Below the pieces are notes generated by a model that saw nothing but the letters and a program-made list of their open reading frames with translations, did not search any database and was not told the DNA's origin. Position numbers and translations under genes: made by a program. A stretch of DNA of 34,093 bases from Bacteroides sp. (lineage in GTDB: Bacteria; Bacteroidota; Bacteroidia; Bacteroidales; Muribaculaceae), in the NCBI GenBank assembly GCA_014801785.1, contig JAAVDN010000018.1, positions 40,189 through 74,281 of the forward strand, given 5' to 3'. This document shows, piece after piece, positions 1-34,093 of the stretch. Every line of letters starts with the position of its first letter. Within the stretch, counting starts at the first letter, position 1.

Positions 1-239
1 TTGCGGGCCGTCTCCATCGCCCCACGCTCATCCTCCGGAACCTCCTGTGTGCGCAGTAGCGCGATCCTGGCCTCTACCCCCTCCATGATCTTCTGACGGT
101 CCTCCGCCAGCATCCTCACAAACTGCTCCGCAAGATCCGTCAGCAGCTCCCCTACCGTCTCCTTCAGTATCGAGACCGAATCCATCGCGACGTTGACAGT
201 CTCAACCACCTGGTTATTGATCATTTTTTCTTCTGTCAT
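1..239 (-). CDS. Hypothetical protein, partial (3' end beyond the left edge)
   Basis: An open frame runs from an ATG at 237-239 leftward to the edge of the window without a stop, giving about 79 residues. It begins MTEEKMINNQVVETVNVAMD and is acidic and probably helical, with a stretch around residues 29-55 (ELLTDLAEQFVRMLAEDRQK) that could form a coiled coil. No cysteine, signal peptide or membrane segment is visible. An AAAAAAG stretch precedes the start. It is the third leftward gene of a small block facing the S24 repressor, so it is probably part of the element's early or late operon. I do not recognise the family; the role is unknown. Confidence 0.6.
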   Translation of the reverse strand, partial: MTEEKMINNQVVETVNVAMDSVSILKETVGELLTDLAEQFVRMLAEDRQKIMEGVEARIALLRTQEVPEDERGAMETAR

Positions 240-258
240 CTTTTTTCCGTTTATTCCG

Positions 259-522
259 TTATATGTGCTTCCTTGACATCCCCTTCCAGCCCCAGCGGAC
301 CCCGATGAGCAGCGCTACCCCTCCCGCTTTCTGAGCGATGAAGCGCCCGAGACTCAGATCCTCGCTCTCGCTCATGAGCATCATCACCGCCAGAAGCCCC
401 GCCGCCAACAGGACTACCCTGATGGCCGTCCCTAATGCCTCGCGGTAGCGCCCCTCCCTCGATTCATCCCCGGTGACCCCGCACTTCCCGCGGGGCGTCA
501 TCTCAATATCTTTCTTTTCCAT
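259..522 (-). CDS. Small predicted membrane protein of the integrative element
   Basis: This 87-residue protein has a charged N-terminus (residues 1-33) and two hydrophobic stretches, about 36-50 (VVLLAAGLLAVMMLM) and 67-77 (GGVALLIGVRW), ending in a basic tail WGWKGMSRKHI. The layout is that of a two-pass inner-membrane protein. Short two-pass proteins next to phage regulators are sometimes holins, but there is no lysin beside it in view and I do not make that call. It lies 19 bp upstream of the partial gene at 1-239 and about 100 bp downstream of the coiled-coil gene, all leftward, and is probably co-transcribed from the promoter near 1145. Function unknown. Confidence 0.6.
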   Translation of the reverse strand: MEKKDIEMTPRGKCGVTGDESREGRYREALGTAIRVVLLAAGLLAVMMLMSESEDLSLGRFIAQKAGGVALLIGVRWGWKGMSRKHI

Positions 523-625
523 AATCTGATTTTTTAAAATTCGCGGTCCCGGCGGGAACGACCCCGCAACCCTGTCCGACGTTATATCCGGAAGGCATTC
601 GTCCGGAACTCTCGGGACCTACGGC

Positions 626-1066
626 TTAATCCTGTTCTTTAAGCAGCTGCAGTAGCAGTTCGCGATTCCTGCTGTTCAGCCTTATGTTTTTCTCCAGTTT
701 GAACTGAAGGACCGTTTTCTCCGGAAGCAGACACACAGCGAGTTCAAACAGGTCGTCACACGAATCATTCAGCCCTCGCAATTCGACGAAATTAGCAATC
801 TCCATTATCTGCTCTCCGACCTCCTGCTTTAACTCCTGGGCATTCTCTGCGGCCACATCGAGTCTGGATATCTCTTCTCGCTGCCGATTGACGGTAGCCG
901 TCAGCTCGGCAACGATGGCATTACCGCGGATGGCGGCATAATGCCGGCAAAACTCCTCCTTAGTCATCTCTCCTGCGGCCATGTAGACCTCGAGGGCAGC
1001 GAGGAACTCCTCGTCCGCGCAGGGCTGCTCGTAGCCCATCAGTTTGCTGTACTCCTGAATGTTCAT
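626..1066 (-). CDS. Hypothetical coiled-coil protein, first gene of the leftward block
   Basis: This 146-residue acidic protein has an N-terminal part MNIQEYSKLMGYEQPCADEE, then a helical middle with a likely coiled coil around residues 58-88 (NRQREEISRL...ELKQEVGEQIMEIAN). It has no signal peptide or membrane segment. It is the promoter-proximal leftward gene, with its ATG only about 80 bp from a strong Bacteroidota-type promoter whose -33 region is covered by candidate repressor operators. That position is where phage-like elements keep genes that the repressor silences. I cannot assign a family. It could be an early regulator or a structural adaptor, and no motif decides this. Confidence 0.65.
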   Translation of the reverse strand: MNIQEYSKLMGYEQPCADEEFLAALEVYMAAGEMTKEEFCRHYAAIRGNAIVAELTATVNRQREEISRLDVAAENAQELKQEVGEQIMEIANFVELRGLNDSCDDLFELAVCLLPEKTVLQFKLEKNIRLNSRNRELLLQLLKEQD

Positions 1067-1080
1067 TTTCTCAGATTTTA

Positions 1081-1154
1081 ATTATATTTGCACTCGCAAG
1101 CGGTTTCCCATGTGGTTTCCCATGTGGTTCCCCGTTTGCGAGTGCAAATATAAT
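1081..1154. repeat. 19-bp perfect inverted repeat enclosing a 12-bp tandem repeat
   Basis: The arms at 1081-1099 and 1136-1154 are perfect reverse complements over 19 bp. Each arm contains TATATTTGC, so each carries a -7-type box pointing inward. Between them the 12-mer GGTTTCCCATGT occurs at 1102-1113 and 1114-1125, followed by a degenerate third copy (GGTTCCCC, 1126-1133). The structure lies between the leftward gene start (1066) and the repressor operators. It may be a regulator binding region or a recombination/replication site; the sequence alone does not decide. Confidence 0.75.
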
Positions 1155-1175
1155 AGCAATTACCAATAATACCAA
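1145..1175 (-). promoter_or_regulatory. Leftward promoter (TTGG-N19-TATATTTG) for the block starting at 1066
   Basis: On the minus strand a -7 box TATATTTG (complement of 1145-1152) matches the Bacteroidota consensus TAnnTTTG exactly. Nineteen bases upstream is TTGG (complement of 1172-1175), close to the -33 TTTG element at the expected spacing. Transcription would begin near 1138 and enter the gene starting at 1066. The -33 element is inside the TACCAA operator cluster, so repressor binding would block it. Confidence 0.65.
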
Positions 1176-1221
1176 TTTAACGTTGGTATTTTAATAGTAA
1201 TTAACATTTAAGTATTGGTAT
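1161..1221. promoter_or_regulatory. Candidate operators of the S24 repressor (TACCAA/TTGGTA sites)
   Basis: Four half-sites are seen: TACCAA at 1161-1166 and 1170-1175, and TTGGTA at 1183-1188 and 1215-1220. The middle pair forms a dyad ATACCAA-N7-TTGGTAT (1169-1189). The last half-site touches the repressor start codon at 1223. Placement between divergent genes, over the leftward promoter and over the repressor's own start, is the classical layout for a repressor that shuts off the lytic/excision side and controls itself. That the adjacent XRE protein binds here is inference. Confidence 0.6.
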
Positions 1222-1222
1222 T

Positions 1223-1924
1223 ATGGACTCAGAGAAAATAACGAGAGTAAATCTTTTTGTTGAAAGTCAGCAGAATCTCTCTCAGAGGGATATAGCATTA
1301 CGGGCAGATATAGATCCCACCAACTTTAGCAAGATGATTAATGGTAAACAGACCATAACTGATAAAACCTTAAAGAAACTCGCTGCGAATTTTCCGGTCA
1401 GCCTCAAATGGCTGCTGACGGGTGAGGGTGAGATGCTGAACGAGGGTGTGGAATCCCGACCGGCCGAAGAGACGCGGGGGCTGGAGCAGAATATGGAATA
1501 TGAGGACTACCGGATGGTGCCGCTCATCAATATCGACAGTGTAGGCGGAATCCATTCCGACAACTCCATATTGGTATCAGAGCAGTATGTGATAAAGATG
1601 ATGCCCTTCACAGAAGCCCGCGAGGGAGATGTCGCTATTTTACACTCGGGTAACTCGATGGCTCCTATGATTCCGGCAGGCTCTGCCCTGCTTATCCGGG
1701 AGGTCCCGGACTGGCAAGAGTATTTCGGCTATGGCAATATCTTCGTCATCTGGCTAAAGGATGGACGGCGAATAACCAAAGAGGTACGCCGATACGACCC
1801 GGATCCAAAGAAATACGTCTGGTGCATCTCCTACAACCCGGATGTCGCCGACGAGGAACTTCCTCGCTCTATGATACGAGGGGTATGGAAAGTCATCAAA
1901 TATATCGCTGACTTTGGCTGGTAA
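1223..1924 (+). CDS. XRE-family / peptidase S24 (LexA/CI-like) transcriptional repressor
   Basis: This 233-residue protein has an N-terminal helix-turn-helix (about residues 16-66: SQQNLSQRDIALRADIDPTN, then FSKMINGKQTI and the tail LKWLLTGEGEM) and a C-terminal S24 domain (about 98-230). The serine of GNSM (Ser145) and the lysine of RRITKEV (Lys186) match the Ser-Lys dyad of self-cleaving repressors. The usual Ala-Gly cleavage site is not obvious; SVGG (106-109) is in the right place. The start ATG lies directly after an operator half-site, with no clear Shine-Dalgarno. In this setting it should hold the element quiescent and respond to DNA damage by autocleavage. The family call is strong; induction by damage is inferred from the family. 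Confidence 0.92.
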   Translation: MDSEKITRVNLFVESQQNLSQRDIALRADIDPTNFSKMINGKQTITDKTLKKLAANFPVSLKWLLTGEGEMLNEGVESRPAEETRGLEQNMEYEDYRMVPLINIDSVGGIHSDNSILVSEQYVIKMMPFTEAREGDVAILHSGNSMAPMIPAGSALLIREVPDWQEYFGYGNIFVIWLKDGRRITKEVRRYDPDPKKYVWCISYNPDVADEELPRSMIRGVWKVIKYIADFGW

Positions 1925-1991
1925 AGAAATAAAATCAAAATGAAGTAAGAACAATTTCGACGGAGCGCCCGCCTGAACTCGTTATATAATT

Positions 1992-2023
1992 GTCGCGTCC
2001 CTCGCGGGCGCGTGAATTGAAAC
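1992..2023 (+). CRISPR. Solo type I-C-like CRISPR repeat (orphan, no array)
   Basis: A single 32-nt unit has the exact layout of type I-C (Cas5d-class) repeats. It reads GTC, a 6-nt stem arm GCGTCC (1995-2000), loop CTCGC, the other arm GGGCGC (2006-2011, with one U-G pair), then the conserved tail GTGAATTGAAAC. No second copy is seen within spacer distance on either side and no cas gene is in the window. It lies between the repressor and the 72-aa gene of an integrative element, in the leader of the operon that ends with the integrase. A TATAATTG box (1985-1992) abuts it. Solo repeats in mobile elements are known as RNA anti-CRISPR (Racr) candidates. A relic, or a Cas5d cleavage site in the mRNA leader, are alternatives. 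Confidence 0.75.
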
Positions 2024-2069
2024 CTGAAAAGCGCCCGCGCGCGAACATACAAATAATAAAACGAAAACC

Positions 2070-2288
2070 ATGCAAACAGACAATATCAGCCGAGCAGAAC
2101 TACAACGGAATCTCGACGAAGCATTTTTCAAAGGAGTAGGAAGTGTCATAGACTTCCTGCCATCATTTCCCTCCACACGCTTCCGCACACCTGTCGATGA
2201 CCGAAACGCCGTGGAAGCCGATTGGGGTCGCGTCGGCGACGCCCTCCGAAAAGCAACCGCCATAATCCGCTCCCAAAACCCTCGATAA
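2070..2288 (+). CDS. Small hypothetical protein of the integrative element
   Basis: This is a 72-residue soluble protein. It has a helical N-terminal half (SRAELQRNLDEAFFKGVGSV) and a C-terminal half with STRFRTPVDDR and WGRVGDALRKA, with no signal peptide or membrane segment. It begins 46 bp after the solo CRISPR repeat and ends 1 bp before the DUF2335 gene, so the two are surely co-transcribed. The family is not known to me. In this position it could be a regulator or excisionase-like protein, but no winged-helix pattern is visible and I do not assign one. Confidence 0.7.
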   Translation: MQTDNISRAELQRNLDEAFFKGVGSVIDFLPSFPSTRFRTPVDDRNAVEADWGRVGDALRKATAIIRSQNPR

Positions 2289-2289
2289 A

Positions 2290-2754
2290 ATGGAAGAAAA
2301 CACACCCTCCCTGAACAATGAGGCCTCCCAGGATGTGCCGCAGGAAGTCTCGCAGGTGCTTGAAGAGCTTACCCCTGACGAGCGCAGCCTCATCATCCAG
2401 GCAATAAAGCAAGAAACGTTCAGAGGGCCAATTCCGCATCCGGATATCCTAAAAGGGTACGAAGCGATAAAGGAAGGATTCGCAGAACGAATCGTCCAGA
2501 TGGCCGAGCAGGAACAGGAAAGCCGGATAAAGGTCAACGAGACAATCGTCAACGGAACCCTGAAAGCCAACTCTCGCGGACAGTGGATGGGATTCGCCAT
2601 TGCTGTCCTTTTTCTCGGAGCTTCCGTCGCGCTCGCTTTATACGGGCAATCCGTGGTCGCGGGGATATTGGGCGGAGGAACGATCGTCTCCCTCGTTGCC
2701 ATCTTCGTCACGAACAGACACGGCGCAAGCCGTACCGAAGACAAGCACCCATAG
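2290..2754 (+). CDS. DUF2335 family predicted membrane protein
   Basis: This 154-residue protein carries the recognisable DUF2335 core FRGPIPHPDILKGYEAIKEG followed by FAERIVQMAEQEQESR (about residues 44-79). Two adjacent membrane segments follow, about 101-119 (GFAIAVLFLGASVALALYG) and 121-142, with a short basic tail. DUF2335 proteins are found widely in prophages and integrative elements but have no settled function. The two-helix membrane anchor with a cytoplasmic, charged N-terminal domain would suit a sensor or a superinfection-exclusion factor; that is speculation. It sits between the 72-aa gene (1-bp gap) and the integrase (32-bp gap) in one operon. Confidence 0.85.
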   Translation: MEENTPSLNNEASQDVPQEVSQVLEELTPDERSLIIQAIKQETFRGPIPHPDILKGYEAIKEGFAERIVQMAEQEQESRIKVNETIVNGTLKANSRGQWMGFAIAVLFLGASVALALYGQSVVAGILGGGTIVSLVAIFVTNRHGASRTEDKHP

Positions 2755-2786
2755 CCCACCGGAACTATCCAAACATCACCAAACTT

Positions 2787-4058
2787 ATGACTCCCATATT
2801 ACGGCGCGTAACCCTGACCGTCGAGAAAAACCAATACCTGCGTATGCAGATCTCATGGAACAGCCATCGAATCCGCATATCCCTCGGCGTCTCTATATCC
2901 AAACTCGACCAGAGGGGACGTCCTACATGGGACGGCATGAGGGTGCGCAAAAATACTTTCCACGGCCCCCGAAAAATCCCAGCCGCTACAATCAACGCCA
3001 TAATAACCGCTTTCGAGAGACGTGTCGACGAGGCGTTCCTGAATTTCGAGCTGACAGACTCCATCCCGACCCCGCAACAGCTCAAAGCTATACTAAAAGA
3101 TAAACCCCTCAAGTCTGACAAGAACCGGATCTCTACCCTATTCCTCGATTTCCTGCGCGACGGTGAGAAAACAAGACAATGGAGCGAAAATACCACAAGA
3201 TCCGTCCGTAATGTCGGTAACCTTATCAACAAATACCTACCCGACGCAACCCTCGAAGACCTCACCCCCGACACCATCCCAAACTTCATCTCATACCAGG
3301 TTAACCATCGCCTATCCTCCGACAATATCCCCGCCGGACAACCCGGCTATTCCAATTCCTCAGCCCTCAAAAACGCCGGTATATTGCGATGGTTCCTAAA
3401 ATGGGCAACATACAAAGGGCTCATCCCCGAAAAACAATGGAAACCTCTCCGCATCGACGTCAAACGAATCCGACGCCCGGTCATCTATCTGACATGGGAA
3501 GAACTGACACGCCTTGAAAAACTACCCCTCGAACCATCCTCCGAACTCGACCGAGCCCGCGACTTCTTCATCTTCTGCTGCTTCTCCTCGCTAAGATACT
3601 CCGACGCAGCCGCCCTCCGCAAATCCGACATCCGACAAAACAGATTCGCCGTCACAACCCAGAAGACATCAACAAACATCCTCATCGACCTCAACGACCA
3701 CTCCCGAGCAATCCTCGAAAAATACCGCGACACCGACTCCCCCTACGCCCTGCCGCGAATCACCAACAACCGCCTGAACCACCTCCTCAAAGAGCTCGGC
3801 CGCATAGCCGGCATCGACACCCCCGTCCGCATCTCCCAATACTACGGCCCCCAACGCATCGACCGCACCCTCCCCAAACACGAACTGCTGACCACCCACT
3901 GCGGCCGCCGCACCTTCATCTGTCAAGCCCTAATGCTCGGCATCCCGCCCCAAGTCGTCATGAAATGGACAGGCCACGCCGACTACGCCGCCATGCGCCC
4001 CTACATCGAAATAGCCGACCAGACCAAAGCCGACGCCATGACCCTCTTCAACCGCTAA
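2787..4058 (+). CDS. Tyrosine recombinase / integrase (phage-integrase family)
   Basis: This 423-residue integrase, from the ATG at 2787, has the usual Bacteroidota layout: an N-terminal arm-binding domain (about 1-105), a SAM-like core-binding domain (about 110-215) and a C-terminal catalytic domain (about 230-415). The catalytic set is complete: Arg270 (SSLRYSD), Lys293 (TQKTS), His371 and Arg374 (THCGRR), His397 (TGHADY) and Tyr406 (MRPYIEI). A longer in-frame reading from 2583 overlaps DUF2335 and lacks homology, so it was rejected. Codon use is strikingly C/A-rich and G/T-poor. It is the last gene of the element and presumably catalyses integration and excision at a site nearby. Confidence 0.93.
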   Translation: MTPILRRVTLTVEKNQYLRMQISWNSHRIRISLGVSISKLDQRGRPTWDGMRVRKNTFHGPRKIPAATINAIITAFERRVDEAFLNFELTDSIPTPQQLKAILKDKPLKSDKNRISTLFLDFLRDGEKTRQWSENTTRSVRNVGNLINKYLPDATLEDLTPDTIPNFISYQVNHRLSSDNIPAGQPGYSNSSALKNAGILRWFLKWATYKGLIPEKQWKPLRIDVKRIRRPVIYLTWEELTRLEKLPLEPSSELDRARDFFIFCCFSSLRYSDAAALRKSDIRQNRFAVTTQKTSTNILIDLNDHSRAILEKYRDTDSPYALPRITNNRLNHLLKELGRIAGIDTPVRISQYYGPQRIDRTLPKHELLTTHCGRRTFICQALMLGIPPQVVMKWTGHADYAAMRPYIEIADQTKADAMTLFNR

Positions 4059-4383
4059 CCCCCGCCCCGCAACCCAACCCCGACCCCCAAAACCCAAAAC
4101 CCAAAACCCATAACCCACAACCACCCGACCAAAAATCATTTCGGGCAAATTTCGGGCAAAAACAGCATAACAAAACAATACAAAACTGCCCGATAAGTGT
4201 TTAAAATCCCGAAAACCACCCGAAAACCACCCGAAAACCACCCTCACACCAATCCCCATCCACACCCCATCCCGCCCAACCAAAACCCTAACCCCTAACC
4301 AAAAGCAATAAAACAATAATCAAACCGAACAAAAAGCAACCAATTCCCACCAAACACCCTCCCGCCATCCCCACCCTTATCGC
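4059..4383. other. C/A-rich, G/T-poor non-coding tail after the integrase
   Basis: About 325 bases after the integrase stop are strongly strand-asymmetric, with runs such as CAAAACCC repeated three times (4087-4110). I see no convincing coding frame. It contains the phased CCCGAAA/TTTCGGG motifs listed separately. The probable role is the attachment-site region at this end of the element; the exact crossover point cannot be seen because the other end is outside the window. Confidence 0.5.
4139..4240. repeat. Phased CCCGAAA/TTTCGGG motifs, candidate integrase arm sites
   Basis: TTTCGGG occurs at 4139-4145 and 4150-4156 (inside TTTCGGGCAAA). Its complement CCCGAAA occurs three times within perfect 11-bp tandem units CCCGAAAACCA at 4208-4218, 4219-4229 and 4230-4240. 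All neighbouring copies are spaced 11 bp, close to one helical turn, and the two groups are inverted relative to each other. The position just downstream of the integrase fits arm-type binding sites for Int or an excisionase. This is inference from arrangement only. Confidence 0.5.
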
Positions 4384-4391
4384 ACAAAAAA

Positions 4392-4420
4392 GAGAGAGCC
4401 GCTTCCACGACGGCTCTCTC
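4392..4420 (-). terminator. Strong hairpin terminator for leftward transcription
   Basis: The perfect 10-bp stem GAGAGAGCCG (4392-4401) / CGGCTCTCTC (4411-4420) encloses a 9-nt loop. A run of A lies on its left (4386-4391), which becomes a U-tract in a leftward transcript. No leftward gene is recognised between here and 5047, so it may insulate the element from the chromosome or end an unseen leftward RNA. Confidence 0.75.
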
Positions 4421-4572
4421 CCACGATTCCACTATAAACTATATCTAACTAAACTTAAAACCGCATTCAATTTTTCTCACGAAACTCTGAACACTTCTTT
4501 CTTTACTTTTGCTCTTTCTATAATGCGCTCTAAACAATCAAGTTCGATTTCTTTCATTTTCCTTGCTCGGCC

Positions 4573-4633
4573 AACAATCGCTGACAGGTTTGCAACAATC
4601 GCTGACGTGTGTAACGGTCGCTGATGTGTTTGC
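4573..4633. repeat. Three tandem imperfect repeats (AACAATCGCTGAC family)
   Basis: Copies at 4573-4593, 4594-4612 and 4613-4633 share AACaaTCGCTGAc followed by a GT-rich end. Unit length is 19-21 bp, about two helical turns. A partial further copy may follow (TGCGTTTGC). There is no coding context; a protein-binding array is possible. Confidence 0.65.
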
Positions 4634-4760
4634 GATCAATGTTGCGTTTGCGAGGTACTGCTGCGCCGGGGGCTGACGCGGGGCAGATCTCTGGCGAGGG
4701 TGCTACCGGCAAGTGTTGAAAAAAATTCCTTTCGACTGCTCGTATGTGGCAGGGATTGTT

Positions 4761-4768
4761 TATCTTTG
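4761..4768 (+). promoter_or_regulatory. Candidate rightward promoter -7 box (TATCTTTG)
   Basis: TATCTTTG matches the Bacteroidota -7 consensus TAnnTTTG exactly. No good TTTG element is seen at the usual 19-20-bp spacing upstream. If used, transcription would start near 4775 and give the operon beginning at 5048 a leader of about 270 nt containing the 4795-4894 repeats. Confidence 0.4.
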
Positions 4769-4794
4769 CCCTCAGGTCGGCATCCGTGGCGTAG

Positions 4795-4894
4795 CCGGAC
4801 ATCAATGGGAGTGTCTACGGTTTTTAACCGGTCCGGACTCCAATGGGGAGCCTGCGGTCAAGATGCCTGCCGGACTTCAATGGGAAGCCTGCGG
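4795..4894. repeat. Three direct repeats CCGGACnnCAATGGG...GCGG
   Basis: Imperfect copies of about 25 bp lie at 4795-4820, 4833-4857 and 4870-4894, with periods of 38 and 37 bp. Each starts CCGGAC, has CAATGGG in the middle and ends CTGCGG or CTACGG. They precede the Ntn hydrolase and lie in its probable leader. Their spacing excludes a repeated peptide. Confidence 0.7.
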
Positions 4895-5047
4895 CCCCGG
4901 GGCGAGAACAATTCCTGGAGTAGTTTATCCGGGGAATCCTGTGTTCTTGCTTTTGTACTATTCTAACACACTTCCCCCCCGCAGGGTTGACCTCCCGGAT
5001 TCAATTAATCTTACTTAACAGTAGTTTTCTGACTTTGATATTTTACG

Positions 5048-6277
5048 ATGATCAACAATAGGTTCCTGACGCGTCTGTCAAGTCTTATTTTCTCACGCGG
5101 TTCACGCTCTCTGAAGGGTATGGCTTTAGTCTCTCTATTGCTGGGGGGGTGGTTCTGCGAAGCCCGTGGGTGCACTTCGGGTCTTTTCGGTGCTTCGGTG
5201 ACGCGCGACGGGCGAATGCTGTTATGGAAACATCGCGATACTTCTGCAATCGACAATAAGGTGGCTTTTATTCCTTCCTCGGGAGGTTCGCTGGCTTTCG
5301 TCGGTCTCTTCAATGCCGCTGACCGCGACTGTCGCGAGGTTTGGGGAGGGTTCAACGAGGCGGGGCTGGCAGTTATGAACACTGCATCCTATAATATAAA
5401 GGATGATGATGTTGCCGAGAGCAAGATGGACCGCGAGGGATTCGTCATGCGGCAGGCTCTGGAGCATTGCCGGACGGTTGATGATTTCGCGCTTCTGCTT
5501 GACTCTCTGCCGCGTCCCATGGGCGTGGAAGCCAATTTCGGTGTTTTCGACGCATCGGGTAACGGCGCCTATTTCGAGACAAATAATCATTCCTACCGTC
5601 GCTATGATCTGAAAGATGAGGAGGGGGATTGGATCGTGCGGACCAACTATAGCCACGGGGGCCGTCCGAACGAAGGATACGGGTTTGTTCGCGAGGCGAA
5701 CGCTCTTTATCTGCTCGAACCGGCTGTCGCGACCGCTTCCGTATCTCCGGAATTGCTGACCGAAGGTGTTTCGCGTTCATTCTACCATTCCTCCTTCGGC
5801 CGCGATTTCCTCAACAGCGGCGAGACATGGGCTATCGACCAGGATTTCATTCCGCGTTATAAATCGTCGGCGGTCATCGTCATTGAAGGGAACGTTATCG
5901 GAGAGGGGGCAGAGGATGGATCGGATTATGTGATGTGGACGGGATTGGGTTATCCTCCGTGCAGCGAAATCTATCCTGTCACCTGTTCCGCTTCCGGTGT
6001 CGATCCGGGACTTCAGGGGACCGGTCCGCAGGGCCACTCCCCTCTCAGTGACCGTGCGCGCAAGCGTCGCGACGAAGTATTCCCGATCCATTACGGCAAC
6101 GGCGACAAATATATCCGTCTCGACCGTCTGAGCAACGCGGAGGGAACGGGCTATATCCAGACGCTCGTTCCTCAGAACCTGGAGGCCTACCGCCGCTACC
6201 GCGAGACCCACGGCCGGAGGACGCATGAGAGGATTGGAAAAGAAAGATGTATAGAGGAGGGTGATGAGAAACGATAA
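5048..6277 (+). CDS. Secreted Ntn-type hydrolase (C45/acyltransferase or choloylglycine-hydrolase-like)
   Basis: This 409-residue protein has a basic N-terminus and a hydrophobic stretch (about residues 24-36, GMALVSLLLGGWF). Processing just before the cysteine of RGCTSG (Cys42) would expose it as an N-terminal nucleophile. The following GLFGASVTRDGRMLLWKHRD and WGGFNEAGLAVMNTASYN are typical of the C45/penicillin-acyltransferase-like branch of Ntn hydrolases. Such enzymes cut or form amide bonds; the substrate here (peptide, conjugated bile acid or N-acyl amide) cannot be told from sequence. The C-terminal 60 residues are charged and variable. It overlaps the next gene by 14 bp, so they are co-transcribed. 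Confidence 0.75.
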   Translation: MINNRFLTRLSSLIFSRGSRSLKGMALVSLLLGGWFCEARGCTSGLFGASVTRDGRMLLWKHRDTSAIDNKVAFIPSSGGSLAFVGLFNAADRDCREVWGGFNEAGLAVMNTASYNIKDDDVAESKMDREGFVMRQALEHCRTVDDFALLLDSLPRPMGVEANFGVFDASGNGAYFETNNHSYRRYDLKDEEGDWIVRTNYSHGGRPNEGYGFVREANALYLLEPAVATASVSPELLTEGVSRSFYHSSFGRDFLNSGETWAIDQDFIPRYKSSAVIVIEGNVIGEGAEDGSDYVMWTGLGYPPCSEIYPVTCSASGVDPGLQGTGPQGHSPLSDRARKRRDEVFPIHYGNGDKYIRLDRLSNAEGTGYIQTLVPQNLEAYRRYRETHGRRTHERIGKERCIEEGDEKR

Positions 6278-6821
6278 CGCGCCCGCACCGGAGGAGGAGG
6301 TCTTCAAAGTCGGAGGTGGACGCTGGTTCCTTCGCATGATGGGATTCTATCCTCCGGCAAGGATTCCTCTGACCGTCGCCGGAATCGCGTCCTTACTGCT
6401 GACCGTCGCCGGAATCATATTTGATCTGCGGTTGGTTATTGTGGCTCTGATGGTTATCATGCTGGTCGTTCCGATGCTCTGCGCCCTTCTCTTCTTCAAC
6501 TACGGGTTGCTCCCGGTCAACAGCCTCAACATGACGCTCCACCGCATCCGTTCCGACAACGGCTCCATAATTGTCGAAATCATGACGCCCCTTCCTGCTG
6601 AGCGGGAAGGGAAAGAGACTGAGGCAGAAACTCCGGAGACCGACGGGGAACTGAGACTCCACCGTACGGTCAGGATTCCGGCCGCAAACGTGGTCAGCCA
6701 TAACGCCTCCGAGATTATAATAAAGTCGGGAGGAAGACAACAGCTGCTTCTTCTTCCGGTCCGTCCCCTGCGGCAACGGGAATCCTCCTCCGACAGACCG
6801 GCAACAACAGACAAGATATGA
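6264..6821 (+). CDS. Hypothetical inner-membrane protein
   Basis: This 185-residue protein has a cytoplasmic N-terminus and two adjacent hydrophobic helices (about 37-53, LTVAGIASLLLTVAGII, and 56-81, LRLVIVALMVIMLVVPMLCA). A soluble C-terminal region of about 100 residues follows. The ATG at 6264, 5 bp after a GAGGAGG ribosome-binding site (6253-6259), is preferred over the GTG at 6261. It overlaps the hydrolase stop by 14 bp and the thioesterase start by 4 bp, so all are in one operon. I do not recognise the family. The soluble part resembles a small membrane-attached beta domain, but no motif supports a function. Confidence 0.75.
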   Translation: MRNDNAPAPEEEVFKVGGGRWFLRMMGFYPPARIPLTVAGIASLLLTVAGIIFDLRLVIVALMVIMLVVPMLCALLFFNYGLLPVNSLNMTLHRIRSDNGSIIVEIMTPLPAEREGKETEAETPETDGELRLHRTVRIPAANVVSHNASEIIIKSGGRQQLLLLPVRPLRQRESSSDRPATTDKI

Positions 6822-7243
6822 AACTGATAAAAGAAAACCAGAAGAAATATTGCTACCTGCTCGAAATGGAGGTTCGCGATTATGAACTCGACTGCGAGCA
6901 GATTGTCAACAACGCCAACTATCTCCATTATATGGAACACACGCGTCATAAATTCTGTCTCGAAGCGGGCCTTTCGTTCATCGAGATGCACGAGCAGGGA
7001 ATCGACGCTGTAGTCCGCAAGATAGAGATCGAATACCACACGCCGTTACGCGGGTGTCAGAGCTTCGTGTCGGCTTTGAACGTCGAGCGCAAGGGAGCGC
7101 GATATATCTTCCATCAGGATATCTTCCGTCAGGACGGCGTTCTGGTGACTACGGCTGTCGTCACGGTCGCCATCATCAAAGATGGACGAGTGTCGCGTGG
7201 AGACGAGATAGCGTCAATTTTCGCTCCGTATCTTTCCCGATAG
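6818..7243 (+). CDS. Acyl-CoA thioesterase, 4HBT hotdog family (YbgC/FadM-like)
   Basis: This 141-residue protein has the single hotdog-fold pattern. The segments VRDYELDCEQIVNNANYLHY and MEHTRHKF (about residues 19-47) correspond to the catalytic loop and central helix of YbgC/FadM-type thioesterases, and IEYHTPLRG to the following strand. The usual catalytic Asp is Asp20 or Asp25. The likely reaction is hydrolysis of an acyl-CoA or acyl-ACP thioester in the cytoplasm. It starts in the ATGA overlap with the preceding membrane-protein gene and ends 6 bp before dprA, so it is translationally coupled. The exact substrate is unknown. Confidence 0.88.
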   Translation: MKLIKENQKKYCYLLEMEVRDYELDCEQIVNNANYLHYMEHTRHKFCLEAGLSFIEMHEQGIDAVVRKIEIEYHTPLRGCQSFVSALNVERKGARYIFHQDIFRQDGVLVTTAVVTVAIIKDGRVSRGDEIASIFAPYLSR

Positions 7244-7249
7244 GAAGAG

Positions 7250-8359
7250 ATGGAAAAGGAATTACTTGCCGAACTGACGCTGAGCATGATGCCGGAGATT
7301 ACGCCGGCTATTCTGCGCAGTATGTCGGAAAAAGGGATCCCTGCCTCGGAACTTACAGAGGGGAAGACGGAGAATGTCGGACGCCTACTCGGTCTCGACT
7401 TCTCCCGCGCCCGGTTGCGCAACAGCATCGAGGAGGCGCGAATACGAAGTCAGGCGGAAATAAAGTTCTGCATCGAGCATTCGATAAAAATACTCACTCC
7501 CTGGAATGAGGCTTATCCGGCGCGACTGCTTGAGACATCGGATTTTCCGAAACGTCTCTTCATGTTAGGCAACTGCAATCTCAACAATCCTCATCCGTTG
7601 GCTGTCATCGGAACGCGCAAGGCGACATCCTACGGACTGTCGCTGACCGAGCGCACGGTCAGGGACCTCGCCCCTCTTCCGGGACTCTCCATCCTCAGCG
7701 GACTGGCCCTCGGAATTGACGCCGCGGCGCATAGGGCAGCCCTTGAGGCACAGGTGCCGACGGTCGCTGTCCTGGCCCACGGCCTGAGCCGTCTCTATCC
7801 GTCGCAGAACAGAGATCTGGCACGCGCCATCATAGCTTCGGGAGGAGCGTTGCTGACCGAATACACGAGCGACACGGCCCCCTTCCGGGGAAATTTCCTG
7901 GAGCGGAACCGTATCGTCGCGGGTATGTCAGATGCCACTCTGGTCGTCGAAAGTCCGATCAAGGGTGGAGCGATGTCTACCGCGCGAATCGCCTTCAGCA
8001 TAGACCGCAGCGTCATGGCGTTCCCCGGGAGGGTCACCGATCCTCAGTCGGAAGGGTGTAATCTCCTGATACGTCAGAATAAGGGTTCTCTGGTCACCTC
8101 CACGTCCGATATCCTGACCATAATGGGTTGCGACATCACTCCGGGCGATACCTCTCCCCTCCCCACCCTCTTTCCGGAACTTGAGGGAGAGGCAGCAAGG
8201 TTATACGAACTGCTGGTTCGCCACGGCGCCCCCATCCCTCTCGATCAGCTGACGGCAGAACTCGGGATTCCGGTCGGGAAACTGATCTCGCTCGTCTCCG
8301 ACATGGAGTTCGACGGGATAGTCACCCGTTTACCCGGAAACCGCGTGGAACTAAGCTGA
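7250..8359 (+). CDS. dprA: DNA-processing protein DprA
   Basis: This 369-residue protein has an N-terminal helical domain (about 1-80) and the Rossmann-like DprA core. The core shows AVIGTRKATSYGLSLT (118-133), SGLALGIDAAAHRAAL (150-165), LERNRIVAGMS (217-227) and VVESPIKGGAMSTAR. A C-terminal winged-helix segment (about 305-369, LYELLVRHGAPIPLDQLTAE) completes it. DprA binds incoming single-stranded DNA and loads RecA during transformation. It is present in most Bacteroidota whether or not competence is known. The length is normal. It follows the thioesterase gene by 6 bp and ends the run of four rightward genes. Confidence 0.96.
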   Translation: MEKELLAELTLSMMPEITPAILRSMSEKGIPASELTEGKTENVGRLLGLDFSRARLRNSIEEARIRSQAEIKFCIEHSIKILTPWNEAYPARLLETSDFPKRLFMLGNCNLNNPHPLAVIGTRKATSYGLSLTERTVRDLAPLPGLSILSGLALGIDAAAHRAALEAQVPTVAVLAHGLSRLYPSQNRDLARAIIASGGALLTEYTSDTAPFRGNFLERNRIVAGMSDATLVVESPIKGGAMSTARIAFSIDRSVMAFPGRVTDPQSEGCNLLIRQNKGSLVTSTSDILTIMGCDITPGDTSPLPTLFPELEGEAARLYELLVRHGAPIPLDQLTAELGIPVGKLISLVSDMEFDGIVTRLPGNRVELS

Positions 8360-8380
8360 GTCTATTCCCGTTATAGCATC

Positions 8381-8404
8381 AGGGGACTTTTCCTTAAAAC
8401 CCCT
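8381..8404 (+). terminator. Weak hairpin after dprA
   Basis: AGGGG (8381-8385) pairs with CCCCT (8400-8404), and inner TTTT/AAAA can extend it. No U-tract follows, so termination here is only a possibility. Confidence 0.25.
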
Positions 8405-8433
8405 CAACTTACCTCTTCCTCCATATTAGATTT

Positions 8434-9330
8434 ATGCGCATACTCCCCTTTATCTTCTCGCTCACCCTGTTCCCGATTCTTATGCAGGCGCGGGAACTCG
8501 TCATACCCACTCCCCCCGACTCACTGCGCGTTCCGCAGCAACGCGCCTCCTTTCTGGCGCGCCATTATTGGGACAACATGGACTGGCAAGATTCCGCCGC
8601 CCTCTCCGACACTCCCTTCATGGAGCAGAACCTCTCGAATTTCTTCGCCATCTCGGGACTGGCCTCTGCTGAGGCGCGTCGCGAGGGTATCGACGTTCTG
8701 ACAAAAGCGGCTTCGGCCTCTGCGGAGGGCACCCGGCAGGTGGCTTCCCTGGCCTATACCTATCTATACTCCATCCTGTCTCCTTTCTTCGATGAGGAAT
8801 CATATCTCCTCTTCGCCGACGCACTCTCGACACCCGAGGGGGGAAGCGACAACCTCGATGAAGCCGAACTGAGCCGTATCGCCTCGCGCCGGGCTGAAAT
8901 AATGAAAAATCGCGTCGGGGAGGAGGCGACAGACTTTAGCTTCATCGACCGGGATGGAACTCAACGTTCTCTTTCCTCAACTCCGGGGAGGCGTCTGCTG
9001 ATTTTTTATGACAACGACTGCGAGCAATGCGACCGTCTGAAGGAGGCCCTGGCCACCTCGGGGCGTCTGCAGTCGGAGATCGACGGGGGTGCGCTCAGTG
9101 TGGTAGCCGTAGAAAGCTACGGAGCCGGTCCTGAGGAATGGGAATCAAAGGCCTCCATGATGCCGGAAAGCTGGATTGTCGGCCGCTCTGTCGGCGGAGA
9201 GATAGATAACGAAGAGATATATGTCCTGCTGACCGCTCCGACCATCTACCTCCTTGACGCGCAAGGACGGGTAGAGGCAAAGAATCTGTCGCCAGAAAAA
9301 CTTGAGGAAGCTTTAGGATTCAGGTTATAG
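8434..9330 (+). CDS. DUF5106-type secreted protein with thioredoxin-like domain
   Basis: This 298-residue protein has a signal peptide (about residues 1-19, MRILPFIFSLTLFPILMQA), an alpha-helical N-terminal domain of the DUF5106 type (about 36-160, with FLARHYWDNMDW) and a C-terminal thioredoxin-like fold (about 163-298). The CxxC is in NDCEQCDRL (Cys196, Cys199), followed by the cis-proline region LTAPTIYLLD. Such proteins act in the periplasm on disulfides or as TlpA/ResA-like reductases in Bacteroidota. The substrate is unknown. It stands alone between dprA and the phosphorylase gene. The thioredoxin assignment is firm; the DUF5106 label is from pattern memory. Confidence 0.83.
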   Translation: MRILPFIFSLTLFPILMQARELVIPTPPDSLRVPQQRASFLARHYWDNMDWQDSAALSDTPFMEQNLSNFFAISGLASAEARREGIDVLTKAASASAEGTRQVASLAYTYLYSILSPFFDEESYLLFADALSTPEGGSDNLDEAELSRIASRRAEIMKNRVGEEATDFSFIDRDGTQRSLSSTPGRRLLIFYDNDCEQCDRLKEALATSGRLQSEIDGGALSVVAVESYGAGPEEWESKASMMPESWIVGRSVGGEIDNEEIYVLLTAPTIYLLDAQGRVEAKNLSPEKLEEALGFRL

Positions 9331-9369
9331 GTCTCTTTTCAATTTCCTCCGAAATATGCCGCCCGTCGT

Positions 9370-9430
9370 TAACATTTGTTGTGGAAAAGGGTCTAACATT
9401 TATTGATGGAAGGGAGTCTAACATTTCTTG
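9370..9430. repeat. Three TAACATTTnTTG repeats upstream of the phosphorylase gene
   Basis: TAACATTT starts at 9370, 9394 and 9419, each followed by n-TTG and a purine-rich stretch. The spacing is 24 and 25 bp, so the copies fall on a similar face of the helix. They lie 46 to 106 bp upstream of the ATG at 9476 and may be regulator sites. The TTTG within the first copy could also serve as a -33 element. Confidence 0.55.
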
Positions 9431-9475
9431 CGGGCAGGGGGTTAAAAGAATATAAACCCTATAAATCATCATATC

Positions 9476-10360
9476 ATGGAAAAAGAGAACGAGCGGGTGA
9501 TTCCCGCCTCCGAACTGATTATCAATGAAGACGGTTCCGTCTTCCACATCCATCTCCGTCCCGACCAGCTGCGCGACAACATCATACTTGTCGGCGATCC
9601 TGGGCGCGTCGATATGGTAGCCTCCTATTTCGACTCTATCGACTATGATATCTCCTCGCGCGAGTTCCACGCCATCGCAGGAACCTACAAGGGTAAGGAG
9701 CTGCTCTGCATATCCCACGGAATCGGACCTGACAATATCGAGATCGTAGTCACAGAACTTGACGCGCTCGCCAACGTCGATTTCAAGACGCGACGCGTTC
9801 TTCCGCACCACCGCACACTCAATATGGTGCGCATCGGCACCTCCGGTTCTCTGCAGGAAGAGCTTCATATCGGAGACTTCGTCATAGCCGACAAGGGAAC
9901 CGGATTCGATGGTATCCTGAATTTCTATGCAGGGCGCGACATGGTCTGCGACCTTGAGTTCGAGCGCTTGTTCTGCGAACACACTCAATGGGATCCGACC
10001 TGGGCCGCTCCCTATACCGTCGATGCCGACCGCGAGCTTGTCGAGCGTATAGGGCGCGACGATATGGTCAGAGGTTTCACGATCGCCGCCGTCGGTTTCT
10101 ACGCGCCGCAGGGGCGCATGGTTCGACTCCCGCTGGCCGACCCCGATCTCAACGAAAAGATCGAGAGCTTCCGTTTCGACGGACGCCCGATAACCAATTT
10201 CGAGATGGAGTCAGCCTGTCTGCAAGGGATGGCGAAGCTACTGGGGCATAAGGCGATGACGGTCTGCTGCATTATCGCCGAACGTCGCGCGACGAAGGCG
10301 AACGTCGATTACAAACCGAGTGTCAAGCGCCTTGTCGAGACTGTTCTCGACCGTTTTTAG
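9476..10360 (+). CDS. Nucleoside phosphorylase (uridine phosphorylase-like)
   Basis: This 294-residue enzyme belongs to the PNP/UDP family. It has IILVGDPGRVDMVASYF near residues 36-52 (phosphate-binding start), VRIGTSGSLQEELHIGDFVI (about 121-140), GFYAPQGR, and NFEMESACL (from 241), whose Met-Glu binds ribose. It should split uridine or a related nucleoside with phosphate in the cytoplasm for salvage. Bacteroidota uridine phosphorylases are often about 290 residues and this length agrees. It is monocistronic, behind the triple TAACATTT repeat. The 3' end overlaps the convergent flippase-like gene by 38 bp. Confidence 0.9.
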   Translation: MEKENERVIPASELIINEDGSVFHIHLRPDQLRDNIILVGDPGRVDMVASYFDSIDYDISSREFHAIAGTYKGKELLCISHGIGPDNIEIVVTELDALANVDFKTRRVLPHHRTLNMVRIGTSGSLQEELHIGDFVIADKGTGFDGILNFYAGRDMVCDLEFERLFCEHTQWDPTWAAPYTVDADRELVERIGRDDMVRGFTIAAVGFYAPQGRMVRLPLADPDLNEKIESFRFDGRPITNFEMESACLQGMAKLLGHKAMTVCCIIAERRATKANVDYKPSVKRLVETVLDRF

Positions 10361-11390
10361 CCCCTGTCTTAATGGGTAGACCGAATCCATATTTGCGCTG
10401 GAGAGCGACGTAGGCGGCTGAGAAGAGACCGAGCAACACCAATGTTCCGGACTCGAAACACCATACCACCAGCGAATATGCTGCACCCTCGGCCTGAGGG
10501 ACTCCGTAGAGCGTCAGCGCGAACATGACCGCGATATTCCAGGGTCCGAGACCTCCGCTCGAAGGGATGGCTATCGAACAGGACCCGAAGACAAAGACCA
10601 CAAGCCCCGGTATCAGGCCCCAGGCCATACCGGGGCTTGTCACGAGCTGACGGGTGAATGGAAAGACCTGGAAACAGATATATGTCTCAAGGAAATAACA
10701 GGTCCAGATGCCGACTGTCAACAGAAGATAGATGTCGATCCCTTTCATGTGGAAGAGCACGGCGAATCCTCCCCATATCCGTTTCACCGCGTTTCTGACC
10801 TTCGCCATCCATGCGCTCTTGCGCCCGACCCATAAGAGAATAGCGATAAGGGCTATGACTCCCGCAATCCAACCCCATAGGGCTCCGTCGCCGAGGGCCG
10901 CCATTATTGAGCGTCCGAAATCATAATGGTTCATGAAACCCTCCATCGCGGGGCGGGCGACGAAAAGGGTCAGTACAATCAGTAGAAGGACGGTCAGGGC
11001 GTCGGAAGCCCGGTCGCCCAGATCAGTTCCGACAACAGTCGAAATCTTGGCGTCGGCCAGGCGCGATATGTAGACACAGCGCCACGCCTCCCCCAGATAG
11101 GAGAAGACGAGATTCAGGGCGTAGGCTCCGAATATGGAGACGCTCTCTGTCATCACAGGTATACGCGGAATCCCGGCGGCACGCAATTGCATCCCCCAGC
11201 GGATTCCCCGTATGACATGAGACAGGATAAGGACTCCCATCATGACGAACATCCAGCCCCAGCGGTCGCCGCCGGAGAGGGCATCGCGAATCTGCGATAT
11301 ATCGACCTTCCGGAACAACCATACGACCAGGGCTGCCGAAATTCCGAGAGGAAGGATGATATCTATACTTTTCTTTATCTTAGCGTTCAT
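10323..11390 (-). CDS. UPF0104 / lysylphosphatidylglycerol synthase TM-region family membrane protein
   Basis: This 355-residue integral membrane protein has about eight hydrophobic helices. Signature regions include VIRGIRWGMQLRAAGIP (about 61-77), AYALNLVFSYLGEAWRCVYI (about 90-109) and IAIPSSGGLGPWNIAVMFAL (about 274-293), typical of the LPG-synthase TM / flippase-like (UPF0104) family. These proteins translocate or handle lipid-linked groups; no aminoacyl-transferase domain is attached, so it is not a full MprF. It starts 12 bp after the PRTase-HAD gene and is probably co-transcribed, hinting at a shared lipid or isoprenoid-linked substrate. Its 3' end overlaps the phosphorylase gene tail to tail. 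Confidence 0.85.
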   Translation of the reverse strand: MNAKIKKSIDIILPLGISAALVVWLFRKVDISQIRDALSGGDRWGWMFVMMGVLILSHVIRGIRWGMQLRAAGIPRIPVMTESVSIFGAYALNLVFSYLGEAWRCVYISRLADAKISTVVGTDLGDRASDALTVLLLIVLTLFVARPAMEGFMNHYDFGRSIMAALGDGALWGWIAGVIALIAILLWVGRKSAWMAKVRNAVKRIWGGFAVLFHMKGIDIYLLLTVGIWTCYFLETYICFQVFPFTRQLVTSPGMAWGLIPGLVVFVFGSCSIAIPSSGGLGPWNIAVMFALTLYGVPQAEGAAYSLVVWCFESGTLVLLGLFSAAYVALQRKYGFGLPIKTGAKNGREQSRQGA

Positions 11391-11402
11391 CTTTTTCTTT
11401 TT

Positions 11403-12689
11403 TCAGTCCATACTGCGTTTTTGGCACCACACTACGCTCCCCCCTCTTCCGGCACACCAACGGGCAAGCGGCAAGTCGTCGGCATGGTCGCTGAAGAAGA
11501 GAATGGGGCGAGCCTCTTCTTCCTCCAGCAGACGGCTGACACGCGCGAGTTTGAGTTCCCCAACACATTCCTCTCCTCCGCGCTCGGTGGAGAGGCAATA
11601 GTCCAGTCCGCAGAGGCGGGCGATGACGGAGGCATATAGCGATGGAGCGGCGGTGGCCAGAACAGCCGGCGCCCCCTGCTGCTGATAATGATGGAGGGCG
11701 TCGATTATCCAGTCGCGTCCATGCTCCTTGAGGAGTGTCGCGCACCAATCCTCCAGGCAATCCTCATCGATATACCCCTCGACAAGATCAAGGATTCTCT
11801 GTTTGGCCTGAGCGTGGCTGATACAGCGCAGTTTGCGCGAGGCGACAATCCACATCAGGCGAAGTGTCAGCCAAGGAGCGACACGCGGAATCCAGGCAAC
11901 GAAGCGGGAGAAGCTGTTGGTGTCGATCAGCGTTCCGTCGAGGTCGCAGATAGTCATACCGTTCTCGGCGCAGGGGACGCATTGCGTCCTCATCGTCGGC
12001 AGAGGTTCCTCTCCGGGCAGCCGGCGATAGTCGGGAGCCCAGGGGAAACGGAGGAGCGTTCCGTTGCGGTATAAGGCAAAATCGGCCGATTCGCTACCGG
12101 AGCGTCTTGTCGCGGTCAGGACGGCTGTCGTTATCCGCGCGTCGGGAAGCCGGTCTTCTATAAAAGCCTTCACCTTGCGTAGGGTCGAGCCACTGTCGGC
12201 CGCGTCATCGACAATGAGGATCCGGGGAGCCTCCTCTCCCGACGAGGAGTCCACTCCCTGTCCGAGACGCCATAGTTTGAGGTAGAGTTCGAGTCGAAGG
12301 GCTCCTTCGGGGGGAGAGGTTGTCTCCTCCTCCCTATTCTCCTTATTGCCGCGATTCATGAAATCGTAGATTCGGGATTCGGTCTTGCGCAGGAAATCGC
12401 ATACCTTTTCCGGCATCTTCGACAACACCTTGCTGACAAGCCCCTGCTTCTGCGCCGTGGTCCGTCGGCTCATCCCGACACTGACTACCCCGACCCCTTC
12501 CGAGACGAACCAGGGAAGGAGATGGAGACCGCCGCTGGCTATCCCGACCACGAGTTGCCACTGTCCAAATTCGCTACGCACCATCGCAGCCAGACTCTCG
12601 CAGGCCTGCGCAAACTGATCAGGTCGCATCGTCTTGACTTTGGGCGTGAATCTGCCGGTATCTTCTATATCGTTATTTCGGTTTTTCAT
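11403..12689 (-). CDS. Fusion protein: phosphoribosyltransferase-like domain + HAD phosphatase
   Basis: In this 428-residue protein the N-terminal half (about 20-215) is a type I PRTase. It has WQLVVGIASGGLHLLPW (44-60) and a PRPP-binding loop LIVDDAADSGSTLRK (158-172), with a long insertion rich in charged residues (about 84-150). The C-terminal half is a HAD-superfamily phosphatase: CDLDGTLIDT (248-257, motif I), LATAAPS (344-350, motif II), Lys380 and FFSDHADD (398-405, motif IV), resembling SerB/PSP-type enzymes. The pairing suggests that one half makes or senses a phosphoribosyl product and the other dephosphorylates it. It is followed after 12 bp by the UPF0104 membrane protein. The substrate is unknown. 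AAGGAAG lies very close to the ATG at 12689; Met21 is an alternative start. Confidence 0.85.
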   Translation of the reverse strand: MKNRNNDIEDTGRFTPKVKTMRPDQFAQACESLAAMVRSEFGQWQLVVGIASGGLHLLPWFVSEGVGVVSVGMSRRTTAQKQGLVSKVLSKMPEKVCDFLRKTESRIYDFMNRGNKENREEETTSPPEGALRLELYLKLWRLGQGVDSSSGEEAPRILIVDDAADSGSTLRKVKAFIEDRLPDARITTAVLTATRRSGSESADFALYRNGTLLRFPWAPDYRRLPGEEPLPTMRTQCVPCAENGMTICDLDGTLIDTNSFSRFVAWIPRVAPWLTLRLMWIVASRKLRCISHAQAKQRILDLVEGYIDEDCLEDWCATLLKEHGRDWIIDALHHYQQQGAPAVLATAAPSLYASVIARLCGLDYCLSTERGGEECVGELKLARVSRLLEEEEARPILFFSDHADDLPLARWCAGRGGSVVWCQKRSMD

Positions 12690-12783
12690 TCTTCCTTTTG
12701 ATTATGGTTTGCGGACCATGCGCTTATGACCCTGTCTATGAATATATAACGTATTTTTACTTCCGGTCGCCTAAAATAAAAGA

Positions 12784-12821
12784 AAAAACTTCCGGACCCC
12801 TCACGGGTCTCGGAAGTTTTT
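12784..12821. terminator. Strong bidirectional rho-independent terminator
   Basis: A perfect 11-bp stem AAAAACTTCCG (12784-12794) / CGGAAGTTTTT (12811-12821) is extended inside by GACCC/GGGTC with one bulged T (12810) and loop CTCAC. The A-run on the left and T-run on the right give U-tracts in both directions. It probably ends the leftward PepSY-like transcript, whose stop is 220 bp to the right. Confidence 0.85.
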
Positions 12822-12859
12822 CTGAATTTGGCTATAGATACTTGTTGTTGGCGATAATT

Positions 12860-12928
12860 CTTGAATCTGATTTTAATTCTTGAATCTGGTTATAGGACTT
12901 GAATCTGGTTATAGGACTCGGATCTCAG
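12860..12928. repeat. Four repeats of CTTGAATCTGG at an exact 19-bp period
   Basis: CTTGAATCTG occurs at 12860-12869, 12879-12888 and 12898-12907, with a degenerate fourth copy CTCGGATCTC at 12917-12926. The second and third are followed by the identical GTTATAGGA. The block lies in the probable 3' untranslated part of the PepSY-like transcript. Confidence 0.75.
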
Positions 12929-12964
12929 AATATAGTGTCGTAAACAATCGTTCTGTCGGTTTGA

Positions 12965-12983
12965 TCCGGAGCGACGCTCCGGA
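12965..12983. repeat. Compact perfect palindrome TCCGGAGCG-A-CGCTCCGGA
   Basis: Nine-bp arms surround a single A. As RNA it would fold as TCCGGAG / CTCCGGA with a CGACG loop. It is followed on the plus strand by a T-rich stretch, but no rightward gene ends nearby. It may stabilise the 3' end of the leftward PepSY-like mRNA. Confidence 0.5.
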
Positions 12984-13040
12984 GTATTTCTTTTATACTA
13001 CTGAATCTGAATATGCAGGGTCAGTCGTCATAGCGTGGTC

Positions 13041-13484
13041 TCAGTCATCATAGCGGAGGAACTTACCCTGATTGTCATATTTCAGTTCCTGTCCGCTGGA
13101 GAGCTCGACTTCGTAACCTTTGCGGTCATGGTCTATACCGACCACACGGACTCCGGGATGGGCCTTGGCAAGATGAGCTGCGATTGCTTTGGGAATGAAG
13201 GAGGCGGGGACTTGTCCGCGGCCACTCGACTCGACATTCTTCCAATTCCCTTTGGAGTCGAAGGAAATTTCACATCCGTCGATCATGGTCACCTCATATT
13301 CCGACACACGCCCGAAATCTTTCTCAATCTTTATATGAGAAACATCCTTTCCTTTGAAATGACTCTCAATAGCAGTGCGCGCCGGAGTTGGCAGAATGGA
13401 AAGATCATGACTATATATATCTTTAGCAACGGCCGGAATCACCATCGCGGCTGTCAGCAGGAGTGTCGATAAGAGTCTTTTCAT
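13041..13484 (-). CDS. PepSY-like (BLIP-fold) periplasmic protein
   Basis: This 147-residue protein has a clear signal peptide (MKRLLSTLLLTAAMVIPAVA, cut before KDIYS). Two PepSY-like repeats follow, about 29-80 (LPTPARTAIESHFKGKDVSH ... YEVTMIDGCEISFDSKGNW) and 92-147 (ASFIPKAIAAHLAKAHPGVR ... YEVELSSGQELKYDNQGKF). Each has a helix followed by strands ending in an F/Y-D-x-x-G-x motif. The family is common in Bacteroidota and is exported; its partner is unknown. It is monocistronic, divergent from the symporter gene, with a long 3' trailer before the terminator at 12784-12821. Confidence 0.85.
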   Translation of the reverse strand: MKRLLSTLLLTAAMVIPAVAKDIYSHDLSILPTPARTAIESHFKGKDVSHIKIEKDFGRVSEYEVTMIDGCEISFDSKGNWKNVESSGRGQVPASFIPKAIAAHLAKAHPGVRVVGIDHDRKGYEVELSSGQELKYDNQGKFLRYDD

Positions 13485-13676
13485 AAATATACTGATTTAA
13501 CGGTTTCGGAAGTTTTATTAATTTTTTATGTAAAAACGCTCCATGCAAAACAGAAGTTCAATTCTGATGGTTAATAAATTATGGAGATTGGATATTTATG
13601 TTAAATGAAGTCAGCTGTCACTTCTCCCCTATCTCCTCCTCACGCCTGAGATAAAAAATCTTAAATCTATATCTGT

Positions 13677-14870
13677 ATGAAACCGATCAAAATCAATCTG
13701 CTGGTCCAGATTCTGCTAGCGATTCTATTGGGAATCCTATGTGGCAATTTCTTTCCCGTCTGGCTGGCACAAGTCTTCCAGACCTTCAACGCTATCTTCA
13801 GCCAGTTCCTCGGCTTCCTCATTCCATTGCTGATTGTCGGCTTCGTCACTCCGGCGATAGCGGAAGTGGGAGACCAGGCGGGGAAGGTGCTGGTAGTGAC
13901 AGTCGCACTGGCCTATCTCTCGACGACCCTCTCAGGGCTCGGCGCCTTCTATTTCTCTTCAGCCCTCTTCCCCTCGCTTGTCACCCCCAACTCCGCCACG
14001 GCGCTGGAGAATGTGTCGGGCGTCGCTGTCGATCCCTACTTCACGATCCAGATGCCCCCTCTGATGGATGTCATGTCGGCCCTCATCCTCTCTTTCATCA
14101 TCGGCATTGCCGCCTCGCGTCTTAAGGCTCCCTATATCAAGGGTTTCTTCTCGGAACTGCGCGATATCATCTCCATGACAATCGGTAAGGTCATCATACC
14201 TCTTCTTCCGCTCTATATCTTCGGTATCTTCCTGAAAATGACCATTACCGGTGAGGTCACACCGGTTCTATCGACGTTCGCGCGTATCATCCTCATCATC
14301 TTCGGCCTGAGTATCGTCTTGCTCATCATCCAGTTCTGCATCGCCGCCCTCTTCTCTCGCAAGAATCCGTTCAAGAGTCTGATTACAATGCTTCCGGCCT
14401 ATTTCACCGCCCTCGGCACCCAGTCGTCGGCAGCGACCATTCCGGTCACTCTGCGTCAGACCGTGAAGATGGGAGTCAGCGAAGATATCGCGGGATTCAC
14501 CATTCCGCTCTGCGCGACCATCCATATGTCCGGGAGCTGTCTTAAGATTGTCTGCTGCGCAGTGGCACTGATGCTTATGCAGGGTAAAGCGATCGAGCCC
14601 GGGATGTTCATCGGTTTCATCTGCATGATGGGAATAGCGATGGTTGCAGCTCCCGGAGTACCGGGCGGCGCCATCATGGCGGCCTTAGGGTTGCTGGCCT
14701 CCTTCTTAGGCTTCACGGAGGCAGACCAGGCGCTCATGATAGCGCTCTATATAGCCATGGACTCCTTCGGGACCGCCTGCAACGTAACAGGCGACGGCGC
14801 CATATCGCAGATTGTAGACCGCTTCTTCGGCAACCATCTGAACCCGATTCCGAAAGAAGCCCGGATGTGA
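13677..14870 (+). CDS. Dicarboxylate/amino acid:cation symporter (DAACS family)
   Basis: This 397-residue membrane protein of the GltP/SstT/DctA class has about eight helices and two re-entrant hairpins. Visible family motifs are ALGTQSSAATIPVTL (about 244-258, the serine-rich HP1), a degenerate TM7 motif CATIHMSGS, VAAPGVPGGAIMAALG (about 323-338, HP2) and MDSFGTACNVTGDGA (about 360-374, TM8) with the substrate- and ion-binding Asp and Asn. It should import an amino acid or dicarboxylate with sodium or protons. The NMDGT motif of glutamate carriers reads IHMSGS here, so the substrate may differ. It is monocistronic with its own upstream region of about 190 bp shared with the divergent PepSY-like gene. 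Confidence 0.9.
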   Translation: MKPIKINLLVQILLAILLGILCGNFFPVWLAQVFQTFNAIFSQFLGFLIPLLIVGFVTPAIAEVGDQAGKVLVVTVALAYLSTTLSGLGAFYFSSALFPSLVTPNSATALENVSGVAVDPYFTIQMPPLMDVMSALILSFIIGIAASRLKAPYIKGFFSELRDIISMTIGKVIIPLLPLYIFGIFLKMTITGEVTPVLSTFARIILIIFGLSIVLLIIQFCIAALFSRKNPFKSLITMLPAYFTALGTQSSAATIPVTLRQTVKMGVSEDIAGFTIPLCATIHMSGSCLKIVCCAVALMLMQGKAIEPGMFIGFICMMGIAMVAAPGVPGGAIMAALGLLASFLGFTEADQALMIALYIAMDSFGTACNVTGDGAISQIVDRFFGNHLNPIPKEARM

Positions 14871-14883
14871 AACTCTGAGTCAT

Positions 14884-15060
14884 AAGTAGCACTCAGAAAT
14901 TAATTGATATTATGCTTTATCTTGAGCTATAAAACTTGCTCGCGCCGGCCATTTAACCTTGTCGTTCAGTCGCTTAGCCCACTAAGCTCCTTCACTCCGC
15001 GGCCAATCGGCCGGCGCGATAGAGGCGTTTTATATGCTCATTAATTTCTGAGAGCTACTT
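14884..15060. repeat. Long palindromic element, left boundary of the RM/Fic island
   Basis: The arms at 14884-14904 and 15040-15060 match as reverse complements at 20 of 21 positions, starting AAGTAGC and ending GCTACTT. Inner GCGCCGGCC (14942-14950) and GGCCGGCGC (15009-15017) form a second complementary pair around a core of about 60 bp. The whole 177-bp unit could fold into one large stem. Sequence shared with the 80-bp element at 16509-16588 suggests a family of related palindromes. Confidence 0.7.
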
Positions 15061-15080
15061 AAAACAACATATACCAAGAT

Positions 15081-15595
15081 ATGACAGAACAAGAGCTGGC
15101 AGGAATGATTTGGAATATCAAGGAGATTATCCGTGGTGTCTATGATGATACAGAAGTAGAGAATGTGATTCTACCGTTTACTCTTCTGCGTCGCCTCGAT
15201 TGTGTGTTGCAAGATAGATATGAAGAACTCTATGAGCAATACCGTGCTTTCCCCGATCCCGATTCTATTCCCGTCTCGATCGTAACGACCTGCTCTTTCA
15301 AGTGACGGAAAGTTTTATCAATAACGCCGACCTCCATCCTGATAAGATGGATAACGCCATGATGGGTACTATCTTTGAAATTATTATTCGCAAGTCAAAA
15401 GAGATGACCAATACTAATATATTTGTACCGTTACCACCCACTGGTGAGATTGAATTGATAATTCGATATCCTGATAAGAAATGTGCTGAAATTGACGGTT
15501 TGAAAGCAAAGTTAGTGAAAAAGCGCGAGACACTGAAAGAGCTTCGGCAAGCTATCATCTCCGAGGTTGTGACCGGCAAAAGAAAAGTAGTATGA
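15081..15595 (+). pseudogene. Collapsed type I restriction-modification locus (hsdM start fused to hsdS end)
   Basis: The first frame (15081-15305) encodes an HsdM N-terminus, MTEQELAGMIWNIKEIIRGV then TEVENVILPFTLLRRLD, and stops after 74 codons. The next frame continues HsdM as FINNADLHPDKMDNAMMG and TIFEIIIRKSKEM from before 15302, so a frameshift lies near 15250-15290. At about 15415-15425 it jumps into the end of an HsdS subunit (DKKCAEIDGLKAK...LKELRQAIISEVVTGK). The methylase catalytic core and the specificity domains are missing, so neither subunit can work. It overlaps the Fic gene start by 4 bp. The locus is AT-rich relative to its neighbours. Confidence 0.85.
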
Positions 15596-16470
15596 AGGAT
15601 AAAATAAACAAAATATCAATAAGATTTTTTAAAGATAGAGAGGTGCGTGCCTCCTGGGATGAAACTAATTCCCGCTGGCTTTTCTCTGTGGTGGATGTTA
15701 TTGCAATCCTTACAGATAGTAAGAATCCTTCCAATTATTGGAAGGTGATGAAACATCGTCTCACTAAATCCGGAAGTGAGTTGGTTACAAAATGTAACCA
15801 ACTCAAAATGGTTGCTTCCGATGGGAAACGCTATCTTACCGACTGTCTTCCACAAGAGGATCTTCTGACACTAATTGAGTCTACCCCCAGCAAGACTGCA
15901 ATCCCATTTGCAAAATGGCTGATTACCGGAGAAGATCAACTTGACAGTAAAAGTAGAGATAAAGCTTATCGATTATGGGATAGTTCTTTAATGCAGACTA
16001 TTGAGGTAGGTAGTATTAAGGGCTTACAGCAAATACACTCTTTCCTATTCGGAGGGCTATATGACTTCGCAGGTAAAATCAGAACTAAAAATATTGCTAA
16101 AGGTGGTTTTCAGTTTGCAATGGCTCAGTTTCTGAATCAATCCCTTTATGTGATTGAACGGATGCCGGAAACAACTTTCGATGAAATAATAGACAAATAT
16201 GTGGAAATGAACGTAGCCCATCCTTTCATGGAAGGGAATGGGCGTAGCACCCGAATATGGCTTGACCTTATGCTGAAACGTTCGCTGAAGAAATGCGTAG
16301 ACTGGAGTAAGGTGGATAAAAATCAATATATGGAAGCTATGCGTGAAAGCGTCATGAATTCAACAAAAATAAAAGCACTACTTGAGACTGCCCTTACAGA
16401 CCTCATCAATGACCGGGAACTGTTTATGAAAGGAATTGACTATTCATACTATTACGAACAAAACGATTAA
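15592..16470 (+). CDS. BRO-N / Fic domain protein
   Basis: This 292-residue protein has an N-terminal BRO-N/KilA-like part (about 8-112: RFFKDREVRASWDETNSRWL, FSVVDVIAILTDSKNPSNYW, LIESTPSKTAIPFAKWL) and a C-terminal Fic domain (about 120-290). The Fic motif HPFMEGNGRSTR (210-221) has every catalytic residue, including His210, so it should transfer AMP or another nucleotide moiety from its substrate to a target protein. No clear inhibitory S/TxxxE[G/N] helix is seen. Genes of this type are often inserted in type I RM operons; here it starts within the hsdS remnant's stop (ATGA). It is intact while the RM genes are ruined, so it may be kept for itself. Confidence 0.88.
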   Translation: MKDKINKISIRFFKDREVRASWDETNSRWLFSVVDVIAILTDSKNPSNYWKVMKHRLTKSGSELVTKCNQLKMVASDGKRYLTDCLPQEDLLTLIESTPSKTAIPFAKWLITGEDQLDSKSRDKAYRLWDSSLMQTIEVGSIKGLQQIHSFLFGGLYDFAGKIRTKNIAKGGFQFAMAQFLNQSLYVIERMPETTFDEIIDKYVEMNVAHPFMEGNGRSTRIWLDLMLKRSLKKCVDWSKVDKNQYMEAMRESVMNSTKIKALLETALTDLINDRELFMKGIDYSYYYEQND

Positions 16471-16777
16471 TCTTAGAAACTGTTTAAATTTATGTCAATA
16501 ATTTTATTAAGTAGCTGTCCAAAATAAAACGATATATGTTTATTTTTGAATCTTGAGTTATATGCTCATTTATTTTTATCAGCTACTTACAATATAATTT
16601 TGCAGATTATTTTGAAACTGCAATACAAAAATAATTGTACTAATGAGGCTCCACCAAAAGATTACTTTGGAATATATAATACTATATCATACTATTACTG
16701 TCCGATAAAAATTTTTGAGACAAAATAACTACAAACTTAGAGTATGTTTGAATTTATCTGCCGATGAAGGGCGGGTG
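16471..16777. other. AT-rich intergenic region beyond the Fic gene
   Basis: These 307 bp contain the short palindromic element (16509-16588) and otherwise AT-rich sequence without a credible gene. Two loosely similar stretches, TAGAAACTGTTTAAATTTAT near 16475 and TAGAGTATGTTTGAATTTAT near 16738, may be remnants of one repeat (about 16 of 23 positions agree). No terminator with a clear stem is seen for the Fic gene other than the palindrome. Confidence 0.5.
16509..16588. repeat. Short palindromic element, right boundary of the RM/Fic island
   Basis: It starts AAGTAGCTG and ends CAGCTACTT, and its 20-bp arms pair at about 16 positions. Internally it shares GATATnATG and CTTGAGyTATA, in the same order, with the 14884-15060 element but lacks that element's GC-rich core. 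It is probably a shorter member of the same repeat family. Confidence 0.6.
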
Positions 16778-17305
16778 TCAGGGATGGTGGGGTTGGGGGC
16801 GCCCTGTGGCCAGGGAGGTGGCGACATCGATGAGGCGCTGGTTGGATGAACCGCGGAAATGTAGGTCGGGGTCGCGCAGAGAGGCGATATAGGGCCCGTC
16901 GACTACGACCTGCGCCTCTCGCACTCCGGCAAGGAGAGCAGGATCGGAGGATATTTGCTCCCAGGTATAGCCGGTATAGACCCAGGCCTCATGACCCAGT
17001 GCTTTGACCAACGAGACAAGATGGGCGCACGTCTCCGGATTGTAGAGCGGATCCCCGCCGGTCAGGGTGACATCGAAATCCTCCTCCTCGATGATCGCAG
17101 CTATTTCGGCCAGGCTCATTGACCTGCCGCCGGCGGAATCCCAGGAGGATGGGTTGTGACACCCTTCGCAATGATGGCTACACCCGGCGAGATAGATCGA
17201 GGTGCGGAAGCCGGGACCATCTACCGTAGTCCCACGGTAGATGTCAAGCACCTTGACACTCCCTCTCCCCCACTCCTCGCCAAGAGCGGAAAACCTGTCA
17301 CTCAT
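16778..17305 (-). CDS. nrdG: Anaerobic ribonucleotide reductase activating protein NrdG
   Basis: This radical-SAM activase has 175 residues from the chosen start. It has the CxxxCxxC cluster motif in AGCSHHCEGCHN and TLTGGDPLYNPE downstream, as in the NrdG family. It uses S-adenosylmethionine and a 4Fe-4S cluster to form the glycyl radical on NrdD. The ATG at 17305 overlaps the nrdD stop by 8 bp, the usual coupling. A longer reading from 17368 would overlap nrdD by 71 bp with sequence that has no family counterpart. It is the last gene of the leftward nrdD-nrdG pair. Confidence 0.94.
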   Translation of the reverse strand: MSDRFSALGEEWGRGSVKVLDIYRGTTVDGPGFRTSIYLAGCSHHCEGCHNPSSWDSAGGRSMSLAEIAAIIEEEDFDVTLTGGDPLYNPETCAHLVSLVKALGHEAWVYTGYTWEQISSDPALLAGVREAQVVVDGPYIASLRDPDLHFRGSSNQRLIDVATSLATGRPQPHHP

Positions 17306-19502
17306 GGACGACACGGTCATGGAGTTCAGCCAGCTTTCCGGAGTTCCAGCGGTCGGTCGTTCCGACAAGATAGCCCGTTATCCGCTGAATGGTCTCGAAC
17401 GGCGTTCCGCATTTGGGACACTCCTTCGCATTCTTCTCGGCATTCTCATAGCTGCAGCGGGGGCAATGGTTCCGGTTGTGGTTTACCGACCCGTAGCCTA
17501 TATTATACTGGTCCATCATATCGACAATCTGCATGATCGCCTCCTCGTTATGAGTGGCGTCGCCGTCGATCTCGACATAGAAGATATGTCCTCCGCGCGT
17601 CAGGTCATGATATGGGGCCTCGATACGCGCCTTATGACGCGGAGAGCAATGGTAATAGACGGGGATATGGTTGGAGTTGGTGTAGTAGTCCTTGTCGGTG
17701 ATTCCAGGAATCGAACCGAAAGCCTTGCGGTCCACTTTCGTGAATTTACCTGACAATCCTTCGGCCGGGGTCGCGAGCACTGAATAGTTATGTCCGTAAC
17801 GCTCGCTGTATTCGTTAGCGCGGTCGCGCATATGGGTGACGATACGGAGTCCGAGCTGCTGCGCCTCCTCCGACTCGCCGTGATGCTTTCCGACAAGTGC
17901 TATCAGGCATTCGGCCAGTCCGATGAATCCGATTCCGAGTGTGCCCTGATTGATTACCTTCTCTATCGTCTCGTCGCGCCCCAAAGAGTCGGCATTGTTC
18001 CAGAGGACACTCATGACGAGCGGGAACTGTTTGGCCAGGGCCGTGGACTGGAACTGCATCCGCTCGTCGAGCTGACGGGCGGTTATATCGAGCACCTTGT
18101 CGAATTTCTCAAAGAAGCGGGCTATACGCTCCTCCTTGTCGGGTATATTCATGACCTCGATTGCGAGGCGGACGATATTGATAGTGGTGAAGGAGAGGTT
18201 TCCGCGCCCGACGGAGGTCTTGTCGCCGTAACGGTTCTCGAAGACACGCGTGCGGCATCCCATAGTCGCGACCTCGTGGCGATAACGCTCCGGGTCATCG
18301 GCTCTCCAGAGCTCATGGCGGTTGAACGTCGCGTCGAGGTTCAGGAAATTCGGGAAGAACCGTCGCGCCGTCACCTTGCAGGCGAGGCGGTAGAGGTCAT
18401 AGTTCGGATCTTCGGGGAGATAGCTGACTCCCCGTTTCTTCTTCCATATCTGGATAGGGAAGATAGCGGTCGCTCCATGCCCTACCCCTTCGTAGGTTGT
18501 GTTCAGCAACTCGCGGATGACACATCGTCCTTCGGCGGAGGTGTCGGTTCCGTAGTTGACGGAAGAGAAGACGACTTGGTTTCCGCCGCGGCTGTGGATG
18601 GTGTTCATATTATGAATGAAAGCCTCCATCGACTGATGGACCCTCTCGACCGTCTTGTTGACGGCATGCTGGAGCATTCTCTCCTCCCCTTCGAGGCCGT
18701 CGAGGGGACGGCGCAGATAATCCTTGAGCTGCGTCTCATGGATTGCGGAAAGATCCAGTCCCGTCAGCTGTTCGATATTGCGGACCTCCTCATGGAAAGC
18801 GGCGCGGACGAAAGGCGCGAGATAGAAGTCAAGGGCCGGGATAGCCTGTCCGCCGTGCATCTCGTTCTGTGCTGTTTCGAGGGATATGCAGGCAATGACG
18901 CCAGCCGTCTCGATACGCTTCGGAGGGCGCGACTCACCATGTCCGGCCACGAATCCGTTTTTCAGAATACGGTCGAGGGGATGCTGGACGCAGGTCAGAG
19001 ACTTTGTCGGGTAATAATCCTTGTCGTGGATATGGATATAGTTGGAACGCAACGCCTCTCTGACAGGTGTCGAGAGGAGGTAATCGTCAACGAAGGGCTT
19101 GGTGGTCTCGGAGGCGAACTTCATCATCATACCCGCCGGCGAGTCGGTGTTCATATTGGCGTTCTCGCGGGTGATGTCGTTGTTCTTGGCCTCAATGATT
19201 TCGAGAAAGACATCGCGGGACTTGGCCTGCCGCGCGATCGAACGCTGGTCGCGGTAGGCTATATATCGGCGCGCGACATCTTTCCGCTTGGATTTCATCA
19301 GCTCGAACTCCACGCGGTCCTGAATCTCCTCGACGGTCATCGTCGGTTTACCGGTCATTCCGATCCGGTCAACGATTTTCTGGACAAGCCCCTCATCCTC
19401 ACCGCGCTCGGTCTGAAGCATGGATTTGCGGATGGCGGCCTTTATTTTCTCTTCGTTATAACCGACTATTCTACCGTCGCGTTTCTCAACAAGCTGTATC
19501 AT
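17298..19502 (-). CDS. nrdD: Anaerobic (class III) ribonucleoside-triphosphate reductase
   Basis: This 734-residue enzyme reduces ribonucleoside triphosphates to deoxy forms under anoxia. An N-terminal ATP-cone (about 1-95, VEKRDGRIVGYNEEKIKAAI) gives allosteric control. The catalytic barrel follows, then the C-terminal zinc site CPRCSYENAEKNAKECPKCG (Cys680, 683, 695, 698) and the glycyl radical motif RITGYLVG with Gly710. The length is typical. It is coupled to nrdG. A TATCTTTG promoter box lies about 115 bp upstream and a 10-bp-arm palindrome lies in its leader. Its presence with no aerobic reductase in view fits an anaerobe. Confidence 0.97.
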   Translation of the reverse strand: MIQLVEKRDGRIVGYNEEKIKAAIRKSMLQTERGEDEGLVQKIVDRIGMTGKPTMTVEEIQDRVEFELMKSKRKDVARRYIAYRDQRSIARQAKSRDVFLEIIEAKNNDITRENANMNTDSPAGMMMKFASETTKPFVDDYLLSTPVREALRSNYIHIHDKDYYPTKSLTCVQHPLDRILKNGFVAGHGESRPPKRIETAGVIACISLETAQNEMHGGQAIPALDFYLAPFVRAAFHEEVRNIEQLTGLDLSAIHETQLKDYLRRPLDGLEGEERMLQHAVNKTVERVHQSMEAFIHNMNTIHSRGGNQVVFSSVNYGTDTSAEGRCVIRELLNTTYEGVGHGATAIFPIQIWKKKRGVSYLPEDPNYDLYRLACKVTARRFFPNFLNLDATFNRHELWRADDPERYRHEVATMGCRTRVFENRYGDKTSVGRGNLSFTTINIVRLAIEVMNIPDKEERIARFFEKFDKVLDITARQLDERMQFQSTALAKQFPLVMSVLWNNADSLGRDETIEKVINQGTLGIGFIGLAECLIALVGKHHGESEEAQQLGLRIVTHMRDRANEYSERYGHNYSVLATPAEGLSGKFTKVDRKAFGSIPGITDKDYYTNSNHIPVYYHCSPRHKARIEAPYHDLTRGGHIFYVEIDGDATHNEEAIMQIVDMMDQYNIGYGSVNHNRNHCPRCSYENAEKNAKECPKCGTPFETIQRITGYLVGTTDRWNSGKLAELHDRVVHE

Positions 19503-19519
19503 TGACTATTAGATTATAT

Positions 19520-19545
19520 GATAAGTAGTCAAGCAACTACTTATC
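19520..19545. promoter_or_regulatory. Palindrome in the nrdD leader (GATAAGTAGT-N6-ACTACTTATC)
   Basis: Perfect 10-bp arms with a 6-bp spacer lie 18 bp upstream of the nrdD ATG and downstream of its likely promoter. It could be an operator or an mRNA hairpin near the ribosome-binding region. It does not match the NrdR box pattern that I know (ACAC...TATAT). Confidence 0.5.
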
Positions 19546-19618
19546 GACTTTTGAGATTGGAAAACCTGCATCCTGACGGGACAAGGGACAGGACTTAAGG
19601 GTTGCAAAGTTGGGGTTG

Positions 19619-19649
19619 CAAAGATAGTTCAAAATTTTATCAACTGCAA
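19619..19649 (-). promoter_or_regulatory. Leftward promoter for nrdDG (TTGC-N19-TATCTTTG)
   Basis: The minus strand reads TATCTTTG (complement of 19619-19626), an exact Bacteroidota -7 match, with TTGC (complement of 19646-19649) 19 bp upstream as the -33 element. The upstream part overlaps the end of lipB. Next to it GGGTTGCAAAG is repeated at a 14-bp interval (19599-19609, 19613-19623). Confidence 0.55.
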
Positions 19650-20398
19650 TACCCGAGAAGTTCGAGCAGGTTGGCGGCGAGTATTTGCTTGACCTCCTCC
19701 ATAGCCGGGAGTTCCGAAGGGGGCGTTCCGGAGGCGAGGAGTTCGCCATGAAGGGAGGTGACCCCTTTGTCGACGAATCCGCAGGGGTTTATGAGGCTGA
19801 AATACGACATATCGGTCGAGACGTTGAGCGCCAGGCCGTGCATGGTTATGAAACGCGTGCATTTGACCCCTATGGCGCATATCTTCCGCTCCGCAGGGGT
19901 TCCGATCCCTATCCAGACGCCGGTCGCACCCTCGACACGTCCTGCCTCCACCCCGTAGTGGGCCAAAGTCCTGATTACCCCCTCCTCAAGGAGTTCGACA
20001 TAGCGGCGCACTCCCAGCCGATGCCGTTCGAGATCGACCAGCGGATAGACAACGAGTTGTCCGGGGCCGTGAAAGGTGACATCCCCTCCTCGCTCGATCT
20101 CATAGACCTCCACTCCCCGGCGGGCCATATCTTCGCGCGAATGAAGAAGGTTTGCGCGGACGGCGTGGCGGCCGAGAGTGATGACGGGGGTATGTTCGAC
20201 AAGAAGGATGCGTTCGGCACCCACCTCGCGCCCCTCCTTGCGGGCCGAGACCATAGCGGCGTGGAGAGAGCGCTGAAGGTCGAGAATCTCGCCGTAGGGA
20301 CGGAGTCCGAGATCCTCGACTATTATTGCGTCGGCGCGGGAGGTGAGTGACGGGGAGAGAGACGAGGAGAGATAATCAGTGGACATGTTTTTCTGCAT
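19640..20398 (-). CDS. lipB: Octanoyl-[ACP]:protein N-octanoyltransferase (lipoyl synthesis) LipB
   Basis: LipB moves octanoate from acyl-carrier protein onto lipoyl domains. The 252-residue reading has RGGDVTFHGPGQLVVYPLVD (103-122), KICAIGVKCTRFITMHGLAL (172-191) with the catalytic Lys172, and INPCG with the catalytic Cys206. The N-terminal 20 or so residues are not conserved; an alternative start is the ATG at 20386 (Met5). It overlaps the lipA stop by 10-23 bp, so lipA-lipB are translationally coupled, providing both steps of lipoate assembly. All key residues are present. Confidence 0.95.
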   Translation of the reverse strand: MQKNMSTDYLSSSLSPSLTSRADAIIVEDLGLRPYGEILDLQRSLHAAMVSARKEGREVGAERILLVEHTPVITLGRHAVRANLLHSREDMARRGVEVYEIERGGDVTFHGPGQLVVYPLVDLERHRLGVRRYVELLEEGVIRTLAHYGVEAGRVEGATGVWIGIGTPAERKICAIGVKCTRFITMHGLALNVSTDMSYFSLINPCGFVDKGVTSLHGELLASGTPPSELPAMEEVKQILAANLLELLGYCS

Positions 20399-21266
20399 GA
20401 TAACTTGAGCGGACCATCGGGGCGCTCTCTATATGACGGAATCCCTTCGCGACACCGAGGCGACGGTAGCTCTCGAAGGTTTCGGGAGTGACATATTCCT
20501 GAACGGGATAATGTTTGGCGGTCGGCTGGAGATACTGCCCTATTGTCATGACCTCGCAGCCGACGGCGCGGAGGTCGTCCATTGTCTCCTCTATCTCCTG
20601 CGGGGTCTCTCCGAGTCCGAGCATGATGCCGGATTTCGACCTGACCCCCCGGGAGGCTATATGCTCTATGACGCGCAGCGAACAGTCGTATGTCGCGACG
20701 CTTCTCACCGACGGGGTCAGTCTGCGGACAGTCTCCATATTATGGGAGATCACTTCCGGCCCGGCGTCGATAACCATATCGACCAGATCGAGGCGTCCCT
20801 GAAAATCGGGAATCAACACCTCCATAGTGACCCCCGGGCACTCCTCCTTGAGACGGCGTATCAGCTTCGCCCAGTGGGAGGCTCCGAGGTCAGGGAGGTC
20901 GTCGCGGTCGACGGAGGTTATGACGACATGGCGCAGTCCGAGTTTGCGGACACTGCCGACGATGTCGCGTATCTCATTCTCATCGAGGGGGGCGGGGCGC
21001 CCTGTAGCGACGTTGCAGAAACGGCAGCCACGCGTGCAGACATTTCCGCCGATCATGAAGGTCGCCGTGCCGGCTCCCCAGCATTCAGCCCGGTTGGGAC
21101 ACATTCCGGAGCTGCAGATGGTATGGAGATGATGTTCGTTGAGCAACCCGACGACCTGACTCGTCTTGAAGCCGCGAGGCAGCTTTATCTTCAGCCACTC
21201 GGGTTTACGCCTGAAATCGGCGCGGGGAGCGGAGGTTTCGCCGGGGGCGTTATTTTCGTTTTTCAT
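20376..21266 (-). CDS. lipA: Lipoyl synthase LipA
   Basis: This 296-residue radical-SAM enzyme inserts two sulfurs into octanoyl groups carried on lipoyl domains. The auxiliary cluster cysteines CSSGMCPNRAEC (Cys51, 56, 62) and the SAM-cluster motif CTRGCRFC (Cys77, 81, 84) are both complete. Further family blocks are VITSVDRDDLPDLGA, HNMETVRRL and SGIMLGLGE. The ATG at 21266 gives the standard length. It leads the leftward lipA-lipB pair and is divergent from the HSDR_N-pcrA operon, sharing a 153-bp upstream region that includes a small GC hairpin at 21324-21341. Confidence 0.97.
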   Translation of the reverse strand: MKNENNAPGETSAPRADFRRKPEWLKIKLPRGFKTSQVVGLLNEHHLHTICSSGMCPNRAECWGAGTATFMIGGNVCTRGCRFCNVATGRPAPLDENEIRDIVGSVRKLGLRHVVITSVDRDDLPDLGASHWAKLIRRLKEECPGVTMEVLIPDFQGRLDLVDMVIDAGPEVISHNMETVRRLTPSVRSVATYDCSLRVIEHIASRGVRSKSGIMLGLGETPQEIEETMDDLRAVGCEVMTIGQYLQPTAKHYPVQEYVTPETFESYRRLGVAKGFRHIESAPMVRSSYHAEKHVH

Positions 21267-21323
21267 GTTGTTCGGTTCTGATTGTTTTCCTCCGGAGGCG
21301 TTTTCCCGGCCATTCGGGTTTCC

Positions 21324-21341
21324 TCCCCCCGTCCGGGGGGA
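21324..21341. repeat. GC-rich hairpin between lipA and the HSDR_N gene
   Basis: TCCCCCC (21324-21330) pairs with GGGGGGA (21335-21341) around a 4-nt loop in the divergent promoter region. It has no U-tract in either direction that would make it a clear terminator; it may lie in the lipA leader. Confidence 0.4.
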
Positions 21342-21407
21342 AGAGGAAGGATAGCGCGATGAGTCCGGAGGATGACGGATGATGAGACGAATTTAGTTAT
21401 TTTTTTG

Positions 21408-21415
21408 TAAATTTG
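21408..21415 (+). promoter_or_regulatory. Promoter -7 box (TAAATTTG) directly before the HSDR_N start
   Basis: TAAATTTG matches TAnnTTTG exactly and ends 4 bp before the ATG at 21420. With normal spacing the transcript would start at or within a base or two of the start codon, giving a leaderless mRNA. No good -33 element is seen at 19-bp spacing. Confidence 0.5.
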
Positions 21416-21419
21416 CAAT

Positions 21420-21899
21420 ATGAATCCAACTCCCAAAGGGAATCCCCCGCTCAATCTTCCTCCGGCCCGACTCAAGACGCGCCTTGACGGAGAGCGTCTG
21501 CAGGTCCGCGACCCGCTGCGTCAGAAATATGTGGCGCTGACGCCGGAGGAGTATGTGCGCCAGCATTTCGTCAATTATCTTATCGAGTATCTGAGCTATC
21601 CTCCGATGATGATGGCCAATGAGATCAAGATAGAACTCAACGGAACGACGCGCCGGTGTGACACGGTAGTCTTCGGCAGCGACACCCGGGTTCTGATGAT
21701 CGTGGAGTATAAGGCGCCTGACGTTCTGCTCACCCAGGATGTCTTCGACCAGATAGTCAGATACAATATGACGTTGCGCGCGCGATACCTCGTGGTCTCG
21801 AACGGGCTTAACCATTACTGCTGTGTCATCGACTACAAGAGCGGCAGTTATCATTTTCTTCCTAAAATTCCGGTTTATACCGACCTTCTCGATTCATGA
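21420..21899 (+). CDS. HSDR_N-type PD-(D/E)xK nuclease-like protein
   Basis: This 159-residue protein of the type I restriction enzyme R N-terminal family (HSDR_N_2) is found alone in many Bacteroidota. The nuclease-like core is visible as CDTVVFGSDT (Asp79), then IVEYKAPDVLLT with Glu and Lys of ExK at about 94-96, preceded by EEYVRQHFVNYLIEYLSYPP. No HsdR motor domain is attached and no hsdM/hsdS partner is adjacent, so it is not a restriction enzyme. It overlaps the start of the PcrA/UvrD helicase gene by 4 bp and so probably works with DNA repair. The transcript may be leaderless. Confidence 0.85.
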   Translation: MNPTPKGNPPLNLPPARLKTRLDGERLQVRDPLRQKYVALTPEEYVRQHFVNYLIEYLSYPPMMMANEIKIELNGTTRRCDTVVFGSDTRVLMIVEYKAPDVLLTQDVFDQIVRYNMTLRARYLVVSNGLNHYCCVIDYKSGSYHFLPKIPVYTDLLDS

Positions 21900-24367
21900 C
21901 AATATCTCAGGAGCCTCTATCATCCCGTCAGGAGCCTCTCCCCTTCGCAGGAGGAGAGCCCGATTTCTCATATCTCGACCTTCTCAATCCGCAGCAACGG
22001 GCTGCGGTGACATATATGGATGGTCCGGCGCTCGTCATAGCGGGCGCCGGATCCGGCAAGACGAGGGTGTTGACCTATAAGATCGTCGATCTCCTCCGAC
22101 ATGGTCTCAATCCGTCGCGCATCATGGCTCTGACTTTCACCAACAAGGCTGCGCGCGAGATGAAGGAGCGCATCGAGGGTATGGTCGGAAGCCATACCGC
22201 CTCGCGCCTCTGGATGGGTACCTTCCACTCTATCTTCCTGCGCATCCTGCGCCGCCATCCCCAGGAGACGGGCTACAAGTCGAATTTCACAATCTATGAC
22301 ACCACCGACTCCCGTTCCCTGATAAAGAGTATCATCAAGGATCTGGGACTCGACGAAAAGGTCTATAAGCCGGCGACAGTCGCCTCGGCTATCTCCAACG
22401 CCAAGAACTCCCTCATCTCGGCCGAGCTATACAACCGCGACCGCGACAATTATGAGAATGACCGTCGCGCCAACCGCCCCATGACGGGTCGTATATACCA
22501 GATTTACACGGAGCGATGCCGAATCGCCGACGCGATGGATTTCGACGATATTCTTTTCAACATGAATCTGCTCCTGCGCGATTATCCCGCTATCAGGCGT
22601 CATTATCAGGAGTTCTTCCAGTATCTGCTCGTCGACGAATATCAGGACACCAATTTCGCCCAGAACCTCATCGTCTCCCAGCTGACGGGGGAACATCAGA
22701 ATCTATGTGTCGTCGGCGACGACGCGCAGTCGATCTATTCCTTCCGCGGAGCAAACATAGCCAATATCCTGAGTCTGGAGAAACAGTATCCGCGCCTGAA
22801 AATCTTCAAGCTGGAGCAGAACTACCGCTCGACCCAGAATATCATCAATGTCGCCGGCTCCCTCATCGAGAAAAACACGCGGCAGATGAAGAAGAGTGTT
22901 TTCTCGGAAAACGAGCCGGGAGAGAAGGTAAGGGTAGTCTACGCATACACGGATCTCGACGAGGCGTTTCTCGTCGCCAACATGATAACGCAATACCGGC
23001 TGACAAACCACGACTCGCTGTCGGACTACGCCGTTCTCTACCGGACCAACGCCCAGTCGCGAGTCCTGGAGGAGGCGTTGCGCCGGCGCAATATCGCATA
23101 CCGTATATACGGCGGTCTCTCCTTCTATCAGCGCAAGGAGATCAAGGACGCCATCTGCTATTTCCGCGTCGCCATCAATCCTGACGACGACGAGGCGCTC
23201 CGCCGCATCATCAACTATCCGGCGCGCGGCATCGGTGAGACGACTATGAAGAAGCTGCAGGCCCGCGCAATCGCCGACGGCGTCTCTTTATGGAAGGTCA
23301 TCACCGACCCGGAAGCTCATCCGACAGGGGTCAACTCCGGAACACTAAGGAAACTGGCCGGATTCGCCGAAATGATCGGGGATTTCATGAAAGATAATGA
23401 GCGGGGAGCCTCAGCTTTCGAGTTGGGGCAGCTGATTTATAACCGCACAGGGATTCTCAAGGAACTCGCTTTCGACAAGACTCCCGAGGCGGTTTCCAAA
23501 CGCGAGAACCTGGAGGAGCTCCTCTCGGGACTAAAGGATTTCGTCGAATCACGCGAGGAGAGCGGCGAAGGGGGCACGACGATGTCGGATTTCCTCTCCG
23601 AAGTATCGCTGGCCACTGACCAGGACGAGGAGGAGGATAAGGAGACACCGAAGGTGACGCTCATGACGGCCCACGCCGCCAAAGGGCTTGAGTTCAACAA
23701 TGTCTTCGTCGTAGGCGTTGAAGAGACGCTGTTCCCTTCGCAGATGGCAATGTCGTCGCAGATGGAGGTCGAGGAGGAGCGCCGGCTCCTCTATGTCGCC
23801 ATAACGCGCGCCAAGAAGAACTGCGTGCTGACCTACGCCGGCTCGCGATACCGTAACGGGCAGACCGTCTCCTCCGCACCCTCGCGCTTCCTGCAGGATA
23901 TGAACCCGCGTTTCCTCAAGGTCGAGTCGAGCGGCGTCATAGCCTCCGACAATACTTTGAGAACCAATCCGGTCGGCAACTACCTCAGCTCAGGCGCCGG
24001 CTCCGCAACGCGTCCGGACGCGGGACGCTCCGGAAGGGAATACGGGGCGGGACGCAACGCGCTCCGCACTCCTTCGGGTGCCTATATTTCCTCGCCGACG
24101 CCCGGAAAGGGGAATGCCGGACTGAAAAAGGTATCGGCGCTGGGAAGCAACGCCCCCTTGCCACAGGCGGCGGGACGCGGCGAATTAGGATTCCATCCGG
24201 TTTCCGAACTCTCCGAAGGGCTGAGGATTTATCATCCGCGTTTCGGAAAGGGGATTATAACAGGAATCGGCAAAGTCTCGGGCGAAGATGGTATTACGGT
24301 CGATTTCCCGCAGGTCGGCGAAAAGAAGATGTTGCTCCGCTTCGCCAAGTTCCGTATCGAGGAGTGA
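21896..24367 (+). CDS. ATP-dependent DNA helicase PcrA/UvrD
   Basis: This 823-residue superfamily 1 helicase has a Walker A GAGSGKTR (about 50-57), motif Ia LTFTNKAAREMKER, motif II VDEYQDTN, motif III VVGDDAQSIYSFRGAN, motif IV QNYRSTQNI, motif V LMTAHAAKGLEFNNVFV and motif VI RRLLYVAITRAKK. The C-terminal 180 residues are a low-complexity linker followed by the UvrD tail (LRIYHPRFGKGIITGIGK...). It unwinds DNA in excision and mismatch repair and strips RecA or stalled polymerases. It starts in the ATGA overlap with the HSDR_N gene. PcrA versus UvrD naming is arbitrary here. Confidence 0.95.
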   Translation: MTISQEPLSSRQEPLPFAGGEPDFSYLDLLNPQQRAAVTYMDGPALVIAGAGSGKTRVLTYKIVDLLRHGLNPSRIMALTFTNKAAREMKERIEGMVGSHTASRLWMGTFHSIFLRILRRHPQETGYKSNFTIYDTTDSRSLIKSIIKDLGLDEKVYKPATVASAISNAKNSLISAELYNRDRDNYENDRRANRPMTGRIYQIYTERCRIADAMDFDDILFNMNLLLRDYPAIRRHYQEFFQYLLVDEYQDTNFAQNLIVSQLTGEHQNLCVVGDDAQSIYSFRGANIANILSLEKQYPRLKIFKLEQNYRSTQNIINVAGSLIEKNTRQMKKSVFSENEPGEKVRVVYAYTDLDEAFLVANMITQYRLTNHDSLSDYAVLYRTNAQSRVLEEALRRRNIAYRIYGGLSFYQRKEIKDAICYFRVAINPDDDEALRRIINYPARGIGETTMKKLQARAIADGVSLWKVITDPEAHPTGVNSGTLRKLAGFAEMIGDFMKDNERGASAFELGQLIYNRTGILKELAFDKTPEAVSKRENLEELLSGLKDFVESREESGEGGTTMSDFLSEVSLATDQDEEEDKETPKVTLMTAHAAKGLEFNNVFVVGVEETLFPSQMAMSSQMEVEEERRLLYVAITRAKKNCVLTYAGSRYRNGQTVSSAPSRFLQDMNPRFLKVESSGVIASDNTLRTNPVGNYLSSGAGSATRPDAGRSGREYGAGRNALRTPSGAYISSPTPGKGNAGLKKVSALGSNAPLPQAAGRGELGFHPVSELSEGLRIYHPRFGKGIITGIGKVSGEDGITVDFPQVGEKKMLLRFAKFRIEE

Positions 24368-24383
24368 GAGTAACGTAAACCCA

Positions 24384-24418
24384 TCCTCTTATACTTATAC
24401 CTGCCCTCTTATACTTAT
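24384..24418. repeat. Two copies of CCTCTTATACTTATA, 20 bp apart
   Basis: Identical 15-bp copies lie at 24384-24398 and 24404-24418 in the 110-bp gap between the helicase gene and nspC. They end about 60 bp before the nspC ATG and might be regulator sites or part of its promoter. Confidence 0.55.
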
Positions 24419-24477
24419 AATAGATTGAGAAAACAGGAGGAGGGAACGGGGGAAATAAAAGATGGGAAGGAAAAAAT

Positions 24478-25728
24478 ATGATTGCAATGACGAACGAAAA
24501 CGACAAGGATATGAAATGGGAAGGGACGGGAGATTTTCTTGACGACCGCGAGGCGGGAATTGTAGAAGGTGTGGAGAGTGTCGCCGACATACCGACACCT
24601 TTCTATATCGTCTACGAAGATCGTATGGAGCGGAACCTGAAGTTGATAAAGGATGTCGCCGAACGTTCGGGCGCCAAGATAATAATGGCGTTCAAGGCCA
24701 ACGCGCTCTGGAAGACTTTTCCGGTCATAGCCCGTTATTGCCGGGCCTCGACGGCCAGTTCTCTCAACGAGATGCGTCTGTCGCTGGATTATCTTCGCGG
24801 CGATGTCCACGCCTATTGCCCTGTCTATACAGACAAGACCTTTCCGGAATTTCTTGCCGGATGCAGCCATATAACTTTCAATTCGCTGGCTCAGCTGCGG
24901 AAATATCTTCCGCAGATAGAGAGCTGGAACGAGGCGCATCCCGACCGGCGTGTCAGCCCGGGATTGCGTGTCAATCCGAAATGCAGTGTCATCGAGACTG
25001 ACATCTACAATCCGTGTGTGACCGGCTCGCGTTTCGGCGAGGGACCGGAAGCTATGGCGGGTGAACTCCCCGAAGGGCTCGAAGGATTGCATTTCCACGC
25101 TCTATGCGAATCCGACAGCGCGGATCTGGAAAAGGTTCTGGAGGCTTTCAAGAAGCATTACGGCCATCTGCTCCCGAAGCTGAAATGGCTGAATATGGGG
25201 GGTGGCCACCTGATGACCCGCAAAGGTTATGACATCGAGCGCCTCGTATCTCTTATCAGGAATCTGAAAGAGGAATATCCGGGTCTTGAGGTCATACTGG
25301 AGCCGGGAAGTGCCTTCACCTGGCAGACGGGAGACCTGGTGACGGAGGTTCTGGATGTTGTCGAGGATGGAGGAATCCGGACCGGAATCATCGATGCCTC
25401 GTTCGCCTGCCACATGCCGGACTGTCTTGAGATGCCGTATAAGCCGGCAATCGCAGAGGCGCTCCCGGAAGGGACGGAGGAGGGTATCCCCTACCGTCTT
25501 GGCGGAAATTCATGCCTGAGCGGTGATTTTGTCGGAGACTGGCGTTTCGCCGAACCGCTGAAGGCCGGAGATAGCCTGACGTTGCTCGACATGAATCATT
25601 ACACGACGGTCAAGACCAATATGTTCAACGGGATTCAGCACCCGTCGATCTGGTTCCAGCCCTCTGAAGGGCGCCCGCGCCTGTTGCGCGAGTTCTCTTA
25701 CGAGGACTATCGCGACCGCATGAGCTGA
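24478..25728 (+). CDS. nspC: Carboxynorspermidine (carboxyspermidine) decarboxylase NspC
   Basis: This 416-residue PLP enzyme of the alanine-racemase-fold decarboxylases makes the last step of the alternative spermidine route used by gut Bacteroidales. The PLP lysine is Lys73 in MAFKANAL. Other family blocks are RVNPKCSVIETDIYNPC, GLHFHALCES, WLNMGGGHLMT (glycine-rich phosphate loop), LEPGSAFTWQTGDLV, and DASFACHMPDCLEMPY at the dimer-interface active site. Its usual partner, carboxyspermidine dehydrogenase, is not in this window. The ATG at 24478 follows GGGAAGG; Met4 (24487) is an alternative. The gene ends 10 bp from the convergent OmpA-domain gene. Confidence 0.95.
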   Translation: MIAMTNENDKDMKWEGTGDFLDDREAGIVEGVESVADIPTPFYIVYEDRMERNLKLIKDVAERSGAKIIMAFKANALWKTFPVIARYCRASTASSLNEMRLSLDYLRGDVHAYCPVYTDKTFPEFLAGCSHITFNSLAQLRKYLPQIESWNEAHPDRRVSPGLRVNPKCSVIETDIYNPCVTGSRFGEGPEAMAGELPEGLEGLHFHALCESDSADLEKVLEAFKKHYGHLLPKLKWLNMGGGHLMTRKGYDIERLVSLIRNLKEEYPGLEVILEPGSAFTWQTGDLVTEVLDVVEDGGIRTGIIDASFACHMPDCLEMPYKPAIAEALPEGTEEGIPYRLGGNSCLSGDFVGDWRFAEPLKAGDSLTLLDMNHYTTVKTNMFNGIQHPSIWFQPSEGRPRLLREFSYEDYRDRMS

Positions 25729-25738
25729 GCTAAGGGAT

Positions 25739-26380
25739 CTAAAATTCTATGCGCCCTTTCTTGGCCTGCTCCAGCATCTTGGAGCCGGGCACGAGATATA
25801 CTTCCAGACGACGGTTGCGGTCGCGGTTCTCCATCGAGGTGTTGTCGCAGAGAGGTAGTTCGTCGCCCATTGCGAAGGGGAAGAGGAAACGGGTGTCGGA
25901 GCCTGCCTCCTCGAACCAGTCGTAGACGGCATCTACGCGGTCGAGGGTCAGCTGGTCGCGGTAGTCCTCGGAGCCGGTGTTGTCGGTGTGCATGACGATC
26001 ATGACACGGAACATATCCGGGTCCTTGAGATAGCGGCGGAAGGGCTGGAGCCATTTCGAGGCGTCGTCGCGCAGCTCCGTGGAATTGGGTGCGAAAAGGA
26101 GATGGGCCGGTATGGTCACGAGCAGAACCTCCCTGTTGCGGTATGTCTCGACATCACACTCCCCTTTGGGCGGAAAATGATCCTTCATCAGTCGGCTCTG
26201 GGCCTCGCGCTTCTGAAAACGCTGGATCAGTTCGGAATATTTGGAGACATCCACTGAGTTAACCATCTCGATGAAGCTCATACGCGCCAGTTCCTCCGGC
26301 GTCGGCTCGGCGGCACGCAGAGGGGCGGAAAACAATATAAGGGCGAGAGGGAGGAGTATGCTGACGAGGTTTCTTTTCAT
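25739..26380 (-). CDS. OmpA-domain (peptidoglycan-associating) outer-membrane/periplasmic protein
   Basis: This 213-residue protein has a signal peptide (about 1-23, MKRNLVSILLPLALILFSAP then LRA-AE). A short helical region follows (26-75) and then a C-terminal OmpA-like domain (about 85-200): FAPNSTELRDDASKWLQPF, MIVMHTDNTGSEDYRDQLTL and ENRDRNRRLEVYLVPG. The TDNTG...Y...L..DR and NR.NRR patterns are those that bind diaminopimelate in peptidoglycan. No lipobox cysteine or beta-barrel is seen, so it is probably a soluble periplasmic anchor. It is monocistronic, convergent with nspC and divergent from ruvX. Confidence 0.88.
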   Translation of the reverse strand: MKRNLVSILLPLALILFSAPLRAAEPTPEELARMSFIEMVNSVDVSKYSELIQRFQKREAQSRLMKDHFPPKGECDVETYRNREVLLVTIPAHLLFAPNSTELRDDASKWLQPFRRYLKDPDMFRVMIVMHTDNTGSEDYRDQLTLDRVDAVYDWFEEAGSDTRFLFPFAMGDELPLCDNTSMENRDRNRRLEVYLVPGSKMLEQAKKGRIEF

Positions 26381-26496
26381 CTTAATCTTTTTTATTTTAG
26401 AAGACGCAGTAAAATGGCGACTTTACTTAGAAAAACGCAATGGCTGCGAATCTTATTGCAGATATAACAATTCATCTCCTCAATATTTATCAATCA

Positions 26497-26931
26497 ATGG
26501 GCAGGATACTGGCTATCGACTATGGACGCAAACGTTGCGGAGTGGCCGTCACGGATTCTTTGCGTATCGCCGCAAACGGATTGCCGACGGTCCGCAGCTG
26601 CGACCTGATTACATTTCTTAAAGACTATTCGTCGAGGGAGAAGGTCGATCTCATTGTTGTCGGTTTGCCGACGACTATGAGCGGCGCTCCCTCGGAAAGC
26701 ACCCGCTATATAGAACCCTTCCTCCGTCAGCTCGGGCGCGAACTGCCCCATATTGCGGTCGAACGGTTCGACGAACGTTTCACTTCCACCATCGCCCACC
26801 GCGAGATGATCGCAGGGGGTGTGCGCCGCATGGAACGCCGAAACAAGGAACTGGCCGACGAGATGGCGGCGGTTCTCATCCTGACCGGCTTTCTCGATTC
26901 GCGACTGTACAGCGAAAAGTATGCGCAATGA
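26497..26931 (+). CDS. ruvX: Putative pre-16S rRNA nuclease / Holliday junction resolvase RuvX (YqgF)
   Basis: This 144-residue RNase H-fold nuclease starts from the ATG at 26497. It has the family start MGRILAIDYGRKRCGVAVTD with the first catalytic Asp8, then VVGLPTTMSG (Bacteroidota form of VVGLPLNMDG), ERFDERFTS with the catalytic Glu, and DEMAAVLIL with the last Asp. An upstream in-frame start at 26440 adds 19 residues without family support. It trims the 5' end of pre-16S rRNA in bacteria studied. It is followed by def after about 120 bp, a common Bacteroidales pairing. Confidence 0.93.
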   Translation: MGRILAIDYGRKRCGVAVTDSLRIAANGLPTVRSCDLITFLKDYSSREKVDLIVVGLPTTMSGAPSESTRYIEPFLRQLGRELPHIAVERFDERFTSTIAHREMIAGGVRRMERRNKELADEMAAVLILTGFLDSRLYSEKYAQ

Positions 26932-26971
26932 TGAATGGAGACGACAATGCTGACGGATGAGATTTTTTAAT

Positions 26972-26979
26972 TAACTTTG
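26972..26979 (+). promoter_or_regulatory. Promoter -7 box for def (TAACTTTG)
   Basis: TAACTTTG matches the TAnnTTTG consensus and would start transcription near 26985, about 70 nt before the def ATG. The -33 position holds only a weak TG, so strength is uncertain. Confidence 0.45.
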
Positions 26980-27055
26980 CATAAGGAATCCGAGGCGCAT
27001 ACTTATCCGCCGGAGATTCCGATTGTTTCACCCGACAAGATACACATTATTATAT

Positions 27056-27622
27056 ATGGTCTTACCGATATATGTCTACGGACACCCTATTCTCCGCCAG
27101 GAGGCCGAAGATATAGAGCCGGATTACCCGGATCTGAAGAAACTTATCGATGATATGTGGGAAACGATGTATGCTACCGACGGAGTCGGTCTGGCTGCGC
27201 CCCAGATAGGAAAATCGATTCGCGTCGTCGTTATCGACGGCTCCCCGATGGCTGAGGATTTCCCGGAATGCAAGGATTCCAAGCTCCTGCTTATCAATCC
27301 CGAGCTGGAGGTCATCGAGGATGAACCGGCGGTCACCCGCGCCGAAGGATGCCTCTCCCTTCCGGGTCTCTCGGAGAATGTGAAGCGCTTCGAGCATGTC
27401 CGCCTCAACTGGCTGGACGAGAATTTCGAAGAACATGAGCAGGACTTCCACGGTTTCCTCGCCCGCATAATCCAGCACGAATGCGACCATCTGGAGGGAG
27501 AGGTCTACACCGACCATATCGCTCCTATCCGCAAACAGCTTATCAAGAACAAACTCAACAAAATAGCCTCGGGACGCATCGCCGCCGGCTACCGGACGAA
27601 AGCCGCCCCGAACCATAAATAA
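27056..27622 (+). CDS. def: Peptide deformylase
   Basis: This 188-residue metalloenzyme removes the formyl group from new proteins. All three motifs are intact: GVGLAAPQIG (43-52), EGCLSLPG (97-104, metal ligand Cys99) and QHECDHLEG (140-148, ligands His141 and His145, catalytic Glu142). The ATG at 27056 begins the conserved MVLPIYVYGHPILR; a TTG at 27023 in the same frame is not needed. The C-terminus has the basic tail usual in Bacteroidota. It follows ruvX and precedes ettA in the same direction, with its own -7 box upstream. Confidence 0.97.
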   Translation: MVLPIYVYGHPILRQEAEDIEPDYPDLKKLIDDMWETMYATDGVGLAAPQIGKSIRVVVIDGSPMAEDFPECKDSKLLLINPELEVIEDEPAVTRAEGCLSLPGLSENVKRFEHVRLNWLDENFEEHEQDFHGFLARIIQHECDHLEGEVYTDHIAPIRKQLIKNKLNKIASGRIAAGYRTKAAPNHK

Positions 27623-27625
27623 GTC

Positions 27626-27649
27626 CCCGGGCCTATATAAGCCCCCGGG
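27626..27649 (+). terminator. Hairpin between def and ettA (weak terminator candidate)
   Basis: CCCGGG at 27626-27631 can pair with CCCGGG at 27644-27649, or GGGC with GCCC inside it, around CTATATAA. A T-tract is lacking on the right (GTGGGAAATTC), so it may only attenuate read-through into ettA. Confidence 0.35.
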
Positions 27650-27670
27650 TGGGAAATTCTTAATATTGTT

Positions 27671-29359
27671 ATGGCAGACGACAAGAAAATCATCTTCTCG
27701 ATGGTCGGGGTATCGAAAGTCATCCCCCCTCAGAGACAGATTCTCAAAAATATATACCTCTCTTTCTTCTATGGCGCCAAAATCGGCATCATCGGTCTCA
27801 ACGGCTCCGGTAAATCTACCTTGATGAAGATTATCGCCGGTATCGACAAGTCGTATCAGGGAGAGGTTGTCTTCAACCGCGATTATTCAGTCGGTTATCT
27901 CGAACAGGATCCGAAGCTCGATCCGGACAAGACGGTTATCGAGGTTGTCCGCGAAGGTGTCCAGCCTATCATGGATCTCCTCAAGGAATATGATGAGGTC
28001 AACGAAGCGTTCTGCGATCCGGAGGTTCTGGAGAATCAGGACAAGATGGACGCTCTGATGGCTCGCCAGGCTGAACTTCAGGATAAGCTCGACGCCTCCG
28101 ACGCCTGGAATATCGACAACAAGCTCGAAAGGGCGATGGACGCGCTGCGCTGTCCGCCGGACGACCAGAAGATTTCGACCCTCTCCGGAGGTGAGCGCCG
28201 TCGCGTGGCCCTCTGCCGCCTGCTGCTCCAGCAACCCGACATCCTGTTGCTCGACGAGCCTACCAACCATCTTGACGCCGAATCCATCGACTGGCTCGAA
28301 CAGCATCTCCAGCAATATCCCGGAACCGTCATCGCCGTCACCCACGACCGCTACTTCCTCGACCATGTCGCAGGATGGATTCTGGAGCTCGACCGCGGCG
28401 AGGGTATCCCCTGGAAAGGAAACTATTCCTCCTGGCTCGACCAGAAGACCAAACGCATGGCTCAGGAGGAGAAACAGGCCTCGAAACGCCGTAAGACCCT
28501 GGAACGCGAGCTGGAATGGGTCCGCATGGCTCCCAAAGCGCGCCAGGCCAAAGGAAAAGCGCGTCTGGCCTCATACGACCGCTTGCTCAACGAAGACCAG
28601 AAAGCCCGCGAGGAGAAACTGGAAATTTTTATTCCCAACGGTCCCCGTCTCGGAAACAAGGTCATACTCGGCCACGATCTTGAGAAATCCTTCGGCGAGA
28701 AGACTCTCTTCTCGGGTCTGGAGTTCATGTTGCCCCCCAACGGTATAGTCGGTGTCATCGGTCCCAACGGCGCCGGTAAGACTACCCTCTTCAAGCTCAT
28801 CATGGGGCTGGAGAAGGTAGACAAAGGTAGCTTCGAGGTTGGCGAGACTGTAAAAATCGCCTACGTCGACCAGAACCATAAGGATCTCTCTCCCGACAAG
28901 AGTGTCTACGAAGTCATCTCGCAGGGTGTGGACTCCTTCCGTATGGGGGGACGCGACATGAACGCGCGCGCCTACCTGTCGAAATTCAATTTCACGGGTG
29001 CTGACCAGGAGAAGAAAATCGGTGTTCTCTCCGGTGGAGAGCGCAACCGCCTCCATCTGGCAATGGCGCTGAAGGAGGAAGGAAACGTCCTTCTTCTCGA
29101 CGAGCCGACCAACGATATCGACGTCAACACCTTGCGCGCCCTTGAGGAGGGACTTGAGAACTTCGCCGGTTGCGCCGTAGTCATCAGTCACGACCGCTGG
29201 TTCCTCGACCGCATCGCGACCCATATCCTGGCGTTTGAAGGTGATTCAAAAGTCACTTTCTATGAAGGTTCCTATTCCGATTATGAGGAATACCGCCGCA
29301 AACGCGACGGGGCCGACGCTACTCCCCACCGCATCCGTTACCGCAAACTGACCGACTGA
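27671..29359 (+). CDS. ettA: ABC-F protein, energy-dependent translational throttle EttA
   Basis: This 562-residue ribosome-associated ATPase has two ABC domains and no membrane segment. Walker A motifs are GLNGSGKST (42-50) and GPNGAGKTT (about 364-372). Signatures are LSGGERRRVAL and LSGGERNRLHL, and Walker B regions are ILLLDEPTNHLD and VLLLDEPTNDID. The arm region (about 92-140, VQPIMDLLKEYDEVNEAFCD) and the interdomain linker with basic RMAQEEKQASKRRKTLEREL and APKARQAKGKARLASYDRLL are typical of EttA, which gates the ribosome E-site according to ADP/ATP ratio. The length is normal. It closes the housekeeping run and is followed by the IS-like hairpin. Confidence 0.95.
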   Translation: MADDKKIIFSMVGVSKVIPPQRQILKNIYLSFFYGAKIGIIGLNGSGKSTLMKIIAGIDKSYQGEVVFNRDYSVGYLEQDPKLDPDKTVIEVVREGVQPIMDLLKEYDEVNEAFCDPEVLENQDKMDALMARQAELQDKLDASDAWNIDNKLERAMDALRCPPDDQKISTLSGGERRRVALCRLLLQQPDILLLDEPTNHLDAESIDWLEQHLQQYPGTVIAVTHDRYFLDHVAGWILELDRGEGIPWKGNYSSWLDQKTKRMAQEEKQASKRRKTLERELEWVRMAPKARQAKGKARLASYDRLLNEDQKAREEKLEIFIPNGPRLGNKVILGHDLEKSFGEKTLFSGLEFMLPPNGIVGVIGPNGAGKTTLFKLIMGLEKVDKGSFEVGETVKIAYVDQNHKDLSPDKSVYEVISQGVDSFRMGGRDMNARAYLSKFNFTGADQEKKIGVLSGGERNRLHLAMALKEEGNVLLLDEPTNDIDVNTLRALEEGLENFAGCAVVISHDRWFLDRIATHILAFEGDSKVTFYEGSYSDYEEYRRKRDGADATPHRIRYRKLTD

Positions 29360-29406
29360 TTCACAGCAGTTTGCATATACCTCCTATAAGCGATTCGCAT
29401 AACAGG

Positions 29407-29483
29407 AGGCTGTGTCAAAATTGAACTGCACCCCAAAAGTTGGACAAAAAACTTTTGGGGTGCAGTTCATTACGACACAGCCT
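29407..29483. repeat. Nested inverted repeat with IS3-like ends, probable terminator after ettA
   Basis: The inner pair is a perfect 20-bp inverted repeat at 29422-29441 and 29450-29469, starting TGAACTGCACCCC and ending TGCAGTTCA, around GGACAAAA. TG...CA ends with CCCCAAAAGTTGGAC resemble terminal repeats of IS3-family elements, yet no transposase lies between them. The outer pair AGGCTGTGTC (29407-29416) / GACACAGCCT (29474-29483) is also perfect. No 3-bp target duplication is seen (AAT versus TTA). It separates the housekeeping block from an AT-richer cluster. Confidence 0.65.
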
Positions 29484-29564
29484 CTTCTTAATAAAAGAAA
29501 CGCCCGGCCTCACTACTCGTAAGAGCAGTACATCTATACCAATATCGAGGGCTACAACATTATA

Positions 29565-30293
29565 TTAATCAGCAGTTTGATACGATTTGCCATTTTCACT
29601 GGACCTATGGCTTAGTCTAAAATTTTCAAAAGCCACATTTCGGTGCCCTTCCAACCAATTAGCAATTGGTTCAAGGCATGTCGGGTCAGTAACATCAGCC
29701 CAAGTACAGGACCACAGTGGTAGACCTAATGACATGAATTTGCGAGTTTCGGTTTGAATAATGTGGATTAATGCTATATCGGAGTGCTTATAAGTAAACC
29801 GATCAATTATCAATAGCTGCTTTTCCGCTCTATCCAAAACAACATTTGTGTAGATCTCATCAGGCTTTCTATTCCAATCTTCCACGTCATCATCACGCAC
29901 CCATAAGGTGAATGGGGTCTCGGTCAATATATTAAATGACTGAGACCGAGGTTTCCAAAGTTTATCTTCAGTAATACCTATAATCAATATCCCCTTGGTA
30001 GGCGCATAGAATAAAATGCTGTCACATTTCACTTCAAGATGTGAACAAATTTTATTCAAGTATGATCTCAGTCCTTTATATTTTAGCACCTCATTCTCAT
30101 TTCCAATCAGCGGAAATTCCCGTTCAGTCATATCAGAGCATAAAGTAAACGACAAAGTCGTGTCTGTACTTTCTACATTTCTTGTTATGTCATTTATATA
30201 CCAACTATGAGAAGAAAAAGGTATATCTTTCGTTGAATTACAACCGACCAAAAGAATGGTTAATACAATAAATAAATATCCTGCGATTTTCAT
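29565..30293 (-). CDS. Predicted lipoprotein, function unknown
   Basis: This 242-residue protein starts from the ATG at 30293, which overlaps the upstream stop as ATGA. The N-terminus MKIAGYLFIVLTILLVGCNS is a lipoprotein signal with lipobox LLVGC, so Cys18 is probably lipidated. The mature part is a mixed alpha/beta domain with FSLTLCSDMTER-like strands (here LSFTLCSDMTEREFPL) and no motif I recognise. An upstream extension to 30353 reads through the previous gene and was rejected. It forms a translationally coupled pair with the DUF6624 protein. It may act with it at the cell envelope; no function can be read. Confidence 0.72.
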   Translation of the reverse strand: MKIAGYLFIVLTILLVGCNSTKDIPFSSHSWYINDITRNVESTDTTLSFTLCSDMTEREFPLIGNENEVLKYKGLRSYLNKICSHLEVKCDSILFYAPTKGILIIGITEDKLWKPRSQSFNILTETPFTLWVRDDDVEDWNRKPDEIYTNVVLDRAEKQLLIIDRFTYKHSDIALIHIIQTETRKFMSLGLPLWSCTWADVTDPTCLEPIANWLEGHRNVAFENFRLSHRSSENGKSYQTAD

Positions 30294-31237
30294 TGTCGAT
30301 TCATTTGTTTTAGGTATTCCTTCATTGGAGGTAAGCCCATTTCGGCTCTCCATTCATCTACTTTATCGGAGTCAAGTAGGGTATATGGCACCCTTATACC
30401 ACTATCATTAAGTATTAATTGTGTGCCATACTTTTGAGGGCGATTGCGCCACATGTCGCAACGGTCTTCCATCATCGCGATAAAAGATTTGTTGAGTTCG
30501 TTATCAGCAGCTACTTTATGGAAAAGTGGTAAATACTTTTCAATAGCGTCAAGCGAAGTATGCTGAATCACCTCCCAAATAGCAAAATTTGATTGCCCAA
30601 CGATTTTAGAAGACGGCCATCCATATTTATCCAGAATATCAAATATTTCTATCTGATTTATGCTGTCATTCCTTTGCATTTCCACAAGGCGAGTCTTTAC
30701 CAACAGGGTATCATGTGGAAAATCTCGCAACGCGGCAAGATAGGCATGACGCGGCATTTGGTCTCGATAATGGATTGAGTCTAACCGTTCTTTAAGCTTG
30801 TGGTCGTAGTTACGCTCAATAAATAATTTTCGTGCTTGCAGGGTATCGCAGAGAATTTTCCATTTCTGAGAAGAGTGCAGGGAAAGTAAATCCTTGTCTT
30901 GTCCAATTCTGTCGCTGTACCATTGAGGATATAGCTGTACTCTTGCAAACAGGCGATTGAAAGCTAAGCTTTCATTACCGTTTATTGCCGCTGCACAGGC
31001 TCCATTATAAAGATCAACTTCTGCAGGTTTCACTCCGAGAGAAAACGCCTTGTCGAAAAAATTCGAGGCAAGTTCGAAATTTTTTTTCATATAGCACGAA
31101 TCTGCCTTGTAGATTAGCGTCTTATAGATTTCGATAGAGTCTGATAGGGTCTCATATTCTGGAGCTTCATTATTTGCAGAAGCACTGCAAGTAATAAGAA
31201 AATAAGAAACCCAAATCATTAGTTTTTTAGTCATCAT
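30290..31237 (-). CDS. Secreted TPR-like protein with DUF6624 domain
   Basis: This 315-residue protein has a signal peptide (about 1-21, MMTKKLMIWVSYFLITCSAS) and a TPR-like helical region (about 35-110: YKADSCYMKKNFELASNFFD, then LYNGACAAAINGNESLAFNR). A C-terminal DUF6624-like domain (about 170-300) reads ILDKYGWPSSKIVGQSNFAI, WEVIQHTSLDAIEKYL, FIAMMEDRCDMW and KYGTQL. The domain is widespread in Bacteroidota, with unknown role. It is the first gene of a leftward pair and lies behind the ATACCCA operator candidates. A signal cysteine (Cys17) is present but the context ITCSAS is not a clean lipobox. Confidence 0.8.
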   Translation of the reverse strand: MMTKKLMIWVSYFLITCSASANNEAPEYETLSDSIEIYKTLIYKADSCYMKKNFELASNFFDKAFSLGVKPAEVDLYNGACAAAINGNESLAFNRLFARVQLYPQWYSDRIGQDKDLLSLHSSQKWKILCDTLQARKLFIERNYDHKLKERLDSIHYRDQMPRHAYLAALRDFPHDTLLVKTRLVEMQRNDSINQIEIFDILDKYGWPSSKIVGQSNFAIWEVIQHTSLDAIEKYLPLFHKVAADNELNKSFIAMMEDRCDMWRNRPQKYGTQLILNDSGIRVPYTLLDSDKVDEWRAEMGLPPMKEYLKQMNRQ

Positions 31238-31546
31238 ATTTGGTGTTTTGTTTAGTTATCGTAAAGTTATCGCCGTTGGATATTCCTTGCCATACCCAAA
31301 TCGGCACGTTTGCATATCGAGGAGAAAATTTAGGGGCAAAAGAGTTAAATATACCCAACTGGGTATGGCATAGAGGACAGACTTATTCTAATTTTGCAGT
31401 GAATAATTCTGCCGTTGGCTTCCGTGATATTGCGCACTCCGAGTTTCTCAAACACCTCATTACAATGTGATAAATCAGAATGAATCTCATTGAATTTTTC
31501 AATACTTGTCATCGTAGTTGTAAATCCTTGTCCAAAAAATGGATAA
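31238..31546. other. Intergenic region between the BlaI-like gene and the DUF6624 gene
   Basis: This 309-bp AT-rich gap holds the ATACCCA/TGGGTAT sites (31289-31369) and a possible leftward promoter, TAACTTTA (complement of 31262-31269). Its -33 region would fall at the first operator half-site. A 76-codon rightward frame at 31240-31470 crosses these elements and has no gene-like features, so no gene is called. Confidence 0.55.
31289..31369. promoter_or_regulatory. Candidate operator: three ATACCCA/TGGGTAT half-sites
   Basis: GCCATACCCA (31289-31298) is the exact reverse complement of TGGGTATGGC (31360-31369). A third half-site in between makes the palindrome ATACCCA-AC-TGGGTAT (31351-31366). 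They lie 50-130 bp upstream of the DUF6624 gene start. The BlaI-like repressor encoded next door is an obvious candidate to bind here, although its known relatives prefer TACA/TGTA half-sites. Confidence 0.5.
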
Positions 31547-31858
31547 TCATTCCCATAATTTAATTTCTTTTAGAAATAATTTAAAAGAATTATTATCACC
31601 ATTAAAGAATATTTTCTTTATTGATTCAAATATATATCGAAGGTAATCAGATTTGTCAATTTTGGAAGCATATAGATACGGTTTGTACCCATGGATATTA
31701 GCTGAGTACCCCAGTTGCTCAAGTTCTCTTACTACCGTTGAGACTGTATTGTAGTGTAGATTTTCTCCAATTTTGACGTTTATCTGGTTCACAGTCATTG
31801 GCCCATTTTCCCATATTATAGCCATTATCTGTTCTTGTCTGTTTGATAACCGTTTCAT
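31547..31858 (-). CDS. BlaI/MecI/CopY family transcriptional repressor
   Basis: This 103-residue protein has a winged-helix domain (about 3-70: LSNRQEQIMAIIWENGPMTV, HYNTVSTVVRELEQLGY, YLYASKIDKSDY) matching BlaI/MecI repressors, and a short C-terminal dimer region. Relatives are usually about 120 residues, so it is slightly short. They dimerise on palindromic operators and are inactivated by a BlaR1/MecR1-type protease; no such protease gene is in view. Its ATG overlaps the stop of the outer-membrane protein gene (ATGA), so it is translated from the same mRNA and could feed back on it. Target genes may include the pair at 29565-31237. Confidence 0.88.
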   Translation of the reverse strand: MKRLSNRQEQIMAIIWENGPMTVNQINVKIGENLHYNTVSTVVRELEQLGYSANIHGYKPYLYASKIDKSDYLRYIFESIKKIFFNGDNNSFKLFLKEIKLWE

Positions 31859-34093
31859 TCCGTACTGAATCTTGAATTGTCTGTATTCTTTTCAATTCTC
31901 GGGGCTCTGAATCCTTTTCCTGAGTTGAATTTATAAGTCACTCCAATTTTTACCGTCATAAAAGTTTTCGATGATGTAAAACGGTTATACCCTGATGATT
32001 CAGTTTTTATTTTACTTTTTCGTTGCAGCATGTTCTCAATACCAACTGATACAGACCAGTGTTTTCCAAACTGTTTCTGTAATGTCGGATTAAGATTCAG
32101 AATCGGGAAGACAGTGATATTGCCAATCTTCATTTTTGAGTTATAGAAGCAACTCATCGTGAGATTGAATCCTTTTAGCAATAAAAATGTGGTGCTTCCC
32201 ACAAGCTGAAGATAACCGAAAGTATCAAAGAAATCCTTGGCAGAGAGTTTCTGAGAGGTAATCATATATGTCAGACTTGAATAGAGATTCCACCATTTAG
32301 TGATGTTGATGAATCCATCGCCGTGAATGAAGAAATTACGGTCTTTCCCTTCGTTATCCCAAGTAAGGTATAGTCTTTCCGGATAATCCGGATTCGAGGT
32401 GAACATCTGCCTTATCGGGTTGTCAGTCACTGAATATCCGGCTGCGATTGTAAATCTGCCTGCAAGGACAAAATCAAGACTTACCGCATCGGTGAAACTT
32501 GGTGTAAGATTTGTGTTGCCGACTGTATAGGTATAGTTAGAGACCTGTCTTACAACCGGATTCAGCGACTGGAACGAAGGACGCCTTATGTTTCTATAAT
32601 ACCCCATAGCCACAGTATAATCTCCTTTCTCTGTGAGGCTATATGACACATTTGCGTTGGGGAAAAGGTCGAAACGGTCGTAATTTGCCACACCTCCGTT
32701 TGTCCCGGAATATTCACCACGTATTCCGGCTTTGAATTTCCATCTTCCGGCTCTGCCATTTGCAGTGGCATATACGGCTGCAATATTCTCGCCATACGAG
32801 GTGTCATAATCAAATCGGGGATTTATAAGCCATGTTCCGTCTTTGGAAAATTTATGAAACGAATTGTTTGAGACATCGTTGAAAGTATATTTGCCACCGA
32901 CATTGATATTCCAGCTCGGATTGAACACCTTGCGGAACGACAGATCTGTCACAAATACATTGTATCTGTTACGGCTGTCACTCCTGTAAACAGAGTCATT
33001 GGGTAAATAAGACCAGCGCATTACATTATCCTCGGCCACAGAAGAACTCTGATAGTTATAATTCGAGATAAGCTTCAACACTGAGCCTTTATTGTCAGTT
33101 GAGTGGGACCAGTTGAAAGCAACATTGAAATTATGGAAGCTATCCTGAGTGTTATATGAGCCTGATGTACTCCCATTAAGGTCTGGGCTTGACATATAGG
33201 TCTCCGAAGTTGACTGATTACTGGATTTATTGGGGTTGTAGTCAAACTGAAGTCCTATTTGATCTCTGCCGGTCGGCTCATAAAATATACCAAGAGACAT
33301 ATTCCCTTGAATAGCTTTATCCTTACGGTGTGACACGCCGGTCATCTCCTGAGACGCAGCCGAATTGGTCGTTTCTTCATGAGAGGTATATTTCTCCGAC
33401 GGGCTTCCGTTTACGTTGCCGTTGAAGTTAACTGTCCATCGTCCTGTATGTAATCCAAGATTTACAAAAGGATTTATCCATTGTTTATACTCTCCTGCTG
33501 TCACGTTCAGGCCGGTTGATCCATCGAGGCCATCGACACGATTGCGTTTCAGATTTATTCTGATAACGCCACCTGAAGAATCGGCGCTGTATTCAGCACC
33601 GGCTTTGGGAATAATCTCGATTGTAGCGATAGATGACGATTGGATAGATTTCAGATATGACATAAGCTGATTTCCAGACATATTTACTTTACGGTCATCA
33701 ATATAGACTGAAGTACCACCTTGTCCATAGATTGACAACATATCATCGGTAGCCCACACTCCGGGAGCAGTTTTCAACAGCTCCTGAGCATCCTTATTGG
33801 CAGATAGCGGATTTGCTGCTACATTCAAGACAATACGGTCTGCTTCTCTTCGTATCAGAGGTGCCTTTACAACTACCTCCTGCAATGTGGTTGAAGACTG
33901 TCTTAGAACGATTCTACCCATATCAGATTGTATCTGGGAAAGCATAACATCTTCATATCCTATAAATGACACTCTGATTTTATTACAATTAGGCCCGACT
34001 TCAATTCTGAAGTTTCCGGAAGCGTCTGTCACTCCACCGCCAACAACTGAATCAGTCGCAAATGCTGTGATATTGGCAAATTCAACAGGTGTT
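31855..34093 (-). CDS. Outer-membrane beta-barrel protein with CarboxypepD_reg-like domain (partial, 5' end off the right edge)
   Basis: The frame is open to the right edge; the in-window part has about 745 residues. It begins inside a CarboxypepD_reg-like beta-sandwich (TPVEFANITAF ... VTDASGNFRIEV ... VSFIGYEDV). A TonB-receptor plug-like region follows (LQEVVVKAPLIRREADRIVL, TAPGVWATDDMLSIYGQGG, SVYIDDRKVNMSG, IEIIPKAGAEYSADSSGGVI), then a long beta-barrel of the outer-membrane beta-barrel family, ending VGVTYKFNSGKGFRAPRI. Such proteins lack a substrate-specific SusD partner and are often paired with BlaI/BlaR-like regulators in Bacteroidota. It probably carries a signal peptide outside the window. 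The BlaI-like gene follows with a 4-bp overlap. Confidence 0.9.
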   Translation of the reverse strand, partial: TPVEFANITAFATDSVVGGGVTDASGNFRIEVGPNCNKIRVSFIGYEDVMLSQIQSDMGRIVLRQSSTTLQEVVVKAPLIRREADRIVLNVAANPLSANKDAQELLKTAPGVWATDDMLSIYGQGGTSVYIDDRKVNMSGNQLMSYLKSIQSSSIATIEIIPKAGAEYSADSSGGVIRINLKRNRVDGLDGSTGLNVTAGEYKQWINPFVNLGLHTGRWTVNFNGNVNGSPSEKYTSHEETTNSAASQEMTGVSHRKDKAIQGNMSLGIFYEPTGRDQIGLQFDYNPNKSSNQSTSETYMSSPDLNGSTSGSYNTQDSFHNFNVAFNWSHSTDNKGSVLKLISNYNYQSSSVAEDNVMRWSYLPNDSVYRSDSRNRYNVFVTDLSFRKVFNPSWNINVGGKYTFNDVSNNSFHKFSKDGTWLINPRFDYDTSYGENIAAVYATANGRAGRWKFKAGIRGEYSGTNGGVANYDRFDLFPNANVSYSLTEKGDYTVAMGYYRNIRRPSFQSLNPVVRQVSNYTYTVGNTNLTPSFTDAVSLDFVLAGRFTIAAGYSVTDNPIRQMFTSNPDYPERLYLTWDNEGKDRNFFIHGDGFINITKWWNLYSSLTYMITSQKLSAKDFFDTFGYLQLVGSTTFLLLKGFNLTMSCFYNSKMKIGNITVFPILNLNPTLQKQFGKHWSVSVGIENMLQRKSKIKTESSGYNRFTSSKTFMTVKIGVTYKFNSGKGFRAPRIEKNTDNSRFSTE

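Follow-up and report, generated by a model that had tools for sequence, protein, structure and literature searches.

The window, which is the whole stretch of 34,093 nucleotides that was analysed (C18:40189-74281), carries a rightward plus-strand series made up of an S24-type repressor, a CRISPR-like repeat unit, a 72-aa ORF, a DUF2335 gene and a tyrosine integrase; window coordinates are used throughout.

1223-1924, plus strand: phage repressor with an HTH and an S24 peptidase domain (domain matches)
1964-1972, plus strand: upstream antisense segment AGCGCCCGC; GCGCCCGC at 1965-1972 is complementary to repeat positions 2004-2011
1985-1992, plus strand: TATAAT / TATAATTG, resembling a promoter -10 (-7) element and abutting the repeat (by sequence; no -35 partner in a sigma-70 scan)
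1992-2023, plus strand: solitary type I-C-like CRISPR repeat (sequence, stem pairing and 30/32 identity to the G136 array repeat)
2030-2044, plus strand: downstream antisense segment, in which GCGCCCGCG (2031-2039) is the predicted partner of 2003-2011 and CGCGA (2040-2044) that of 1993-1997
2070-2288, plus strand: 72-aa small protein, first of a pair with DUF2335 (alignment with relatives)
2290-2754, plus strand: DUF2335 membrane protein (profile matches to PF10097 and phrog_3996, the latter annotated as a moron membrane protein)
2787-4058, plus strand: tyrosine integrase (ATG at 2787 chosen as the start; the mechanical ORF starts at 2583)

A preliminary description had placed the unit in the leader of a mobile-element operon and had taken the carrier for an integrative element. 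The neighbours it named (repressor, 72-aa ORF, DUF2335 and integrase) were all recovered, but the carrier required correction. Upstream genes on the contig encode a tape-measure protein, a tail fibre, a portal, a head morphogenesis protein, a primase/helicase, a helicase and a Gp2.5-like protein; because tail, portal, head and replication genes share the contig, the element is, by its gene content, a siphovirus-like prophage.

The small ORF and DUF2335 form a recurrent pair. When the 72-aa protein was aligned with five relatives, F19, G22, G24, S25, D44, D51, W52 and V55 were common at 22-28% overall identity; protein searches of 111 genus genomes recovered it from its own genome only, and DUF2335 relatives were present in 12 of 397 family genomes, its own included. 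PADLOC returned no match for the 72-aa, DUF2335, 146-aa or 87-aa proteins. The interval between repressor and integrase varies between related prophages: only 3 nt separate the two ORFs in L190, and a 202-aa ORF lies between them in L192, in which the repressor was judged by position and by eye only. Because of this variation, the unit and the gene pair look like the cargo of a variable slot. Elsewhere in the window, a long inverted repeat (TATATTTGCACTCGCAA / TTGCGAGTGCAAATATA) surrounds a tandem TTTCCCATGTGG at 1074-1160, between the divergent repressor and 146-aa genes, and is probably the phage operator region; in the host part, 15081-16470 holds a type I methyltransferase fragment and, after it, a Fic-like protein with a match to PADLOC PDC-S04.

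The repeat at 1992-2023 is 32 nt long (GTCGCGTCCCTCGCGGGCGCGTGAATTGAAAC) and is laid out as GTC-GCGTCC-CTCGC-GGGCGC-GTGAATTGAAAC, with a 3-nt head (1992-1994), two stem arms (1995-2000 and 2006-2011) around a 5-nt loop (2001-2005), and a tail (2012-2023). The six stem pairs are G-C, C-G, G-C, U-G, C-G and C-G, so that the full type I-C architecture initially proposed (3-nt head, 6-bp stem with a U-G pair, 5-nt loop, tail) can be read directly. In its own genome the unit is the sole match of a type I-C search pattern, GTCGCNNCCNNNNNNGGNGCGTGRATTGAAAY; a chance match was ruled out, since the pattern has 21 fixed bases and its reversed control gave no match among the rows listed for the relatives, family and order scans. 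The unit is intergenic, lying between the repressor stop at 1924 and the ORF start at 2070, and is overlapped by mechanical minus-strand ORFs only. Rfam yielded no match in the window.

As the preliminary description had also stated, there is no second repeat: the best 32-mer within 300 nt on either strand has 15 mismatches in ungapped comparison. A degraded array was excluded by the absence of a partner repeat over this distance, and the locus is not a virus-borne mini-CRISPR array, which comprises at least two repeats around a spacer. Neither is it a type I-C CRISPR-Cas locus, there being a single repeat and no match for Cas1 or for Cas8c/Csd1 in its own genome (2.05 Mb, 75.6% complete). At 75.6% completeness the absence of cas1 and cas8c from the host is provisional. 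The type I-C-like repeat at 1992-2023 is confirmed as real and as standing alone, within a mobile element.

A comparison with the type I-C arrays of related genomes, suggested at the outset, showed that such arrays exist within the same genus. The pattern matched in 9 of 101 genomes of the relatives set (8 of its 61 same-genus genomes, own included), in 27 of 397 family-set genomes and in 12 of 393 order-set genomes; the relatives, family and order sets overlap. The nearest array repeat, in the same-genus genome G136, is identical to the unit at 30 of 32 positions (94%) and throughout the tail, and the two deviations of the unit fall in the loop or give the U-G pair. Whereas the prophage has one repeat, the G136 array has 38, beside Cas2, Cas1, Cas4, Cas7, Csd1, Cas5d and Cas3-like genes; a same-genus type I-C locus with a 94%-identical repeat implies that cognate hosts exist. 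The G136 Csd1 ORF covers only the C-terminal half of its profile (positions 274-559 of 559), and the gene may therefore be broken, or interrupted in the assembly. The exact 32-nt repeat was absent from the genome contig records searched; once two positions of the loop and one of the tail were freed, genome contigs gave three matching stretches: arrays in a Bacteroidales MAG (L085) and a Bacteroidetes MAG (L087), and a lone unit in a Treponema MAG (L086).

Genomes with a single pattern match were read one by one, and the unit proved solitary in just two of them, the own genome and G663. The G663 unit (L231 2410-2441), a second solitary type I-C unit in a Bacteroidales genome, has a 7-nt antisense complement upstream and adjoins ORFs that by eye resemble restriction-modification genes. 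Further copies were present in G377 and G324 from the family search, and G734 and G527 from the order search proved to be arrays; the G522:C20 unit, flanked by palindromic sequence and adjacent to cas-like ORFs, sits where its contig stops and is probably an assembly end. Another contig-end sequence, L230 9545-9729, is palindromic around a single type I-C repeat, probably also an assembly end effect, and could mimic a solitary unit.

The SRUFinder rules for solitary repeat units (SRUs), as given in PMC10651486, require identity and coverage of at least 90% each, a score of at least 41.1 bits and no partner within 100 bp. These thresholds were applied against the array repeats of G136, G063, G403 and G785: with the G136 repeat the unit gave 93.75% identity, 32/32 nt covered and 48.1 bits, exceeding every threshold, while the G063 and G403 repeats gave 90.6% and 40.1 bits, under the 41.1-bit cut-off, and the G785 repeat 87.5%. 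The unit is likewise solitary, intergenic and carried by a mobile element, as SRUs are. Compared with the SRUs of viruses and plasmids, as portrayed in PMC10651486 and PMC11656645, it shares the numerical rules, against one array repeat, and differs in that its expression and host match are putative.

SRUs are a class that includes RNA anti-CRISPRs (Racrs), and 2,103 of them were counted on viral sequences in the survey described in PMC10651486. Our two viral scans (6 + 94 stretches, from which 86 loci were returned and read) yielded 67 solitary type I-C units, of which 8 lay close to the end of a contig; another 112 units had a second copy within 300 nt, a second copy being defined as same-strand, ungapped and with fewer than 12 mismatches. 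Solitary type I-C units are common in viral contigs, and because they are so frequent the kind is not new. Half of a non-redundant viral set (26/52) lay inside a mechanical ORF of at least 60 aa, a crude and unreliable count. Among the viral loci, L041 (3642-3863) is a mini-array of about four type I-C repeats with 30-nt spacers; L090 and L092 belong to one viral contig (IMGVR_UViG_3300031673_000079) with three solitary units, two of which have near-identical upstream sequence; and the contigs of L116 and L160 are alike before a solitary unit and abruptly different right after it, as if recombination broke there. The literature searched contained no Racr work naming Bacteroidales; the main text of PMC10651486 has no word beginning "bacteroid", and its supplementary tables may hold Bacteroidales entries.

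The completeness and solitude of the unit, its carriage by a phage and the matching type I-C systems in the same genus lead us to consider it, tentatively, a candidate RNA-based CRISPR inhibitor, a Racr-like decoy of a temperate phage, this being the single most likely function. The repeat would be carried by the lysogenic transcript from the repressor or by a short transcript of its own; Cas5d and Cas7 of a host type I-C system would mistake it for pre-crRNA and bind it; lacking a spacer-repeat partner, the resulting product would tie up effector proteins in dead complexes, so that the prophage and its relatives would be spared from interference. The place of the unit, in an interval whose genes vary among related prophages, is consistent with this reading. 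Racrs often lie near acr genes, which is an enrichment and not a requirement. A precedent is RacrIC1, a prophage-borne type I-C unit of Bifidobacterium that inhibited a type I-C system according to PMC10651486. Both are solitary type I-C repeats in prophages, co-directional with their neighbours; in contrast to the present unit, RacrIC1 (from a Bifidobacterium pseudocatenulatum prophage) follows an acrIC5 homologue and was experimentally tested (PMC10651486), whereas the unit at 1992-2023 has no identified acr gene alongside it and is in a Bacteroidales host, between flanks predicted to mask its hairpin.

Several observations weigh against the Racr-like decoy, beginning with the cas1 and cas8c genes unmatched in its own, incompletely assembled genome. 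Another is the lack of a homologous leader: a DNA search with 1925-2300 against 111 genus genomes found none, and returned, beyond the own locus, repeat-spanning matches and short matches of 24-53 nt with E values no better than 4e-4. Among the repeat-spanning matches, those in G136, G147, G003, G015, G045 and G101 are arrays according to the pattern scans, and those in G131, G145, G103 and G110 are array-like by spacing alone. No type I-C unit was present in 18 other fetched relatives of the neighbouring genes (L067-L084, a set that excludes the DUF2335 relative L032), nor, as judged by exact tails (ATTGAAAY/GTTGAAAY), in six regions of related prophages. With no homologous leader found and the unit in 0 of 18 fetched relatives, there is no sign of selection on the unit. 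For the prophage itself, a megablast of 20 kb against a phage collection gave no match and blastn gave two records with 4-5% coverage, in the integrase; in viral contigs the primase had no match, and relatives were found for the integrase (4), the repressor (1) and DUF2335 (1). Primase relatives occurred in 6 of 110 other genus genomes at 42-54% identity.

The lack of relatives, and also the masking described below, would be accounted for if the unit were a relic, that is, a repeat captured by recombination from a type I-C array or mini-array and now functionless, with its antisense segments left over from the rearrangement of repeat DNA or G+C-rich simply by chance. One copy is known, the leaders of all fetched relatives are without it, the native fold is predicted to hide the hairpin, and the same-genus family search gave no other solitary unit that survived reading. 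Nonetheless, all 32 positions fit a working type I-C repeat, the deviations from G136 being confined to the loop or the U-G pair, and a partial copy is absent within 300 nt, so capture would have to have been clean and recent. We regard a relic as somewhat unlikely.

Spacers offered the Racr-like decoy no support, as none matched the prophage among 422 intervals of the fetched arrays and 37 intervals of G136. The best interval matches were perfect over 14 nt or ran to 17-18 nt with a single mismatch, and a control host stretch of the window gave a similar result (14 nt); a 21-nt G136 match was a repeat fragment within an oversized interval and not a spacer. A mini-array or CreTA-like arrangement, meaning repeat-guided self-regulation, was rejected since the 35 nt after the repeat have no protospacer-like match: within C18:189-74281, with the self match dropped, the longest seed was 8 nt without and 7 nt with TTC, the PAM used for type I-C matching.

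The TATAAT at 1985-1990 is one mismatch from TAnnTTTG, the Bacteroidales promoter motif, and as it abuts the repeat, a transcript starting from it would begin inside the repeat. A sigma-70 scan of 1000-2400 gave four sites versus 1.8 expected, none of them at TATAAT, and provided no convincing promoter for a short transcript of the unit, which again counts against the Racr-like decoy. The transcript more probably comes from read-through of the repressor, in which case both antisense segments would be part of it.

GCGCCCGC is found at 1965-1972 and 2031-2038, on either side of the unit, and in both places is antisense to 2004-2011, the 3' stem arm of the repeat. These copies are part of a direct repeat, AGCGCCCGC..GAAC (1964-1978 and 2030-2046), whose copy starts (1964 and 2030) are 66 nt apart, close to the type I-C repeat-spacer period. 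The downstream pairing, of 9 bp and 5 bp around a 5-nt bulge, is predicted to replace the type I-C hairpin. In predicted ensembles the isolated repeat forms the hairpin with a mean probability of 0.48; adding the upstream flank lowers this to 0.0002, and adding the downstream flank, or both flanks, to below 0.00001. For 52 other non-redundant viral units, folded with flanks of equal length, the median was 0.93; one of them was at or below 0.01, five were below 0.05 and ten below 0.3. Among 351 array units the median was 0.97, with 7.4% below 0.05. The isolated repeat is itself slightly less stable, at -11.6 kcal/mol versus medians of -12.8 and -13.4 for the others. Both the stability and the predicted loss of the hairpin next to either native flank speak against the Racr-like decoy; since the flanks are predicted to favour another fold, activity would call for a short RNA, a processed one, or one that a Cas protein opens.

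The same segments raise the possibility of a masked unit or RNA switch, in which they close the repeat until it is opened by a type I-C Cas protein or by a change in where the transcript starts or ends; opening would release a Racr or alter the expression of the downstream 72-aa, DUF2335 and integrase genes. In its favour, perfect complements as long as the upstream one (8 nt) and the downstream one (9 nt) occurred in 1 and 0, respectively, of 351 array units with two flanking spacers; among the 52 viral units, a shuffle p of 0.02 was reached by none downstream and by one upstream; and the downstream duplex energy was equalled or beaten in none of 59 viral units, one coming within 1 kcal/mol. 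The upstream duplex, however, was equalled or beaten in 13 of the 59, and against dinucleotide-preserving shuffles the longest complements reached only p 0.017 upstream and 0.026 downstream. Shuffled flanks also masked the hairpin (probability at or below 0.01) in 56% of 400 trials downstream, 42% with both flanks and 10% with the upstream flank alone; masking comes easily because a G+C-rich block adjoins a G+C-rich repeat. The whole-leader fold had a z-score of only -1.8, with 14 of 200 shuffles folding as well, and a single sequence makes covariation impossible. Masking is thus a firm prediction and not a demonstrated adaptation, and could follow from local base composition.

An analogy exists in type VI systems, where pairing in leader-repeat hairpins blocks Cas13b binding and processing, as described in PMC13187072. 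The likeness lies in antisense sequence beside the repeat whose pairing is predicted to prevail over the repeat's own hairpin; the differences from the type VI-B case (PMC13187072) are the other CRISPR type, the lack of an array and the predicted segments on both sides, which are not known to be conserved. On balance we judge a masked unit or RNA switch improbable. Quite improbable is the particular form of a masked, switchable Racr, which would stay closed in the lysogenic transcript and deploy the decoy or the downstream genes only in a type I-C host or upon a shift of transcript ends.

The RNA anti-CRISPR proposed in the preliminary description thus retains its basis in a solitary type I-C unit in a mobile element, the SRU rules and same-genus arrays. 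Its simple constitutive form is weakened by the hairpin predicted to be absent with native flanks, which leaves room for a masked or switchable Racr. The predicted fold also bears on the suggestion that cleavage of the polycistronic RNA at the repeat by host Cas5d adjusts the downstream genes. The repeat does lie in the leader of a co-directional gene set, but the native flanks are predicted to abolish the hairpin needed as substrate in a long transcript, and Cas1 and Cas8c were unmatched in the 75.6%-complete genome; a plain Cas5d-cut leader site is not upheld, and we consider it very unlikely. Least likely of all is a role at the DNA level, with the repeat as a Cas1-Cas2 decoy or landing site, or the GCGCCCGC/GCGGGCGC copies as a protein-binding palindrome. 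Within the prophage part of the contig, GCGCCCGC is confined to its two sites at this locus, which speaks for such a role, but by eye the upstream sequence had no evident likeness to the type I-C array leaders examined.

If the unit acts as a Racr, RNA-based CRISPR inhibition would extend to a Bacteroidales prophage with cognate type I-C systems in the same genus, and functional masking would offer a first indication that decoys of this sort are open to regulation. Otherwise, the unit would be one more example in a class of already frequent solitary viral type I-C units.
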